From positions 1 through 64,000 of the forward strand of contig JAAYIH010000046.1 of assembly GCA_012523545.1 (NCBI GenBank): a DNA stretch of 64,000 nucleotides, read 5' to 3'. Both the position numbers and the translations under genes were made by a program. Source of the stretch: Bacillota bacterium (lineage in GTDB: Bacteria > Bacillota > Proteinivoracia > UBA4975). Position 1 is the stretch's first letter; every line of letters begins with the position of its first letter. Shown here piece after piece: positions 1 to 64,000 of the stretch. The notes beneath the pieces were generated by a model. That model was not told the DNA's origin. It made no database searches and saw nothing but the letters and a program-made list of their open reading frames with translations.

Positions 1-531
1 GCACAGCTTGCACCGGCGTTCCTGCAGGTCTTCGGGATCCAGAAGGCTTCCGCAGGCGTCACACTGGTCCCCCCGGGCCTCCTTTGCCCCGCAGCGGGGG
101 CAAATGCCTTCGACATACCTGTCGGGCAGGAACTTCTGACAATGGTCACACCAGATTTGCTCCTGAGTCCTGGGATAGAGCCAGCCGTCGGCGTGCAACC
201 GGCGGATGATATCCTGAACCTGCTGCTGGTGCGCTTCGTCCATGGTGGCAGCGTAGCGGTCATAACTGAAGCCAAGTTTGGCAAAACTGTCTACGAATTC
301 CCGATGGTACTCTTCGGCCACCTGGCGCGGGCTGCGCCCTTCCTGGCTGGCCCGCACGGCTATGGGCGTGCCGTGGCAGTCGCTGCCGGAAACAAACAGA
401 ACCGCATCGCCGCGCAGGCGAAAATAGCGGGCGAGCACGTCGGCGGGCAGCAAGCCGGCGATATGGCCCAGATGCAGAGAACCATTGGCATAAGGCCAGG
501 CGCTGCAAATTAACACATGTCTCACTGTCAT
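1..531 (-). CDS. metG: Methionyl-tRNA synthetase, N-terminal part (3' end runs off window)
   Basis: Minus-strand reading [57 protein letters not shown] with [26 protein letters not shown] zinc knuckle; preceded by a Met-type T-box. Confidence 0.95.
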
Positions 532-544
532 AACCACCCCTCTA

Positions 545-790
545 AAATAATGCAAGCCCGCCACGGCCAAGCGCCGGGACGGGCATAAAATCCCGCGGTA
601 CCACCCCGCATTGCCGCCAGCAGGCGGCCTCCTCAGGCGCGATAACGGGCGCTGCCGTCACGGCCTTGCCGGGGCTCGGCCGCAAAGCTCAGAGACCATG
701 TTCAGCCGGTGTCGCGTTGCCGGGTCCCACCTATTCCGGCTCTCTGCAAACGGACCGTCCGGCCTACTCATCTCGTCATTGCCTGGTATA
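545..790 (-). ncRNA. T-box leader (tRNA-Met responsive) upstream of metG
   Basis: Minus strand contains AATGCGGGGTGGTACCGCGGG (T-box core) at about 592-615 followed by an antiterminator/terminator-like GC-rich region; candidate specifier ATG in GAACATGGTCTC; upstream stem I-like region. Confidence 0.88.
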
Positions 791-925
791 TGGGCTAATT
801 ATAAACAGTCCGGAGCCCGGATGTCAAATTTTTACTGCCGGCCCCCAAAAATTCCCTCCGGTTTGCGCATACTAATAATGTAGTGCCAAAGGGCCAAGTT
901 TAATTTTCAACCCCCATATTCCCAA

Positions 926-955
926 AACTCCCGTCGCGCAACGGGAGTTTTCCTT
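926..955. terminator. Rho-independent terminator-like hairpin
   Basis: aactcccgtcgcgcaacgggagtttt inverted repeat. Confidence 0.6.
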
Positions 956-959
956 TCCC

Positions 960-1097
960 TTATAATCTTTCTATCAGAGCCCATACTATAGGTAAAACAT
1001 AGCGCCCCAGAAACCAGAGAATAATCACCAGGGCGGCCAGGTACGCTCCGTGCCGGATTAAGGCTGTCGCCGGTTGCCTGGTTTTTTCATGGCTCAT
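960..1097 (-). CDS. Small membrane protein, 45 aa
   Basis: MSHEKTRQPATALIRHGAYLAALVIILWFLGRYVLPIVWALIERL with RBS AAAGAGGTG upstream of ATG. Confidence 0.55.
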   Translation of the reverse strand: MSHEKTRQPATALIRHGAYLAALVIILWFLGRYVLPIVWALIERL

Positions 1098-1161
1098 GCG
1101 TTCCACCTCTTTTTGCTTAGTTTTCCGCAAAATACACAGCGTATTCCCGGGAGGCCAACAG

Positions 1162-1311
1162 GTGAAACACTGGTCCTTGTCTGCAGGCATTGTTCTGACC
1201 ATTGCCGGCGCCGTCGCCGTTGCCCTTGACATCCACCCCCACACCGGGGCGATTTTGGCGGCCCTGGGCATCCTCGCCGCCGCCTGGAGCCTGACGCGGC
1301 GACGGGTTTGA
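1162..1311 (+). CDS. Small hydrophobic protein, about 49 aa
   Basis: GGAGG RBS then GTG; VKHWSLSAGIVLTIAGAVAVALDIHPHTGAILAALGILAAAWSLTRRRV. Confidence 0.5.
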   Translation: MKHWSLSAGIVLTIAGAVAVALDIHPHTGAILAALGILAAAWSLTRRRV

Positions 1312-1316
1312 TTGGG

Positions 1317-1350
1317 AGCAAAAAAAACAGCGCAAGCTGTTTTTTTTAGC
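1317..1350. terminator. Bidirectional terminator between convergent genes
   Basis: aaaaaaaacagcgcaagctgtttttttt. Confidence 0.75.
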
Positions 1351-1897
1351 CTTCTTTTATGCCCCTGATAAATGAGACAAAGCCCATGGTCAGGGTGACA
1401 AACCCCCAGCACAGCCAGAGCAGGGCGCTGTCACGGGCCCATGCTGCCAGGCCAATCCCGCCGCTGAGGGCAAAAAGCGCGCCCCAGGCCACAACCCGCT
1501 TCCTGCCGCAAGGGTCCCGGCCGGGCAGGGCAAGTTGTACCGCGATCGCCAAAAGCCGGTGCGGCACGACGACCCCGGCCCTAAAGGCCAGCAAAACCAG
1601 GAGGGAACTGGTCCGCAACGCTGCAAACAGCGCCAAACCGGCCAGGATCAGGGGATAAACCCGGGGCGCGATGTGCATCAGACCCCAGACGGCAACGCCC
1701 CCCATTATCCCGGCAACCAGCCAGTCCTTCACTGCCCGCGCCAGTTGCCGGCGCCAGGCCACATTCCCGGCGACATACCTCTGCAGGCGCCGGCTGGCCG
1801 GGTCCTGAGCGGCAATCTGTTCCAGGAGGCAAAAGCGGGCGCCTTCCAGGAGCAACAACAATGCATAGAGCAACGCCAAAACGAGCATGCCCTTCAC
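1346..1897 (-). CDS. Integral membrane protein of unknown function
   Basis: 183 aa with several hydrophobic segments; overlaps rnhA stop (translational coupling). Confidence 0.6.
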   Translation of the reverse strand: MKGMLVLALLYALLLLLEGARFCLLEQIAAQDPASRRLQRYVAGNVAWRRQLARAVKDWLVAGIMGGVAVWGLMHIAPRVYPLILAGLALFAALRTSSLLVLLAFRAGVVVPHRLLAIAVQLALPGRDPCGRKRVVAWGALFALSGGIGLAAWARDSALLWLCWGFVTLTMGFVSFIRGIKEG

Positions 1898-2352
1898 CGC
1901 CCCGATCCCACATGATCCTTGATCGCCTGGCGGGCCAGGGCGTCGCAGCGGATGTTGTTTTCATCATCGGCATGGCCCTTGACCCAAACCCATGTTACCT
2001 CATGGGGCTCAATGGCTTTGAGCAGCTGCTGCCACAGGTCGATATTTTTGACCTTGCCTTGTTTAAAACCGGTTTTCAGCCAGTTTTCCACCCAGCCCTG
2101 GTTAAAAGCGTTGACCACTATCTCCGAATCGCTGTACACCGTAACCCGGCAGGGCTCCCGCAAAGCCTCAAAGGCCTTGATGAGCGCCGTCATCTCCATA
2201 CGGTTGTTGGTGGTGTCGGGCTCAAAGCCGCTGATTTCCTTCCTGTGGCGGCCGTAGAGCAAAACCGCCGCCCAGCCGCCCGGGCCGGGATTGCCGGAAC
2301 AGGCCCCGTCGCTGTAAATTGTCACTTCTTTTTGTGCTGCCACACCGTCCAC
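1894..2352 (-). CDS. rnhA: Ribonuclease HI
   Basis: EVTIYSDGACSGNPGPGGWAAVL...NNRMEMTALIKAFEAL...VTVYSDSEIVVNAF...WVKGHADDENNIRCDALARQA. Confidence 0.95.
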   Translation of the reverse strand: MDGVAAQKEVTIYSDGACSGNPGPGGWAAVLLYGRHRKEISGFEPDTTNNRMEMTALIKAFEALREPCRVTVYSDSEIVVNAFNQGWVENWLKTGFKQGKVKNIDLWQQLLKAIEPHEVTWVWVKGHADDENNIRCDALARQAIKDHVGSGR

Positions 2353-2373
2353 CTGCCTTGATGCTGTATTGCC

Positions 2374-3129
2374 TTATGTTCTGACAAAGGAAGCCCAGTA
2401 TTCCCAGCCCTTGCGCTTGGGATGCGGGGTCTCTTTGATTTGGCCGGCCAGGTTCAGCTGCTGGCAGGCCGCCTGCACATGGCACAGGGCGATGCCCATT
2501 TCGATGGGAGTGTATGCCTTGCCCACGGGACGGGAGACGCTGTATAAATGCACTCCCTCGGCAGTAAACCACAGCCGCCAGGGCTGACGATTGATGGCGG
2601 AGGGAGCCCAGCGCACCGCTTCCAGTACAGTCAGCCAGGGCAGGCTGTCCCGGTGACTGTGGGGAGCAAAAACGGCAAGGCGCTTCGGCATTATGCGCCT
2701 GCCCATGCGCTTGGCGGCCGCAGCGGCCCTGCCCACAGCCAGCAATATTCGGGTCCGTTCTGCCCCCTTTAATTCCAGCTGCGCATCCACAGCCTTTTTG
2801 TCAAATACCCCCAGCCAGCAGGTGCCCAGTCCCAGGCCGGTGAGCCTGAGGACGACCCGCTCCAGGCTGTACCCCAGGTTGAGGAGAGAATCTCTGTCAT
2901 CCCTGGCAATGGCGGCAATGTACCACGGTGCCGTAACCCGGCCGATGCCCCCCAGACCCAAATGGCGGTGTATCTCCTCTCCCCCCACAAGCCGCAGCTC
3001 CAGGAAGGAAGAATTCAGCGTCTCTGTTTCCCGGCAAATAAACCGGACCTGGTTCACTGTGGCCGCATCCAGGTCAGGCAGATAACGCCGCACCGAGTGA
3101 CGGCGCTCGATGAGCTGAAGCCAATTCAT
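2374..3129 (-). CDS. Nitroreductase family protein
   Basis: MNWLQLIERRHSVRRYLPD...; WAPSAINRQPWRLWFTAEG; start at ATG 3129. Confidence 0.8.
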   Translation of the reverse strand: MNWLQLIERRHSVRRYLPDLDAATVNQVRFICRETETLNSSFLELRLVGGEEIHRHLGLGGIGRVTAPWYIAAIARDDRDSLLNLGYSLERVVLRLTGLGLGTCWLGVFDKKAVDAQLELKGAERTRILLAVGRAAAAAKRMGRRIMPKRLAVFAPHSHRDSLPWLTVLEAVRWAPSAINRQPWRLWFTAEGVHLYSVSRPVGKAYTPIEMGIALCHVQAACQQLNLAGQIKETPHPKRKGWEYWASFVRT

Positions 3130-3275
3130 GCCAATCCCTCCAAACCGCATTTTACTGCCGGCAAAGGCCCGCCGCGCCAGGGTCTGGTTGGCCTGCGGGG
3201 TATCGGCCGGCTGCGCATTATGGCAAAAACAAGCGGGCATGCTAATAGAGACCAAATGTACAAGGAGGATAGCCA

Positions 3276-3431
3276 ATGACCACCAGTTGGATAGTTGTCG
3301 GTCTGGGCGTCGTGGTCTCTTTGATTGGATGGTTCATCGGCGGCAATTTGGGCAGCGGCGTGCTGGGTTTCGGCCTGGCCCACATCATACTGGGCCTGCT
3401 GGATACCATGAGACCGACGGTACGTCACTAG
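3276..3431 (+). CDS. Small Gly-rich membrane protein, 51 aa
   Basis: AAGGAGG RBS then ATG; MTTSWIVVGLGVVVSLIGWFIGGNLGSGVLGFGLAHIILGLLDTMRPTVRH. Confidence 0.55.
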   Translation: MTTSWIVVGLGVVVSLIGWFIGGNLGSGVLGFGLAHIILGLLDTMRPTVRH

Positions 3432-3466
3432 ACAAAGGGCACCGAGAGCCTCGGTGCCCAAATTGC

Positions 3467-3826
3467 TTAATCGAACAGCAAGTTATCTCCCTTTTGCAGG
3501 CCGGACGGGGTTTTAATCAGGTAATCCTTAGCCCCCAGTTTCAGCGCGTGTTCTATTATCTCGCGCCGGCGATAGGAGGTTACCATGGTAATGTCGGGTT
3601 TATAGTCATCCAGGTTGGCCAATTCTTCCAGGACTCCAAGGCCGTCGAGCTTGGGCATAATTACGTCCAGGAAAATTTTGTCCGGCCTGTGCTGTAAAAT
3701 GCGTTCCACTGCTTCGGCGCCGTTGCTTACAGAAGCGATGATTTTATAATTATGCTGTTTTGCCCAATCCTCTACCCGGGCCCGGGAAATGGGATCATCA
3801 TCTGCTATTATAGCTGTCTTAAGCAT
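3467..3826 (-). CDS. Stand-alone CheY-like response regulator receiver protein
   Basis: MLKTAIIADDDPISRARVEDW...DKIFLDVIMPKLDGLGVLEEL...MVTSYRRREIIEHALKLGAKDYLIKTP. Confidence 0.85.
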   Translation of the reverse strand: MLKTAIIADDDPISRARVEDWAKQHNYKIIASVSNGAEAVERILQHRPDKIFLDVIMPKLDGLGVLEELANLDDYKPDITMVTSYRRREIIEHALKLGAKDYLIKTPSGLQKGDNLLFD

Positions 3827-3982
3827 CGGCAACACCCCTCTCCTCTGCCGTTTTTTTTGTAATTCCACATTGCCCCCCAAAATCCCTGCCTGGAAGGCAA
3901 AATTTTCTTGCCGCCGAACTGGAAACAGGCGGTTGCAGACGCTGTTGCATCAGTGATATTATTTTTGTAGCACGCGCAAGGG

Positions 3983-5077
3983 GTGAGTGCAGTGAAGTAC
4001 CCGATAACCCAACTGGATTTCGACCGGGACTTTGCCGGCTTTGTCGAGCTCAGCCGGGCCATATACGGCGAGAAGGCAGTGGCCGATGAGGCCTTGTACC
4101 GGTGGCTGTTTGAAAAAAACATCTATAACCCGAAGGGATACTACCTCTTCCACGTCGCCAAAGACGGCGACAAGGTGGTGGCTTCCGACTGCCTGATGCC
4201 TGTCCCCCTGAGCATAAAGGGTAACAAGTACCTGGCTGCATGGTCCATCAAAACCATGACGCACCCGGATTACCAGCGCCAGGGAATCTTTCGGGCCATG
4301 ACCGAATTCAACATCACCCGGGCCAGGGAACTGGGCATCGATATCATACTGGGCTTCGCCAACGCCAACTCCTTCCCGGGCTACAAAAAGTTTGGCTGGG
4401 AAGTATTGTGGGAACGAAGGGCGATAATCCGCCCGCTGGACATCCGGCAGAGCCTGCGCCGCAAAGCACCGTTGAGCCCCTTTGCAGAGGTAGGCAACAA
4501 GCTGTTCAGAATGCTGGACAAAGGCCGGCTGGCACGCCTGGCCGCCCAGGCCAAAAAGTATGAAACCGAAATCCACTCTTCTGCTCCGGAAACCTGCGAT
4601 AAGCTCTGGGCCAAAATGCAGGCGGGGTTTGCCATTGCCATTGAGCGCGACCAAAAATACATTGAATGGCGCTACAATCAGCGCCCCAACCAGGAATATA
4701 AATTCGTCGTGGCCTGTGCCCAGAAACAACCGGAAGCCATGCTGGTCTTTCGCCGGCACCTGGGCAACAACTCCTGCATAATCATCGATTACATTGGCGC
4801 GCCCGAATCCCCGGCCATACCCGCGTTGCTGCACGAAACCGTTCAATATTGCCTGGACAATAACCTGCGCTACATCATCAACAGTTCGGGGAGCAGGTTT
4901 GACGATTACTTATGCAACCACTTTTGGTTCAAGTACCTGACCGCTCCGCTGGCCAACAACATGTTCATAGCCCACCGCATCAACCGGGACATCAATCCCG
5001 CCCACCTGACAGAACAGGAAAACTGGTTTATCAGCTACGGAGACTCCGAACTGGACCTCGACCTGCAATTCCGGTAG
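3983..5077 (+). CDS. GNAT-family N-acetyltransferase
   Basis: 364 aa; AAWSIKTMTHPDYQRQGIFRAMTEFNITRARELGIDIILGFANANSFPGYKKFGWE. Confidence 0.75.
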   Translation: MSAVKYPITQLDFDRDFAGFVELSRAIYGEKAVADEALYRWLFEKNIYNPKGYYLFHVAKDGDKVVASDCLMPVPLSIKGNKYLAAWSIKTMTHPDYQRQGIFRAMTEFNITRARELGIDIILGFANANSFPGYKKFGWEVLWERRAIIRPLDIRQSLRRKAPLSPFAEVGNKLFRMLDKGRLARLAAQAKKYETEIHSSAPETCDKLWAKMQAGFAIAIERDQKYIEWRYNQRPNQEYKFVVACAQKQPEAMLVFRRHLGNNSCIIIDYIGAPESPAIPALLHETVQYCLDNNLRYIINSSGSRFDDYLCNHFWFKYLTAPLANNMFIAHRINRDINPAHLTEQENWFISYGDSELDLDLQFR

Positions 5078-5111
5078 GCCGGGGTTTTTTTTTGCAACCC
5101 TCCTGCGTCAC

Positions 5112-5207
5112 TCAGTTACGGCTGGACAGGAGCACGATCCCGCCGATGATCAGGCCGAGAACAAGCAGGCCCCCCAGCAGAATCGGTACACCGGTCACCA
5201 GGCTCAT
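5112..5207 (-). CDS. 31-aa single-TM miniprotein
   Basis: GGGAGGTGG RBS then ATG; MSLVTGVPILLGGLLVLGLIIGGIVLLSSRN. Confidence 0.5.
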   Translation of the reverse strand: MSLVTGVPILLGGLLVLGLIIGGIVLLSSRN

Positions 5208-5242
5208 TTTTCCACCTCCCGCCGATTATTGACCCAATCCCG

Positions 5243-5521
5243 TTACGCCAGGTCGAGAATCCGGACCGGAAGAGAATCGCCGAATTCTTTCCTGCGCAGG
5301 CGCAGCGCAGCCAGTAAGGCTTGTTTTCCACCATATGGGTATAGTGGCCGTCCTGCTCCCGGCCGGAAGAGGCAATCCCGGCCAGCATCTTGCAACGGGA
5401 GACCTGTCTGACGCCGGCAGCCAACACCTCTCCAGATGCCCGGGCGCGCATGGGCCGCCAGGGCATGTCCGTTTAAAGCAATATTCGCCAAAAGGACGGG
5501 TATACCTGCCCAATGTTCCAT
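5243..5521 (-). pseudogene. Possible decayed/frameshifted small gene
   Basis: Two minus frames (5243-5521 and 5116-5466) each look coding over part of their length; GC3 is higher in the second frame across the middle. Confidence 0.25.
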
Positions 5522-5660
5522 AGCCCCCCATAAAACACGACCGGCCTCGCTGCCGGCACCATTACCCGGGCATTATCCTTCAATTTTTTCTTCCGGCAGG
5601 AGTAATGCCCGGTGATGTCCAAATAAAGAAATGGGTATATGGGGTTAAGGGGGTATACAC

Positions 5661-6130
5661 GTGGATAAAACTCAATTGGTCAAGGCTTGGGTTTTTTCCT
5701 CGGGCGCAGTTAAACAATTGGGAAGCAAGGGCAAGGCCTTTGCCCTGGGCTGGAAACTGCTCAACGATTACCTCTATTTCTCGGAGGCTGCTGCCCTGTA
5801 ACCCGGGCAAGGCTGTACGACTTTTCCCAGTTCATCACCAACTTTGCCGACCATTATGCCGGCCCCGACGACGACCTCTATACCTGGATTGTGAACAATG
5901 GCCATACCATCATCGAAGCCCTGCACAAAGCCGAAACAGAGGAGACCCATGAAAAGATTCCCAATGCCCTTTGCCCCCTGTGCAGCGTACCGCTGTCGGC
6001 AGACAACGTGGCGCGCCTGGCCGACGGCAGCATCCGCAAATCGGCGGCGGGACGCGCCTGGTGCAAGGAATGCGCTGTGAAAATCGACAAAAATAAATGG
6101 ACTGCCCGCGAAAGCCCCGGGGCTGAATAA
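5661..6130 (+). pseudogene. Small zinc-knuckle-containing protein gene interrupted by a 1-nt frameshift near 5799
   Basis: GTG start with AAGGGGG RBS: VDKTQLVKAWVFSSGAVKQLGSKGKAFALGWKLLNDYLYFSEAAAL*; the other frame continues VTRARLYDFSQFITNFADHYAGPDDDLYTWIVNNGHTIIEALHKAETEETHEKIPNALCPLCSVPLSADNVARL...CKECAVKIDKNKWTARESPGAE. Confidence 0.6.
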
Positions 6131-6184
6131 CTGCTCTCTCTATTTGCCACACTATGCTTGACAAGAAACTTTGGAGGGAGCTGT

Positions 6185-6601
6185 ATGCGCCTGATACCCC
6201 ACGAGTGGAGACATTTGGATAACTGGCGTCGGGAAATGGAGCGTTTTGTCGAGCCCCTTTTCCAGAGCTTCAACACTCCCCGGGTCGACCTCTTTGAGAC
6301 CGACTCCGAGCTGGTGGCAGTCTGTGAAATCCCCGGCATAGAAAAAAAGGAAGACATCCATGTGGACGTCTCCGACAATGTCCTCATCATCAGCGGCAGC
6401 GTCCGCCGCTGGGGAGAGGTCAAGGATGACGCCTTCCACAGGCGCGAACGCTATGCCGGCCATTTCACCCGTTCCGTCGGATTGCCGATGCCCGTCAAGG
6501 GCGATGAAATCAAAGCCACTTACCGCAACGGGCTGCTGGAAGTGCGCATGCCCAAAGCCGAACAAACTGCAACCAGGCGAATCGATATCGAATTCCACTA
6601 A
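6185..6601 (+). CDS. Hsp20/alpha-crystallin small heat-shock protein
   Basis: VDLFETDSELVAVCEIPGIEKKEDIHVDVSDNVLIISG...RRERYAGHFTRSVGLP...ATYRNGLLEVRMPK; GGAGGGAG RBS. Confidence 0.92.
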   Translation: MRLIPHEWRHLDNWRREMERFVEPLFQSFNTPRVDLFETDSELVAVCEIPGIEKKEDIHVDVSDNVLIISGSVRRWGEVKDDAFHRRERYAGHFTRSVGLPMPVKGDEIKATYRNGLLEVRMPKAEQTATRRIDIEFH

Positions 6602-6631
6602 ACCGTAACTTTTTCCTCCGCGCGGCATTGC

Positions 6632-6664
6632 CGGGCCGGGTTCAATGACCCGGCCCTTTTTTTA
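6632..6664 (+). terminator. Rho-independent terminator after hsp20
   Basis: gggccgggttcaatgacccggcccttttttt. Confidence 0.85.
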
Positions 6665-6670
6665 GCCTCC

Positions 6671-8605
6671 TTATCGCTTTATGCCCTCCAGGCATTCCCG
6701 GGCCAGGGCGGCGGCATGCAGGCTGCTCAACGACCGGTCGCCCTCCAGGGTGATGACCAGCACGTATTGGTCAAAATAGCATACATACCAGGCAATCTGC
6801 CGCGTGGCGCTTATTTCCGAGGTCCCGGTCTTGCCCCGCACGGCTCCGTGTCCCACCCAGGCACGGGCCTCCTCATCGGAAGCGGCGTAGGCCAGTACGC
6901 TGTCCAGCAACTGGAGGTTTTCGGCGCTGAAACCGGTTTCCAGCCAGATCCCGGCCGGATCGTCTGCTGTCAGGCGCGGCAGGGGCAAGTTGCCGTCCTG
7001 CCGGGCAATGGCCGCATACATCAGCGCCACATGTAAAGGAGTGGTCAGCATCTCCCCCTGACCGTAACTGGTGTCGGCAAGCAAAATTTCGCTTCCGCCC
7101 TGTTTGCGAATCTGCGACCGCTGGTAGTTCAGAGAAAGCGGGATGTCCCGGGCAAAGCCCAGGGCGGCCCCGTATCTTTCCAGCGCCTCCCACCCCAGCT
7201 TGAGCCCCAGGTCGGCAAAGTAAACGTTGTCGGACCATTTCATGGCTTCCCACAGGTCGACAGGGTGGGGCGGGCGCACCACCCTGGTCACATGATAAGA
7301 ACCCCATTGGGGACTCTTCTGCCAGCGGAGGGGGGTGTCCCAGCTGTATTCCGGGTCGTACACCCCCTCCTCCAGGGCCATCAAGGCGGTGAAGGGCTTA
7401 AAGACAGAGCCGGGCGGATACAGGCCGTTGAAAGCCCGGTTGACAAAGGGGGCGTCCCGGTCGGCCAGTTCCCGGTACTGACCGGCGCTAATCCCCAGGG
7501 CAAACCAGTTGCAGTCAAAGCCGGGGTTGGAAACAACGCCCCGGATGGCGCCGGTAGCGAATTCCAGCAACAGCATGCTGCCGTTGGCTCCGCCCAGAAC
7601 GGCGTCCAACTGCCGGCACTGGGCCAAATCCAGGGTGGTAACCACATCCCGGCCGGGGACGGGCGCGCGCCGGGCCACCACGGCAACCTCGCTGTCGCCT
7701 TCCCACACAGAAATCGTAAATCCCGGCCGGCCCGCCAGCACCGAATCGTAAACCAGCTCCAGACCCGCCCGGCCCACGATGTCGCCGGCGGCAAAGCCCA
7801 GGTCAGCCAGTTCCTGCAACTGTTCGGCCTCAATTTCGCCCACATACCCCACCGTCTGGGCCAGTGAATCGGGAATGTTGTACACCCTGCCTTCCTGCTC
7901 CCGCACCTTGACGCCCTTTACCGCCGTCAGGGCTTCCCGCAGTTGTTGCCAGGCAGCCTCGCCCACGGTCCGCACCGGAACAAATGTATCCGGGCGCACC
8001 CAGCTTTGCTCCAGCAGGCGCCGGATTTCGCTTTCCGGCACGTCCAGGAGGAGGGACAGCTTTGCCGCGCTGTCCGGCTGCATGGCCCCCGGCACCAAGC
8101 CCACGCAGAAAACGGGGCCGGCGACGGCCAGCGGCACGTTGTTGCAGTCCAGGATGGCCCCGCGCCTGGGCATTTGCCGGGTCACCTTCACTACCCGGTG
8201 TTCCGTGAGCTGGGGAAAGATGAGACAGTGATCCCAGTGCAGTTTCCAGCCTTCCCGGGTCCTGACCAGGCCGGCCTCGTACTCCAGGCTGAAATCTCCT
8301 GCCGTCGACGTCCGAAACTCCAGGGTATACCTGGCCGTGTCTTTGGCAATCTCCAGCTCGGTTACCGCCAGCTGCTGCAGCCCGATGCCCCGGGAAATCT
8401 TCTCGTAGCGCCGGCAAAAAGTCTCCGCATCCCACCGGGCCCGGGCTTCGGCGCTGAGCAACTGGTACATGGCCGCCCAGTCGCCCTGTTGCCACAGGTG
8501 CACAAAGCGGGTGATCAGGTCGTCGGGAGCCCGGATCTCCTGGTTGTCGCAGGCGCACAACATGAGAGCCAGGCAAACCAACGCCGCCAACACTGTCCTT
8601 CCCAT
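6671..8605 (-). CDS. Penicillin-binding transpeptidase with MecA/NTF2-like N-terminal domain (lipoprotein-like leader)
   Basis: MGRTVLAALVCLALMLCACDNQEI leader; PPGSVFKPF (SxxK), SDN, GKTGTSE motifs; RRGAILDCNNVPLA dimerisation domain. Confidence 0.88.
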   Translation of the reverse strand: MGRTVLAALVCLALMLCACDNQEIRAPDDLITRFVHLWQQGDWAAMYQLLSAEARARWDAETFCRRYEKISRGIGLQQLAVTELEIAKDTARYTLEFRTSTAGDFSLEYEAGLVRTREGWKLHWDHCLIFPQLTEHRVVKVTRQMPRRGAILDCNNVPLAVAGPVFCVGLVPGAMQPDSAAKLSLLLDVPESEIRRLLEQSWVRPDTFVPVRTVGEAAWQQLREALTAVKGVKVREQEGRVYNIPDSLAQTVGYVGEIEAEQLQELADLGFAAGDIVGRAGLELVYDSVLAGRPGFTISVWEGDSEVAVVARRAPVPGRDVVTTLDLAQCRQLDAVLGGANGSMLLLEFATGAIRGVVSNPGFDCNWFALGISAGQYRELADRDAPFVNRAFNGLYPPGSVFKPFTALMALEEGVYDPEYSWDTPLRWQKSPQWGSYHVTRVVRPPHPVDLWEAMKWSDNVYFADLGLKLGWEALERYGAALGFARDIPLSLNYQRSQIRKQGGSEILLADTSYGQGEMLTTPLHVALMYAAIARQDGNLPLPRLTADDPAGIWLETGFSAENLQLLDSVLAYAASDEEARAWVGHGAVRGKTGTSEISATRQIAWYVCYFDQYVLVITLEGDRSLSSLHAAALARECLEGIKR

Positions 8606-8701
8606 CTTCCGCCTCCTCAGCGCTGAGAAATTTGCTGAATACCCCTTTCCAATAAAGCCAACAATAACAAGGGAATGCACGGCAAGGAAAGGAGGGATTT
8701 G

Positions 8702-8887
8702 ATGGCGCATCTCAACCAAATGGAGTTGCAAAACCTGCGTCACATGATCGGCTGCCACGAACTGGCGGCCCAGAAGCTCGAGACTTATGCCCGCTCTGTC
8801 AGCGACTCCCAAATCAGGCAGATGTTCCAGCAATCTGCCCAATCGGCCCGCAGCGCCAAGCAAAAACTGATGTCATTCTTAAGCTAG
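8702..8887 (+). CDS. Small helical protein, spore-coat (CotF)-like partner
   Basis: AAAGGAGGG RBS; MAHLNQMELQNLRHMIGCHELAAQKLETYARSVSDSQIRQMFQQ. Confidence 0.55.
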   Translation: MAHLNQMELQNLRHMIGCHELAAQKLETYARSVSDSQIRQMFQQSAQSARSAKQKLMSFLS

Positions 8888-8897
8888 GAGGGACACC

Positions 8898-9146
8898 ATG
8901 CAGGAAAAACACATGGTCAATGACGTGCTTTCGATGTACAACAGCAGCCTGACTACTTATGCCAGCGTCATTGCCGAAACCGAAAACCAGCAATTGCGCC
9001 AGACCCTGCAACAGATGCGGGATGAGGACGAAAAGTTCCAGTACCAGCTGTTTCAAATTGCAAGCCAGAAAGGGTACTATCAGCCGGCGCAAAAAGCCGA
9101 CCCGCAGGACATCCAGCAGGTCAAAGCGCAACTGGGAGGAAGTTAA
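8898..9146 (+). CDS. CotF-family spore coat protein
   Basis: MQEKHMVNDVLSMYNSSLTTYASVIAETENQQLRQTLQQMRDEDEKFQYQLFQIASQKGYYQPAQKAD. Confidence 0.75.
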   Translation: MQEKHMVNDVLSMYNSSLTTYASVIAETENQQLRQTLQQMRDEDEKFQYQLFQIASQKGYYQPAQKADPQDIQQVKAQLGGS

Positions 9147-9167
9147 ACAGTACCCCATATTAATGCC

Positions 9168-9197
9168 AAAAGAGCGCAGTTTATGCGCTCTTTTCCT
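9168..9197. terminator. Bidirectional terminator
   Basis: aaaagagcgcagtttatgcgctctttt. Confidence 0.7.
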
Positions 9198-9209
9198 TTG
9201 CCTGTATTG

Positions 9210-10988
9210 TTACTCCGTCAGCCGCAGGAACTCTTTGCAATCGGCCGCTGCCATGTCCACGGCCTGCTGCCAGAAGTCCGGTCTGGTCAGGTCCACGCCC
9301 AGGTGACGCCGGGCCAGGTCCTCCACCCGCATGCGGCCGGTATCCCGGAGCAGGTTGATGTACCGTTGTTCAAAATCCGCTCCCCCGTCCCTGGACAGGG
9401 CGTAAATGCCCGCGCTGAACAGGTAACCAAAGGTGTAGGGGAAGTTGTAGAAGGGCACCCCGGTATTGTAAAAGTGGAGCTTGGAGCACCAGAAGCGGGG
9501 ATGCCAGACATCCAGGCTGTTGCGGTACGCCTTTTTCTGGGCCTCTTCCATCAGCTCGTTGAGGCGGTCGGCCCCCACCGGACCCCGGCGGCGTTCTTCG
9601 TAAAAACTGGTCTCGAACAAGAAGCGGCAGTGGATGTTCATGAAGAAGGCGATGCTGCCGTCCACTTTGCCGGCCAGAAGGGCCAGTTTTTCCTCGCGGT
9701 CGGCGGCCTGTTGCACCGCAGCGTCGGAAACCACCATTTCATTGAAAGTCGAGGCTGTCTCAGCGACGTTCATGGCATAGCGCTGGGCCAGAAAAGGCAG
9801 ATCGGTCATGACATGCTGATGGAAAGCATGCCCCAGTTCGTGGGCCAAAGTGGAGACGTTGTCGGGGGTGCCGGCAAAGGTCATGAAAACCCTGGTTTCC
9901 TTGCTGACCGGGAAGCTGGTGCAAAAAGCCCCGGCGCGCTTGTTGCCCCGGTTCTCGGCTTCCACCCAGCGCTTTTGCAGGGCCGAAACCACGAAATCCG
10001 CCATCCTGGGGCTGACCCGCCGCAACTGCTCCACCACGAAATTGGCGGCCTCGTCAAAAGTATAAGTCCTGTTAACTTTGCCCACCGGGGCGCCAACGTC
10101 GTACCACGTCAGTTTTTCCAGATTGAGCAGTTGCCTCTTCCGGTCCAGGTATTTGACAAAGATGTCCTTGTTGTCCTCGACGACGCCCCACATAACATCC
10201 AGGGTCTCGGCCTGCATGCGGTTGACGTCCAGGGGTTCTTTGAGGAAGGAATCCCAGCCCCGGTGCTTGTAGAGGTTGAGCCTAAAGCCGGCCAGATGGT
10301 TGAGGGCGCCGGCGCACAAATCTTCCTCCTGCTCCCAGGCCTCTTCCCACAGCCGGCCGGCCTTGGCACGCACAGCCGCGTCGGGATGGGAAAACAGGTT
10401 GGCAAACTGCCCTACCGACAACAATTCTGTCTTTCCGTCCTGCTCCCAGGCAATTTCCATCCTGCCGGTGACGGTATTGTACAGCTCCGACCAGCCGTGG
10501 TAGCCGTCCACCGCCAGGTCGTTGGCCAGCCTTTCCTGATCGGCAGACATCTTTTCCCTGGCCCTTTGCCGCATTTCCTCCAGGCTAAAGGCAATGGGCT
10601 TGAGTTCGGGGGTTTCCAGCAGTTCCGCCCAGGTCCCGTCGTCCATGGCCAGGATTTTCTCGTCCACGGCAGCCTGCACCGAACTCAAAGCGGCATAGAG
10701 CTGGCGTACCCGCCCCGCCAGCAGCTTGGCCTTTTTGTCCTTGGTGTTTTGCGCGTCGAGGCAGCCGATGAAGGCACCGGCTTGCCGCAACCGGGCGGCC
10801 ACATCCTGGTTTTTGTCGATGAACTGCCTCCATTGCTCCCGGTCGGCGCCAGCCGGTATCAGCGCCTGCAAGCTTTCGATGTCCGCCGCCACCTGCCGGA
10901 GGTGGGCATCCAGTTGCGGCGAGCTGCTGCCTCCCGGAAAAATGGAGTCCAGATCCCACACCGGATTGAGATTTTTTAGCATAAGCAT
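9210..10988 (-). CDS. pepF: M3-family oligoendopeptidase F
   Basis: 592 aa; metallopeptidase motif STLAHELGHAFHQHV. Confidence 0.9.
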   Translation of the reverse strand: MLMLKNLNPVWDLDSIFPGGSSSPQLDAHLRQVAADIESLQALIPAGADREQWRQFIDKNQDVAARLRQAGAFIGCLDAQNTKDKKAKLLAGRVRQLYAALSSVQAAVDEKILAMDDGTWAELLETPELKPIAFSLEEMRQRAREKMSADQERLANDLAVDGYHGWSELYNTVTGRMEIAWEQDGKTELLSVGQFANLFSHPDAAVRAKAGRLWEEAWEQEEDLCAGALNHLAGFRLNLYKHRGWDSFLKEPLDVNRMQAETLDVMWGVVEDNKDIFVKYLDRKRQLLNLEKLTWYDVGAPVGKVNRTYTFDEAANFVVEQLRRVSPRMADFVVSALQKRWVEAENRGNKRAGAFCTSFPVSKETRVFMTFAGTPDNVSTLAHELGHAFHQHVMTDLPFLAQRYAMNVAETASTFNEMVVSDAAVQQAADREEKLALLAGKVDGSIAFFMNIHCRFLFETSFYEERRRGPVGADRLNELMEEAQKKAYRNSLDVWHPRFWCSKLHFYNTGVPFYNFPYTFGYLFSAGIYALSRDGGADFEQRYINLLRDTGRMRVEDLARRHLGVDLTRPDFWQQAVDMAAADCKEFLRLTE

Positions 10989-11044
10989 ACCTCCATGCTA
11001 TTTTCGTCATATAATACTTCTCTGCCCGGCAAAAAATACCTCCC

Positions 11045-12061
11045 CTATTGCCAGGCCCGCCGGTACTGGTAAGGGATTTCCAGCTCGGCGCCCAGTTCCC
11101 GGGCGGCGTACAGCGGCCAGTTGGGGTTGCGCAGCAGTTCCCGGCCCAGGAGAACCAGGTCGGCCCGCTGGTTGGCCACAATTTCTTCGGCCTGCAGCGG
11201 AGAAGTGATGAGCCCCACGGCGCCGGTGGCAATTCCGGTCTTATGCCGGAAAAACTCGGCATAGGGAATCTGGTAGCCCGGGAAGGGATTGATGTCAACG
11301 GGGACGACAGCGCCGCTGGAACAATCCAGCAGGTCGACCCCCTGATCCCGCATGCGCTCCACTGCATATAAGTAGTCTTCGGGATGATTGCCCTGGGGAT
11401 GGTACTCCTCGGCAGAAATTCTCACCATCAGGGGCCCGGTCCAGACAGCCTTAACAGCGTCGATTACCTCGGCCAAAAAGCGGTAACGGTTTTCCGGGCT
11501 GCCGCCGTAACTGTCTTCCCGGCGGTTGGTCAACGGCGACAAAAACTGATTGATAAGGTAACCGTGGGCGGCGTGGATTTCCACCGCCTGGAACCCGGCT
11601 TCTCTGGCCCGCCGGGCGGCTTCGCCAAAGGCCGCAGCGGCCTGGTGTATCTCTTCTTCAGTCATGGCCCGGGGCAGGGGGTACTTGTCGCTGAAGGCTA
11701 TGGCCGACGGCGCCAGCCCTGCCTCGTCCAGCCCCGCCTTGCGCCCGGCGTGATTTAGCTGGATCGCCGCCACGCACCCCTGGCTCTTGATGGTTTCCGC
11801 CAGCTTCGCCATGCCTTCCACCTGCCCGTCGCTCCACAAGCCCAGGTCGTTTTTGGAAATGCGGCCGCGGGGGTCGACGGCGGTGGCTTCCACGATGATC
11901 ATGCCCGCCTGCCCCACAGCCCTGGCCCCGTAATGAATTATGTGCCAGTCGGTCACCACGCCGTCCTCAGCAAGACAAGAATAGGTGCACATGGGCGACA
12001 TGACAATCCGGTTTTTCAGCTCTGCGTCGCCCAGGCGGCAGGGGGTAAAAAGTTTTGCCAA
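11045..12061 (-). CDS. namA: Old-yellow-enzyme family NADPH dehydrogenase
   Basis: [28 protein letters not shown]...[12 protein letters not shown]...[30 protein letters not shown]. Confidence 0.9.
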
Positions 12062-12149
12062 ACGACATCATCCTTTCTCTTTGGCTGATAATCCCAGTTT
12101 CTTATTATTATAAAGCATTAAAGAGATAACGATAAGCCGGCGTTTCGAA

Positions 12150-12184
12150 AAAAACAGATCCCCAGTGCAGGGGATCTGTTGCAG
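12150..12184 (-). terminator. Terminator of the ABC exporter operon
   Basis: Minus strand: AACAGATCCCCTGCACTGGGGATCTGTTTTTTTCG. Confidence 0.85.
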
Positions 12185-12185
12185 G

Positions 12186-13949
12186 TCAGATGGCTTCGAC
12201 GGCCAGTTCCCGGTCGGCGCTTTGCGCCTGACAAAGCTGGTAGTACAGGCCTTTTTGGGCCAGCAGCTCCCTGTGGTTGCCCTGTTCCAGGATTTCCCCG
12301 TCCCGGAGCACAATGATGTGGTCGGCGTCCTGGATGGTGGATAAACGGTGGGCGATGACTATAGCTGTCTTGTTTTCCTTGAGCCTGTTGAGGGCCTCCT
12401 GGATGAGGCGTTCGGTTTGAGTGTCCACTGCCGAGGTGGCCTCGTCCAGGATGAGGATGGGCGCGTCCTTGAGGATTGCCCGGGCAATGGAAATGCGTTG
12501 TTTTTGCCCGCCGGACAGCTTTACCCCCCGCTCGCCGATTTTGGTGTCATAACCGTTTTCCAGGCCCATGATAAAGTCATGGGCGTTGGCCGCCTTGGCG
12601 GCGGCGATAATTTCGGCCTGGCTGGCCCCCGGAGAACCGTACAGGATATTTTCCCGCACCGTACCGTTGAACAAAAACACGTCCTGAGAAACCAGGCTGA
12701 TCTGCCGGCGCAGGCTGTTGAGGGACAGCTTGCGGATGTCGATGCCGTCGATTAGAATCTCTCCTTCGTCGGGATCGTAGAAGCGGGGGATGAGGCTGGC
12801 GATGGTGGTCTTGCCCACGCCGGTGGCGCCCACCAGGGCCAGGGTCTCCCCGGGCCTGACGGTAAATGAGATGTTCTTGAGAACGGGGATGCTGTCGACA
12901 TAGCGGAAACTGACATTGCGAAACTCCACCTCGCCCCTGGCCCGGCGCAAATGAACAGGGTTGGGAATTTCCCTGATTTCCGGTTGGGCCTGGAGGATCT
13001 CCACCACCCGTTCGGCGCTGCCCAGGGCCTGTTGCAGGCCTTCGTTAATCTGGCCCAGGGCCATGATGGGCTGGTAGAAGATGTTCAGGTAGAGCAAAAA
13101 GGCCACCAGATCCTGCATGGGCAAGTAGCTGCCCAGGGCCAGCCTGCCCCCGAAGAAGATTACTATCACCGTACCCAGGCTGGCCACAAACTCAATGCCG
13201 GGGTGGAAGGCATTGGTTACCTTCAGGGCCCGCAGCATGGCCCGGGTCTGCACTGCCAGGGCGGCACCGGTGCGCCTGGATTCGTATTCCTCCTGGGTAA
13301 AGGCCTTAATTTCCCTGATGCCGCTGAAGTTATCCTGCAGGATGGCGTTGAGTTCCCCCACTTTTTCCTGGTTGATGCGGAACAGCGGCCGCGAGATTTT
13401 GCTGAATTTCAGCACCATCCAGGCCAGCAGGGGCACGGGGATCAAAGTGAGCATGGCCAGGGTAAGGTTCATGCGCGACAGGATGACAAACACCCCGACC
13501 AGCATGATGCCGTTGACCACCACCGTGGGAATGGCGTGAGCCAGCAGCACTTCAAAGGTGCGGGTGTCGTTGATGACGCGGGACATCAGGTCGCCCGTCT
13601 GCTTGTCGCTGTAATAGCGCATGGACATGCGCTGCAGCGCGTCGTACATCCTGTGCCGGATATCCCGCACCATGTTCCACGCGGCGCAATGGGATATGTA
13701 ATCGGTGCCGAACTTGGAAAGGGCCCGGATTATATAAACCGCCACAATGGAAAGGGCCAGGTACGTAATATAGCTGTAATCGGGGGCCCCCGCTCCCGCC
13801 GCCAGGTCCTCCACCATAGCCACCAGGCTGCGGATGAGCCAGGGCCCGGTAAGGTTGGCTGCCGTTACCAGCAGCATGCAGACGGTGGCGGCCACAATCC
13901 ACCACCTGTAAGGCTTGGCAAAAGGCAAGATTGCTTTCAGTTCTTTCAC
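12186..13949 (-). CDS. ABC exporter, fused permease/ATPase (multidrug type)
   Basis: ALVGATGVGKTTIASLIPRFYDP (Walker A), LSGGQKQRISIARAILKDAPILILDEATSAVD. Confidence 0.93.
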   Translation of the reverse strand: MKELKAILPFAKPYRWWIVAATVCMLLVTAANLTGPWLIRSLVAMVEDLAAGAGAPDYSYITYLALSIVAVYIIRALSKFGTDYISHCAAWNMVRDIRHRMYDALQRMSMRYYSDKQTGDLMSRVINDTRTFEVLLAHAIPTVVVNGIMLVGVFVILSRMNLTLAMLTLIPVPLLAWMVLKFSKISRPLFRINQEKVGELNAILQDNFSGIREIKAFTQEEYESRRTGAALAVQTRAMLRALKVTNAFHPGIEFVASLGTVIVIFFGGRLALGSYLPMQDLVAFLLYLNIFYQPIMALGQINEGLQQALGSAERVVEILQAQPEIREIPNPVHLRRARGEVEFRNVSFRYVDSIPVLKNISFTVRPGETLALVGATGVGKTTIASLIPRFYDPDEGEILIDGIDIRKLSLNSLRRQISLVSQDVFLFNGTVRENILYGSPGASQAEIIAAAKAANAHDFIMGLENGYDTKIGERGVKLSGGQKQRISIARAILKDAPILILDEATSAVDTQTERLIQEALNRLKENKTAIVIAHRLSTIQDADHIIVLRDGEILEQGNHRELLAQKGLYYQLCQAQSADRELAVEAI

Positions 13950-14383
13950 CGATTTTCCTCCTCCGGTACTCCGTCCTTAAGTTTTTGCAACAGATTTTTC
14001 AGGGTGAGCAATTCATCCTCGTTCAAAACTCCCATGCGCGCCTCAATAAACTGCTGGTGCCGGGGGAAGATTTCCGCCTTCAACTTCGTCCCCGCTTCCG
14101 TCAGCTTGACCAGCCACACGCGCCGGTCCTCCCGGGAATGCTCGCGGTACACCCAGCCGTTCTCGGCCATGCGGTCGATAATTCCCGTCATGTTGCTGGC
14201 ATTGCACTGCAGCTCCCGGGCCAGTTCATGGGCAGGAGTCCCCTGCTCGCCAATATGGTACAGGGCATGGAATTGGGGCCAGGTAATGCCGTAGTCTTCC
14301 ACCTTTTTGCGGGATTCCGCCTTGAGGCGGCGGCTGGTTTTGCGCAACAGCCAGTAAACCTCCCGGGCCAGGGATTTTCCCAT
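13946..14383 (-). CDS. MarR-family transcriptional regulator
   Basis: ITWPQFHALYHIGEQGTPAHELARELQCNASNMTGIIDRMAENGWVYREHSREDRRVWLVKLTEAG; overlaps ABC start. Confidence 0.88.
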   Translation of the reverse strand: MGKSLAREVYWLLRKTSRRLKAESRKKVEDYGITWPQFHALYHIGEQGTPAHELARELQCNASNMTGIIDRMAENGWVYREHSREDRRVWLVKLTEAGTKLKAEIFPRHQQFIEARMGVLNEDELLTLKNLLQKLKDGVPEEENR

Positions 14384-14504
14384 GGAAAATTCCTCCCCTC
14401 TCCAATAGTCCATATATGAATTATACAATACTAAAATAACAAAGCAACATGCCGAGCAACACCGGCCCGGGCGGCAAGACTTAAGCCGGCAGCGGGGCAC
14501 AAAA

Positions 14505-14526
14505 AACCGGAACGCGTCCGGTTAAT
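14505..14526 (-). terminator. Terminator of YVTN-repeat gene
   Basis: Minus strand: ATTAACCGGACGCGTTCCGGTTTTTTG. Confidence 0.7.
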
Positions 14527-14530
14527 GGGA

Positions 14531-15631
14531 TTATGCAATGGGTATCGGGGCGATGCCCACACCTGCCGGGGAAAAACCTACAGTTATGGTGGCGAAAACT
14601 GCATCGTCATTGACGTCGATGACCGAGACAAAGGTTTCGTCGAAATTCGCCACGTACGCTTTGGCCCCGTCGGGAGTTACAGCCACTGCCACAGGGTTTC
14701 CCCCAATGTCGTCGGTAATTGTCGTGAGCACTGTGTCTGAGCTGACGTCGATAACCGAGACTGAGTCGGCATTGAAATTGGTGACGTAAGCCTTTTGGCC
14801 ATCGGGGGTAAAGGCCACGCCAAAGGGCCCGTTCTGCACAATAATAGCGTCGACGGCAGTATCCGTGGCCACATCAATAACCGACACAAAACCGTCATCA
14901 AAATTGGTAACATAAGCTTTGCTGCCATCGGGAGAGAAAGCTACCCCAATGGGATTATCTCCCACGGTGATGGTAGCTGTTACGGTATCAGTCGCAGTGT
15001 CTATCACAGATACGGTATTCTCCCCAAAGTTCGCCACGTATACTTTGGCGCCGTCGGGAGAAACAGCCAGCCCTCTCGGCGCATCCCCCACCGGAATGGT
15101 GGCAATAACCAGTTCTGTGGCCATATCGATGACAGAAACGGTATCATCGCTTATGTTGGAAACATAAGCTTTTTCTCCGTTGGGGGTAAGATCTATCTCA
15201 TCCGGCCCGTTACCAACCGGGATTTCCCTCACCACCACGCGGTTTAACGTATCGATAACCGAGACTGAATCTCTTCCATTATTGACCACATAAGCCTTTC
15301 TCGCATCGGGAGCAAAGGCAACGTCGCCGGGCGAATTACCCACGGAAATGGTGTCGATTACGGTGTTGGTATTGGTATTAATTACCGCGACGTCATTGCT
15401 GCTTTGGAGGGGCACATAAGCCAGGGGAACGACGTTGAGCCGGGTAACCTGAATCAATCGGTTGCAGCAGAGGTTAATCAACTGGCCCAGGTTCTCGATC
15501 TGCATGGTATTGGGGGAAACGGCGCCCACCAGGTATCCGGTTACAGGGTCACTGGAATAGATAACTTGTATGGCAACGCCGGGGGCGATGCCGGCAAGCA
15601 ATTCTGCGCATGGGCAATTTACGACTCCCAA
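14531..15631 (-). CDS. YVTN/beta-propeller repeat protein with CPC-containing N-terminus
   Basis: Seven or more ~42-aa repeats of type VAFSPDGSKAYVTNFDDGFVSVIDVATDTAVDAI; TTG start with GAGGAGGAG RBS. Confidence 0.85.
   Translation of the reverse strand: MGVVNCPCAELLAGIAPGVAIQVIYSSDPVTGYLVGAVSPNTMQIENLGQLINLCCNRLIQVTRLNVVPLAYVPLQSSNDVAVINTNTNTVIDTISVGNSPGDVAFAPDARKAYVVNNGRDSVSVIDTLNRVVVREIPVGNGPDEIDLTPNGEKAYVSNISDDTVSVIDMATELVIATIPVGDAPRGLAVSPDGAKVYVANFGENTVSVIDTATDTVTATITVGDNPIGVAFSPDGSKAYVTNFDDGFVSVIDVATDTAVDAIIVQNGPFGVAFTPDGQKAYVTNFNADSVSVIDVSSDTVLTTITDDIGGNPVAVAVTPDGAKAYVANFDETFVSVIDVNDDAVFATITVGFSPAGVGIAPIPIA
14540..15430 (-). repeat. ~126-bp tandem coding repeats (YVTN blades)
   Basis: Repeated gtcgataaccgagac... 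and ...ttgccaccataaagcttt-type blocks at ~126-129 bp period. Confidence 0.75.
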
Positions 15632-15742
15632 GTTTTTCTCCTCCTCAATTATTGGCCGCCACCAGGGAGTGTGCGGAATTCTCCTGCGTACAGTATATTC
15701 CGCCCCCGGCCGGCGGGGATGTGGGCAACGGACCCCGGGCGC

Positions 15743-15769
15743 AAAAAAGCGCCGGAATCGGCGCTTTGG
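15743..15769 (-). terminator. Terminator of htpG
   Basis: Minus strand: AAAGCGCCGATTCCGGCGCTTTTTTG. Confidence 0.8.
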
Positions 15770-17638
15770 TCATTGCATCATTTGACAAACTTTGTTGGTG
15801 AAGTCAACAGGATCTTCCAAAGGAATGCCTTCAATCAACAGGGCCTGGTTGTACAACAGGTCGGTGTAAAGCTTAAATTTCTCCCGGTCCTCGCTATGGG
15901 CTTTCTTGAGAACCTGGTAAACGCGGTGACCGGTGTTGATCTCCAGTATCTTTTCCGCCTTGATGCCCTGGGCGTTGGGCAGGGCATTGAGGATTTTCTC
16001 CATCTCGATGGACAGCTCGCCTTCACTGGTCAGGCAAACGGGATGGGACTTAAGCCGCCTGGACGCCCGCACCTCCTTGACCTTGTCCCCCAGGATTTCC
16101 TTCATGGCGGCAAACACCTTTTTGCCTTCCTCGTCGGGTTCAGAATCCTTGGCCTCGTCGATGCCGAGGTCGCCGCTGGACACCGACTTAAACTGCTTGT
16201 CTTTGTACTCCCGCAGCATCTTGACGGCAAACTCGTCGATGTCTTCGGTGAGGAAGAGTATGTCGTAGCCCTTGTCCCGGACAAACTCCGTCTGGGGCAG
16301 CTTCTCCAGCTTTTCCACCGACTCCCCGGCGGCGTAGTAGATGAATTTCTGGTCTTCCGGCATTTTGGCCACGTATTCCTCCAGGGTAATCATCTTCTTC
16401 TCCCGGTGGGAATAGAACAGCAACAAGTCCTGGAGCACGTCCTTGTTGGCGCCAAACTGCACGTATACTCCGTATTTTAACTGGCGCCCAAAGGACTTGA
16501 AAAAGGTCTCGTATTTCTCCCGCTCATCCCTGAGCATATCCGCCAGCTCGCTTTTTATCCTGGACTGGATATTTTTGGCGATGAGCTTCAGCTGCCGGTC
16601 ATGCTGGAGCATTTCCCGGGATATGTTGAGGGAGAGGTCGTCGGAATCCACCATCCCCTTGACAAAGCTGAAATAGTCCGGCAACAAATCGGGGCACTTG
16701 CTCATGACCAGGACGCCGTTGGCATATAGTTCCAGCCCCTTTTCGTATTCCGGTGTGTAAAAGTCAAAGGGCGCCCGCTCGGGGATAAAGAGAATTGAGC
16801 GGTAACTTACAGCACCTTCAGCAGAAATATGCACATAGCGCAGGGGCTTGTCGAAGCCGTAGCGCTTCTCGGCGTAAAAATTGAGATAATCCTCTTCCTT
16901 GAGTTCGTTTTTGTTCTTCTTCCATATGGGCACCATGCTGTTGATTATTTCTTCCTGGACATACTCTTCGTATTCCGAATCGCTGCCTTCCTTGAGCCGG
17001 GTCTTGGTGACGTTCATTCTGATGGGGTAGCGGATGAAGTCGGAATACTTCTTGACAATGGCGATGATGCGGTGTTCTTCCAGGAACTGGCCGTAATCCT
17101 CATCCTCGGTATTCTCTCTTATCTTAAGGACGACATCGGTGCCTGCTGAATCCTTCTCCCAGGGCTCGATGGTGTAGCCTTCGACGCCCCGGGATTCCCA
17201 TTTCCAGGCCTTGTCGCTGCCATGGGCGCGGCTGATGACGGTGACGGTGTCGGCCACCATGAAAGCCGAGTAAAAGCCGACGCCGAACTGGCCGATGAGG
17301 GCGCGGTCGTCCTCGAGCTCATTTTCCTGCTTGAAGGCCAGTGAACCGCTCCGGGCAATGACGCCCAGGTTCTCCTCCAGTTCTTCCCTGGTCATGCCGA
17401 TGCCGGTGTCGGATACGGTGAGGAGGCGCTTTTCCTTATCCACCGCGATGCGTATGTAGTAATCGTCTTTGTTAAACTGCAGAGAATCGTCGGTCAGGGC
17501 CCGGTAATATATCTTGTCGATGGCGTCGCTGGCATTGGATATCAGCTCGCGCAGGAAAATCTCCTTGTGGGTGTAAATGGAGTTGATCATCAGGTCCAAG
17601 AGCCGTTTGGACTCGGCCTTAAACTGCTTCAGTTCCAA
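15770..17638 (-). CDS. htpG: HSP90-family chaperone HtpG
   Basis: [40 protein letters not shown]...[14 protein letters not shown]...[19 protein letters not shown] start at 17638 after GGAGGGG RBS. Confidence 0.95.
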
Positions 17639-17666
17639 CTGGGATCCCCTCCTGGCAGTCAACAAA

Positions 17667-17693
17667 TTAGCACTCTCTCGCCCCGAGTGCTAA
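17667..17693 (-). promoter_or_regulatory. CIRCE element (HrcA operator)
   Basis: Perfect TTAGCACTC-N9-GAGTGCTAA immediately downstream of the htpG promoter. Confidence 0.96.
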
Positions 17694-17698
17694 TAGAT

Positions 17699-17727
17699 TT
17701 TATACCAAAAGCGCCAATCCTTGTCAA
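17699..17727 (-). promoter_or_regulatory. SigA-type promoter for htpG
   Basis: Minus strand TTGACA (17722-17727) - 17 nt - TATAAA (17699-17704). Confidence 0.85.
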
Positions 17728-17844
17728 TGCGGGTGCAAAGGCCCGAGCCTCCAGGTATGCCGGCGGCTTAAGAAATTGCCATCCCCCCGGCGGCCCAAAA
17801 TGTATTATAATGTCAGAGAGGACAAGCACAGGGGGTTGAATACA

Positions 17845-18600
17845 TTGAAACTCGTATCCTGGAACGTCAACGGCCTCCGGGCCTGTTTGAACAAGGGCTT
17901 TCTGGACTTCTTCCGGCAGGCGGACAGCGATATCTTCTGCATACAGGAAACCAAGCTCCAGGAAGGCCAGGTAGAGCTGGACCTGGAAGGGTATCAACAG
18001 TACTGGAACAGCGCTGTCAAAAAGGGCTATTCCGGTACCGCCGTCTTCACCAGGGTCAACCCAATTGCGGTGAATTACGGAATTGGCCAGGAAATCCATG
18101 ACCAGGAGGGGCGGGTCATCACCCTGGAACTGGAGCAGTTTTACCTGGTCAACGTCTATACGCCCAACTCCCAGCGGGGCCTGGCCCGCCTGGACTACCG
18201 CATGGAATGGGAAAATGCCTTCCAGGGCTACCTGCAGGAACTGGACGCCAGCAAACCCGTGGTGGTGTGCGGCGACCTCAACGTGGCCCACAAGGAAATT
18301 GATATCAAGAATCCCGAAGCCAACCGCAGAAACGCCGGCTTTACCGATGAAGAACGGCAAAAGATGACGGAGCTGCTGAATAAGGGCTTCATCGATACCT
18401 TCCGCCACTTCTACCCCGACAAAAAAGACGCCTATACCTGGTGGTCCTACTTCCGCAATGCCCGGGAGCGCAACATCGGCTGGCGCATTGACTACTTCCT
18501 GGTCTCGGAAAGGCTCAGGGATTCCCTGGCAGGAGCAGAGATTCTCTCCCATGTCATGGGCAGCGACCACTGCCCCATCACCCTGGAATTGGAACTTTAA
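17845..18600 (+). CDS. exoA: Exodeoxyribonuclease III
   Basis: LKLVSWNVNGLRACLNKGFLDFF...DIFCIQETKLQE...VVCGDLNVAHKEIDIKNP...GWRIDYFLVSERL...GSDHCPITLELEL. Confidence 0.95.
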   Translation: MKLVSWNVNGLRACLNKGFLDFFRQADSDIFCIQETKLQEGQVELDLEGYQQYWNSAVKKGYSGTAVFTRVNPIAVNYGIGQEIHDQEGRVITLELEQFYLVNVYTPNSQRGLARLDYRMEWENAFQGYLQELDASKPVVVCGDLNVAHKEIDIKNPEANRRNAGFTDEERQKMTELLNKGFIDTFRHFYPDKKDAYTWWSYFRNARERNIGWRIDYFLVSERLRDSLAGAEILSHVMGSDHCPITLELEL

Positions 18601-18631
18601 ACGGGCGGCATCCCGATGCCCCTCAACAACA

Positions 18632-18668
18632 AACTAACCAGCGCTTCGCAGCGCTGGTTAGTTTTATT
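18632..18668 (+). terminator. Terminator after exoA
   Basis: aactaaccagcgcttcgcagcgctggttagttttatt. Confidence 0.85.
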
Positions 18669-18742
18669 ATGATGCAAAAATTATTTTATGCAACGTGATT
18701 AGCTCAAAATCAAAACCAGCCCATCTAGGGCTCGTTTTAATT

Positions 18743-18797
18743 TTAGCTAAGCTATTGGCTAAAACATTATTGATTTTAGCTAAAACATTGCTATAAT
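18743..18797 (+). promoter_or_regulatory. Promoter with repeated TTAGCTAA-type palindromes upstream of Phd-Uma2 gene
   Basis: TTAGCTAA 18743-18750, TTGGCTAA 18755-18762, TTTTAGCTAAAA 18774-18785; candidate -35 TTGATT 18770-18775, 16 nt, -10 TATAAT 18792-18797. Confidence 0.65.
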
Positions 18798-18838
18798 TAT
18801 ATTATCGTACTTAATAATAAAAATCGGAGGTGACTTCA

Positions 18839-19570
18839 GTGATTGTCACTACCACCGATGTGCAGAACAGCTTTGGCAAGTACCTGCAACTCTGCAGGCA
18901 TGAAGAAGTCATCATCACCAAGAACGGCAAGAAGGTGGCTAAACTCATTCCCTATACCGAGGACGGTACCCTGGGCCGCTGGCTGGTCACAGAAGGTTCG
19001 CCGCGCTACAGTCCCAAGGGCATCCGGGTAAGTTATGAAGAATTCCTGAAGATGACGGAAGAAAGCGAGAATCGTTACGAGTACATTGACGGCGAGATTT
19101 ACCTCCTGGCCTCCCCCCTGTATCCCCACCAGAAGGCTGTACGGGAAATATTCGGCGAGTTCATAAACTGGTTCAGAGATAAGGACTGCGAACCCCTGGC
19201 CGCCCCCTTCGACGTCGTCCTCCATCGGCTGGACGATGCCGAAAAGATCAACTCGGTCCAGCCGGACATCATTGTCATCTGCGACAAAGACAAGATCAAC
19301 GAGCAAGGCAAATATACCGGGACTCCCTCCCTGGTGGTGGAGGTTCTCTCGGAATCTACCCGCAGCCGTGATTTGGTGCAGAAGCTGGACCTGTACATGG
19401 AAAGCGGAATCAGGGAGTACTGGGCGGTCAACACAGAATCTAAAGAGATATACATTTACACCTTTACCGGCTACAAGCTGGCCGACATCTTCACCTTTAA
19501 GGGCCAGGAGCAAGCCCAATCGGTAATTTTTCCTGGGCTGAGCGTAAGCCTGCCGCAGGTCTTTGCCTGA
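18839..19570 (+). CDS. Phd/YefM-like antitoxin domain fused to Uma2-family (DUF820) PD-(D/E)XK nuclease
   Basis: N-term VIVTTTDVQNSFGKYLQLCRHEEVIITKNGKKVAKLIP (Phd-like); C-term YEYIDGEIYLLASP...QPDIIVICDKDK...PSLVVEVLSESTRSRDLVQKLDLYMESGIREYWAVN (Uma2 D...ExL...K); GGAGG RBS then GTG. Confidence 0.82.
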   Translation: MIVTTTDVQNSFGKYLQLCRHEEVIITKNGKKVAKLIPYTEDGTLGRWLVTEGSPRYSPKGIRVSYEEFLKMTEESENRYEYIDGEIYLLASPLYPHQKAVREIFGEFINWFRDKDCEPLAAPFDVVLHRLDDAEKINSVQPDIIVICDKDKINEQGKYTGTPSLVVEVLSESTRSRDLVQKLDLYMESGIREYWAVNTESKEIYIYTFTGYKLADIFTFKGQEQAQSVIFPGLSVSLPQVFA

Positions 19571-19640
19571 CGGCTGTGGGTGCCGAAATCGGCCTTCGGG
19601 GAATTCACCCTGGCGACAACTCAGCGCCGGAGAAAGCGAC

Positions 19641-19662
19641 AACCGTGTCATATGACAAGGTT
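19641..19662 (+). promoter_or_regulatory. Near-perfect 22-bp palindrome, probable TetR operator
   Basis: AACCGTGTCATATGACAAGGTT, one mismatched pair; overlaps the -35 region. Confidence 0.75.
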
Positions 19663-19689
19663 GTCACATTGTTTTCTCTGTGGTAATAT
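19661..19689 (+). promoter_or_regulatory. SigA-type promoter of tetR-ABC operon
   Basis: TTGTCA (19661-19666) - 17 nt - TAATAT (19684-19689). Confidence 0.75.
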
Positions 19690-19705
19690 TGAAGTGGTGA
19701 TTGTA

Positions 19706-20308
19706 ATGCCGACAGAAACCTTTTTCAACCTCAGTGAAGCCAAGCAAAAGCGGATATTCGAAGCTGCAGTTAAGGAATTTGCCGCCCGGCGCTACAGCGA
19801 GGCCTCCATCAACCAGATTGTCAAGGAAGCGCAGATTTCCCGGGGCAGTTTCTACCAGTATTTCAACGGCAAGGAAGACCTCTACCTCTACGTCCTGACC
19901 GAGATTGGCAAGGAGAAGATGGCCATTGCCCTTCCCCGGCAACTGCCTGAAGACGCCGACTTCTTCAGCGTCTACCTGAGCATGGTCAGGGACATTGTGG
20001 CCTGGACCCGGAAACGGCCGTTATACACCAGGATTGGGATGCTCATGGAACTGGATGACAGCGAATTCATCGCCAAGCTTACTTCCCGGTTCCCGGATAC
20101 CTGGGCCGGGCTCCGGGCCCTCCTGGAACGGGACAAGAAGCTGGGCCGCATCCGCCCCGATGTCAACAGCGATTTGGTCATCCAAATCCTGTACAACCAG
20201 AACCTCCACTTTCAGAAGACTCTCTTTCGCCAGGGCAATCTGGACGACATGTTGCCCCAGGTGGAAGAGTTAATCAAAGTCTTAAAGGAGGGAATTGCCC
20301 TTGTTTGA
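19706..20308 (+). CDS. TetR-family transcriptional regulator
   Basis: MPTETFFNLSEAKQKRIFEAAVKEFAARRYSEASINQIVKEAQISRGSFYQYFNGKEDLYLYVL. Confidence 0.9.
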   Translation: MPTETFFNLSEAKQKRIFEAAVKEFAARRYSEASINQIVKEAQISRGSFYQYFNGKEDLYLYVLTEIGKEKMAIALPRQLPEDADFFSVYLSMVRDIVAWTRKRPLYTRIGMLMELDDSEFIAKLTSRFPDTWAGLRALLERDKKLGRIRPDVNSDLVIQILYNQNLHFQKTLFRQGNLDDMLPQVEELIKVLKEGIALV

Positions 20309-21152
20309 GGTAAGGGGACTCAAGTACAAGTACCCCAATGCCCAGGATTATGCCGTCGACGGCATCGACTTTGAAATCCGGCAGGGAGAAATCTTTGGCT
20401 TCCTGGGCCCCAGCGGGGCCGGCAAAAGCACCACTCAAAAAATCCTGATCAAGCTGCTCAAGGACTACCAGGGCGAGATACTCTACCGCGGTAAGAAGCT
20501 CACCGAGTACAGCGATGAATTTTATCAGGACATCGGCGTATCCTTTGAAATGCCCATTTCCTTCTCCAAGCTGACGGCCATGGAAAACCTGGAATTTTTC
20601 CGGCGCCTGTACAAAGAGACGGTGGATGTGGAGCCCCTGCTCAGGCGGGTGGGCCTGTGGGAGGACAGGCACAAAAAGACCGGCGAATACTCCAAGGGCA
20701 TGAAAATCCGCCTCAACTTCGTCCGCGCCCTGCTCAACAATCCCAAGATGCTCTTCCTGGACGAACCCACCAACGGCATCGATCCCGTCAACGGCAAAAT
20801 CATGAAGGACATGATCCGGGAGTTCCGCGCCCAGGGCGGCACCGTATTCCTCACCAGCCACATCATGAGCGATGTGGATGAGCTCTGCGACCGGGTTGCT
20901 TTCATCGTCAACGGCAAGATTCGGGAAGTGGATTCGCCCCGCAATCTCAAGCTCAAGTACGGCAAGCGCGTTGTGCGGGTGGAGTACCGGGAAAACGGCA
21001 ACGTGGTAAGCAAAGAGTTCACTATGGAGGAAATCAAGACCCCGGCATTCTTCGAGCTCCTCAAAACCAAGGACATCGAGACCCTGCACAGCGGCGAGAC
21101 CACCCTGGAGGACATCTTTATCAAGGTGACGGGAGTGGCCCTCCATGGCTAA
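20295..21152 (+). CDS. ABC-2 type transporter ATP-binding protein
   Basis: [20 protein letters not shown]...YSKGMKIRLNFVRALLNNPKMLFLDEPTNGIDP. Confidence 0.93.
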   Translation: MPLFEVRGLKYKYPNAQDYAVDGIDFEIRQGEIFGFLGPSGAGKSTTQKILIKLLKDYQGEILYRGKKLTEYSDEFYQDIGVSFEMPISFSKLTAMENLEFFRRLYKETVDVEPLLRRVGLWEDRHKKTGEYSKGMKIRLNFVRALLNNPKMLFLDEPTNGIDPVNGKIMKDMIREFRAQGGTVFLTSHIMSDVDELCDRVAFIVNGKIREVDSPRNLKLKYGKRVVRVEYRENGNVVSKEFTMEEIKTPAFFELLKTKDIETLHSGETTLEDIFIKVTGVALHG

Positions 21153-21870
21153 GCTGGGCATATTGGTCCAGGGCGAATTGGACCGGCTGAGAAAATACAA
21201 TCTCTTCACCGCGACCACTGTAGTGCTGTTGCTGTGGGTGGGCATGACCTGGTTGCTGGAAGCAGGGGAAGTCACCGCCTTTGTGCCCCTTATCCTCCTT
21301 ATGGACAGCACCATGATGAGCAGCCTGTTGGTGGGAGCCACCCTCTTTTATGAGAAGAAGGAACATGCCATAAACTCCATCCTGGTCACCCCGGTGCCGG
21401 AAACCGAGTACATTGCGGCCAAAATAATTGTCAGCGTCTTCAATTCCCTGCTGACCTTCCTGGCCCTCGCGGCCACGGCGTACTTCCTCAAAGGCGTAAC
21501 CTTTAACTTTGCCCTGGTTGCTGCAGCAGTCGTGGTCATTACGGCATTTCACGCCCTGCTGGGCATTTGGTTTGCCTTCTTTTCCAAAAACTTTTCCTCG
21601 CTGCTGGTTAACTTAATGCTCTACATTATATTCCTGATGCTGCCACCCGTCCTGGCCGACCTGGGGATCATCGGGGAGAAAATTGCCCGCTTCTTCATCA
21701 TCCTTCCTCCCGATGCCGCCGGCACCATGCTTCAGGCCGGTTTCGCAACTGTCCCCCTTGGCCGTCTCATCTTTGGCTTCGTCTACCTGCTGGCCCTCTC
21801 GGCAGCCCTTTACAAGTACATCGTTTTGCCCGGCTTCAACCAGTATGCCATGCGGGAAACGGGGGTATAG
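21145..21870 (+). CDS. ABC-2 type permease
   Basis: 241 aa, multi-TM; overlaps ATPase stop. Confidence 0.8.
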   Translation: MAKLGILVQGELDRLRKYNLFTATTVVLLLWVGMTWLLEAGEVTAFVPLILLMDSTMMSSLLVGATLFYEKKEHAINSILVTPVPETEYIAAKIIVSVFNSLLTFLALAATAYFLKGVTFNFALVAAAVVVITAFHALLGIWFAFFSKNFSSLLVNLMLYIIFLMLPPVLADLGIIGEKIARFFIILPPDAAGTMLQAGFATVPLGRLIFGFVYLLALSAALYKYIVLPGFNQYAMRETGV

Positions 21871-21872
21871 CC

Positions 21873-22598
21873 ATGCTCGGTGCCTTGCTGAAACATGAAA
21901 CCAAAAACCTGCTCCGGGAGCGCATGACACTGCTCATGTTGCTCTATCCCTTGCTTATCGGCATCGTCGGCAGAATTCTGCTGGACCGGGGAGTCATAAG
22001 CGGAGAGGGCGTGGGCATCGCCGCCATGCTCTTCACCCTTTTTGGCGGCTTTGCCTACGGGGCCATGGCCGGGTTCTCCCTGCTGGATGACCGGGACGAC
22101 CAGGTCCTGGACTCCATCCGGATTTCCCCCGTCTCGGTGCACTGGCATATCTGGTTTAAAATTAGTTTTGCCTTTGTCCTGGCCGTCGCTGCCGGCTTCT
22201 TCATTATCCGGTTCAGCGGCGCCCTGGACATCGGCAGCGGAGACACACTGCTCCTGGCCGTTCTCTCCGCCCTCCAGGTGCCCGTCGTAGCCTTCTTCAT
22301 CAATGCCTTTGCCAAAAACAAGGTGGAAGGCTTTGTAACCATGAAGGGCCTGGGTTTTATCCTCATCTTTCCGGTGGCCGCCTACTTCTTTCTGGACTGG
22401 CAGGAATGGCTCTTTGCCCTTGCTCCTGTCCACTGGTCAGCCAAGGCAACGCAGTACCTCTACCTGCGGCCAGCCATCGAAGCCGGCTTGGTAACGATGA
22501 ACCTCAATTTCTACCAGTACCTGGGCATAGGTTTCGCCTACAACCTGCTCCTGGCGGCAGGCGCCTTCGTCCTGTTCAAGAAGAAAAATCAATTGTAG
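21873..22598 (+). CDS. ABC-2 type permease (second subunit)
   Basis: 241 aa, multi-TM; MLGALLKHETKNLLRERMTLLMLLYPLLIGIVGRI. Confidence 0.8.
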   Translation: MLGALLKHETKNLLRERMTLLMLLYPLLIGIVGRILLDRGVISGEGVGIAAMLFTLFGGFAYGAMAGFSLLDDRDDQVLDSIRISPVSVHWHIWFKISFAFVLAVAAGFFIIRFSGALDIGSGDTLLLAVLSALQVPVVAFFINAFAKNKVEGFVTMKGLGFILIFPVAAYFFLDWQEWLFALAPVHWSAKATQYLYLRPAIEAGLVTMNLNFYQYLGIGFAYNLLLAAGAFVLFKKKNQL

Positions 22599-22608
22599 TA
22601 ATGCCGCC

Positions 22609-22655
22609 GGAAGAAATGCAGAGGGGCCACAAGCGGGCCCCTCTGCATTTCTTCC
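22609..22655. repeat. 20-bp perfect inverted repeat downstream of permease (terminator-like but no T-tract)
   Basis: ggaagaaatgcagaggggcc-acaagcg-ggcccctctgcatttcttcc. Confidence 0.7.
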
Positions 22656-22792
22656 AGCAAGGCAACCAGCTTTTCCGCCGGCTCCAGGCCGGTATAAAAA
22701 ACATGGAATACATGCTCGCCCTTCACGAGAATGAGCTCGTTACGGTTTCCATGTCAACACCCAATCCCGCTGCCTGCACCGGCCGGCACTTG

Positions 22793-22829
22793 ACTGAAGT
22801 TGATTTCAGTTGTCGCCCCGTGGTAAAAT
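22793..22829 (+). promoter_or_regulatory. Candidate promoter/operator for HTH-Uma2 gene
   Basis: ACTGAA-N6-TTCAGT inverted repeat (22793-22810); TTGATT - 18 nt - TAAAAT (22824-22829). Confidence 0.5.
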
Positions 22830-22847
22830 TTTGCCGAGGTGAGTACG

Positions 22848-23597
22848 ATGGGGAAAACGGACCTCATTACAGCTCAGGCTTTGGCCAAAGCCCTGAACCT
22901 CTCAGTGGAGACAATCTGGCGCTATACCCGGAACAAGAAAATACCCTACGTCACTCTGGGCGAAAGGCAGTATCGCTACAATCTCCAGGAGGTTTTGGCC
23001 GCCCTCACCGGCGCCCGGGTGCGGGAAAAGGCTCCGGCGTACATTTCCGGAGCCAGTAAATTCACTTACCAGGATTTCCTGGAACTGCCCGAGGAACCGG
23101 GTTACCGGTATGAACTCCTGGCCGGAGAGCTGGTCAAAGAGCCCAACCCGGTCGTTTTGCATCAGAGGGTTGCCCGGGAGCTGGCGTATCTCCTCCTGCT
23201 CTACTTCCGCCAGGCAGACCCTTTGGGGGAAATCTTTTTCGCGCCGCTGGATGTAACCCTGGACGAATATACCGCCGTCCAGCCGGATATCCTGTTTGTC
23301 TCCGGCCAGCAAAAGGATATTGTCAAGGACGTCCGCATCGACGGCGCTCCCTTTCTGGTGGCGGAAATTCTTTCCGAAACCAGCCGCAGCAAGGACCGGC
23401 TCCGCAAGCGCCGCATCTACCAGGAGGCGGGGATTCAACACTATTGGCTGGTGGACCCTTGTGAAAGGACCATTGAATGCCTGGCCCTCCGAGACGGGGA
23501 GTATATCCTGGCCGCTTCCGGCCTGGATGCTGAGACTGTCACCCATCCGGATTTTCCCGGGCTCAGCATTCCCCTGCCGCAACTGTGGCAAGACTAA
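22848..23597 (+). CDS. Excisionase/MerR-like HTH domain fused to Uma2-family PD-(D/E)XK nuclease
   Basis: N-term LITAQALAKALNLSVETIWRYTRNKKIPYVTLGERQYRYNLQEVLAAL (HTH); C-term YRYELLAGELVKEPNP...VQPDILFVSGQQKD...PFLVAEILSETSRSKDRLRKRRIYQEAGIQHYWLVDP. Confidence 0.82.
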   Translation: MGKTDLITAQALAKALNLSVETIWRYTRNKKIPYVTLGERQYRYNLQEVLAALTGARVREKAPAYISGASKFTYQDFLELPEEPGYRYELLAGELVKEPNPVVLHQRVARELAYLLLLYFRQADPLGEIFFAPLDVTLDEYTAVQPDILFVSGQQKDIVKDVRIDGAPFLVAEILSETSRSKDRLRKRRIYQEAGIQHYWLVDPCERTIECLALRDGEYILAASGLDAETVTHPDFPGLSIPLPQLWQD

Positions 23598-23654
23598 GGG
23601 TATGTCAATCTCATCTGCAACTCCAGTCCCGACCGGAAAGGGGAGACAAAGCTA

Positions 23655-25022
23655 TTGAAACGTTCGCGCCAGTTGGGCGAAGAAAGCATCAACAAACTGC
23701 TGGTCAAGTTTTCGGTGCCGGCAATCATAGGCATGCTGGTCAACTCCCTTTACAACATCGTCGACCGCATTTTCGTGGGAAACGGCGTCGGCTCTTTGGG
23801 GTTGTCGGCGATCACCGTTGAATTCCCCCTCACCCTGGTGGTAATGTCCGTTGCCCTGCTGATTGGAGTGGGCAGCGGCACCCTGATTTCCATTCGCCTG
23901 GGGGAAAAGAAGGAAAGTGAAGCCGGGGAAATCCTGGGCAACGCCTTTTTTCTCCTCGTCATCCTGTCTGTTCTCATCACCGTTGTGGGCTTGGCCTGGC
24001 TGGACCCGCTCATGTCCCTGCTGGGCGCCAGCGCAGAAGTCCTGCCCTATGCCCGGGACTATGCCGGCATCATCCTGGCCGGGACCGTCTTCTGGACAGT
24101 GGGCATGGGCATGAATAACATCATAAGGGCCGAAGGCAATCCGCAAGTGGCCATGCTGACCATGCTCATCGGCGCCCTGCTGAACATCGTCCTGGACGCC
24201 GTGTTTATCTTCGCCTTTGGGTGGGGAATCAAAGGCGCAGCCCTGGCCACCATCATCGCCAAGGCGGTTTCTGCCCTGTGGGTGCTGCACTATCTCCTGA
24301 CCCGCAGTCAGGTGCGGCTGCGCCTGGACAAAATCCGCCTGCGCCTCGCCCATATGCTCAGAATTGTCGCCATCGGCTTTGCGCCCTTTGCCCGCCAGCT
24401 GGCCGCCAGCCTCCTCAATGTAATCCTCAACATCAGCCTCAGCACCTACGGCGGCGACCTGGCCCTGGCGGCCATGGGCGTAGTCATGAGCCTCTCCACC
24501 CTTATTTTCATGCCCATCATCGGGCTCGACCACGGGTTGCAGCCTATTATCGGCTACAATCATGGCGCCCGCAACTTTCACCGGGTCAGGGAAGCCTTCG
24601 TCAAAGGTCTGGTTGTCGCCACGGCAGTTTCGGTGCTGGGATTCATTGTCATCAACCTCTTTCCCGCCCAGCTGGTAGCCATGTTCAATGCCAAGGACGC
24701 GGAGCTCATCGCCCTGGGGTCCAGGGCACTGCGCATCTACCTCCTGTTGCTGCCGGTAATCGGCGCCCAGATTATCGGCTCCAGTTACTTCCAGGCCGTG
24801 GGACGCCCGGTACCCGCCGCCATACTGACATTGTCCCGCCAGGTGCTGATCTTAATCCCTGCCCTGCTGATCCTGCCCCCCTTCTTCGGCCTCAACGGGG
24901 TGTTTTACGCCGGGCCCACCGCTGACTTTGTTGCCACCGTCCTCACCGGCCTCTGGGTTGCCGTGGAGATGCGAAAGCTCACAAAAAAAGAACGGGAAAT
25001 GGCGCCCACTCCCGCCCGCTGA
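23655..25022 (+). CDS. MATE-family efflux transporter
   Basis: 455 aa; LLVKFSVPAIIGMLVNSLYNIVDRIFVGNGVGSLGLSAITVEFPL. Confidence 0.92.
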   Translation: MKRSRQLGEESINKLLVKFSVPAIIGMLVNSLYNIVDRIFVGNGVGSLGLSAITVEFPLTLVVMSVALLIGVGSGTLISIRLGEKKESEAGEILGNAFFLLVILSVLITVVGLAWLDPLMSLLGASAEVLPYARDYAGIILAGTVFWTVGMGMNNIIRAEGNPQVAMLTMLIGALLNIVLDAVFIFAFGWGIKGAALATIIAKAVSALWVLHYLLTRSQVRLRLDKIRLRLAHMLRIVAIGFAPFARQLAASLLNVILNISLSTYGGDLALAAMGVVMSLSTLIFMPIIGLDHGLQPIIGYNHGARNFHRVREAFVKGLVVATAVSVLGFIVINLFPAQLVAMFNAKDAELIALGSRALRIYLLLLPVIGAQIIGSSYFQAVGRPVPAAILTLSRQVLILIPALLILPPFFGLNGVFYAGPTADFVATVLTGLWVAVEMRKLTKKEREMAPTPAR

Positions 25023-25067
25023 AGCCGAATGCCAGCAGCGGACAAGGGAGGTTCCCTTTCTCGCAAT

Positions 25068-25105
25068 AAAGCAGGGCTGTCGCCGGACAGCCCTGCTTTT
25101 ATTTC
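25068..25105. terminator. Bidirectional terminator
   Basis: aataaagcagggctgtcgccggacagccctgcttttattt. Confidence 0.85.
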
Positions 25106-25716
25106 GCCTGTGTTTGCCCGGACAGCTCCCAGAGGTAGAGAGAAGCCACCGAACAATACGGGGAGTACCTGGCCCGGTATTGCTCAAAATGTTCCCGGGT
25201 CAGCTCCTTTAATCCGTACAGATTCCTGATGCCCCGGCGGATGGCCAGATCACTGTAGCTGAAGACGTTGAGCCGGTTGAGGGAAAAAATCAGCAGCATT
25301 TCCGCCGTCCATACCCCTACCCCGGGCAGGGCGGTGAGACTGGCGATGATTTCCCCGTCCTCCATGGCGGGGAGGGCCTGAAAATCCACCTGGCCGGTAA
25401 TGGCCGCCCTGGCAATGCCCTTGATGTAGCCCGCCTTGCGGGCAGACATGCCGCAGGCCTGGATGACGGAAAGGTCAGCGCTGTCTATAGCCCCGGGACT
25501 AATGACGCCCACTGCTTCCTGCAGCCTGCCCCACACCGTGGCGGCGGCTTTCTTGGAAATCTGCTGGCTGACGACGCTGGAAATCAGGGCGGTAAAGGGA
25601 TCGGGGATGATGGGCCGCCGGATTCTGCCGATCCTGTCCATGGCAGCCCCCAGCTTTTTGTCCCGTTCCTTCAGGTATTGAATTGCTTCATCTCCGTATC
25701 GAAACCAGGCGGGCAT
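25099..25716 (-). CDS. HhH-GPD DNA glycosylase (3-methyladenine glycosylase II type)
   Basis: PFTALISSVVSQQISKKAAATVWGRL...ITALPGVGVWTAEMLLIFSLNRLNVFSYSDLAIRRGI. Confidence 0.88.
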   Translation of the reverse strand: MPAWFRYGDEAIQYLKERDKKLGAAMDRIGRIRRPIIPDPFTALISSVVSQQISKKAAATVWGRLQEAVGVISPGAIDSADLSVIQACGMSARKAGYIKGIARAAITGQVDFQALPAMEDGEIIASLTALPGVGVWTAEMLLIFSLNRLNVFSYSDLAIRRGIRNLYGLKELTREHFEQYRARYSPYCSVASLYLWELSGQTQAK

Positions 25717-25869
25717 TTCCTTCCTCCTCGCACAATGGCACGCATATCCCGCTCAATTGGACCCGGGGCAGGGTTAGTGTTGCCCGCGCAACAAAAATGG
25801 AGTCCCCCTGGATCAGTTCCAATTGAGCCTGCCGACACTGGGCTGCAGATGCCTTCTTTGGCCGCTCCA

Positions 25870-26403
25870 CTAAAGAGTGCATTCCAGCTGGAGGTCCCGG
25901 GGCTCCAGGGCCAGAATCTCCGGAACGATTTCCGCAGCCGGGACGCAACCGAGAGAGGCGTAAAAGGCCTGGGTTTCCACAGCCGGATGGGCCCCGATAT
26001 ACAGCTTTTCCGCCCCCAATTGCCGTGCAGCCTCACAGCACAGCCTGAACAGCTGCCTGCCCAGTCCCCTGCCCCGGTGTTCCCGGGACACATGGAGGTA
26101 GCGCAATTCCCGGTACTGGTTGCGGCTGCCCAGGGGCTTATTCTCAACGCTGGCAAAGCCCACCAGTGCGCCGCCGGCGATGGCGCCGGCCACAAAACCG
26201 CCCTGTTCCAGGCAGCGGCGCAAATCCCGGACGACGCGCCGCTTTTTGTCTGCACCCCACTCATCGACAAAGCTGTCGTCCTTGAGCTTGTATTCCCCCT
26301 GTTCCCAGTACAGGACCTGCCGGGTAACCTGGAAGCGCCGGAAGTTTTCCAGGGCATCAGGGGGCAAATCCTCCAGGCCCAGGGGGCGAACGACAACCTC
26401 CAT
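25870..26403 (-). CDS. GNAT-family acetyltransferase
   Basis: YLHVSREHRGRGLGRQLFRLCCEAARQLGAEKLYIGAHPAVETQAFYASLGC. Confidence 0.82.
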   Translation of the reverse strand: MEVVVRPLGLEDLPPDALENFRRFQVTRQVLYWEQGEYKLKDDSFVDEWGADKKRRVVRDLRRCLEQGGFVAGAIAGGALVGFASVENKPLGSRNQYRELRYLHVSREHRGRGLGRQLFRLCCEAARQLGAEKLYIGAHPAVETQAFYASLGCVPAAEIVPEILALEPRDLQLECTL

Positions 26404-27557
26404 CAGGCCCGCTTCCTTATCCTGCCCAGGAAGTCCAGGAAGCGATTGTCCCGGCGCAGTTCCACGGCTTTATGTTCGCAAAGTTCGTGGCAACACATGC
26501 ATTCGATGCAAAGGCCGTAGTCGATGGCCTTGGTCTTGCGGTCTATGGCCTGCACGGGGCAACTTTCCACGCACATATTGCAGTGCCTGCAGGCCTTTAG
26601 GTTAACCCGGGGCCGGGCCTTGAGAAAATCGATGACCTTGATGACAAACCGGTAGGTCCGGGGCTTGATGTTGCGCAGGCGCTTGGGCAGTTTAAACCCC
26701 TTGAGCCGGGGAGGCACGGTGTAGTCCCCGGCGATTTCTATATTCTGCAGGGAGGCTTCCCCCAGACCGCTGGCCCGGGCACTGTGCAGGATGGGAATGT
26801 CCTCGATCTCCAGGCCCAGCATGGCCACGGCCACGGTGTCCAGGGCCAGGGGATCGGCGCTCATCAGCAGCTTGCCGGCAGGGTAGACGGTCCCCGCCGT
26901 GGGGCCTTCCCCCTGCATGGCGGTCACTCCGTCCATAATATGCAAGCCCACATTGACGGCCTGGTGAATGTCGGCCAGGACGGCGCCGAAGTCCCGGGGA
27001 TCCGGGGCCAGGCGATGGTATTCAGCCTTGCGCAGGCCGGGAATACAGCCGTAGAGGTTCTTGACGGCGCCGGTAAAAACCCCCGCCGAGTGGGTCTTGA
27101 ACTTGGGCAGGTTGATGACGAAGTCGGCGTCGAACATGGGCCTGGCGATGTACATCTTGCCGCCCAGCCCGCTCCTGGGGACGACCTCCACCACCCCTTC
27201 CCGGTCGAAATTCTTAATCAGGGCCCCCTCCTCCCGGGCCATCTGTTCCAGGCCCGAGACCTTGAAACTCCTGGCAGTGGGGGCAACGCCGGCAATGGCG
27301 CCGCCGGAGCTGTCGCCAATCCAGACCTGACAGCCCAGTCCCTTGAGAATACGGACCAGGGCCCGGACAAACTCGGGGTGGGTGATGGCGGCGGTCTCCG
27401 GCGCCTTGGGGCCGATTAGGTTGACCTTGAGGAGCACCTTCATGCCCGGGGATACGAACCTTTCCCAGCCGCCCAGAAGGGCAATGCCGGCATTGAGCTT
27501 CTGAATCATGCCTTCCGGATTATAATCAGTGCAGTCGCTGATTACCACTCTGGTCAA
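26403..27557 (-). CDS. DUF362 family protein with C-terminal 4Fe-4S ferredoxin domain
   Basis: VLLKVNLIGPKAPETAAITHPEFVRALVRIL...GDSSGG...INLPKFKTHSAGVFTGAVKNLYGCIPG...CRHCNMCVESCPVQAID...LCIECMCCHELCEHKAVEL; TTG start after GGAGGTG. Confidence 0.85.
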   Translation of the reverse strand: MTRVVISDCTDYNPEGMIQKLNAGIALLGGWERFVSPGMKVLLKVNLIGPKAPETAAITHPEFVRALVRILKGLGCQVWIGDSSGGAIAGVAPTARSFKVSGLEQMAREEGALIKNFDREGVVEVVPRSGLGGKMYIARPMFDADFVINLPKFKTHSAGVFTGAVKNLYGCIPGLRKAEYHRLAPDPRDFGAVLADIHQAVNVGLHIMDGVTAMQGEGPTAGTVYPAGKLLMSADPLALDTVAVAMLGLEIEDIPILHSARASGLGEASLQNIEIAGDYTVPPRLKGFKLPKRLRNIKPRTYRFVIKVIDFLKARPRVNLKACRHCNMCVESCPVQAIDRKTKAIDYGLCIECMCCHELCEHKAVELRRDNRFLDFLGRIRKRA

Positions 27558-27589
27558 ACTGTACACCTCCTCATTCGTCTCCTTCCCCC

Positions 27590-27750
27590 TGCCAATTAAC
27601 TCTGCCTGTATTCTCCCTGCCGGGCCTTCCCCTATTGACGCCAGCTTTTTGTCGGCAGTAACCAGCACTGCATCTGCTGTTGCCGCCTAAGCCAAATACA
27701 GGCTGTCACATTCCGTCAGGCCGGTTACAGAGGCAATTTCAATTGCAGAA
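27590..27750 (-). pseudogene. Remnant of PIN-domain (VapC/FitB-like) toxin
   Basis: LPSAIEIASVTGLTECDSLYLA*AATADAVLVTADKKLASIGEG, matches the PIN C-terminal pattern (GLTxYDALYLALAEALGAxLVTADxKL) with an in-frame stop at 27687-27689. Confidence 0.6.
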
Positions 27751-27767
27751 GGCAATAGTTTTCTGCT

Positions 27768-27881
27768 TCAATGAGTGAAACCGGAATCCTGGACAGAGCC
27801 TGGGCGCCTGTTGGCAGCAGCCTGGGCCTTCAAGGCAGCCAATATTTCCGGGGGTACATCCCTTATCAAAATATCAGGCAT
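27768..27881 (-). pseudogene. Truncated FitA/VapB-like RHH antitoxin
   Basis: GGAGGG RBS then ATG; MPDILIRDVPPEILAALKAQAAANRRPGSVQDSGFTH*. Confidence 0.6.
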
Positions 27882-28036
27882 GACATACCCTCCTGACAAG
27901 CATGATAGCATTATGATAGCAAATGCGCAGGAAGATTGCCACTTTTACTTGCAGAATCCTCTTTTGCCGGTATCCCGTATGGGCTGTTTTACCAAACTGG
28001 CTCCTCATCCTCCGGGATAAGGAGCCAGATTCCTGT

Positions 28037-29404
28037 TTACACCATGTCTTCGGGACGAACCAGCCGGTCAAACTCTTCTGCCGTCAGGTAGCCCAGGCGC
28101 ACGGCGGCGTCCTTGAGGCGGATTCCCTCTTTATGGGCCAGCTTGGCAATGGCCGCCGCCTTTTCGTAGCCGATGTGGGGGTTGAGGGCGGTGACCAGCA
28201 TCAGGGAATTCTCCAGGTTCTCCCGCATTTTTTCCCTGTTGGGCTTTATGCCGGCAACGCAGTTTTTGTCAAAGGAAACCATGGCATCGGCCAGCAGGCG
28301 CACCGACTGGAGGAAATTATAAATGCACATGGGCATAAACACGTTGAGCTGGAAATTGCCCTGGGAAGCGCCAAAGGCGATGGCAGTGTCATTGGCCATG
28401 ACCTGGCAAGCCACCATGGTCAGGGCCTCGCTCTGGGTGGGGTTGACCTTCCCGGGCATGATGGAACTGCCGGGCTCGTTTTCGGGAATGAAGATTTCCC
28501 CAATCCCGCACCGGGGTCCGCTGGCCAGCCAGCGCACGTCGTTGGCGATCTTCATCAGGTCTGCAGCCAGTGCTTTGAGGGCGCCGTGGCAGTAAGCCAG
28601 AGGCGCCTTGCTGGTCAGAGAGTGGAACTTGTTCTTTGCCGTCACAAACCGGGTCCCCACTTCCCTGCTGATTTCCTCGGCAACCAGTTCGGCAAAGCCC
28701 TCAGGCGCGTTGAGACCGGTGCCCACGGCAGTGCCGCCCAGGGCCAGCTCCCGCAGATCCTCCATGGATTGCAGCACGTACTCCCGATCCTTGACCAGCA
28801 TATGCCGCCAGGCGCTTATTTCCTGGGAAAAGGCAATGGGCACGGCGTCCTGGAGGTGGGTGCGCCCGGTCTTGATAATGCCGGCGTTCTCCTCCTCCAG
28901 CCGGGCCATAGTATTTATAAGCCCCTCCAGAGCTGGCAGCAACCTGTTCTCCAGCTCCACAACGGCAGCGATGTGCATGGCAGTGGGAAAAGTGTCGTTG
29001 GAACTCTGGGACATGTTGACGTGGTCATTGGGGTGAACGGCCTTTTCCCCCATGATTTCATTGGCCCTGCGGGCCACCACTTCATTGACATTCATGTTGG
29101 TCTGGGTGCCGCTGCCTGTCTGCCACACCACCAGGGGAAAGTGCTCGTCCAATTTGCCCTGGCAAATTTCCCGGCAGACCTCCTCGATGGCCTGCAGCCT
29201 GGCATCGTCCAGGCGCCCCAGCTTGTTGTTGGTCCGGGCCGCCGCCTTCTTGAGGATGCCAAAGGCGCGGATAATTTCCAAGGGCATCTTTTCGGTGCCA
29301 ATGCGGAAGTTTTGCAGGCTGCGCTGGGTCTGGGCGCCCCACAGTTTGTCCGCCGGGACCTTGATTTCTCCCATGGTGTCCCTTTCGATTCTGAATTCCG
29401 TCAT
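28037..29404 (-). CDS. fumC: Class II fumarate hydratase
   Basis: [21 protein letters not shown]...[21 protein letters not shown]...[16 protein letters not shown]. Confidence 0.94.
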
Positions 29405-29464
29405 CCTTTTTCCTCCCTGTTCTGCGTTTTTCTGGTCCCAACCATTGGGCCCATTGCAACAAGT

Positions 29465-30493
29465 TTATGCTCCGGGCTGCACCGCGTCGGCCAGAAAGGC
29501 CCGCACCGCCTCTTCGGTGGTGGCCCAGGACGTAACAAGGCGAATGCAAGAGTGTTGGGCATCCACCCTGGACCAGACATAGAAGCCGTACTTCTGCTCC
29601 AACCGGGCAATGAGGCTGTTGGGCAGGATGGGAAAAATCTGGTTGGAAGGGGAATCGGTAAGGAAACGGTATCCCGCCGCAGCCAGGCCCGCGCGCAACA
29701 GCTCCGCCATCCTGTTGGCATGACTGGCCAGGGCAAAAAAGAGATCGTCCCGGAACAGCTCCAGGAACTGCAACCCCAGCAGCCTCCCCTTGGCCAGCAT
29801 GGCGCCCCTCTGCTTCATGACAAAGCGAAAGTCTTCTTTAAGTTGGGGGCGGCAAATCACCAGAGCCTCGCCAATGAGGGCGCCGTTCTTGGTGCCGCCT
29901 ATGTAAAAGGCATCCGTCAATTGAGCAATTGCCTCCAGGCTGAGGTCATTGCCCCGGGCGGTCAGGGCAGAGCCCAGCCGGGCCCCGTCTATGTATAAGT
30001 ATAGCTCATTATCCCGGCAAAATCTGCTCAGGTCTTCCAGTTCCGCCCTGCTGTAAATGGTACCGATTTCGGTAGAGTTGGAAATATAGACCAGCCTGGG
30101 CCTGACCATATGTTCATCGGTGTGAAAATCCAGGACCTCCCGGATTGCAGACGGAGTCAGCTTGCCCTCCCGGCCGGCCACGGCGATGACCTTGTGGCCG
30201 GTGGCCTCCACCGCCCCGGTCTCGTGGACGCAGACATGGCCGGTGTCGGCGGCAATAACCGCCTCGTGGGGACGCAAAAAGGCGGCAATGGCTGTGAAAT
30301 TGGTCTGGGTGCCCCCGGGCAGGAAGTGGATGTCGGCATCATGGCAGCCCATGCGCTCCCTGAGCAGCTCCGCCGCCTGGCGGGAGAACCTGTCCTCGCC
30401 GTAGCCCTCCTCCTGGATGAGGTTGGTATCCAGCAATGCCTGCAAAATCCTGGGATGGGCCCCTTCGCTGTAGTCGTTTTTAAAGCTGTACAT
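29465..30493 (-). CDS. Low-specificity threonine aldolase / beta-eliminating lyase family
   Basis: MYSFKNDYSEGAHPRILQALL...FLPGGTQTNFTAIAAFL...LYLYIDGARLGSAL...YIGGTKNGAL. Confidence 0.9.
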   Translation of the reverse strand: MYSFKNDYSEGAHPRILQALLDTNLIQEEGYGEDRFSRQAAELLRERMGCHDADIHFLPGGTQTNFTAIAAFLRPHEAVIAADTGHVCVHETGAVEATGHKVIAVAGREGKLTPSAIREVLDFHTDEHMVRPRLVYISNSTEIGTIYSRAELEDLSRFCRDNELYLYIDGARLGSALTARGNDLSLEAIAQLTDAFYIGGTKNGALIGEALVICRPQLKEDFRFVMKQRGAMLAKGRLLGLQFLELFRDDLFFALASHANRMAELLRAGLAAAGYRFLTDSPSNQIFPILPNSLIARLEQKYGFYVWSRVDAQHSCIRLVTSWATTEEAVRAFLADAVQPGA

Positions 30494-30525
30494 CGTCCTG
30501 CCTCCCGTTGGTCAAATCAGCGTTG

Positions 30526-30560
30526 TTGACAAACTAATTAAGCATATGTTAATATACTTA
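30526..30560 (+). promoter_or_regulatory. Promoter and candidate operator of arsR-like gene
   Basis: TTGACA (30526-30531), 18 nt, TAATAT (30550-30555); imperfect palindrome TAAGCATATGTTAATATACTTA (30539-30560) overlaps -10. Confidence 0.65.
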
Positions 30561-30593
30561 AGCAAGCACTTAAAACTATATGGAGGTATCCTT

Positions 30594-30935
30594 ATGCCCG
30601 CACTCTTGCCCATCCTCAAAGCCGTTGCCGATGAGACCAGGTACAACCTGGTCGAGCTCCTGCTCGCCCACGATTTCTGCGTCCAGGCCCTGGCCCAGCG
30701 GCTGCAGGTGTCCGAATCTGCGGTATCCCAGCATCTGAAAGTTCTCCGGGAAGCCGGAGTGGTCAGGGGGGAAAAGCGGGGCTATTTCACCCACTACCAG
30801 GTGGACCGGGATCTGCTGAAGCAAGCGGCAGCCCAGCTGGCGGCCCTGGCGGAAACGCCGCCCGCGTCCAGGGAATGCAAGGAACACTTCGCCGATGCCC
30901 ATTGTTGCAAAGGAAAAGAGAACAACTGCTGCTGA
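30594..30935 (+). CDS. ArsR-family HTH regulator with Cys-rich C-terminus
   Basis: LKAVADETRYNLVELLLAHDFCVQALAQRLQVSESAVSQHLKVLREAGVVRGEKRGYFTHYQVD...HCCKGKENNCC; GGAGG RBS. Confidence 0.9.
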   Translation: MPALLPILKAVADETRYNLVELLLAHDFCVQALAQRLQVSESAVSQHLKVLREAGVVRGEKRGYFTHYQVDRDLLKQAAAQLAALAETPPASRECKEHFADAHCCKGKENNCC

Positions 30936-31139
30936 CACAACCAGAATCAGCAAGTGACAGATACATTGGCTGTCCGCAGCCGTCTTGACGGTTTTGCGCC
31001 GGTATGCTACCTTTTGGGTAACGCCTGCCGAAGCAGGCAATATCCAGACTGGTAAAATCCACTTAATTATACCATGAAGGTATTGGCTTTCTCACGGAAA
31101 GCAGTACTGTCATGGTTTTTATTTTTGGGAGGGAATGAA

Positions 31140-31673
31140 ATGACCAACACCGCTGCAAAAAAAATAGTCCTGGCGGGGCTTTTCCTGGCCCTGGGCCTGC
31201 TGTTGCCCTTTTTGACCATGCAGATACCCAGCCTGGGCCAGGCTTTGCTGCCCATGCACATCCCCGTCCTCATGGCCGGCTTTGCCCTGGGCGGGCCCTG
31301 GGGGCTGCTCATTGGGCTGGTCACTCCGGTGCTGCGCAGCGTTCTCTTTGGCATGCCGCCCATGTTCCCCCACGCTGCGGCCATGAGCTTTGAACTGGCC
31401 GCCTACGGCCTGTTCACCGGCCTGCTCTATAAAGCGCTGCCCAGGAAAAACTGGTCGGTATACGTTGCCCTGGTCATCGCCATGATTGTGGGGCGAGTGG
31501 TGTGGGGAGCAGCCAGTTTGCTTATCTACGGGCTTCAGGGAAATCCGTTTACCGGGCAGATGTTTATCGCCGGAGCAGTCCTCAACGCCGTCCCCGGCAT
31601 TGTATTGCAACTGGTTTTAATTCCCCTGCTCGTCTTCGCTCTCCAGAGAGCCAGGCTGATGGCCAATGACTGA
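31140..31673 (+). CDS. ECF transporter S component (substrate-binding membrane subunit)
   Basis: LAGLFLALGLLLPFLTMQIPSLGQALLPMHIPVLMAGFALGGPWGLLIGLVTPVLRSVLFGMPPMFPHAAAMSFELAAYGL. Confidence 0.82.
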   Translation: MTNTAAKKIVLAGLFLALGLLLPFLTMQIPSLGQALLPMHIPVLMAGFALGGPWGLLIGLVTPVLRSVLFGMPPMFPHAAAMSFELAAYGLFTGLLYKALPRKNWSVYVALVIAMIVGRVVWGAASLLIYGLQGNPFTGQMFIAGAVLNAVPGIVLQLVLIPLLVFALQRARLMAND

Positions 31674-32718
31674 CGAACTGTTGTCTGTACTCGAGAAGCA
31701 CGCCCGGCAATATCCCGGCCTGCAGGTCCGGGATGCCGCCAAGCTGCTTTATCAGAACGAGCTGGGGCCCGGGCACATGATTAAATCCGCAAACGACAGC
31801 CTGCGGCGCCTGGAGGCGGAACTTCCCGGCGCCCCGGCTGTCCCCTTTCTCTTTGAAGACATCGGCAACGGCCTCTGCCGCCTTCACCTGGGGGGCCTTA
31901 AGGAACGCGAAATTGCACCGGCCACCGTCAACCGCTTTTTCATCTTCACCGCCAACACCCATCAGGGCAGCATAGCCGGGCTGGAAGAAAAACTGGCCGT
32001 CCTGGCCGGGGCATGCCGGAAGGGGGACCTCCCCCTCCCCGTCGGTGAAGTTGAAGCCTTTATCCGGGACTGGAGCCGGCAGGGGTACCCGCCCGTCAGC
32101 CACAGCCCCGAATACCGCCGCCTGTACGCGCCGGCCTATCGGGTGGTCAAGGCGGTGTTCCGGGATTATTTCCCCCTCTTCGACCGCATCGACGCACTGT
32201 TGAAGGCCGGGGGCGCCGTCAACGTAGCCATTGACGGCATGAGCGGATCCGGCAAAAGCAGTCTGGCCGCCCTGTTGCAACAGATATATGACTGCAACGT
32301 CTTCCACATGGACGATTTCTTCCTGCCCCAGGCCATGAAGACTCCCCGGCGCCTGAGCCAACCCGGAGGCAATGTGCACCACGAGCGCTTCCGCCGGGAA
32401 GTGCTGGCGCCCCTGAGCACGGGACGCCCCTTTTGCTACCGGCCCTTTGACTGCCGCAGCCAGAGCCTGGGGGATGCTGTGTGCATCGAGCCCAAGCAAC
32501 TGAATATAGTGGAGGGCGCGTACTGCCTGCATCCTGCTTTGGCCGACGCTTACCAGCTCAGGGTGTTCATGCAGGTCGGCCCCGAAACACAAAGGGCCCG
32601 CATCCTGCAACGGAACGGACCGGCAATGTACCAACGCTTTTTGGAAGAATGGGTACCCCTGGAAAACATGTATTTCCAGGCATACAAAATTAAAGACCAG
32701 TGCGACCTGGTCTTTTGA
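31666..32718 (+). CDS. Uridine kinase-like P-loop kinase with unassigned N-terminal domain
   Basis: NVAIDGMSGSGKSSLAALLQQIYDCNVFHMDDFFLP...GGNVHHERFRREVLAPL; start overlaps the ECF S stop. Confidence 0.78.
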   Translation: MTDELLSVLEKHARQYPGLQVRDAAKLLYQNELGPGHMIKSANDSLRRLEAELPGAPAVPFLFEDIGNGLCRLHLGGLKEREIAPATVNRFFIFTANTHQGSIAGLEEKLAVLAGACRKGDLPLPVGEVEAFIRDWSRQGYPPVSHSPEYRRLYAPAYRVVKAVFRDYFPLFDRIDALLKAGGAVNVAIDGMSGSGKSSLAALLQQIYDCNVFHMDDFFLPQAMKTPRRLSQPGGNVHHERFRREVLAPLSTGRPFCYRPFDCRSQSLGDAVCIEPKQLNIVEGAYCLHPALADAYQLRVFMQVGPETQRARILQRNGPAMYQRFLEEWVPLENMYFQAYKIKDQCDLVF

Positions 32719-32744
32719 GAACTGTAACACCGGGGACCGCCGTC

Positions 32745-33167
32745 TCAACGGAGACAGCCGGAATCGTCCCCGGTGTTGCAATATTCAACAGCCAGCTGGA
32801 TGTATTCATTAAGGGTAAGGTCCCGGACGCCGGCCACCCTGACATTGCACCGGTTTACGGGAATGAGGATCTTTTGGGCGGGACTGCGGGCGATGGCCAG
32901 GGCCATGGCCGGCGTGATTTCCCCCAGAAAAGCATCGGCCAGGATAATGCCCAGGGGACCGATGATGATATCTGCATCGCGGCAGTTTACGATGACGGGG
33001 TTTTCGCCGGTGGCCCCCTGGTCGGCGCCGGCTTTGAGCATGCCCGCCGTAGCTATGCTGTTGGTGCCGATGGCCAGCACCTTCTGTTCCGGCAAGCTCT
33101 GTTTCAGCTGTTTGACGATGCTGGCCCCAATCTTTCCGCCCTGTCCGTCTATTACCACCACTTTCAC
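32745..33167 (-). CDS. DUF3842 family protein
   Basis: MKVVVIDGQGGKIGASIVKQLKQSLPEQKVLAIGTNSIATAGMLKAGADQGATGENPVIVN. Confidence 0.7.
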   Translation of the reverse strand: MKVVVIDGQGGKIGASIVKQLKQSLPEQKVLAIGTNSIATAGMLKAGADQGATGENPVIVNCRDADIIIGPLGIILADAFLGEITPAMALAIARSPAQKILIPVNRCNVRVAGVRDLTLNEYIQLAVEYCNTGDDSGCLR

Positions 33168-34372
33168 TGCTTTTCCCCCTCCTTTTCCCTTTGTTCCGGC
33201 AAACGGGGCACATAATCGTGATCCACAGTGATAATTCCCCGGTAGCCGGGATTCAGCGCTTTCAGCCTGGCCTGGATCTCGTCCAGGAGTTCACCGTCAG
33301 CCATGGGAAAATCATGGGGCACTTCGACGTCGAAAATCAGGGTGGTGCGGGAAATCCCCCAGACCACCCGGAAGTCGTGCATGCCGATTTGCGGTGAAAT
33401 CTCCCTGAGCAGCTCCGCCACAGTTTGCCGCAGGGCACAGGTTTTCTCGTCATCGACGTCAACGGGGTCCATGTGCACCACCAGGTCGATGCCCAGGTCT
33501 TCTTTAACGTCCCGCTCAATACCGTCGATTATTTCATGGCTTACCATTACGTTCTGGCTGGAAGGCACCTCGCAGTGAACCGAAGCAAAGATGTTGCCGC
33601 CGCCGTAGTTGTGCACCGCCAAATCGTGGATGCCCAGAATGCCCTCATAGCTCAAAATCTTGGCGTAAATCGCATCCACCAGTTCTTTATCCGGCGCCGT
33701 GCCCAGGAGGGGGCTGCTGGTTTCGCTGACCAGCTTCAAGCCGGAAATGACGATGAAAACGGCAACAATTGCACCCAGGTACCCGTCCAGATTGATTCCG
33801 ATCCCCCGGGACAAAAGCAGACCCGCCAGGACTGCTGCCGTGGAAAGCACATCATTGCGGCTGTCCGTCCCGGCTGCAACAAGAGTGGCGGATTGAATCT
33901 TCTTCCCGATGTGCTTATAAAAGCGGGCCTGCCAAAGCTTGAGCAGGATTGAAACAACCAGGGCAAAGACCAGGACATAGCTGAACTGAACCTCTTCCGG
34001 AGCAATGATCTTGAGCACAGAGCTGTATACCAATTGCCCGCCGAGAATTATCACGATTAAAGAAATGATGAGGCCGGAAATGTGTTCGATGCGGGCATGG
34101 CCAAAGGGATGCCGGGCATCGGCGGGCTTGCCTGAGAGCCTAAACCCTAACAGGGCGACCAACGAGGAACCGCAATCCGTAAGGTTGTTGACGGCATCGG
34201 CGGTGACGGCGATGCTGTTGAACAGCGTCCCCACCGTTATTTTTACGGCGAAGAGCAGGAGGTTGGACACAATGCCGGCCAGTCCCGCAAAGGCGCCGTA
34301 ACGCCGGCGCACCCGGGGATCGCTTATATTCTTATGGTCTTTTACAAAGAGCCTGATAAGAATGCCGGTCAT
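33164..34372 (-). CDS. Cation diffusion facilitator transporter
   Basis: AVTADAVNNLTDCGSSLVALLGFRLSGKPADARHPFGHARIEHISGL; CDF TM and C-terminal domains; AAGGAGGTG RBS. Confidence 0.9.
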   Translation of the reverse strand: MTGILIRLFVKDHKNISDPRVRRRYGAFAGLAGIVSNLLLFAVKITVGTLFNSIAVTADAVNNLTDCGSSLVALLGFRLSGKPADARHPFGHARIEHISGLIISLIVIILGGQLVYSSVLKIIAPEEVQFSYVLVFALVVSILLKLWQARFYKHIGKKIQSATLVAAGTDSRNDVLSTAAVLAGLLLSRGIGINLDGYLGAIVAVFIVISGLKLVSETSSPLLGTAPDKELVDAIYAKILSYEGILGIHDLAVHNYGGGNIFASVHCEVPSSQNVMVSHEIIDGIERDVKEDLGIDLVVHMDPVDVDDEKTCALRQTVAELLREISPQIGMHDFRVVWGISRTTLIFDVEVPHDFPMADGELLDEIQARLKALNPGYRGIITVDHDYVPRLPEQREKEGEKQ

Positions 34373-34404
34373 GCCGGCACCTCCTTTCCCGGCCCACTGC
34401 AAGA

Positions 34405-35248
34405 CTAAGCGAGCACGACGAAAAACTGCCAGTTATACAGCAGCGCAATTAACGCGGCCAGCATGAGCACCGTCACCAGGGAAAACGCCCTTTGCCCCGG
34501 GGAAGCGGTACTCTTTTTACGGCCAACCGCCAGGGCAACGGCCAGGCAGGCGGCAATGGCAGCCAGGGGATAGTTGAGGAGGATGTGGGGCTTAACTTCG
34601 GCAAAGGAGCGGAAGTTATCCACCAGCATGCGCACTATCAGAATTGCATTGTTGGCCAGAAGGGCCTCCCGCACAATACCAGCAGAGGGATGAGCTTGTT
34701 CAGGCGCCGGGGCTGTTGCCTGCCCCGGCGTTTCATTTTGCCGATAAACAACGCAATGGGGGCAAATCGCGGGGTGAAGTATAGACGATGTCAAACAAAT
34801 AATCCTCAAAGCCGGCGGTATGATGCATGATATCCAGCACCGTAATGGAGGTTTCGTACTTCAGTTTGGTGAGGAAACCGGGAGGCAGGTACCCCCGGAT
34901 ATCCGCCTCCAGGTCCAGCCTGCCCTGTTCAGCCAGGCGCATTAGCGTGACGTAGACAAAGAGCTTGCTGATGGAGCCGTACTCAAACACAGTGCGGGCA
35001 GGATCCACGGCCAGCTTGTTTTCAACGTCGGCGTACCCGTACCCCTTGGACAGGATAATTTCGCCATCCTTGACCAGGACCACCGCCGCTCCCGGCGCGC
35101 TCCTGCCGATATACTGCTCCATGTACTCGTCGACAAATGCTTCCAGTTCCGCAAAGGAGATGCCCGACGGAGTCTCCCGGGCAGCAAGGGCCGTTGCCGG
35201 AGTGACGGCCAGGCAGGCCAATACAAGGAGGCAGACCAACCTTTTCAA
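34405..35248 (-). pseudogene. Serine hydrolase (beta-lactamase/PBP4* family) with internal deletion and frameshift
   Basis: N-term 34733-35248: signal peptide, PGAAVVLVKDGEIILSKGYGYADVENK...EYGSISKLFVYVTLMRL...DIMHHTAGFEDYLFD then early stop; C-term TM tail 34405-~34730 in another frame (LLANNAILIVRMLVDNF...FSLVTVLMLAALIALLYNWQFFVVLA). Confidence 0.65.
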
Positions 35249-35385
35249 GACTCAAACTCCCCTTTACCCATTATTGGCGCTCCCCGGCCAGGCTGGCCGG
35301 AAGCAGCGCCTGTCAGCACTCGGTCCGGGTTATGCAACCGGACGGCGGGAAATGACCCGCCGGCCGGGCGGTGCTGTTTCCTGCC

Positions 35386-36045
35386 TTATTTCCGAATCAG
35401 GGCGATTATCCTGTCCTTGCAGAGCACTCCCAGCACAGCCAATACCGACGCCGCCGCCAGCACCGCCACAGCAACTGCGGTATTTTCCTGCTGAAAACTG
35501 GCGCCGATGAAGCTGGACCCAACCAGGGCGGGCAGCCGGCCAGCAACAGAAAGCAACAAAAACCTCCCCGCCGGGACAGGAGTCAAACCGGCCGCGTAGG
35601 CGAGGACGTCCTTGGGCAGCCCGGGGAGCAAAAAGAGCAGAAACATGACGGCTTCGGATCTGGGCCCCCCGACCAGTTTCTGCAACTGCGCCAGCCGCTT
35701 TTTGGGCACGATTTTTTTTACAATCTCGTAGCCCAGCCAGCGGGCCAAAAAAAAGTTCAGCGCCGAGCCAATGGTCACCCCGATGATGAGGTAAAGACTC
35801 CCCCAAAAAACGCCGTAAATATAGCCGCCGGCAATTTGCACAATTTCACCGGGGACGGCGGCCACCACAACCTGGAAGACCTGAAAACCTATGAAAATGA
35901 GGATGCCCGCAAGCCCCCGGGATTCGATGTACCGCTTCAGTTCCTGCCGGCGGGAAAAGAGTTCGGACACCCGGGGGCCAAAAACTGCGGACAGGTATAT
36001 TATCAGCCCGATAAAACTTACCAGGGCGGCAATGCGCAATCCCAT
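35386..36045 (-). CDS. TVP38/TMEM64 (VTT-domain) membrane protein
   Basis: AAVPGEIVQIAGGYIYGVFWGSLYLIIGVTIGSALNFFLARWLGYE. Confidence 0.85.
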   Translation of the reverse strand: MGLRIAALVSFIGLIIYLSAVFGPRVSELFSRRQELKRYIESRGLAGILIFIGFQVFQVVVAAVPGEIVQIAGGYIYGVFWGSLYLIIGVTIGSALNFFLARWLGYEIVKKIVPKKRLAQLQKLVGGPRSEAVMFLLFLLPGLPKDVLAYAAGLTPVPAGRFLLLSVAGRLPALVGSSFIGASFQQENTAVAVAVLAAASVLAVLGVLCKDRIIALIRK

Positions 36046-36185
36046 GCCCAGCTTATGCTTGCTGCCGATCCCTACCGCCTCCTCTGGCGTTCAAAGCATT
36101 TTAATTATTATACCACATCCCCCTGACCCTAAAGAAACAGCCCGGCAGCGCCGGAATCCCGGGTCAAGGCCGCCGGGCCAAACTG

Positions 36186-37451
36186 CTAACTCCAAATCAG
36201 CCAGATGAGAATATAACCGGTGGTCACCGCTGTCAGGGTAAAGGGGACGCCGATCTTCATGAACTCGCCGGCCCTGACCTGATGGCCTTCCTTCTTGAGG
36301 ATGCCCAGGGCAGCGATGTTGGCGGAAGCCCCGATGGGCGTGAGGTTGCCGCCCAGGGTGGCCCCGGCCAGCAATCCGAAATAAAGCAGTTTTGGCTCCA
36401 CCCCCATAATTGCGGCCAGACCGCTGACCACCGGCAACATGGTCGCCACATAGGGTATGTTGTCGATGAAGGCGGAGACGAGAACCGAAACCCACAGAAT
36501 CATGCTGTAAATTACAAAGACGTTGTCGCTGACCCGGCTGAACATCTTGCTGATGTCCGCCACCACGCCCGCCTCGGTGATGCCGCCCACCACGATAAAG
36601 AGGCCCGTCAACAGAGCGATGGTAAAGAAATCGATCTCCCGGATAATCCCGGCCGCTCCGCGCCAGTCCCCGCCGACCAGGCCCTTGCGCAGCAACCCCG
36701 CGGCAAAGAGAAGCATGCAGATGAGACCGTTGGTAACTGCAGGCTTGTCGGGCACAAAGGAAGCCAAAATCAGCAGCACCACCATGCCCGCCAGCAAAAA
36801 GCTGGGGAAATAGTCCCGGACCTCGGTTGTGGCCAGGCTGTTGATGGGCTGGTTATACCTGCGGAATATCCAGAGCAACACCAGGGTGGCCATGATGGCG
36901 CCGGCCTGCACCACCCAAAACAAGCCCGGCTTTCCGTCCAAAATGAAGAAGTCCAAAAAATCCAACCCGGCATGGCCGCCCAGGAGGATGGAGGTAGCAT
37001 CCCCCACCAGGGTGGCGGCGCCCTGCAGGTTGGAAGCGACGGAGATGGCAATGATACCGGGCACCGGCGATATTTTCAGTTTCCTGGCGATAGACAAAGC
37101 CACCGGGGCCACCATCAGCACCGTGGCTACATTGTCTATAAACGCAGAAATTATGCCGGCAAAGAGGGCCAGGAACACAAGGGCCCACTTGACGTTGGGA
37201 GTGTGCCGGATGAGCAGGTCTGCCAGTCTGGCCGGCATTCTCGACTCTATGAACAGGGTGACAATTCCCATGGTGCCGGCAATCATCATGATTACATTCC
37301 AGTCCACAGCGGCCAATACCTGATCCCGGGGCATAATCCCCAGCAGAACAAAAATCAGGGCGGAAGTCAGGGCTATGTGCGCCCTCCATCTGGGGAAAAG
37401 CAGCAGTGACGCATACGTTACTATGAACAGGACAATGGCGCAGGTTTTCAA
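36186..37451 (-). CDS. ArsB/NhaD-like (SLC13/IT superfamily) anion or Na+/H+ permease
   Basis: 421 aa; DWNVIMMIAGTMGIVTLFIESRMPARLADLLI...ISAFIDNVATVLMVAPVALSIAR; AFIDNIPYVATMLP. Confidence 0.82.
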   Translation of the reverse strand: MKTCAIVLFIVTYASLLLFPRWRAHIALTSALIFVLLGIMPRDQVLAAVDWNVIMMIAGTMGIVTLFIESRMPARLADLLIRHTPNVKWALVFLALFAGIISAFIDNVATVLMVAPVALSIARKLKISPVPGIIAISVASNLQGAATLVGDATSILLGGHAGLDFLDFFILDGKPGLFWVVQAGAIMATLVLLWIFRRYNQPINSLATTEVRDYFPSFLLAGMVVLLILASFVPDKPAVTNGLICMLLFAAGLLRKGLVGGDWRGAAGIIREIDFFTIALLTGLFIVVGGITEAGVVADISKMFSRVSDNVFVIYSMILWVSVLVSAFIDNIPYVATMLPVVSGLAAIMGVEPKLLYFGLLAGATLGGNLTPIGASANIAALGILKKEGHQVRAGEFMKIGVPFTLTAVTTGYILIWLIWS

Positions 37452-37497
37452 AGCGATTCTCCTTTTTTCGCGGTGCTAATACTTGTCCATCCAAAAA

Positions 37498-37526
37498 ATT
37501 ATACCTTACCGCCAATTTACCTTCAA
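37498..37526 (-). promoter_or_regulatory. SigA-type promoter for permease
   Basis: Minus TTGAAG - 17 nt - TATAAT. Confidence 0.6.
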
Positions 37527-37660
37527 CTTTTTGAAAAAAGTACTTCCCTTCGGGTAAACCTTCCCGGCGGCCCGCAGGCACCAACTACGGCGAAACATCA
37601 GCGCCATGACCTGAGCATCGGTAAGAAGCAGGAATAATCTGCATACAACCCCATAAGGAA

Positions 37661-37690
37661 AACCGGCAGAAACCCTGCCGGTTTTTTTTA
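37661..37690. terminator. Terminator-like hairpin
   Basis: aaaaccggcagaaaccctgccggtttttttt. Confidence 0.75.
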
Positions 37691-38038
37691 ACACTGGCCA
37701 TGGCGGTGGCCGTGCCCAAGACAGGCCGATCCGGAAGACTGCAAATTACCTTGCAAGTAATTCCTGGCAGCCTCCTCGGCATCGCCCCGGACGCCGAGGA
37801 CCACTTCAATCCCCTTGTCGGTAAAAATTTCAATGGCGCCGGCGCCCATGCCTCCGGTAATGATCACATTTACTCCCAAATCGTGCAGAAAATTGGGCAG
37901 AAATCCCGGCCTGTGCCCTGGGTTGGGCACGACTTCCTTGTGCACCTGCTCTACTTGTCCGGTAAAGATTATAAAGCTTTGGCTATGCCCGAAGTGCTCC
38001 GCCACCTGGCCGTCATTACTGGCCACTGCAATTTTCAT
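37688..38038 (-). CDS. NifX/NifB-C-terminal (dinitrogenase FeMo cofactor biosynthesis) domain protein
   Basis: MKIAVASNDGQVAEHFGHSQSFIIFTGQ...DLGVNVIITGGMGAGAIEIFTDKGIEVVLGVRGDAEEA. Confidence 0.85.
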   Translation of the reverse strand: MKIAVASNDGQVAEHFGHSQSFIIFTGQVEQVHKEVVPNPGHRPGFLPNFLHDLGVNVIITGGMGAGAIEIFTDKGIEVVLGVRGDAEEAARNYLQGNLQSSGSACLGHGHRHGQC

Positions 38039-38052
38039 TGCTTTCCCTCCTC

Positions 38053-38862
38053 TCAAAGGGCTTTTTCGTCCATCTCTTCCATGCGCCGGACGACTTCTTC
38101 CAGCCAGCTTCCCTGCATGTCTTCAATGGCGCCCCGGTCGCAGGCCCGGGCAATCTCCGAATCCAGCGGCAGGCGGGCCAGGACATCCAGTCCATGCTCG
38201 GCAGCCGCTGCCTTAGCGCAGCTGTCGCCAAAGATGTTCGCTTCCTCGCCACAATGGGGGCACTGGTAGTAGGCCATATTTTCCACCAGGCCCAAAATAT
38301 GTATGTCCATCAGCCTGGCCATTTTAACCGCCTTGGACACGATATCCGACACCAGTTCCTGGGGCGAAGTGACGATGACAATTCCGTCCACCGGCAGAGA
38401 CTGAAACACCGTAAGGGGAACATCGCCGGTGCCGGGAGGCATGTCGATAAGCAGGTAATCCACCTCGCCCCACACCACGTCGCTCCAGAACTGTTTGATA
38501 ACTCCTGCCAGGATGGGACCGCGCCAGATCACGGGGTCGGTGGCATTGGGCAGCAGCAGGTTTATGGACATGATCTTGATTCCGGTCTTGCTCTGCACCG
38601 GCAGCAAGCCCTCTTCGTTGCCCGCCGCCTTTTGCTTAAGACCAAAAATTTTGGGAATGGAAGGCCCGGTAATGTCGGCGTCAAGAACCGCGGTTGCATA
38701 CCCCTTTCTGTTCAGCGCCGTCGCCAGCATGGCAGCGACCAGGGATTTGCCCACTCCTCCCTTGCCGCTGAGGACGCCGATTACCTTCTTTACGGTACTG
38801 CTGGCATTGAGCTGAGCGTACTTTGTTTTCCTTGCTTCCTGTTCTTCAGTTCTTTCTTTCAT
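38053..38862 (-). CDS. Mrp/NBP35 family P-loop ATPase (Fe-S carrier)
   Basis: IGVLSGKGGVGKSLVAAMLATALNRKGY...LIDMPPGTGDVPLTVFQSLPVDGIVIVTSPQELVSDIVSKAVKMA...CPHCGEE. Confidence 0.92.
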   Translation of the reverse strand: MKERTEEQEARKTKYAQLNASSTVKKVIGVLSGKGGVGKSLVAAMLATALNRKGYATAVLDADITGPSIPKIFGLKQKAAGNEEGLLPVQSKTGIKIMSINLLLPNATDPVIWRGPILAGVIKQFWSDVVWGEVDYLLIDMPPGTGDVPLTVFQSLPVDGIVIVTSPQELVSDIVSKAVKMARLMDIHILGLVENMAYYQCPHCGEEANIFGDSCAKAAAAEHGLDVLARLPLDSEIARACDRGAIEDMQGSWLEEVVRRMEEMDEKAL

Positions 38863-39735
38863 TTACTCTTTGCTCCCTTTCAGTATTTGCATGGTATTGG
38901 CGTATATTTCCCTGACCGCCCGGCCGGCCGGGCAATCCACTGCGGCAATATTCCTGCCGGCATTGACAGCCTTGGGCACGTTGGCGTCAAAGGGTATTTT
39001 ACCCGCCACAGGCAGATTGCGCTCGGCGCAATATTCCTCGATGCGCCGGGTATTTTGGGGATTTACATCAAATTTATTGACGCAGACGGCTATTTTAACC
39101 TGAAATTGTTCCGCCGTCTCTACGATTCTTTCCATGTCGCTGAGCCCCGAAACAGATGGCTCTGTAACTATCAACACCATGTCCACCCCCCGCAAAGAAG
39201 CGATGACAGGACAACCGATGCCGGGCGACCCGTCAATTATGGCCAACGGAACAGAACCGGCGGCGTTTTTCATCTCTTCTTTCACTGCGCTGACCAGCAA
39301 GCCGGAGTTTCCGCTCCCCATTTTGAGCTGAGCAGTGGAGAAAACAGAAGCGCCGGCATATAACTTCAGTTCCCCGGCAACGGCAGGTTTCATCTCCACG
39401 GCGCCTTGAGGACACACTGCTGCGCAAACGCTGCAGCCCTCGCAGGCAAAAGGATCCACTTTGTAGCCGTCGGCGCCGGGAATAATGGCGGCGAAGCGGC
39501 AATGCTGTCGGCACAAGTCGCACTCCGTACAGAGTCTGCCGTCGATTGCGGCCTTGTCCATTCCGTAAAAATCCTTTGCCCGCGGCGCTGCAGCCATGGC
39601 GGCGAGCAAGTGCAGATTGGGCGCATCCACGTCGCAATCGGCATAAGCCTGCGCCCGGGCCAGCTCAATAAAGGCCGCCGCAACGGTGGTCTTGCCCGTG
39701 CCACCTTTGCCGCTGAGAATCAGGAGTTGCTGCAT
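38863..39735 (-). CDS. MinD-superfamily ATPase with inserted 2x[4Fe-4S] ferredoxin domain
   Basis: MQQLLILSGKGGTGKTTVAAAF...CTECDLCRQHCRFAAI...CEGCSVCAAVCPQGAVEM...IIDGSPGIGCPVIASL. Confidence 0.92.
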   Translation of the reverse strand: MQQLLILSGKGGTGKTTVAAAFIELARAQAYADCDVDAPNLHLLAAMAAAPRAKDFYGMDKAAIDGRLCTECDLCRQHCRFAAIIPGADGYKVDPFACEGCSVCAAVCPQGAVEMKPAVAGELKLYAGASVFSTAQLKMGSGNSGLLVSAVKEEMKNAAGSVPLAIIDGSPGIGCPVIASLRGVDMVLIVTEPSVSGLSDMERIVETAEQFQVKIAVCVNKFDVNPQNTRRIEEYCAERNLPVAGKIPFDANVPKAVNAGRNIAAVDCPAGRAVREIYANTMQILKGSKE

Positions 39736-40565
39736 TGCCGCACCTCCTCCATAACCCGGTCCAGTAACCGGCAAAACAGTTCCCGGTACTTTCCGTCTTC
39801 CCTGGCGGCAATGCCGGCATTGGCAGTGATCTGCCCCAAGTCCTGCGCCAGGGGAATTTTGGCCAGAATCTCTATCCCCTGTTCCCTGCAGTAAGCTTCG
39901 GCGGGATTATCCCCTGCCAGGCATTTGTTGAGCACTGCGCCGTGAGGCTTGGCAAAAAGCTGCACCAGTTCATGAACTATGCGCAAATTGTGTACGCCAA
40001 ATATCGTAGGCTCCGCCACCAAGATACAATAGTCGGCCTCCTGTATCGTCTCCATAACCGCGCAGGCGCTGCCCGGAGGACAGTCGATGAAACACGGCCC
40101 CTTCGTTTCCTCCTGGAGCAGCTCCCGAATAATGGGAACCCCCGACGGCTCCCCGGGATTTAGAAATCCCGACCACACGTCGACACCGTCCAATGTGCCC
40201 CTTTGCACCCGGCCGATGCTGTAAGCTTGCTCGGTAATGGCTTGTTCGGGACAGAGCAAAGCGCAACCGCCGCAGGAATGGCAGATCTCGGCAAATACCT
40301 GAACCGAGTTATCGACATAGGCCAGGGCGTTGAACTTGCAAAACTCTGTACAAATCCTGCAGCCGGTACACCGGGAAGCATCGACACTGGGAATAGGCAC
40401 GGTAACTTCCCGGCTCTTCGCATCCCCGGGCTTGAAGAACAAATGGCCATTGGGCTCCTCCACATCGCAGTCAATGTAGACGGCGCGCCTGGCCGCGGCG
40501 GCCAGATTGACGGCCACCAGGGTTTTCCCCGTACCACCCTTGCCACTGACAACGGCGATCTTCAT
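39720..40565 (-). CDS. MinD-superfamily ATPase with inserted ferredoxin domain (second copy)
   Basis: MKIAVVSGKGGTGKTLVAVNL...CTGCRICTEFCKFNAL...CHSCGGCALLCPEQAI...FIDCPPGSACAVMETI. Confidence 0.92.
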   Translation of the reverse strand: MKIAVVSGKGGTGKTLVAVNLAAAARRAVYIDCDVEEPNGHLFFKPGDAKSREVTVPIPSVDASRCTGCRICTEFCKFNALAYVDNSVQVFAEICHSCGGCALLCPEQAITEQAYSIGRVQRGTLDGVDVWSGFLNPGEPSGVPIIRELLQEETKGPCFIDCPPGSACAVMETIQEADYCILVAEPTIFGVHNLRIVHELVQLFAKPHGAVLNKCLAGDNPAEAYCREQGIEILAKIPLAQDLGQITANAGIAAREDGKYRELFCRLLDRVMEEVRQCSNS

Positions 40566-40936
40566 TAGAACCGGCCCCGGCGATGGTGAAATCCCGGATG
40601 TATATCCTTCAAAACAGGCAGCTCCTCTGTGGCAAAGGCCCGGATGTTTTCCTCCAGGGAATCCCCTTGGGTTTTGTAAATCTTGATGTTTGCCGCCTGC
40701 AGTACCAAAGCAGCATTGTTCCCGCACCTGGGAGTGAGCAGAGCCTGCACATCCTGGTCGACAATCCACTGGGCTGCCCTGATTCCCGCTCCGCCCTGGG
40801 CGGCGGCGGCGTCATTTTTAAAAAACCGGGCCTCTTCGGTCTCGGTGTCGTAGATAAGGAAATAGGGCGCTCTGCCAAAGGACTGGCAGACGCTGGTTTG
40901 CATAGAACTGCCATCGACCGGTACAGCCAATTTCAT
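40565..40936 (-). CDS. NifX-like dinitrogenase cofactor-domain protein (second copy)
   Basis: MKLAVPVDGSSMQTSVCQSFGRAPYFLIYDTET...QDVQALLTPRCGNNAALVLQAANIKIYKTQG. Confidence 0.85.
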   Translation of the reverse strand: MKLAVPVDGSSMQTSVCQSFGRAPYFLIYDTETEEARFFKNDAAAAQGGAGIRAAQWIVDQDVQALLTPRCGNNAALVLQAANIKIYKTQGDSLEENIRAFATEELPVLKDIHPGFHHRRGRF

Positions 40937-41344
40937 TTATTCATCCTCCTCCCTCGCCTTACTCATGGCCAGCGGAGTGGGTCCGCCTTGCCGGCGGCCC
41001 CGGCCCCGCCCGCGCCGGCAGGCCCTGTGCCGGCAAAAAGGATGCTGCCCATCGCAGAGGGTGTAGTCGCCGCCCTCGATGACGAGCACCCGGCCCTCTA
41101 CCAGGGCCAGGGCCAGTTTCTTCCTGGCCGCAGCGTAAATGCCCTGGACGGTGGTGCGCGCCACATTCATCTGTTGGGCACACTCTTCCTGGGTCAAGCC
41201 GTCCAAATCGATAAGCCTGATGGTCTCGTATTCGTCCACCAACATAGTAACGGTCCCATTCCTGTCCGCCGGCACATCCAGAGGGCCAAATACTTTGCGT
41301 TCCGGCATAGCGCAAATATGTCTCCACTTACGCGGCCGCGGCAC
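40937..41344 (-). CDS. DUF134 family HTH protein
   Basis: MPRPRKWRHICAMPERKVFGPLDV...LVDEYETIRLIDLDGLTQEECAQQMNVARTTVQGIYAAARKKLALALVEGRVLVIEGGDY. Confidence 0.85.
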   Translation of the reverse strand: MPRPRKWRHICAMPERKVFGPLDVPADRNGTVTMLVDEYETIRLIDLDGLTQEECAQQMNVARTTVQGIYAAARKKLALALVEGRVLVIEGGDYTLCDGQHPFCRHRACRRGRGRGRRQGGPTPLAMSKAREEDE

Positions 41345-41360
41345 GGTTATCCCTCCCCAC

Positions 41361-41398
41361 GCCGTGTAACAGGGGGTTTCCCCCCCCTGTTACACGGC
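41361..41398 (-). repeat. 16-bp perfect inverted repeat spanning DUF5320 stop codon
   Basis: gccgtgtaacaggggg-tttccc-ccccctgttacacggc. Confidence 0.8.
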
Positions 41399-41650
41399 TT
41401 CGTCGGCACTGTCATCCTCCAGTTGCTTTTCAATAAACTCCAGTCTTTGTCTCAGGGCTTGCCTTTCTGCTTCCAGCATTTCCCGGGTCGGTTTGAGCGC
41501 ACCGGGCGTCGCAAACCTGCGGAAACCGCGGCCATGCCCGCCCCACCGGCAGCCAAAGCCGTACAGGGGATAGCCGCCGGCGCAGTAACCCAAACCTCTG
41601 CCTGTCCTGGGTCCGTAGCCCCAGGGTCCGGTTCCGTCTCTGCCGGGCAC
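41390..41650 (-). CDS. DUF5320-type small Gly/Arg/Tyr-rich protein
   Basis: VPGRDGTGPWGYGPRTGRGLGYCAGGYPLYGFGCRWGGHGRGF...AERQALRQRLEFIEKQLED; AAGGAGGTG RBS then GTG. Confidence 0.72.
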   Translation of the reverse strand: MPGRDGTGPWGYGPRTGRGLGYCAGGYPLYGFGCRWGGHGRGFRRFATPGALKPTREMLEAERQALRQRLEFIEKQLEDDSADEAV

Positions 41651-41677
41651 TGAAAACACCTCCTTAATAAACATTAT

Positions 41678-41730
41678 TGACATATGCCATTTAACTACTT
41701 TTAGTATACCAAGTTTATGACATATGTCAA
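41678..41730 (-). promoter_or_regulatory. Promoter with two TGRCATATGYCA palindromes
   Basis: Minus TTGACA (41725-41730) - 16 nt - TATACT (41703-41708); TGACATATGTCA 41718-41729 and TGACATATGCCA 41678-41689. Confidence 0.7.
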
Positions 41731-41746
41731 TAACCTTCTATGTATT

Positions 41747-42895
41747 TTATACATGCCGGAGGGCATCGATGGGGTTGAGACGGCTGGCTTTGCGGGCTGG
41801 CATCCAGCCAAAGAGCACGCCCACCACTGCCGAAAACCCCACCGCCGCAATCACCGTCGTTGCGCTGAAGCGAAAGGGTATGCCGATGAACCATGAACCG
41901 GCACAGGCAATCAACAGACCCATCACAATGCCCGCCAAACCGCCGCCCAGGGAGAGAATGACCGATTCTGTGAGGAACTGGATTTGGATTTGGACGGGTT
42001 CCGCGCCCAGGGCCTTGCGCAGGCCGATTTCGGTGGTCCGTTCGGTTACCGAAACCAGCATCATGTTCATGATGCCGATGCCGCCCACCACCAGGGATAT
42101 GGAAGCAATTCCTGCCAGCAGCAGGGAAAGGATGCGGGTGACATCTTTCATTACGTCCAGGGCGTCCTGCATGTTAAAGATGGAATAGGCCTGTTCCCGG
42201 TAATTGAAGGATTCCAGCAGCACCGCCTCCACCTGGCCGATAATTTCGTCGGCCCTGGCGACGTCGGCCATGTGCACCTCGACACTGGATACGGTGCGCA
42301 CGCCCAGAGTCTTCATGGCCGCTGTGTATGGAATGAACACGGCTTTGTTGGTGGAGCCTAGGGCAAAGCCGCCGGAGGGGGCCAGCAGGCCCACAACGGT
42401 GTAGGTACTGCCCCCTATGCGCAGGCTCCGGCCCAGCGGGTTTTGTCCATAAAAGAGTTCCCGGGCAATATCGCTGCCGATGACGGCCACCCGGTTGGCG
42501 CCGTCCACGTCCAGGGCGTTGATGGCCCGGCCGGCGGAAATTTGCACCGGCCGCTCCCGGAAATACAACTCGTTCTTGCCCTGCACCATTGCTTCCAGCA
42601 CTTTGTCGCGGTGGGAAACGGAGACATAGCCCGAGATTGTGGGCGAAACGCCGCGGACGTCGGCAATTGCCTCCAACCGGTCCAGGTCATTGGCGCTGAG
42701 CCCCGGCTTCAGCGGCGTCCCCCGGGCTTGAACGGTGAGGATGTTGGCGCCAAGGGATGATATTTCGTCGGTGATGGCGCCGGTGGCACCCTGGACGATG
42801 GTAATCAGGGCAATGATGGAAGCCACCCCGATGACGATGCCCAGCATGGTCAGCGCCGAACGCAGCTTGTTGTTGACGATGTTAGCCCAGGACAT
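41747..42895 (-). CDS. MacB-like FtsX-domain ABC permease
   Basis: [37 protein letters not shown]...GIMNMMLVSVTERTTEIGLRKALGA...LFGWMPARKASRLNPIDALRHV. Confidence 0.9.
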   Translation of the reverse strand: MSWANIVNNKLRSALTMLGIVIGVASIIALITIVQGATGAITDEISSLGANILTVQARGTPLKPGLSANDLDRLEAIADVRGVSPTISGYVSVSHRDKVLEAMVQGKNELYFRERPVQISAGRAINALDVDGANRVAVIGSDIARELFYGQNPLGRSLRIGGSTYTVVGLLAPSGGFALGSTNKAVFIPYTAAMKTLGVRTVSSVEVHMADVARADEIIGQVEAVLLESFNYREQAYSIFNMQDALDVMKDVTRILSLLLAGIASISLVVGGIGIMNMMLVSVTERTTEIGLRKALGAEPVQIQIQFLTESVILSLGGGLAGIVMGLLIACAGSWFIGIPFRFSATTVIAAVGFSAVVGVLFGWMPARKASRLNPIDALRHV

Positions 42896-43622
42896 CAATA
42901 TGCTCTCTTTGACCAGCCAAGTCCACCTCCCCCGGAAAGAGTCTGCCGTCGACAATGCGCAGTATCTTCCTGGCATACCCGGCCACCTGCGCATCGTGGG
43001 TGATAACCACCACCGTCCTGCCGTCGGCATTGAGTTCCTGAAACAGGGCCATTATCTGTTGCCCCGTCTTCTGGTCCAGCGCCCCCGTAGGTTCATCGGC
43101 CAGGATTAGGGCGGGATCCGTCACCAGGCTGCGGGCGATGGCCACCCGTTGCTGCTGCCCGCCCGAAAGCTGGTTGGGGTAATTGTACACCTTGTCCTGC
43201 AACCCCACCCGCTCCAAAACCGCCAGGGCCAGTTCTCTGCGCCGCCGCCTGGGCAACCCGGCATAAATCAAGGGTAACTCCACATTTTCCAGGGCGTTGA
43301 GCCTGGGCAACAGCTGGAAGGACTGAAAGACAAAACCGATCTCCCTGTTCCGCACCCGCGCCAGCTGCGCCTCAGTCATGGCGGCCACATCACGGCCCCC
43401 CAATATGTACCGGCCCCCGGTGGGTACGTCGAGGCAGCCGATTATGTTCATCAGGGTGGACTTGCCTGCTCCCGACGGCCCCAGGATGGCAATGAAATCG
43501 CCGCGGCAAATGGTCAAATTTACGTTGTCCAGCACCACCTGCTCCTGCCCGCCCAGACGGTAACACTTGACTATATCCTTCAACCTGAGAATTTCCTGCA
43601 TCTCGCGCTCCCTGACTGTCAA
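42882..43622 (-). CDS. MacB-like ABC ATPase
   Basis: [26 protein letters not shown]...[33 protein letters not shown]. Confidence 0.93.
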
Positions 43623-44488
43623 TCCCGGGCGCCGACGTGCAAATCCCGGAAGTCAAAGGACTTGTTTTCCCGGGGCACGATGACGACATCGTCGGGGGAC
43701 AACCCGTCAATTACTTCCACCACCATGCCGTCGTTGACGCCCAGGGTCAGCGGCCGCTTTTCCCTGCCCCTGCCCTTGACCAGGACATAGGGCAGATTCT
43801 TTTCGTCGAAACGGATGACCGCCATGGGCAGGGTCAGGACACCCCGGACACTTTGGTTTTCCACCCGGGCTTCGGCGGACATGCCAATGCGCACGTCGGC
43901 GTCGGCCTCCAGGGCGATGATGGCTTCAAAGACCGTGACCCCGTTGACATTGACCCCCTCCCGGGCTATATCCACCACCGTGCCCGGCACCTCTTTGTCC
44001 AGGGCGTGAATGGTGACCACCGTCTCCATGCCTTCCGCCAGGGCTGGCAAATCGTACTCGTCCACCAGCGCCCGCAGCCGCAAGCTGGAGTAGTCGATGA
44101 TGCTCACCAGCTTTTCCCCGGGCATGACCTGTGCTTTTTCCTGGACAAAGACATGGCTGACTTCGCCGGCAATGGATGCCCGGATGGCCGGTCCGGTTCC
44201 GGCAACCAACAGGATGTCGCCCCTGGCCACCTGTTGCCCCGGCGCGACGTAGATGTCGCGCACCTGCATCATCCTGTCGGCCACCACCAGCTCGCGCACT
44301 CCTGCCTCCACCGTGCCCGAAAAACTGTAGTAGGTAGTGATATCCCCCACCGCCGGAAAAACCTCCTGAACCGCCGGTGCCCGGCTGTTCAGCAGGCCGT
44401 ACACCAAGACGCCGGCGCCCAGGAACGCCGCAACGCCCAGGATAATGATGGTTTTTGTGCCTGTTTTTCTTGCCGCCAAATTCATCAC
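43619..44488 (-). CDS. HlyD/MacA-like efflux adaptor
   Basis: 289 aa; N-terminal TM; VAPGQQVARGDILLVAGTG...YVLVKGRGREKRPLTLGVNDGMVVEVIDGLSPDDVVIV. Confidence 0.85.
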   Translation of the reverse strand: MMNLAARKTGTKTIIILGVAAFLGAGVLVYGLLNSRAPAVQEVFPAVGDITTYYSFSGTVEAGVRELVVADRMMQVRDIYVAPGQQVARGDILLVAGTGPAIRASIAGEVSHVFVQEKAQVMPGEKLVSIIDYSSLRLRALVDEYDLPALAEGMETVVTIHALDKEVPGTVVDIAREGVNVNGVTVFEAIIALEADADVRIGMSAEARVENQSVRGVLTLPMAVIRFDEKNLPYVLVKGRGREKRPLTLGVNDGMVVEVIDGLSPDDVVIVPRENKSFDFRDLHVGARD

Positions 44489-44517
44489 CCTCGCCTTATA
44501 TCATCTCCCAACCGGGA

Positions 44518-44529
44518 TGACATATGCCA
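44518..44529 (-). promoter_or_regulatory. TGACATATGCCA motif upstream of macA-like gene
   Basis: Same 12-mer as 41678-41689; lies at the -35 position relative to minus-strand TATAAG (44495-44500). Confidence 0.55.
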
Positions 44530-44576
44530 AAAGCCGCAAATGGCGCAGCAGCAAATTTCTGCCATGGCAGGACGCC

Positions 44577-44617
44577 AAAACCAATGGCCGCCGGCTCATG
44601 CCGGCGGCCATTGGTTT
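44577..44617 (-). terminator. Strong hairpin/terminator after CDF gene
   Basis: aaaaccaatggccgccggctcatgccggcggccattggttt. Confidence 0.75.
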
Positions 44618-44633
44618 GCCATATACCGTCCCG

Positions 44634-45536
44634 TCAACAGGACCGGCTTTCACAGTCTTCGCTGGCGAAGTCAATCTCCAGGGTGACGTGTTCAATGCCC
44701 CTGGCCCTGATGAGGTTTTTAACCTCCCGCTTGATGTCAATCAGCTCATCCCGCCGGATGTCGTCGGGCAGGACGATGTGGGTGCTGAGCAGGTTGCGTT
44801 GCCCTTCCAGCGACCAGATATGGGTGTGGTGCACCGACTCCACCCTGGTCTTGGCCACGATTTCTTCCTCGATTTCCCTGATGGACAGATTGTCGGGCAC
44901 CCCCTGAAAGAGAATGCGGAACACTTGCCTGATATTGCCCGCCACGTGGTAGAGGATGTACAGGGTGATGGCCAGCGAAAGGATGGGGTCCAGCACCGGA
45001 ATGTCCACGAAGATCATGACGGCGCTGGCAATGAGGATGACCGCCCAGCCCAGGACGTCTTCCATGAGGTGCCAGAACACGACCCTCTCATTGAGGGATT
45101 TGCCCTTCCGCAATCGCAGCACGGCAAGCCCGTTGATGACAATGCCCAAAACGGCAATGGCCAGCATGCCCCGGGAATTGACCGGTTCCGGCTTGAAAAC
45201 CCGGGGTATTACATTGACCAGGATGAGGATTGAGCCTCCCACCAGGATGAAGCTGTTGATCAGCGCCCCCAACAAAGAAAAACGCGCATAGCCAAAGGTA
45301 TATTTTTCGTCGGGGCCGCGCTGGGAATATTTCTCCAGAAACCAGGCCACCCCCAAAGACAGGGAATCGCCCAAATCGTGGAGGGCATCGGAAATGATGG
45401 CCATACTGTTGGTCCAGATTCCGCCTGCAATTTCCACCGCCGTAAACAGCAGGTTGAGGAAAAAGGCGGTGCGAATGTTGCCCTCGCTGTTGCCATGGTG
45501 ATGGCTATGATGTGCGTGGTTGTGCTTATGCGACAT
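44634..45536 (-). CDS. Cation diffusion facilitator (CzcD-like) with His-rich N-terminus
   Basis: MSHKHNHAHHSHHHGN...NSMAIISDALHDLGDSLSLG. Confidence 0.93.
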   Translation of the reverse strand: MSHKHNHAHHSHHHGNSEGNIRTAFFLNLLFTAVEIAGGIWTNSMAIISDALHDLGDSLSLGVAWFLEKYSQRGPDEKYTFGYARFSLLGALINSFILVGGSILILVNVIPRVFKPEPVNSRGMLAIAVLGIVINGLAVLRLRKGKSLNERVVFWHLMEDVLGWAVILIASAVMIFVDIPVLDPILSLAITLYILYHVAGNIRQVFRILFQGVPDNLSIREIEEEIVAKTRVESVHHTHIWSLEGQRNLLSTHIVLPDDIRRDELIDIKREVKNLIRARGIEHVTLEIDFASEDCESRSC

Positions 45537-45560
45537 TCTTTCACCTCGACAGCATTGTGC

Positions 45561-46202
45561 TCAAACAGATACTCCCGCCTCAGCCCGCCGCGCCCTGACG
45601 GCGGCGCCGATGGCCGCTTCCAGGGCCCGGGCGATGACCGGCACAGGCAGAGACGGCGGCGGTGAAGGCTTGCCGGCCGCCTGACTAATGTCATAGGGCA
45701 CGTGGATAAAACCGCCCTGCATTTGGGGCCAGCGTTTGTCAATCCAGTACAGCAAGTGGTACATGACGTCGTTGCATACATAAGTGCCGGCACTGTAGGA
45801 CAGCACCGCCGGAATTCCCTGCGCCCGTATGGCTTCTGCCATGGCCCGGGTGGGCAGGTTGCTGAAATAAGCTGCCGGGCCGTCGGCCATAATCGGCTCG
45901 TCGGCGGGCGCGTTGCCGCTGTTGTCGGGCATGGCAGCATCCCGGAGGTTGACGGCCACCCTTTCTACGGCAACGGCCGCCCGTCCGCCGGCCTGGCCGA
46001 CGCAGATGGTAATCTCCGGGCGGTGAACTGCAACCAGTTGCGCCAGCACTTCGGCCCCCCGGCCGAACAGGACTGGCAACTGGGCTTTGACAATATTTGC
46101 CCCTTCTATTTGGTCGGGAAGGATCTCCACAGCCTCCCAGGCGGGGTTAATCTTCTCCCCGCCAAAGGGGGCGAAGCCGGTAATAAGTACCTGCACAGCC
46201 AT
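45561..46202 (-). CDS. pcp: Pyrrolidone-carboxylate peptidase
   Basis: VLITGFAPFGGEKINPAWEAVEIL...VERVAVNLRDAAMPDN...SAGTYVCNDVMYHLLYW. Confidence 0.93.
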   Translation of the reverse strand: MAVQVLITGFAPFGGEKINPAWEAVEILPDQIEGANIVKAQLPVLFGRGAEVLAQLVAVHRPEITICVGQAGGRAAVAVERVAVNLRDAAMPDNSGNAPADEPIMADGPAAYFSNLPTRAMAEAIRAQGIPAVLSYSAGTYVCNDVMYHLLYWIDKRWPQMQGGFIHVPYDISQAAGKPSPPPSLPVPVIARALEAAIGAAVRARRAEAGVSV

Positions 46203-46244
46203 CTTCCTCTCAGCCGTATGTTATTTCGCAGGCAGCGTTGCGGA

Positions 46245-47438
46245 TCAGAAACCGGCCTCGGTTTCGGCAGCCTGGTTTCCCCGGTTGCGCTCCGTCAACG
46301 CCTGCAGCAAATCGAAAAACAATTTAATGGACATGTGCCGGCGGGGATTAAAGGTGAAGCGGTACTTGGTCTTGCCCACGTAAAACTCAGCCATATCCTC
46401 AAAGGTCAGGCTGAGACTTGCGATTCTGTCCACGGCAATGGACTCGCCCGCGTCCTTGTCTGCCCACACCACGGCGTCGGGGGTAAAGGTCATGTCCACC
46501 GTGCGCCTTTCCCTGGCCCCGCTGACGATATCTTTCTTTTCCAGGGCCACGCCCCGGTTGGCAAAGGAAAACCCTTCGGCAACGATGCGGGGCAGGTGAC
46601 CGCGCTGCCACTGGTTCCAGGTCACGGTATCGGCGAAATCCCGGCAGCCCAGAATATCCCCGTATTCATTGTATATGTATTCCGACTTGCACCTGGTGCA
46701 GTGAAACTTGTCGCCCTGGGAAACCAATGAATCCTCGGCCTGGCAATGGGGACAGAGGTAGAGCAGCCGCTCTATGTGTTCGGCCAGGTTTTTGCCCGGA
46801 AAAGGAATGCGTACCCTGGCCTGCCAGGCGTACTCGTTATAAGCCAGCTTGTCGACCAGTCCGGCGTAGATTTCCTCTGCCGATTTTTCCCGGACTGCTT
46901 CCCTGCTGAACAGCTGTTTTATCTCCACCACCATTTTGCCGCGGCGGGGAAAGTCAGCCCACCGGGGCCTGCTCAGATAACCGCCTTTGTAAAAAATTCC
47001 GTAGACGGGGATCCTGAGCAATTTAATCAGTTTGGCAGTGGCGGGAACCAGCCGGTCGGTGGCGCCGTCCCAGTTGCGTCCGCCTTCGGGATACAGGCCC
47101 ACGGGGCGGCCGGCCTGGACATGGCGCACCAGCCGGCGAATGGACTTGGCATCACTGCGGTTCTTGGCAAAGGGTATGCTTTCCACCAGGGCCAGCAGGA
47201 ACCTCTTGATCAGGCTGTCCTGGTTGGCATCCCCGGCAATGAATCGGACCAGGCGGTTGGCGCACATGTTGCCGATGACGGGGTCCAGATTGGTGACGTG
47301 ATGCCCCAGCAACAAGTACGGCTCCCGCACCTCCCTGAGGGGATTGGCCTCCACCGAGATGTTGAAAAGTCTCCTCAGATACCAGCTTACCGGCGGCTTC
47401 AAAACGTAGTAAAGCACCTCTCCGTGCGTAAGACGCAT
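46245..47438 (-). CDS. PlsC-like lysophospholipid acyltransferase with zinc-ribbon and C-terminal domain
   Basis: HHVTNLDPVIGNMCANRLVRFIAGDANQ...VGLYPEGGRNWDGATD...CPHCQAEDSLVSQGDKFHCTRCKSEY. Confidence 0.82.
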   Translation of the reverse strand: MRLTHGEVLYYVLKPPVSWYLRRLFNISVEANPLREVREPYLLLGHHVTNLDPVIGNMCANRLVRFIAGDANQDSLIKRFLLALVESIPFAKNRSDAKSIRRLVRHVQAGRPVGLYPEGGRNWDGATDRLVPATAKLIKLLRIPVYGIFYKGGYLSRPRWADFPRRGKMVVEIKQLFSREAVREKSAEEIYAGLVDKLAYNEYAWQARVRIPFPGKNLAEHIERLLYLCPHCQAEDSLVSQGDKFHCTRCKSEYIYNEYGDILGCRDFADTVTWNQWQRGHLPRIVAEGFSFANRGVALEKKDIVSGARERRTVDMTFTPDAVVWADKDAGESIAVDRIASLSLTFEDMAEFYVGKTKYRFTFNPRRHMSIKLFFDLLQALTERNRGNQAAETEAGF

Positions 47439-47515
47439 GTCTCCGCCTCCCCTAACACATAAGGTTGTAATAGTATTTTAGCACAACATCTGTGCACTGA
47501 CACCGCCTGTTAACA

Positions 47516-47541
47516 AAAACCTCCCCGCGGGGAGGTCGGCC
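47516..47541 (-). terminator. Terminator of cls
   Basis: Minus GACCTCCCCGCGGGGAGGTTTTTGTT. Confidence 0.75.
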
Positions 47542-47544
47542 TGC

Positions 47545-49077
47545 TTACATTAACGGGGCAAATATTCTCAGGATGTCCTGAATGAGGCGGAGGAAGGCGT
47601 TGCCGCAACAGTCTTCCATGGTGATGCGCTGGCTCTTGGCCAGGATTTCCAGAAAATCCTCTTTGACCTCGGCCACCGCCCGCGCTTTATACATCCACAC
47701 GGCGCACTCAAAGTGGAGATAGAGGCTGCGGTAATCCAGGTTGATGGTGCCGACGACGGCGATTTTGTCGTCGGCCACAAAGGTCTTGGCGTGGTTAAAG
47801 CCCTGGGAATACTCGTATATCTTGACGCCGGCGGCAATCAATTCCCGGTAATAGGAGCGGGTGGTCAAGTGTACCAGCTTTTTGTCGCCCTGGCGGGGGG
47901 TGACAATACGCACATCCACTCCGCTCTTGGCTGCCTGCTTGAGGGCTGTGAGCATGACCTCGTCGATGATGAGGTAGGGGGTACTGATGTAGACGTATTC
48001 CCGGGCGCCGGAGATGATTTCCAGGTAGACGTATTCGCCCACGTATTCGTTGTCCATGGGGCTGTCGGCGTACGGCAGCACCCAGCCGTCGGAAGGGACG
48101 GGGCAGGGTTGTCCCTGCCAGGGGCGGAATTTGCTGTAATCCTCCCGGGTTCCGGTGGCCAAAGCCCACATCTGCAGGAACATCAGGGTCAGGCTCCACA
48201 CCGCCTCGCCCCGGATCATGATGGCCGAGTCTTTCCAGTGTCCGAAGCGCTCGACGGCGTTGATGTACTCATCGGCCAGGTTGACGCCGCCGGTAAAGGC
48301 CACTTCTCCGTCGATGACGGCAATTTTGCGGTGGTCCCGGTTGTTTTGCAGCGTGGAGATTACCGGCCTGTACTTGTTAAAAACGGCGCTTTTTATGCCG
48401 TACTCGGCCAGTATTTTGGGATAATTGGCGGGCAGGCGCAACATGCAGCCCATGTCGTCATACAGGAAGCGGACCTCCACTCCCTCTTTGGCCTTTTTCT
48501 TGAGGATCTCCAAAATGGAGTCCCACATCAGCCCCTCCTGCACTATGAAGTACTCCAGGAAAATATAGCGCCGGGCCTTTTCCAGTTCTTCCTTCAGTTT
48601 GGCGAACTTCTCTTCCCCCAGGCTGAGGTAGAAGGTCTCGGTATTGCGATAGAGGGGGAATCCCACCCAGTTTTGCAGGTAGCGGGCGGTACGCAGGATT
48701 TCCCCGTTCTCGGCCTCGGCTGCGGGGAGACAGTCTTCCCGGGGAGCAAAGAGGGGCCGCGTTTCCTCGACAATTTGCCTGAACCTGGCTTTGGCCTTTC
48801 TGGTGGTGGACTGAAAGGTAAACAGCAGGTAGAACAGTCCCCCAAAAACCGGGAAGGCGAGGATGAGGATGACCCAGGACAGTTTGTACGCAGGCTTGTC
48901 CTCGCGGTTGAAAATATACAGGGCCACGCCCAAACTGACGACGGTCAGTATGGCGGTGACCAGCTCAAAGCGCTGGCTGGAGGAAATCACCAGGACAACC
49001 AGCAGCGTAATTTGCAACAATATCAGGATTGAAACAAGGACGGGCTGGGAAAAGAGTACTCCGAGTTTTTTTAGCAC
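47545..49077 (-). CDS. cls: Cardiolipin synthase
   Basis: Two HKD motifs: NNRDHRKIAVIDGEVAFTGG and FNHAKTFVADDKIAVVGT. Confidence 0.94.
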   Translation of the reverse strand: MLKKLGVLFSQPVLVSILILLQITLLVVLVISSSQRFELVTAILTVVSLGVALYIFNREDKPAYKLSWVILILAFPVFGGLFYLLFTFQSTTRKAKARFRQIVEETRPLFAPREDCLPAAEAENGEILRTARYLQNWVGFPLYRNTETFYLSLGEEKFAKLKEELEKARRYIFLEYFIVQEGLMWDSILEILKKKAKEGVEVRFLYDDMGCMLRLPANYPKILAEYGIKSAVFNKYRPVISTLQNNRDHRKIAVIDGEVAFTGGVNLADEYINAVERFGHWKDSAIMIRGEAVWSLTLMFLQMWALATGTREDYSKFRPWQGQPCPVPSDGWVLPYADSPMDNEYVGEYVYLEIISGAREYVYISTPYLIIDEVMLTALKQAAKSGVDVRIVTPRQGDKKLVHLTTRSYYRELIAAGVKIYEYSQGFNHAKTFVADDKIAVVGTINLDYRSLYLHFECAVWMYKARAVAEVKEDFLEILAKSQRITMEDCCGNAFLRLIQDILRIFAPLM

Positions 49078-49167
49078 TGCACTTCCCCCCTTCTCAGAAA
49101 GCAGAGGCTAATTGCTGCATTATATTGCGCCGGGAAAACAAGGTTTGCTTCCCGGCCCGCCGGCGGC

Positions 49168-50613
49168 TCATCCCGAAAGCAGCGCGAGAATGTTCCTGGC
49201 TGCCCACACCCCCGAAGCGCTGGCCTGGGCCAGGCCCCGGGTAATGCCGGCGCCGTCGCCGCCGCAGAAAAGGCCCCGAATTTCCGTCTCCAGGCGTTCA
49301 GTCAGCATGGGCCGCGCCGAGTAGAATTTGGCCTCGACGCCGTAGCACAGCGTGTGTTCCGAAGCTATCCCCGGCGTCACCTTGTCCAGGGCGCAGATCA
49401 TTTCCAGAATGCTCTTCATGGTGTTGTAGGGCAAAACAAGCCCCAAATCCCCGGGCACGGCTTCCTTGAGGGTGGGCTCGATAAAGCTTTCCCGGATGCG
49501 CTTTTCGGTGGAGCGCCTGCCCCGCATGATGTCGCCGAACTTCTGGATGATGACCCCGCCGTTGGTAAGGTCATTGGCCCGGCGACAGATCTCCCGGGCA
49601 TATTCGTTGGGCTTGTTGAAAGGCTCGGTGAATTTGTGGGAAACCAGCAAAGCGAAATTGGTATTGCCGGAGCCCAGGCCGGGGTCATTGTAAGCATGCC
49701 CGTTGACGGCAATGACGCCGCTGTGATTCTCAATGACCACGTGGCCCGAGGGATTGCTGCAAAAGGTCCTGACCTGGGTGCCCACCGAGGTGTTGTACAA
49801 AAACTTGCCCTCGTAGAGGTGCTCGTTGATTTCCCGCATGACGATGTCAGAAGTCTCGACCCGGACTCCCACATCCACCTGGTTGTTGACCATGTGCAGG
49901 CCCCGCGCTGCCAGGATTTCCGTCAACCAGCCGGAACCGTCCCGGCCCGGCGCAATGAACACGCACTTGCTTTCGATTTCCCGGCCGTCCTTCAGGACAA
50001 CGCCCTTTACGCGCAAGGGGTCCTTTCCCTCGGTGACTATATCCTGCACCTCGGCGCCGAAGAGCATGTCAATTCTGGTCGCCAGGTGCTCGTAAATGGA
50101 CTTGAGAATACGCATGTTCTCTTCGGTACCCAGATGACGTACCCTGGCCCGGAGCAGCTTCAGGCCCGCCGCCCAGGCCCTGGATTCAATTTTCCGCACC
50201 GCCTCGGTATCCGGATCGGTGAGGACGTTGGTGGCGCCGTGCTTGAGGTTAATGTCGTCGACGTAGCGGATTAAGCTCTCCACCTGGGAAGGGCGGAGGT
50301 AATCGGTGAGCCAGCCCCCGAACTCGGTGGTTATGTTGAACTTGCCGTCGCTCCAGGCGCCAGCCCCGCCGAAGCCGTTGGTCACCGAGCAGGCGGGGAG
50401 ACAGCCGGGGAACTGGTTGCCCTTGGGCCGGGGACACAGCTTTATCTTTCCTTCCAGAACAGGACAGTTGCGATGGTATATGTCATTGCCCTTGTCAATC
50501 ATCAGTATCCTGATCTGCGGCGCCCGCAGGTTCAATTCATAGCAGGCAAAAATGCCGGCAGGGCCGGCGCCGACCACTACGACATCGTACTTGGCCATTG
50601 CCATCATCCCCAT
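49168..50613 (-). CDS. FAD-dependent oxidoreductase
   Basis: YDVVVVGAGPAGIFACYELNL...GGAGAWSDGKFNITTEFGG...GLFCGGDGAGITRGLAQASASGVWAARNIL. Confidence 0.87.
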   Translation of the reverse strand: MGMMAMAKYDVVVVGAGPAGIFACYELNLRAPQIRILMIDKGNDIYHRNCPVLEGKIKLCPRPKGNQFPGCLPACSVTNGFGGAGAWSDGKFNITTEFGGWLTDYLRPSQVESLIRYVDDINLKHGATNVLTDPDTEAVRKIESRAWAAGLKLLRARVRHLGTEENMRILKSIYEHLATRIDMLFGAEVQDIVTEGKDPLRVKGVVLKDGREIESKCVFIAPGRDGSGWLTEILAARGLHMVNNQVDVGVRVETSDIVMREINEHLYEGKFLYNTSVGTQVRTFCSNPSGHVVIENHSGVIAVNGHAYNDPGLGSGNTNFALLVSHKFTEPFNKPNEYAREICRRANDLTNGGVIIQKFGDIMRGRRSTEKRIRESFIEPTLKEAVPGDLGLVLPYNTMKSILEMICALDKVTPGIASEHTLCYGVEAKFYSARPMLTERLETEIRGLFCGGDGAGITRGLAQASASGVWAARNILALLSG

Positions 50614-50725
50614 ATAATTTTTCCTGCCTCCATTATACCACAGCGGCGCGCAGCGCTTTTCCCAAACGGCCTGCCCGAACGGTGTGATATAATTGGGAGT
50701 ACCAACGGGAAAGGGTGATACATAA

Positions 50726-51514
50726 TTGACAGTCAAGTTTAAGATGTGGAGTCCTTTTCACTACTTTATGATAATCTTCCCCTTTGTCCTCGCCCTCATA
50801 TTATATTTCTTCACCAAGGACAAGGCGGAGAAAACCCACAGAAGGGTAACCGTCGTCCTGTCCATAGTCATGATTGCCGTGCTGATTATGCGAAACACAT
50901 ATATCTGGGTCAACAAAGGCGGCCCCAACCCCGAGGTCTTTCCCTTCCAGATCTGCCACTTCGGCAACTTCATGTTCCTCATCGCCCTGCTGGCCAGGGA
51001 CAAGGTATGGGGTACCATTGCCTGGTGCCTCAACTTTCCCGCAGGGCTGGTGTCCGTCATCTTCGCCGACGGCCTGGAAGCCAATTACGCCACCCTGATA
51101 AACCCTCAGGCCATAGCGTACATTGCCGGGCACATGCTCATCGTCACCACGGGGCTGTACATGCTGCTGACGGGCCTCATAAGGATTGACCGCCGCTCGC
51201 TGCTCAAGATGTACGGGCTGGCCGGTCTGGGTTACGTTCTCTCGGTGCTGGTCAACAACTGGTTCAACAAGCTCTTTGCCCACACCGGCGTCGACGCCAA
51301 CTACTTTTACTCCTACAAACCCGAAGCCGGCACTCCCCTGGAGACGATGTTCAACATGGGGACAAGCTACACCATCGCCGGCATCACCTTTAACCCCGTT
51401 TACCTCCTCCTGGTGGCAGCTGTGGCGGCAGTACTGTTCATGGTGATGTACGGCTTTTACACACTGGCCGAGCCCGCCCGGCCCAGGAAGTACACAGTAA
51501 AGGCAAAAGCCTGA
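50726..51514 (+). CDS. YwaF/TIGR02206-family membrane protein
   Basis: PNPEVFPFQICHFGNFMFLIALL...; 6-7 TM segments. Confidence 0.72.
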   Translation: MTVKFKMWSPFHYFMIIFPFVLALILYFFTKDKAEKTHRRVTVVLSIVMIAVLIMRNTYIWVNKGGPNPEVFPFQICHFGNFMFLIALLARDKVWGTIAWCLNFPAGLVSVIFADGLEANYATLINPQAIAYIAGHMLIVTTGLYMLLTGLIRIDRRSLLKMYGLAGLGYVLSVLVNNWFNKLFAHTGVDANYFYSYKPEAGTPLETMFNMGTSYTIAGITFNPVYLLLVAAVAAVLFMVMYGFYTLAEPARPRKYTVKAKA

Positions 51515-51525
51515 AGCCCGGAAAC

Positions 51526-52194
51526 CTATCTGGGCAAAAGCAGGCTCCACGGGTGGACGTCCCGGGGCCAGAGGGTAAATGTCATACGCTCCCGGCGGGT
51601 GGGGTGCAGGCAGGAAATTTGATGGCAAAACAATGCCAGTTGCTGCCCCGGCGTGTTGACGGCGGCCCCGTACTTCTGGTCTCCGTACAGGGGATGGCCG
51701 ATGGCGGCAAACTGGACGCGGACCTGATGGGGGCGGCCGGTGACCAGGTTGACCTCCACCAGGCTGAGGCCGTCGGCTGAACGCAGGCGCCGGTATTCCA
51801 GCACGGCCTCCTTCCCCTCCCCCCGGCCCGCCACGGCGACGGTGTTGGTGCGCGCGTCCTTGACCAGGTAGTGCACCAGGCGGTCCGCTGCTTTGGGCCG
51901 GCCGTGCACCACGGCCAGGTACAGCTTTTCCAGTTCCCGGTTGCGCACCTGCTCCGACAGGCGCGCCGCCGCCTTGGAGGTCTTGGCCAGGATCATCACC
52001 CCGCCCACCGGCCTGTCCAGCCGATGCACCAGGCCCAGGTAGACGTTGCCGGGCTTGTTGTAGCGGACCTTTAAATCCTGTTTGAGGATGGAGAGCAAGT
52101 CCCTGTCCCCGGTCCTGTCCGCCTGGGTAAGGAGATTTACCGGCTTGTTGACCACCAGCAGGTGGTTGTCTTCGTAGATAATCGGTATTTCCAT
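51526..52194 (-). CDS. RluA-family pseudouridine synthase
   Basis: MEIPIIYEDNHLLVVNKPVNLLTQ...YLGLVHRLDRPVGGVMILAKTSKAAARLSEQ...GRPHQVRVQFAAIGHPLYGD. Confidence 0.93.
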   Translation of the reverse strand: MEIPIIYEDNHLLVVNKPVNLLTQADRTGDRDLLSILKQDLKVRYNKPGNVYLGLVHRLDRPVGGVMILAKTSKAAARLSEQVRNRELEKLYLAVVHGRPKAADRLVHYLVKDARTNTVAVAGRGEGKEAVLEYRRLRSADGLSLVEVNLVTGRPHQVRVQFAAIGHPLYGDQKYGAAVNTPGQQLALFCHQISCLHPTRRERMTFTLWPRDVHPWSLLLPR

Positions 52195-52405
52195 TGCCTT
52201 CCCCTCTTTCCGGATATTGCCGGGGATCCCCCTGCCGCGCGCAAGGGGGTTTTCTTTTTGTCTGCGCCACTGCGCCGCCTCTATTTTACCAAAACCCGGG
52301 CACAAAACCGAATGGTCCGCCTCAAGGCTGGCAAAAATTGTCCCTGGCTGAAATTATGTAAACATGGTAACATAATCCGTATACTACAGCACAAGGGTGG
52401 ATTGC

Positions 52406-53509
52406 ATGACAAAACATACGCGGCTCATTTCCATGCTGGTAATTTTTTTGGTCTTCGTTATTGGGACAAGCCTTGCCTGGCGCAGCATATGCGTGCAAAA
52501 GAATACCAGTGCAGAGGTCCCGGAAGCCGCCGGACCCATGGAAACCAGCGGCGCTGAATACTCCGCCGCCGAAGCTGAACCGGACCCCCCGCCTGTTGCA
52601 GAGGAAAGCCGGGAAAATGATGAACAGCAAGCTGCCGCCGCGGCGCCGGACAGCCGGGACGTAAGAGCCAAACAGTCCCCCGCCGCCCCGGAGAAAAAAG
52701 AGAAAGCTGCGCCCGCCCCGGCAGCGCCCCCACCGCAGCCGAAAGCAACTTCAATGGTCACAGTAACCGTCGACGGACTCAATGTCCGGCCCGCCCCTTC
52801 CACCGCCAACCAGCCCATCGGCGTGCTCATGCGCGGGCAAAGGGTGGAAGTGCTGGAAAAGGAAGGCAACTGGCTTAAAGTGAAACTGGCCGACGGCACC
52901 ACAGCCTGGATTGCCGCCGCCTATACCGTTCCGTACATCCCCGGCAGCTCCGGCGGCAAGCTGGCAGGCCGGGTTATAGCAATCGACCCCGGCCACGGCG
53001 GGAGCGACCCCGGCGCGGTGGGCGTAACCGGTCTGCCGGAAAAAGAAGTGGTGTTGGACGTGGCCCTGCGCCTGGCCCAAAAGCTCCGCGCCCAGGGAGC
53101 CCAGGTCGTCATGACCCGGGACAGCGACGTCTTTATTCCGCTGGGACAGCGGGTGGCCATTGCCGAGGCCGCCGGCGCTGAAATCTACGTCAGCGTGCAC
53201 GCCAACGCCCATCCCAGCCCCGCCATTGGCGGCACCGAAACCTATTATTATCCGTACAAGGGATCTGCAGCGGCATCCTCCCGCCTGGCCGACAGCCTGC
53301 AAAGGGAGCTGGCCGGCGCCCTGGGCCTGCGGGACATCGGGGTCAAAACCGCCGACTTCCTGGTCATCAGGCAAACTTCCATGCCCTCGGCACTGGTGGA
53401 GTTGGGTTTCCTGTCCAACGCCGGCGAAGAAGCTCTTTTGCGCACCCCGGAATTTCGCCAAAAGGCCGCCGATGCCCTGGCCCGCGCCGTGCAGGAGTAC
53501 CTCAAGTAG
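52406..53509 (+). CDS. N-acetylmuramoyl-L-alanine amidase with SH3 domain
   Basis: SMVTVTVDGLNVRPAPSTANQPIGVL...VIAIDPGHGGSDPGAVG...ISVHANAHPS...SALVELGFLSNAGEE. Confidence 0.92.
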   Translation: MTKHTRLISMLVIFLVFVIGTSLAWRSICVQKNTSAEVPEAAGPMETSGAEYSAAEAEPDPPPVAEESRENDEQQAAAAAPDSRDVRAKQSPAAPEKKEKAAPAPAAPPPQPKATSMVTVTVDGLNVRPAPSTANQPIGVLMRGQRVEVLEKEGNWLKVKLADGTTAWIAAAYTVPYIPGSSGGKLAGRVIAIDPGHGGSDPGAVGVTGLPEKEVVLDVALRLAQKLRAQGAQVVMTRDSDVFIPLGQRVAIAEAAGAEIYVSVHANAHPSPAIGGTETYYYPYKGSAAASSRLADSLQRELAGALGLRDIGVKTADFLVIRQTSMPSALVELGFLSNAGEEALLRTPEFRQKAADALARAVQEYLK

Positions 53510-53526
53510 CGCAATGACAAAAGATT

Positions 53527-53557
53527 AACCCCGGGAGGCAAAGCTCCAGGGGTTTTG
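53527..53557 (+). terminator. Terminator after amidase
   Basis: aaccccgggaggcaaagctccaggggttttg. Confidence 0.75.
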
Positions 53558-53559
53558 CT

Positions 53560-53690
53560 TTACATAGTTTCAATGCGCAGGGCGTCGACGATGTTTTCCT
53601 TGCCAATCCGTGCGCTGGCATAGAACATAGTGGCAAATACCACCGCCAGCACCGCGGCGCTCGCGGTGACAAAGTCCTTTTTAATGCTCG
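53560..53690 (-). pseudogene. C-terminal remnant of an FtsX-type ABC permease
   Basis: SIKKDFVTASAAVLAVVFATMFYASARIGKENIVDALRIETM*; FtsX-like terminal helix and 'xxNIVDALRxE' ending, no upstream body (cobO lies directly upstream). Confidence 0.5.
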
Positions 53691-54274
53691 ATCCCCCGGC
53701 GCGCATCGACGCCCCTGGCATAATAGTGCTTGACCTCCCGCATCTCGGTGACCAGGTCGGCCTTTTCAATCAGTTCCGGCGGGGCGCCCCGCCCCGTCAG
53801 CACCAACTCCACCCCGGGCGCCTTGCCGTCGATGAGGGCGCAGACGTCCTCCCACTGGACCAGGCCGAAATGCAGCGCCACCACCAGTTCGTCCAAAATG
53901 ACCACCTGGTACTGGCCGCTGCTGACGGCGGCCCGGGCCATTTCCAGCCCCTTTTTCATCAGTTCGACGTATTCCCGGGGAGGCTGCCCCGGCGGAAAGA
54001 TGACGGCCTGTTGCCGCCATTTTTCCAGCTCCTCCTCGGGCACCGTCCCCTCCTTAACGACAAAGAAAGGCTTGCCCAGGGCCTCCACCGTGAGATTGGG
54101 GGAAAGCTGGAGTAAGATCTTGTGTTCGCTGTAGCTTTTGGTCTTCATAAACTGCAGGAACAGCACCTTCTTCCCGGCGCCCACGGCCCTGAGCGCCAAA
54201 CCGATGGCCGCCGTGGTCTTGCCCTTGCCGTTGCCGGTGTAAACCTGCACGTAGCCCTTAAAACCCATGCGCAA
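53681..54274 (-). CDS. cobO: Cob(I)yrinic acid a,c-diamide adenosyltransferase
   Basis: YVQVYTGNGKGKTTAAIGLALRAVGAGKKVLFLQFMK...VVILDELVVALHFGLVQWEDV...ELVLTGRGAPPELIEKADLVTEM. Confidence 0.95.
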   Translation of the reverse strand: MRMGFKGYVQVYTGNGKGKTTAAIGLALRAVGAGKKVLFLQFMKTKSYSEHKILLQLSPNLTVEALGKPFFVVKEGTVPEEELEKWRQQAVIFPPGQPPREYVELMKKGLEMARAAVSSGQYQVVILDELVVALHFGLVQWEDVCALIDGKAPGVELVLTGRGAPPELIEKADLVTEMREVKHYYARGVDARRGIEH

Positions 54275-54478
54275 TCTCCTTTTCCTCTGAATTCTGTGCC
54301 TGTATTCTCTAAATTATATCATGAGCATGGCTTGCAGGCTAACGCCGCGACCAGGCGTCCCTTCTCATCTGCTTGTCCCCTGCCCAGACCCAATATAATG
54401 CTGCGCCCTTAAGTTAGCCATTGGAAACCCTGTCCTATAATTTAGGCGTTGCCCGTTTAACCCAACGCCTTGCCGCTC

Positions 54479-55042
54479 TTAACGGATATGAAACTGGGCG
54501 ATTATCCCCCGGGACATTTCATCAGCCATCATCAGGGATTGCAGCTCAATTTCATCATACACGGACACGCTGACCTGATAATCGCCCCTCAGCATGGTAA
54601 CCGCCTCCTCCAGGACGAGATCCAAATGGGCAAACATCATCCTCTGCCATAATCTGCGCGACCAGAAAGGGTTAATGCTGCTCAAAAAATCCGCTATTGC
54701 TTCGGCATTGGCATACCAAAGCCTCTTGGCTTCTTGGGCGGCTTCTTCATCGCCCTCTTTGGAGGCGGTAATAATATCGGCGGCAAGCAGAAGATGTTCC
54801 TGCAGCAGTTCGCGGAATTGAGCTGCAGTTCTCCTGCCGTAAAAAGGGCTCAGGCCCATTTCAAAGTCCTCGGGATTGCGCAGCAATCTGGCTACCACCG
54901 GCTCCACATCCGGCAAAGCAAAGACCAGGCTGGAGATGGTTGCCCTGGTCCATACATCGTGTTGCTCCCATAACAAGCGAAAAGTATTCATCAATTCTAA
55001 TTGGGCCCTGGTAATTTTGTCCGGAAAGTTCTCTGGATTCAT
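54479..55042 (-). CDS. Conserved helical protein of unknown function
   Basis: 187 aa; LMNTFRLLWEQHDVWTRATISSLVFALPDVEPVVARLLRNPEDFEMGLSPFYG...WYANAEAIADFLSSINPFWS. Confidence 0.6.
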   Translation of the reverse strand: MNPENFPDKITRAQLELMNTFRLLWEQHDVWTRATISSLVFALPDVEPVVARLLRNPEDFEMGLSPFYGRRTAAQFRELLQEHLLLAADIITASKEGDEEAAQEAKRLWYANAEAIADFLSSINPFWSRRLWQRMMFAHLDLVLEEAVTMLRGDYQVSVSVYDEIELQSLMMADEMSRGIIAQFHIR

Positions 55043-55128
55043 TCTTTCACCTCCCCTTTTTCAGTATATGGCCCCAGGGCCCGAACCGGGTAAAACCAGA
55101 CTCTGTGCATTCCCCCCAAGACAAATGG

Positions 55129-55151
55129 CCAGGGGGCCTCCCCTGGCCATG
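55129..55151 (-). terminator. Hairpin downstream of thi operon
   Basis: ggccagggggcctcccctggcc. Confidence 0.5.
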
Positions 55152-55156
55152 CTACC

Positions 55157-55948
55157 TTATTCCTTTGTGCATATATTCCACATGTGGTTGAGGGGCCCGC
55201 TGCCCTGCCCCAAGTCCAGCATGGCCTTCAGGGCGCCGGTTATATACTCCTTGGCCCGCCCGATGGATGTTTCCAGGTCCATGCCTTTGGCGAGGTTGGA
55301 AGCGATGGCGCTGGACAACGTGCAGCCGGTGCCGTGGGTATTGGGATTGTCTACCCGCTCGCCGTAAAACCAGCGGTACAAGCCGTCGCGGTAGAGCAAG
55401 TCGTTGGCGTCGTTGATGTTGTGGCCGCCTTTGCACAGTACCGCACACCCGTATTCGCTGCTGATAATCCTGGCAGCGGTGAGCATGTCGTCGGGACCGG
55501 CAATGGTCATGCCGGCCAGCACCGAAGCCTCCGGGATGTTGGGGGTAATCAGGGTCGCCAGCCCAAACAGGCGACTTCTCAGGGTTTCCACTGCATCGTC
55601 CCGCAACAGCCTGGATCCGCTTTCGGATACCATCACCGGGTCCACCACGATGTTTTTGGCTTTGTAAAACTCCAGGCGCTCGGCAATGGTTTCAATCAGC
55701 CCGGCCGAGGCCACCATGCCAATTTTTACCGCGTCGGGGTAAATGTCGGTGAAAATGCTGTCCAGTTGCCGGGCCAGGAACTCAGGGGTTACTTCCATGA
55801 TTCCGGTAACGCCGGTGGTATTTTGGGCGGTGAGGGCGGTGACGGCGCTCATGGCATATACGCCGTGGACAGTCATGGTCTTGATGTCCGCCTGAATGCC
55901 GGCGCCGCCGCTGGAATCGCTGCCTGCAATGGTCAATACCGTTTTCAT
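55157..55948 (-). CDS. thiD: Hydroxymethylpyrimidine/phosphomethylpyrimidine kinase
   Basis: MKTVLTIAGSDSSGGAGIQADIKTMTVHGVYAMSAVTALTAQNTTGV...VVDPVMVSESGSRLL...TPNIPEASVLAG. Confidence 0.95.
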   Translation of the reverse strand: MKTVLTIAGSDSSGGAGIQADIKTMTVHGVYAMSAVTALTAQNTTGVTGIMEVTPEFLARQLDSIFTDIYPDAVKIGMVASAGLIETIAERLEFYKAKNIVVDPVMVSESGSRLLRDDAVETLRSRLFGLATLITPNIPEASVLAGMTIAGPDDMLTAARIISSEYGCAVLCKGGHNINDANDLLYRDGLYRWFYGERVDNPNTHGTGCTLSSAIASNLAKGMDLETSIGRAKEYITGALKAMLDLGQGSGPLNHMWNICTKE

Positions 55949-55956
55949 CTGCCGCT

Positions 55957-56640
55957 TCACTCCTTTTCCCTGCGCCGCAGGGCGCCGGCGCAGGCAATCT
56001 TCTGCAAAACATCTGCGTCCAGCCTGCACAGCCAGACGTCGCTGACTTCCTTTATCCGTTGCCAATGGTCCTTGCTGGAATAATCGAAGACCCCCACCGC
56101 CCTGAAGCCCGCCCTTTTCGCCGTTTCGATGGCATGCAGGGCGTCCTCAAAGACCCAGGTGCGTTCCGGCGGCGTCCCCATGTATTCCGCCGCCGCCAGA
56201 AAGATGTCCGGCTTATCTTTGCCGGCGCCAACTTCTGTGCAGGTAAAGATCCGGGAAAAATAGCCGAGGGCTTCCAGCCTGGCCAGGGCTTTTTCCACCA
56301 GTTCGCGGGCGCTGGAAGTGGCCGCCGTAATTTTGATGCCCGCCTGCTTAAAAGCGGCCAGGCACTGGACGGCGCCTTCCTTCAACCGGACCTGGCGGGC
56401 GTAAAAATCCGTTATGGTCTCCACAATACCCGCCTGGATTGCGGCGGCGTCCATGTCCAGGTTGTACTTTTCCCTTAAATATTCGGCCCCTTCCGCCAGG
56501 GTCATGGCAAACATGGTCTTGCTCAGGCCCGGTTCGGCCGCCACGCCGATGCGGTTCAGGAACATTTCGGCGGCATTTTCCCAGATGGGCATGGAGTCCA
56601 GTATCGTCCCGTCCAGGTCAAATATTGCCCCGGCAATCAT
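55957..56640 (-). CDS. HAD-family phosphatase in thiamine operon
   Basis: MIAGAIFDLDGTILDSMPIWENAAEMFL...ITAATSSARELVEKALARL...KPDIFLAAAEYMGTPPERTWVFEDALHAIETAKRAGFR; ATGA overlap with thiE. Confidence 0.9.
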   Translation of the reverse strand: MIAGAIFDLDGTILDSMPIWENAAEMFLNRIGVAAEPGLSKTMFAMTLAEGAEYLREKYNLDMDAAAIQAGIVETITDFYARQVRLKEGAVQCLAAFKQAGIKITAATSSARELVEKALARLEALGYFSRIFTCTEVGAGKDKPDIFLAAAEYMGTPPERTWVFEDALHAIETAKRAGFRAVGVFDYSSKDHWQRIKEVSDVWLCRLDADVLQKIACAGALRRREKE

Positions 56641-57278
56641 TGCCCCACCATCTCTTCGGCCAGTTTGCGCAGCGTCGCCGCCGCTTCACGGATATCGGGC
56701 TGGGCAAAGATGGCGCTGATGACGGCAATGCCGCTGATGCCGGTACCCGCCAGCTGCAGGACATTGTCCTTGCTGATGCCGCCGATGGCCACCACCGGTA
56801 TGTTCACCGCAGCGCAGATGCGCTGTAATTCTTCAAGGCTGACGTCCTCGGCATCGGCCTTGGAGCCGGTGGGGAATACCGCGCCTACACCCAGGTAGTC
56901 GGCGCCGTTTTTTTCAGCCAGCACCGCCTGTTCCACCGTCTGGGCGGACACGCCCAGGATTTTGCCGGCGCCGATGAGCCGGCGCACCCGACCGGCCTCC
57001 ATGTCCTTCTGCCCCACGTGCACCCCGTCGGCATCTGCCGCCAGGGCTACATCGACGTTGTCGTTGACGATGAAGGGCACGCCGTACTTGCGGCACACCT
57101 CTTTGATAACCCTGGCCTCTTCCAGGAACAGCTGGGGAGCAAGCTCCTTTTCCCTGAGCTGGATTATGGTAGCGCCGCCCTGCAACGCCTTTTCCACCGC
57201 GGCGGCCAGCGTTTCCCCGCCCAGCCAGGACCGGTCGGTGACGGCATAGAGCAGCAGGTCTCTTTTATCTAATTTCAT
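56637..57278 (-). CDS. thiE: Thiamine-phosphate synthase
   Basis: LYAVTDRSWLGG...GGATIIQLREKEL...PFIVNDNVDVALAADADGVHVGQKD...YLGVGAVFPTGSKADA. Confidence 0.95.
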   Translation of the reverse strand: MKLDKRDLLLYAVTDRSWLGGETLAAAVEKALQGGATIIQLREKELAPQLFLEEARVIKEVCRKYGVPFIVNDNVDVALAADADGVHVGQKDMEAGRVRRLIGAGKILGVSAQTVEQAVLAEKNGADYLGVGAVFPTGSKADAEDVSLEELQRICAAVNIPVVAIGGISKDNVLQLAGTGISGIAVISAIFAQPDIREAAATLRKLAEEMVGQ

Positions 57279-58086
57279 ACTTGGCTCCTTTGGCCAGCGT
57301 GTCGCCGTCCATGCGGAAAATTGCATCGATGAGCCTGTTGCGGTACGTGGAGTTGCCGTCGGTGGGTCCCATGTTTTCCCAGCCGATTTCCCCCGCCAGG
57401 CCCATGGCGCAGACGGCGGCGGCAGCCGCCTCCAGGGGTTTGTCGGGGTTGGCAACCAGGAACGCCGCCAACAGGGCGGTGAGCTGGCAGCCTGTGCCGG
57501 TGATGCGGCCCATTTCCGGCCTGCCGTTCCTGATGACAAAACACCTGTCGCCATCGGAGACCAGGTCGATGGCGCCGGTGACGGCGGCGATGCAGCCCTC
57601 CTTGCGGGCAAATTCCTTGACAAAGGCTATGGCGCCGTCCAGGTTGTCCTCGGTGACGGCATCGGCCACATCGGCGTCGACGCCCTTGGTGCTGCCGGAG
57701 CCAAAGACCAGGGACTTGATCTCGGAAATGTTGCCCCGGACGGCGTCGGGCCGGATTTCCTGCAACAGCCGAATGGCCGTCTCGGTGCGCAGCTTGCTGG
57801 CCCCCGCGCCCACGGGATCCAGCACCACCGGGTGACCCAACTCTTTGGCCTTCCTGCCGGCGGCGAACATGGCGGGGATGGTGTCTTTGTTCAGCGTCCC
57901 GATGTTGATGGCCAATCCGCCGCAAAGGGCTGTGATTTCCTCCACTTCCCCGAGGTCATCGGCCATGATGGGGCTGGCGCCGCAGGCCAGCAATACGTTG
58001 GCGACGTCGTTGACGGTGACGTAGTTGGTAATGTTGTGAACCAGAGGCGACCTGGTGCGGACATTGACAAGGCATTCCTTGAGCAT
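57265..58086 (-). CDS. thiM: Hydroxyethylthiazole kinase
   Basis: SPLVHNITNYVTVNDVANVLLACGASPIMADD...VVLDPVGAGASKLRT...ITGTGCQLTALLAAFL. Confidence 0.95.
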   Translation of the reverse strand: MLKECLVNVRTRSPLVHNITNYVTVNDVANVLLACGASPIMADDLGEVEEITALCGGLAINIGTLNKDTIPAMFAAGRKAKELGHPVVLDPVGAGASKLRTETAIRLLQEIRPDAVRGNISEIKSLVFGSGSTKGVDADVADAVTEDNLDGAIAFVKEFARKEGCIAAVTGAIDLVSDGDRCFVIRNGRPEMGRITGTGCQLTALLAAFLVANPDKPLEAAAAAVCAMGLAGEIGWENMGPTDGNSTYRNRLIDAIFRMDGDTLAKGAKYEIR

Positions 58087-58174
58087 GTTTAACCCCTTTC
58101 CCACATATAGTATCCTGTGCATTATAAAAAAACTGCATAATGCCAATAAGCATATGCAGTACACAAGCCATATG

Positions 58175-58266
58175 TCCCTGCGTTGGCATTACCCACATCA
58201 GGTTATAAGGGTCTAAGCAATACAGCTTACTCTCAGCCTGCTTTGCGCAAGCTCCCCTTTGTATTG
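58175..58266 (-). ncRNA. TPP riboswitch
   Basis: Minus: AAAGGGGAGCTTGCGCAAAGCAGGCTGAGAGTAAG...GACCCTTATAACCTGATGTGGGTAATGCCAACGCAGGGA. Confidence 0.96.
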
Positions 58267-58471
58267 ATTTACTAAAATTATAACTACAAACAGAGGGAAA
58301 ATCAACCCGCGCAACCCTTTTTCACGTAATACTCCGGTCACAAAAGGCCGCTAATTTTACATTTCCATAACATTGGCCGACAGAGACAGGATTTATTAAC
58401 TTGGTAGAGAAATAAAATATAACCCGAAACACGCCTTATTCCTCCCCTCTGCCGGGCCGTTCCGGCTTTTT

Positions 58472-58642
58472 TTATTTATCCGGCTCAATGGAAACCATGC
58501 CGGCGCCCAGCAGCGCTTTGAGGACTTCCCTGTCGTCCCGTTTTTGAGCCAGCGGCAGTTTGCGCACGAATTCCTCCATTTTTTCGGCGCTGCAACGCCG
58601 GACAACTTTGCGCCCTGCTATGGTAAAGACTTTCTCTGTCAT
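58472..58642 (-). CDS. Small conserved-looking protein, 56 aa
   Basis: GGAGG RBS; MTEKVFTIAGRKVVRRCSAEKMEEFVRKLPLAQKRDDREVLKALLGAGMVSIEPDK. Confidence 0.5.
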   Translation of the reverse strand: MTEKVFTIAGRKVVRRCSAEKMEEFVRKLPLAQKRDDREVLKALLGAGMVSIEPDK

Positions 58643-58795
58643 CGCCGACGCCTCCTTCTTTTTTCTATAACTTTTCTGTCTCTCCGCCAAGATATGCACT
58701 AAAAAAGCCGCGGCGTATGATACAATATAGTATACTGACCGTGACAACCTGTGCCGGCCAATACCTGACAGACTCAGCGGTCTGGAGGTGGTTCA

Positions 58796-60748
58796 ATGCA
58801 GTTGCCCAAATTGTCCGCCTACAAACGTCAAATTCAAACCGTCGGCGGTTTGGCGGCAGCGGCGGCGGTATTGACGCTGCTGCTCCTCACCTACCCCTGG
58901 CTGCAACTCCAGGCGGCCAATCAACTCATCGACGGGGAAAAGTACGCCCAGGCCGAAAAAATACTGCTCCGCCTCAGCACCAGAAAACCTGAATGGACCG
59001 AGCCCAGGTACAAACTGGCCGTTTGCCAGCTGCGCCAGAGCAAGGGCCGGGAAGCGGCGGCAACCGTAATCTCCCTAGCCGACACCAGCACGCTGGCCGA
59101 CATGGACCTGGCCATGATTTTCTTGCAGGTGGCCGAACAGCTCATAAATACCGGCTACAGCGCCGAGGCCCTGGAGCTGGCCCAAAAAGTGCTGTTGGAG
59201 CGGCCTGACGACAAACTGCTGGCCCAGGCCGTGGTGGAAATCGGGTTTCTCATCGCAGAGCGCAGCGGGCTGCCCCTGAGCCTGGAGGCCCTGGACACAG
59301 CCCTGCCCCTGGCTGGGGACAACTGGCTGCTCACCCGCAAAGCCTTTAATATCCTGTTGGCCAAAGCCTTCGGGGCGCCCCCGGATTTGGCCGAAGCGGC
59401 GCTGGACGCCGCCCTGGAACTCTACCCCGACAACGTTCTGGCCATCACCGGAAAAGCAAAACTGTTGGGGCAGCGCAGCCATCCCCGGCAGGCCCTGGAC
59501 TACCTGGCGGAAAAGGAACAGAATGTGTTGGACAACGTCACCGAGGATTACCTGGACGTCAAGCGCACCCTCATTTCCCAACTGGCCAGCATCGATCCGG
59601 AGGCCGACCTCCGCAAATACATCCAGGGCTTCTCCGAAAGCACCGTGCAAGAGATTGCCCTGCAGGGACTGGACAAAGCCTGGCGCCAAAACCTGTCGGG
59701 TAAACAATTCTACCAGCTGGCGGAGCATGTGCCCCAGGTAGTGTACCGGTATGCCCGCAACCTCATTGACCTTAAGCAATGGCAGGACGCGCGTACAGCC
59801 TTCAAAAATCTGCAGAAGCTGGACCCCAAGTATGCCAACTTCGACGCCCTGTTTGCCTTTTTGGATTCCAAACTGACTACTGCTATAGAAACGTTGCGAT
59901 ACTCCGGCTTCTTTCCCGATATGGCGGCAATTTCTCCCCGGGGCAACGCCCTGGCCATGCGGGTTTGGATGGACCTTTCTCACTCCGAAGACATGATGGT
60001 CTCCGACCTCCTGGTGGTCAATCTGGCCAACGGCCAGCGGGAATCTCTGGGCAATGCCCATATCTTTAAGTGGGACCCCGGCGGCAATTATCTCGCCTTT
60101 CTCACCGCGTCGCCCGCCGGCTCGGGCCGTTTGCACATATACGCAGTCGCCAGCGGCCAGCGCTTTTCTTCACCCCCCGATTACGACGTCTTCGACTTCA
60201 ACTGGGCCGGGACCACCCTCATGGTCCAGGTGCAGCGGGGCAATGCCATCAGTTTGCTGCAAATGTCCCCGCCCAACTGGACCATAAGCGGAGAGCTGGA
60301 TTGGACCCTCAGCGGCGCCGTCAACGGCGACCTGGCCTGGCTGACCGCCAGCAAAAACACGTTGGTTGTCCACAAATACCAGCAACAGCCCCAGAGAATC
60401 GCCCTGCCCAAAGAAATCGCCGCCATCAATCCCTGGAGCCCCAACGGGCGCCTGGCAATCATCGAAGACATAGCGGGCAAGAGCTGGATTTACGACTACC
60501 GCCGCAATGAAGTCACCGCCATTGAACTGCCGGGCAATTTTGCCGCCTGGGGCAGGGAGCAGGACATTTTCTGGTATTATCCGGTGTGGGATAAGTGGTA
60601 TGTACTGGCCAGGCTGGACGCCAGCGGGAAAGTTGTGGAATACCTGCCGTACAGCTTTTCATATCCCAGTTACGACCTGACCATCTCCGCCAACCGCAAC
60701 ATCGTCGCTGTGGTGGAAGGCGATCAAGTGTTCATCCAGCGCCGATAG
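58796..60748 (+). CDS. Membrane-anchored TPR + beta-propeller-like protein of unknown function
   Basis: N-term TM (VGGLAAAAAVLTLLLLTYPWL), TPR-like helices, C-terminal WD40/TolB-like repeats (ISPRGNALAMRVWMDLS...IFKWDPGGNYLAFLTAS...INPWSPNGRLAII). Confidence 0.7.
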   Translation: MQLPKLSAYKRQIQTVGGLAAAAAVLTLLLLTYPWLQLQAANQLIDGEKYAQAEKILLRLSTRKPEWTEPRYKLAVCQLRQSKGREAAATVISLADTSTLADMDLAMIFLQVAEQLINTGYSAEALELAQKVLLERPDDKLLAQAVVEIGFLIAERSGLPLSLEALDTALPLAGDNWLLTRKAFNILLAKAFGAPPDLAEAALDAALELYPDNVLAITGKAKLLGQRSHPRQALDYLAEKEQNVLDNVTEDYLDVKRTLISQLASIDPEADLRKYIQGFSESTVQEIALQGLDKAWRQNLSGKQFYQLAEHVPQVVYRYARNLIDLKQWQDARTAFKNLQKLDPKYANFDALFAFLDSKLTTAIETLRYSGFFPDMAAISPRGNALAMRVWMDLSHSEDMMVSDLLVVNLANGQRESLGNAHIFKWDPGGNYLAFLTASPAGSGRLHIYAVASGQRFSSPPDYDVFDFNWAGTTLMVQVQRGNAISLLQMSPPNWTISGELDWTLSGAVNGDLAWLTASKNTLVVHKYQQQPQRIALPKEIAAINPWSPNGRLAIIEDIAGKSWIYDYRRNEVTAIELPGNFAAWGREQDIFWYYPVWDKWYVLARLDASGKVVEYLPYSFSYPSYDLTISANRNIVAVVEGDQVFIQRR

Positions 60749-60799
60749 CAGGATTCTTGCCAATAACTGTTGAAATACCTGGACGAGGAGGTATGCACT

Positions 60800-61039
60800 T
60801 TGAAAAATGGGGTTTGTCCTCGCTGCCACGCGCAAACGGTGTACTCCAGCGAAAAAATCCGCAACAAGACCGGCAATGCCAGCACCATACCCCTGAGCTT
60901 TCTCCGCAGCATCCCCTTGGATAACTATGTTTGCACCAACTGCGGCTATGTGGAAAGCTATGTCGCCGAACCGGAGATGCTCGTTCACATAAAGGACATC
61001 TGGTCCCGGGTTGAGCCCGACCAAACAAACCCACAGTAA
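60800..61039 (+). CDS. Small zinc-ribbon protein
   Basis: GGAGG RBS then TTG; LKNGVCPRCHAQTVYSSEKIRNKTGNASTIPLSFLRSIPLDNYVCTNCGYVESY. Confidence 0.7.
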   Translation: MKNGVCPRCHAQTVYSSEKIRNKTGNASTIPLSFLRSIPLDNYVCTNCGYVESYVAEPEMLVHIKDIWSRVEPDQTNPQ

Positions 61040-61058
61040 TAACTGTGGGTTTGTCTTT
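61022..61058 (+). terminator. Terminator after zinc-ribbon gene
   Basis: aacaaacccacagtaataactgtgggtttgtctttt. Confidence 0.75.
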
Positions 61059-61070
61059 TCACGGCATTAG

Positions 61071-61439
61071 TCATTCATCCCGCTTCCGGCCGAACCTTTT
61101 CTTCAACGCCAGTTCGGTGGGCGCCAGGCTGCCCAGCATTACCGCAATCTGCACCGCCATTATCACCATGAAGTAAGTCAGGTAATTCTCTTTGTTGGCC
61201 AGCAAAGCCAGGGCGACGGCGGTCAGGACCAACAGCGCCAGGCCGGAGTACAGCCACACCCGGGCGTGGTAAGCATGGGCAAAATCCCACGCCTCCTGGC
61301 TCTGCTTCGACCGGGGGGTCCTGTACCCGTACAGTTCATTGATCTCCCTGGGCGGGCTCTTCCTCCACAGCAAGCCGAAGAATACCATCGCAACAGGTAT
61401 CAGAATGAGTGAAAGGGAAAGCGATAAAAAGTATAGCAA
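61071..61439 (-). CDS. SdpI-family membrane protein
   Basis: INELYGYRTPRSKQSQEAWDFAHAYHARVWLYSGLALLVL. Confidence 0.72.
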   Translation of the reverse strand: MLYFLSLSLSLILIPVAMVFFGLLWRKSPPREINELYGYRTPRSKQSQEAWDFAHAYHARVWLYSGLALLVLTAVALALLANKENYLTYFMVIMAVQIAVMLGSLAPTELALKKRFGRKRDE

Positions 61440-61584
61440 GACATTTCCTCCTGTTCTCGTGGACTATGTATGCTGTATTGTTTCTTCGCCGCGCCCCTGC
61501 TTTTTCCTCCAGTTCCGCCCGGCCAGGGTTTCCCAATTCCAGCCTTGGGAATATGATGGTGTACACCCCAGAAGGAGGCATGAC

Positions 61585-62094
61585 ATGCACAAGGAAAAAT
61601 TGCCCCGGGCAGCCCTGGCGATTATTGAGGGCGGGCCCCTGGCCCCTCAAATCTCGGGAAAAGTGTTCTTCTATGACGCCCCCCAGGGTACATGGGTCTA
61701 TGCCATGGTGGATGGACTGCCGGAATACCGACCCGGCCGCGGAAACCTCAGCCCCGTCGGCCCCCACGGCTTCCACATCCATGAGTTTGGCGCCTGCGCC
61801 GTGGGCGATCCCCATAACCCCTTCCAGGCGGCGGGAGGACACTGGAACCCGGACAACCAACCCCATGGCAATCATGCCGGCGATTTCCCGGTGCTGTTTT
61901 CCAACGCAGGAATTGCCCGGCTGTACTTCTTCACCAACCGCTTCAGGGTCCGGGAAATCATTGGCAGAGCCGGTGTCATCCACGAAAACCCCGATGACTA
62001 CCGCACCCAGCCTGCCGGGAATTCCGGACGGAGACTGGCCTGCGGCGTGATCCGCCCTTTCTTCATGGGAGGGCCGGAGGACCAGCCCGGATAA
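61585..62094 (+). CDS. sodC: Cu/Zn superoxide dismutase-like protein
   Basis: GPHGFHIHEFGACAVGDPHNPFQAAGGHWNPDNQPHGNHAGDFPVLFSNAG...VIHENPDDYRTQPAGNSGRRLACGVI; GAAGGAGG RBS. Confidence 0.9.
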   Translation: MHKEKLPRAALAIIEGGPLAPQISGKVFFYDAPQGTWVYAMVDGLPEYRPGRGNLSPVGPHGFHIHEFGACAVGDPHNPFQAAGGHWNPDNQPHGNHAGDFPVLFSNAGIARLYFFTNRFRVREIIGRAGVIHENPDDYRTQPAGNSGRRLACGVIRPFFMGGPEDQPG

Positions 62095-62129
62095 TTTCTT
62101 TCCACTGGCATTTGCGCCATACGGACAGG

Positions 62130-62158
62130 CAAGACGCCCCCTGCACCGGGGGCGCCTT
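62130..62158 (+). terminator. Terminator after sodC
   Basis: agacgccccctgcaccgggggcgccttt. Confidence 0.6.
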
Positions 62159-62205
62159 TACATTGCCCTTCAGAATACAGCGCCGACCGCACCGTGGACT
62201 GCGCC

Positions 62206-63735
62206 TTATCGCTTGTCCATGCTATTAATCAGCAGCTCATAGTACTGCTGGGTCGCTTCCGGCGACCGGGCCGAGAAGAAAATATAGAGATCGGGCAGCT
62301 CCAGGACGATGTACTGGGGCTGGTTTTTGTACACATAGACCTTGCTCCTGCCGTACCCCTTGAGGTTGAAATTGCCCAGGTTGTACCGGCTGGTGGAAGC
62401 TCCGTTGGTCCGGGTGCCGCCGGGCAGGGTGTCCACCATGGCTATAGAACGAATGTCGTTTAAGGGAAACTTGTACCCGTACAACGGGGCGTGAATCTCC
62501 ACCTGGTTGTCCTGGATGGTCAGGGCAAAGTCGGCCGTATCCAGGCGCAGGAAGAGCAGGAACATGCCCAGGAGGAGGACCGGCACCCCAATCAACGTGC
62601 CGAAATAAACCAGCCGGCCCGTCCTGGTGCCCAGGTTTATGGTCTGGCCAATGCCGATGCGCTTGGGCACCAGCACCCTGCTGTCATTGGGGTTGTTGTA
62701 CAAACCGCCGGTCCAGTAATAATCCTCATCTACAGTGATGGTCCGATCCCCGGTCAGAAGGCGGTTCTGGGTGTCCTGGATTTTGCTGTGGGTGACCAAA
62801 ATGCCACTCAGGGTGGCCAGTATCATGCCGCCGACACCGACGATGCCCAGGATTTCATTGTAAGTGCGGGAGGCAATGAGAATAGTGGCCATGACCGCCA
62901 CGTTAACCCCGGCCAGCACCGTCCAGCACAGCGACCAATACTTGATGGCAATCCTGGTCACCGCCATGTTAACCTCGGCATCTTCGCTGTAGGCCCTGGT
63001 CCGCTCCCGCACAGTCAGGGTATAGAGGAAATTGTACACCATCACCGCGACAACCGCAGTAATCCCCAGGGCAAGGAATTCTTTGGCGTAAGCCAGGCAA
63101 TAAGCCAGAAGGAACGCGGCCGCCGCCAGGGAGGGCAGAAACCACAGCCTGGACACCGCCATCCTGGCCTTGGCCTTGGTTACTTCCAGATCCACTGTCA
63201 CGGTATGGGTTTCACCCACAAGCCAACCCTTTTCCCGCTTCAGGCTTGCCAGGCGGCCGCTGTACACCTTCACCGCCCAATTATAGGCCACGAACATGGC
63301 CGCAAACCAGGCGAACACGAAAAGGATTACCATTGACGGCATGCGGATAAACGCCAGCGCCGGAACAGGCGCCAGGGAGGCCAGGAAGATTAAAAGGCAA
63401 GTCTTCTTGAACTTCCCGACGATTTCCAGCACCCCGGGCTCCTGGTGCACCTCCCGGGGCAAAGTGATGTTGAGGATAACGTTGTTATTCGGTTTTGTCG
63501 CCGTCTGCAGGCTGATGAAAAAGACAAAGGCCATGGTAACGGTCAAAGCAATTAAAAAGATACCCACTCTAACTACTAAATAGAAATGCCGCACCAGCAA
63601 GACCAGAGCTATCAGCAGGGCCACAGCAAACAGCCACTTATTGACCCTCACCGTGAAATAGGGCTTGGGCTTCTTGCCCGCTTCCCCGGCATTTTCGCCG
63701 GAAGCCGGGGCTCCTTTTTTCTCCAACTGTTCCAC
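62206..63735 (-). CDS. Multi-TM protein with C-terminal PH-like domain
   Basis: 509 aa with many TM segments; IGIGQTINLGTRTGRLVYFGTL...; PH-like tail. Confidence 0.55.
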   Translation of the reverse strand: MEQLEKKGAPASGENAGEAGKKPKPYFTVRVNKWLFAVALLIALVLLVRHFYLVVRVGIFLIALTVTMAFVFFISLQTATKPNNNVILNITLPREVHQEPGVLEIVGKFKKTCLLIFLASLAPVPALAFIRMPSMVILFVFAWFAAMFVAYNWAVKVYSGRLASLKREKGWLVGETHTVTVDLEVTKAKARMAVSRLWFLPSLAAAAFLLAYCLAYAKEFLALGITAVVAVMVYNFLYTLTVRERTRAYSEDAEVNMAVTRIAIKYWSLCWTVLAGVNVAVMATILIASRTYNEILGIVGVGGMILATLSGILVTHSKIQDTQNRLLTGDRTITVDEDYYWTGGLYNNPNDSRVLVPKRIGIGQTINLGTRTGRLVYFGTLIGVPVLLLGMFLLFLRLDTADFALTIQDNQVEIHAPLYGYKFPLNDIRSIAMVDTLPGGTRTNGASTSRYNLGNFNLKGYGRSKVYVYKNQPQYIVLELPDLYIFFSARSPEATQQYYELLINSMDKR

Positions 63736-63830
63736 GCTAACCCCTCCTTTTCCAGTACTATGTTATTGTCAGTGTGCCTTCAGTACAAAGCATAACCAGC
63801 TGTCTCAGACGCCACTTTATAAGCGCCAGT

Positions 63831-64000
63831 CTATGCACTGAGGGCAAGGATAATTCTCCTGGCCAGGCCAACCAGCTCAGAAAACTCCTCACCTGTCAGA
63901 GGCCCATGACTCCATTTTTTATATAACTGCAACGCCCTCTGCAGATCCTCAGCCTGGGGGAGGTCCGGAAACTCTTGACAAAACGCTTTCACGCACTCTT
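63831..64000 (-). CDS. C-terminus of unknown protein (5' end off window)
   Basis: Minus reading ECVKAFCQEFPDLPQAEDLQRALQLYKKWSHGPLTGEEFSELVGLARRIILALSA*. Confidence 0.4.
   Translation of the reverse strand, partial: ECVKAFCQEFPDLPQAEDLQRALQLYKKWSHGPLTGEEFSELVGLARRIILALSA

Follow-up and report, generated by a model that had tools for sequence, protein, structure and literature searches.

Uma2-fold proteins with N-terminal DNA-binding heads carry head-specific predicted operators at their own promoters

Uma2 (COG4636, DUF820; PF05685) is a large nuclease family that makes up more than 2% of the genes in one cyanobacterium (PMC551604). The family has no established role, and an experimental function for any Uma2 protein was not found in the literature searched. 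Its members share the PD-(D/E)XK fold (PDB 1wdj, 3ot2, 6okh and 9y1l), a PD-EXX-K site with a migrated Lys, a conserved His and a high copy number per genome. Solved Uma2 chains are 187–190 residues long and lack DNA-binding heads; a term search of Feder and Bujnicki 2005 (PMC551604) found no mention of fusion or helix-turn-helix (HTH). PDC-S03 in PADLOC is a candidate phage-defence single-gene family related to these proteins. Three further systems resemble parts of the locus described here. YefM/Phd/Axe type II antitoxins have a Phd-fold N-terminal head and palindromes over their own promoter. The winged-HTH proteins BldC, Xis and RdfS use runs of direct repeats in variable number. The homing endonuclease I-TevI joins a DNA-binding domain to a nuclease through a flexible linker and is an autorepressor at its own promoter.

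The window, i.e., the whole stretch of 64,000 nucleotides that was analysed, contains two same-strand Uma2 genes with a Phd-type (P0001) and an HTH-type (P0002) head, and a TetR gene, an ATPase and two permeases lie between them; the two genes, their domains and this operon are all where the initial annotation had put them. The coordinates are collected in Table 1. P0001 was listed at 18830–19570, and GTG 18839 is the better start, with a Shine–Dalgarno sequence GGAGG at 18826–18830. A Phd/YefM-type head of approximately residues 1–40 (PhdYeFM_antitox, residues 5–42, E 4e-7, barely over the cutoff) is followed by a linker and a Uma2 PD-ExL-K domain (PF05685, residues 70–240, E 6e-30; 104.5 bits against a cutoff of 27). 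P0002 was listed at 22839–23597, and ATG 22848 is the better start. Its BldC/excisionase-type winged-HTH head (HTH_17, residues 10–57, E 5e-8; the "excise" match is below its own cutoff) likewise precedes a linker and a Uma2 PD-ExL-K domain (residues 78–246, E 2e-37; 128.8 bits against 27). The active site, PD-ExL-K plus H, is retained in both proteins, in line with the initial claim of retained D, ExL/I and K residues.

Table 1. Features of the two headed Uma2 genes and the sequence between them
Feature	Position	Strand	Remark
TAGCTA palindrome 1, predicted class-A operator	18744..18749		Upstream of the -35 box, Phd-Uma2 promoter
Imperfect palindrome TGGCTA	18756..18761		Its centre lies 12 bp from that of palindrome 1
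Predicted Phd-Uma2 promoter TTGATT-N16-TATAAT	18770..18797	+	
Perfect palindrome TTTTAGCTAAAA	18774..18785		Overlaps -35 box and promoter spacer of the Phd-Uma2 gene
Phd-Uma2 gene P0001, class-A head	18839..19570	+	243 aa from GTG 18839
P0001 linker, VTEGSPRY (VxExSxxY) ahead of Uma2	18959..19033	+	Low model confidence
TetR, ABC ATPase, two small ABC-2 permeases	19580..22598	+	Between P0001 and P0002
Palindrome TGTCATATGACA of the TetR/ABC operon	19646–19657		The TetR gene's own
Three direct repeats, period exactly 10 bp: ACTTGACTGA / AGTTGATTTC / AGTTGTCGCC	22788..22817	+	Predicted HTH-head operator; -35 box TTGATT falls inside the middle repeat
Predicted HTH-Uma2 promoter TTGATT-N18-TAAAAT	22800..22829	+	
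HTH-Uma2 gene P0002	22848..23597	+	249 aa from ATG 22848
P0002 linker with VREKAPAY, counterpart of the P0001 motif	23016..23066	+	

Predicted structures and Foldseek matches bore out the PD-(D/E)XK core and the DNA-binding heads. The predicted Uma2 domains of P0001 and P0002 matched four solved Uma2 structures with TM scores (by target) of 0.77–0.93. The P0001 head is a Phd-fold DNA-binding N-terminus by Pfam and by predicted structure, with VapB46 and Phd antitoxins as its structural matches, and P0002 lacks the Phd fold. The HTH head matched BldC/Xis structures (6ama, 6amk and 4j2n), and its best match outside Uma2 was BldC on direct-repeat DNA. These head matches had E values of ~0.04–0.14 and probabilities near 1.0. 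Compared with Uma2/COG4636, the headed proteins have three additions: the N-terminal DNA-binding head, a linker motif common to both head types and a predicted cognate operator.

The main new result is a code that relates each head class to its own predicted operator. The motifs were fixed on ~50 genes, and 142 genes of other genomes then served as the test set. In this held-out set, TAGCTA palindromes were found before 50/52 genes with class-A Phd heads and 1/90 genes of other classes, and CGTAC/GTACG before 24/29 genes with class-B Phd heads and 2/113 others. RSTTG direct repeats with an exact 10-bp period were found in 33/61 genes with HTH heads, compared with 1/81 of the other classes. When a single gene per genus was retained, the held-out tests for A, B and HTH were still significant (p = 2e-21, 5e-13 and 4e-9). 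The RSTTG lags peaked at exactly 10, 20 and 30 bp in the HTH class only; the strict motif detects about half of that class, and a looser TTG-N7-TTG pattern finds repeats in 47/61 genes. The motif sites overlap the best promoter in most motif-bearing genes (61/70, 33/36 and 45/45). The computation shows that strict, class-specific predicted operators overlap the promoters of their own genes and are near-absent elsewhere. The strict class-B figure is the one reported because that motif was fixed in advance. Class-B sites spelt CGCAC/GTGCG are missed by it.

In the genome of the window, paired TAGCTA sites number just two, each at the promoter of a class-A Uma2 gene, and the top two direct-repeat matches (0–1 mismatches) lie at HTH-Uma2 promoters. 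Across 14 other genomes, 13/19 distinct paired TAGCTA sites lie at class-A Uma2 promoters (positions read by eye), and the remaining 6/19 correspond to the background level. We also considered a genomic regulon of the heads, and it was rejected: nothing exceeded background beyond their own promoters in the own genome and the 14 others.

The predicted sites can be compared with those of the known regulators. The 12-bp spacing of YefM/Axe operators is also seen for the first two palindromes before P0001. The core GTAC of the YefM/Phd/Axe site TGTACA also occurs in class-B sites, whereas class A has TAGCTA instead. HTH-Uma2 genes have 10-bp RSTTGA repeats, a period of roughly one helical turn, whereas BldC uses a 9-bp AATTxxxxC; in addition, BldC is a developmental regulator, whereas HTH-Uma2 is fused to a nuclease and is a predicted self-regulator.

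Full-length Phd-Uma2 and HTH-Uma2 proteins occur in 55 and 65, respectively, of ~399 genomes sampled from the phylum. Because both architectures recur full length across so many genomes, the fusions are not due to chance. The dN/dS values of the headed genes are ~0.06–0.25, and the computation shows that they are under purifying selection. The initial annotation had suggested domain swapping on a common core. The common part stands, since a pre-Uma2 linker motif, VxExAxxY, joins both head types; frequent swapping was not supported by the tree, in which head and nuclease travel together (11 label changes against a shuffled mean of 55). Class-A monophyly was not rejected (p = 0.77), and the HTH class forms one clade that contains head losses (p = 0.08 if held strictly together).

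We consider it probable that each gene is a complete one-protein module, a Uma2 nuclease whose head represses its own promoter. The N-terminal head would recognise the operators at the promoter of its own gene and repress that gene, which would keep a potentially harmful nuclease at low levels with no need for a second gene that encodes an antitoxin or regulator. Phd-type heads would bind palindrome pairs like antitoxin dimers (class A TAGCTA, class B CGTACG), and HTH heads would occupy consecutive 10-bp direct repeats, probably head-to-tail as BldC or Xis. A fall in repressor, for example upon arrival in a new cell or through titration or degradation of the protein, would raise expression. 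We infer binding, repression and nuclease activity, and also a role as a solo nuclease against foreign or damaged DNA or as a solo toxin. Since each head type has its own short promoter code, headed Uma2 enzymes very probably switch themselves off without the help of a partner gene. The "self-regulated" option raised at the outset is supported in particular, given the class-specific predicted operators at the promoters of these genes. In principle, a head that binds DNA could also act as an activator. We tentatively extend the module to a nuclease with a built-in antitoxin-like regulator and exchangeable heads, which might form a closed circuit portable between cells; its shared VxExAxxY linker might carry signals between head and nuclease, so that the enzyme would be inactive while bound to its operator and become active once unbound or on foreign DNA.

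The Phd head might instead be the antitoxin of a fused toxin–antitoxin, in which head or linker inhibits the nuclease in the same chain until it is proteolysed. The Phd-class fold, the paired-palindrome operator resembling that of YefM/Axe and the designation of Uma2 as a likely solo toxin by Makarova 2009 (PMC2701414) are in agreement with this, as is a conserved motif inside a low-confidence linker, which would be expected of an inhibitory or degradation segment. However, the HTH head carries the same linker motif and is not antitoxin-like, and the P0001 match covers 40/74 positions of the Pfam model, the neutralising C-terminus of Phd being absent and replaced by the nuclease; we regard this reading as rather unlikely. 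It is distinctly unlikely that the proteins are pure transcriptional repressors in which Uma2 is now a non-catalytic dimerisation or sensor domain that regulates itself or a small regulon. The predicted operators are strong and class-specific, and loss of catalysis is known from many PD-(D/E)XK folds (PMC551604); nevertheless, the catalytic E, H, PD, ExL and K are near-invariant in ~195 headed proteins of all three classes. Because other promoters have no sites beyond background in the genomes searched, nothing but the own gene would be left to regulate.

The confinement of sites also bears on a sequence-directed or homing-type nuclease, whose head would steer Uma2 cutting to operator copies for spread or for the destruction of rival copies. 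I-TevI is a precedent for one protein that cuts a homing site and represses at an operator (PMC2988022), Uma2 genes multiply within genomes (PMC551604), and a flexible linker could give the nuclease reach. However, cutting at sites nearly confined to the own promoter would be suicidal, and the orthologues keep the same place near xthA. I-TevI is an intron-borne GIY-YIG nuclease, whereas headed Uma2 genes are without evidence of homing: in the course of the other searches, neither a homing site or empty-site signature nor an intron or intein setting came to notice. We regard this reading as very unlikely. The initial annotation also proposed sequence-directed DNA processing; such processing away from the own promoters is unsupported, as the sites are essentially confined to them.

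It is hardly credible that the two Uma2 proteins and the TetR/ABC exporter function together as a single island. The genes share a strand, and the permeases occur together with both head types at one locus (L073) in the related genome G001. That locus is nevertheless the only other one of 190 loci with the permeases, apart from a weak perm2-like match at L095, and TetR comes with a palindrome of its own. Phd–HTH pairing recurs (11 pairs at most 8 kb apart against 0.7 expected, in 6 genera), and the exporter of the window was not found between the partners; one class-A fragment (G003:C98:33008) that was counted among the HTH genes in this pairing analysis belongs to none of the pairs. The TetR/ABC operon is an independent, incidental unit outside the Uma2 system, and beyond the permeases in G001 it does not recur in this arrangement. 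The term "accessory island" is not supported either, because in four further genomes from this family the Phd-Uma2 gene has xthA close by.

No conserved partner gene or antitoxin was found when 1213 neighbouring ORFs were clustered and 91 flanking proteins scanned with Pfam; the immediate neighbours of the other headed genes fell into 147 Pfam families, none in more than 4/91 flanking proteins. A separate toxin gene in a two-gene operon, as in YefM/Phd/Axe systems, was not found beside headed Uma2 genes; therefore, they were not filed as type II toxin–antitoxins. The neighbours are mixed and mostly housekeeping, and enrichment in defence islands was not apparent in a PADLOC scan around the genes, both without a matched control set.

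The code supplies an orphan family with defined candidate DNA ligands from sequence alone, which opens it directly to binding, repression and cleavage tests. It would explain how one genome carries several Uma2 nucleases without a partner gene. In addition, the ~200 fusions form a natural set for reading the specificity of Phd/BldC-type heads (TAGCTA versus CGTACG; 10-bp repeats).

The Uma2 domains of P0001 and P0002 match the PDC-S03 models (E 3.5e-55 and 8e-32); these models (184–207 positions) match from residue 65/72 onward, so the heads are left out. Viral matches, in a small number of viral contigs and a single phage record, align to the Uma2 domain only. Of the 41 plasmid records with matches, one spans at least 80% of the query. 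Tandem second genes without their own operator stand behind a headed first gene.

Two genes of the window were read in the initial annotation as Uma2 proteins with different DNA-binding heads flanking a TetR/ABC-2 operon. Both genes and their domains were found as described, and the interval holds TetR, an ABC ATPase and a pair of ABC-2 permeases. AlphaFold models of the Phd-Uma2 protein (P0001, head class A) and the HTH-Uma2 protein (P0002) had pLDDT values of 85.7 and 86.1, respectively, and both matched the solved Uma2 structures 9y1l, 6okh, 1wdj and 3ot2. In Foldseek, the P0001 head matched VapB46 and a Phd protein and the P0002 head matched BldC on direct-repeat DNA and phage Xis, with modest E values (0.04-0.14) and probability near 1.0; i.e., the proposed nuclease core and DNA-binding head are predicted in both proteins. 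The catalytic residues are retained as claimed: across a 205-protein Uma2 alignment, virtually every member with a class-A, class-B or HTH head has the same residue at the His, PD, E and K positions, in the PD-EXX-K arrangement that Feder and Bujnicki assigned to Uma2 (PMC551604).

Features of the window
Feature	Position	Strand	Remark
Phd-Uma2 gene (P0001)	18839-19570	+	Phd/YefM head PF02604, E 4e-7; full Uma2 domain, E 6e-30
HTH-Uma2 gene (P0002)	22848-23597	+	HTH_17/excisionase-like head PF12728, E 5e-8; full Uma2 domain, E 2e-37
TAGCTA palindrome	18744-18749		upstream of Phd-Uma2 gene
TGGCTA	12 bp beyond TAGCTA of 18744-18749		Phd-Uma2 promoter region
TTTTAGCTAAAA	18774-18785		overlaps Phd-Uma2 promoter
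Predicted Phd-Uma2 promoter	TTGATT(18770)-N16-TATAAT(18792)	+	
Three direct repeats	22788-22817	+	middle repeat contains -35 box of HTH-Uma2 promoter
Predicted HTH-Uma2 promoter	TTGATT(22800)-N18-TAAAAT(22824)	+	
Palindrome TGTCATATGACA	19646-19657		upstream of TetR gene; likely TetR operator, independent of Uma2 heads
T-box leader	572-788	-	
TPP riboswitch	58157-58268	-	

Both architectures recur outside this genome. Among the matches listed, full-length Phd-Uma2 and HTH-Uma2 genes occurred in 55 and 65 of the 399 phylum genomes searched, with 37-83% identity across head and nuclease together, and 41 relatives gave the same picture for both fusions. By these comparisons, headed Uma2 fusions are families of their own. 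The dN/dS among orthologues was ~0.06-0.25 for head and nuclease alike (pairs with unsaturated dS), indicating that neither domain is a relic. The genome itself, a 1.73-Mb draft with the window on contig C34, holds at least seven Uma2 matches, including four Phd-headed (C34, C11, C52 and C7), two intact HTH-headed and one split HTH-headed copy (G000:C47:50465-51179; L072:3876-4686). The split copy runs over two frames that overlap (179 and 169 aa), which could reflect pseudogene formation by frameshift, an error in sequencing or recoding.

Three head-operator classes were first drawn by eye from the upstream regions of ~50 genes. TAGCTA palindromes accompany Phd heads of type VNSTDLQNAFGKYL and TTDLQNSFGKYL (class A), CGTACG-like palindromes those of type ITATELKQNLGKYL (class B), and RSTTG direct repeats of 10-bp period the HTH heads. 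The motifs were fixed before testing on 142 genes from previously unused genomes of the phylum surveyed. The class-A motif was present in 50/52 A genes versus 0/29 B and 1/61 HTH genes (Fisher p 9e-35), the class-B motif in 24/29 B genes versus 0/52 A and 2/61 HTH (p 4e-20), and the HTH motif in 33/61 HTH genes versus 0/52 A and 1/29 B (p 2e-14). Specificity stood when each genus contributed a single gene per class (p 2e-21, 5e-13 and 4e-9 for A, B and HTH), and composition shuffles gave motif rates of 4.6%, 14% and 0.7%, respectively. RSTTG box lags in the HTH class peaked at exactly 10, 20 and 30 bp (64, 35 and 11 pairs), a peak seen in neither class A nor class B. Class-A sites are mostly pairs or triplets spaced by 9, 17-18, 22-23 or 30 bp; class-B sites are mostly spaced by 22 and 50 bp and often overlap the Shine-Dalgarno sequence. 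One class-B copy, TCGTACGAGGTG, regularly lies over that sequence, so binding there would also occupy the ribosome-binding region. Sites overlapped the best predicted promoter in 61/70 (A), 33/36 (B) and 45/45 (HTH) motif-bearing genes.

Within the 64-kb window, the + strand has TTG-N7-TTG-N7-TTG only at the HTH-Uma2 repeats, and TAGCTA is limited to the two operator sites plus one further copy at 33050. Genome-wide, the only two matches to TAGCTA-N6-30-TAGCTA lie at the promoters of the genome's two class-A genes (C34 and C11), and the only two matches to the repeat pattern with 0-1 mismatches at the promoters of two HTH-Uma2 genes. Across 14 further genomes, 13/19 distinct paired TTAGCTAA sites lie directly upstream of class-A genes; a reversed control pattern gave 8 forward matches in all. 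As paired and repeat sites are nearly confined to the promoters of the headed genes themselves, each head would seem to be a strict self-regulator rather than the regulator of a wider regulon or a guide to many genomic targets. Of the options offered initially, self-regulation agrees with class-specific operators at the genes' own promoters, and the near-restriction of sites to those promoters in this genome and the 14 others gives no support to sequence-directed DNA processing elsewhere in the genome.

The evidence is computational throughout, and the sequence statistics establish class-specific operators over the gene's own promoter, a conserved nuclease and a conserved head. The genes of a class remain related to one another, and the motif test was run on separate genomes; protein identity of 40-55%, high within-family dS and variable spacing and flanks speak against inheritance alone as the source of the operator code. 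An autoregulated one-protein nuclease is the best-supported account: the head, on its class-specific operator over its own promoter, would repress the gene's expression, and the Uma2 domain would cut nucleic acid. Parts of this scheme have known counterparts. In YefM/Axe, repression works through pairs of TGTACA palindromes spaced by 12 bp (PMC7730913); BldC occupies direct repeats in a head-to-tail arrangement (PMC5859096); and the nuclease I-TevI represses its own promoter via its DNA-binding domain, where its cutting is ~100-fold less efficient than at the homing site (PMC2988022). For Uma2, a possible role as solo toxin was suggested by Makarova and colleagues (PMC2701414), and Uma2-like models appear in PADLOC as phage-defence candidate PDC-S03; the literature searched yielded no test of either proposal. 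In that literature, which is not all literature, neither Uma2 proteins with such heads nor operators for them were found described; the component domains are known. In a Thermoanaerobacterium saccharolyticum deletion strain, 20 sequence changes fall within one Uma2 gene, Tsac_2318; those shown have 37-45% frequency, resembling paralogue recombination or read mis-mapping (PMC6997586).

VxExAxxY-like residues directly precede Uma2 at equal distance in both head types (VTEGSPRY in P0001, VREKAPAY in P0002); AlphaFold models this stretch with low confidence in each case. A permissive pattern matched 174/193 headed versus 3/26 headless proteins, which suggests that unrelated heads were joined to one common segment preceding Uma2. 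Signalling between the two domains through this linker is conjecture. In the Uma2-domain tree, class B forms one group (support 99*), class-A monophyly was not rejected and HTH proteins cluster together with headless ones inside. Head labels changed 11 times versus a shuffled mean of 55, indicating that heads and nucleases are now inherited together and that any swapping is old. The suggested domain swapping on a common core is borne out in part: the shared linker speaks for it, the joint movement of head and nuclease in the tree against it.

Phd-Uma2 and HTH-Uma2 genes formed 11 pairs no more than 8 kb apart versus 0.7 expected (10 loci in 6 genera, including the window and its relative G001), a count that may be too low as the genomes are mostly drafts; Phd-Phd and HTH-HTH pairs numbered 2 and 1. 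The pairing is therefore real and recurrent. The TetR/ABC exporter is not a recurrent part of it, as the permeases recur only in G001. Phd-Uma2 also lies near xthA in four other genomes (G001, G002, G003 and G005), as in the window, indicating an old chromosomal location rather than the accessory island first supposed. No common partner gene was found among the flanking genes of headed Uma2, and a PADLOC scan of neighbours gave no clear defence island. Five of 91 headed-Uma2 neighbours match the mad3 model, possibly generically, and the HTH head itself (window 22848-23000) matches mad1, a MADS defence system component (E 7e-6).

Some headed genes are followed within ~25 bp by a second Uma2, which often has neither a head nor an operator (L073:7176-8733; L090:5093-6659; also L078, L178 and L189). 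The second gene, on the same strand, lacked a motif in 4/5 intact cases (L078, L090, L178 and L189; L073 is the exception). Three of these four are headless; in L090 the second gene is of class A, sits immediately after an HTH gene and is one of the few class-A genes that the operator motif missed. Such an arrangement is what would be expected if the two genes formed an operon controlled from the operator of the first.
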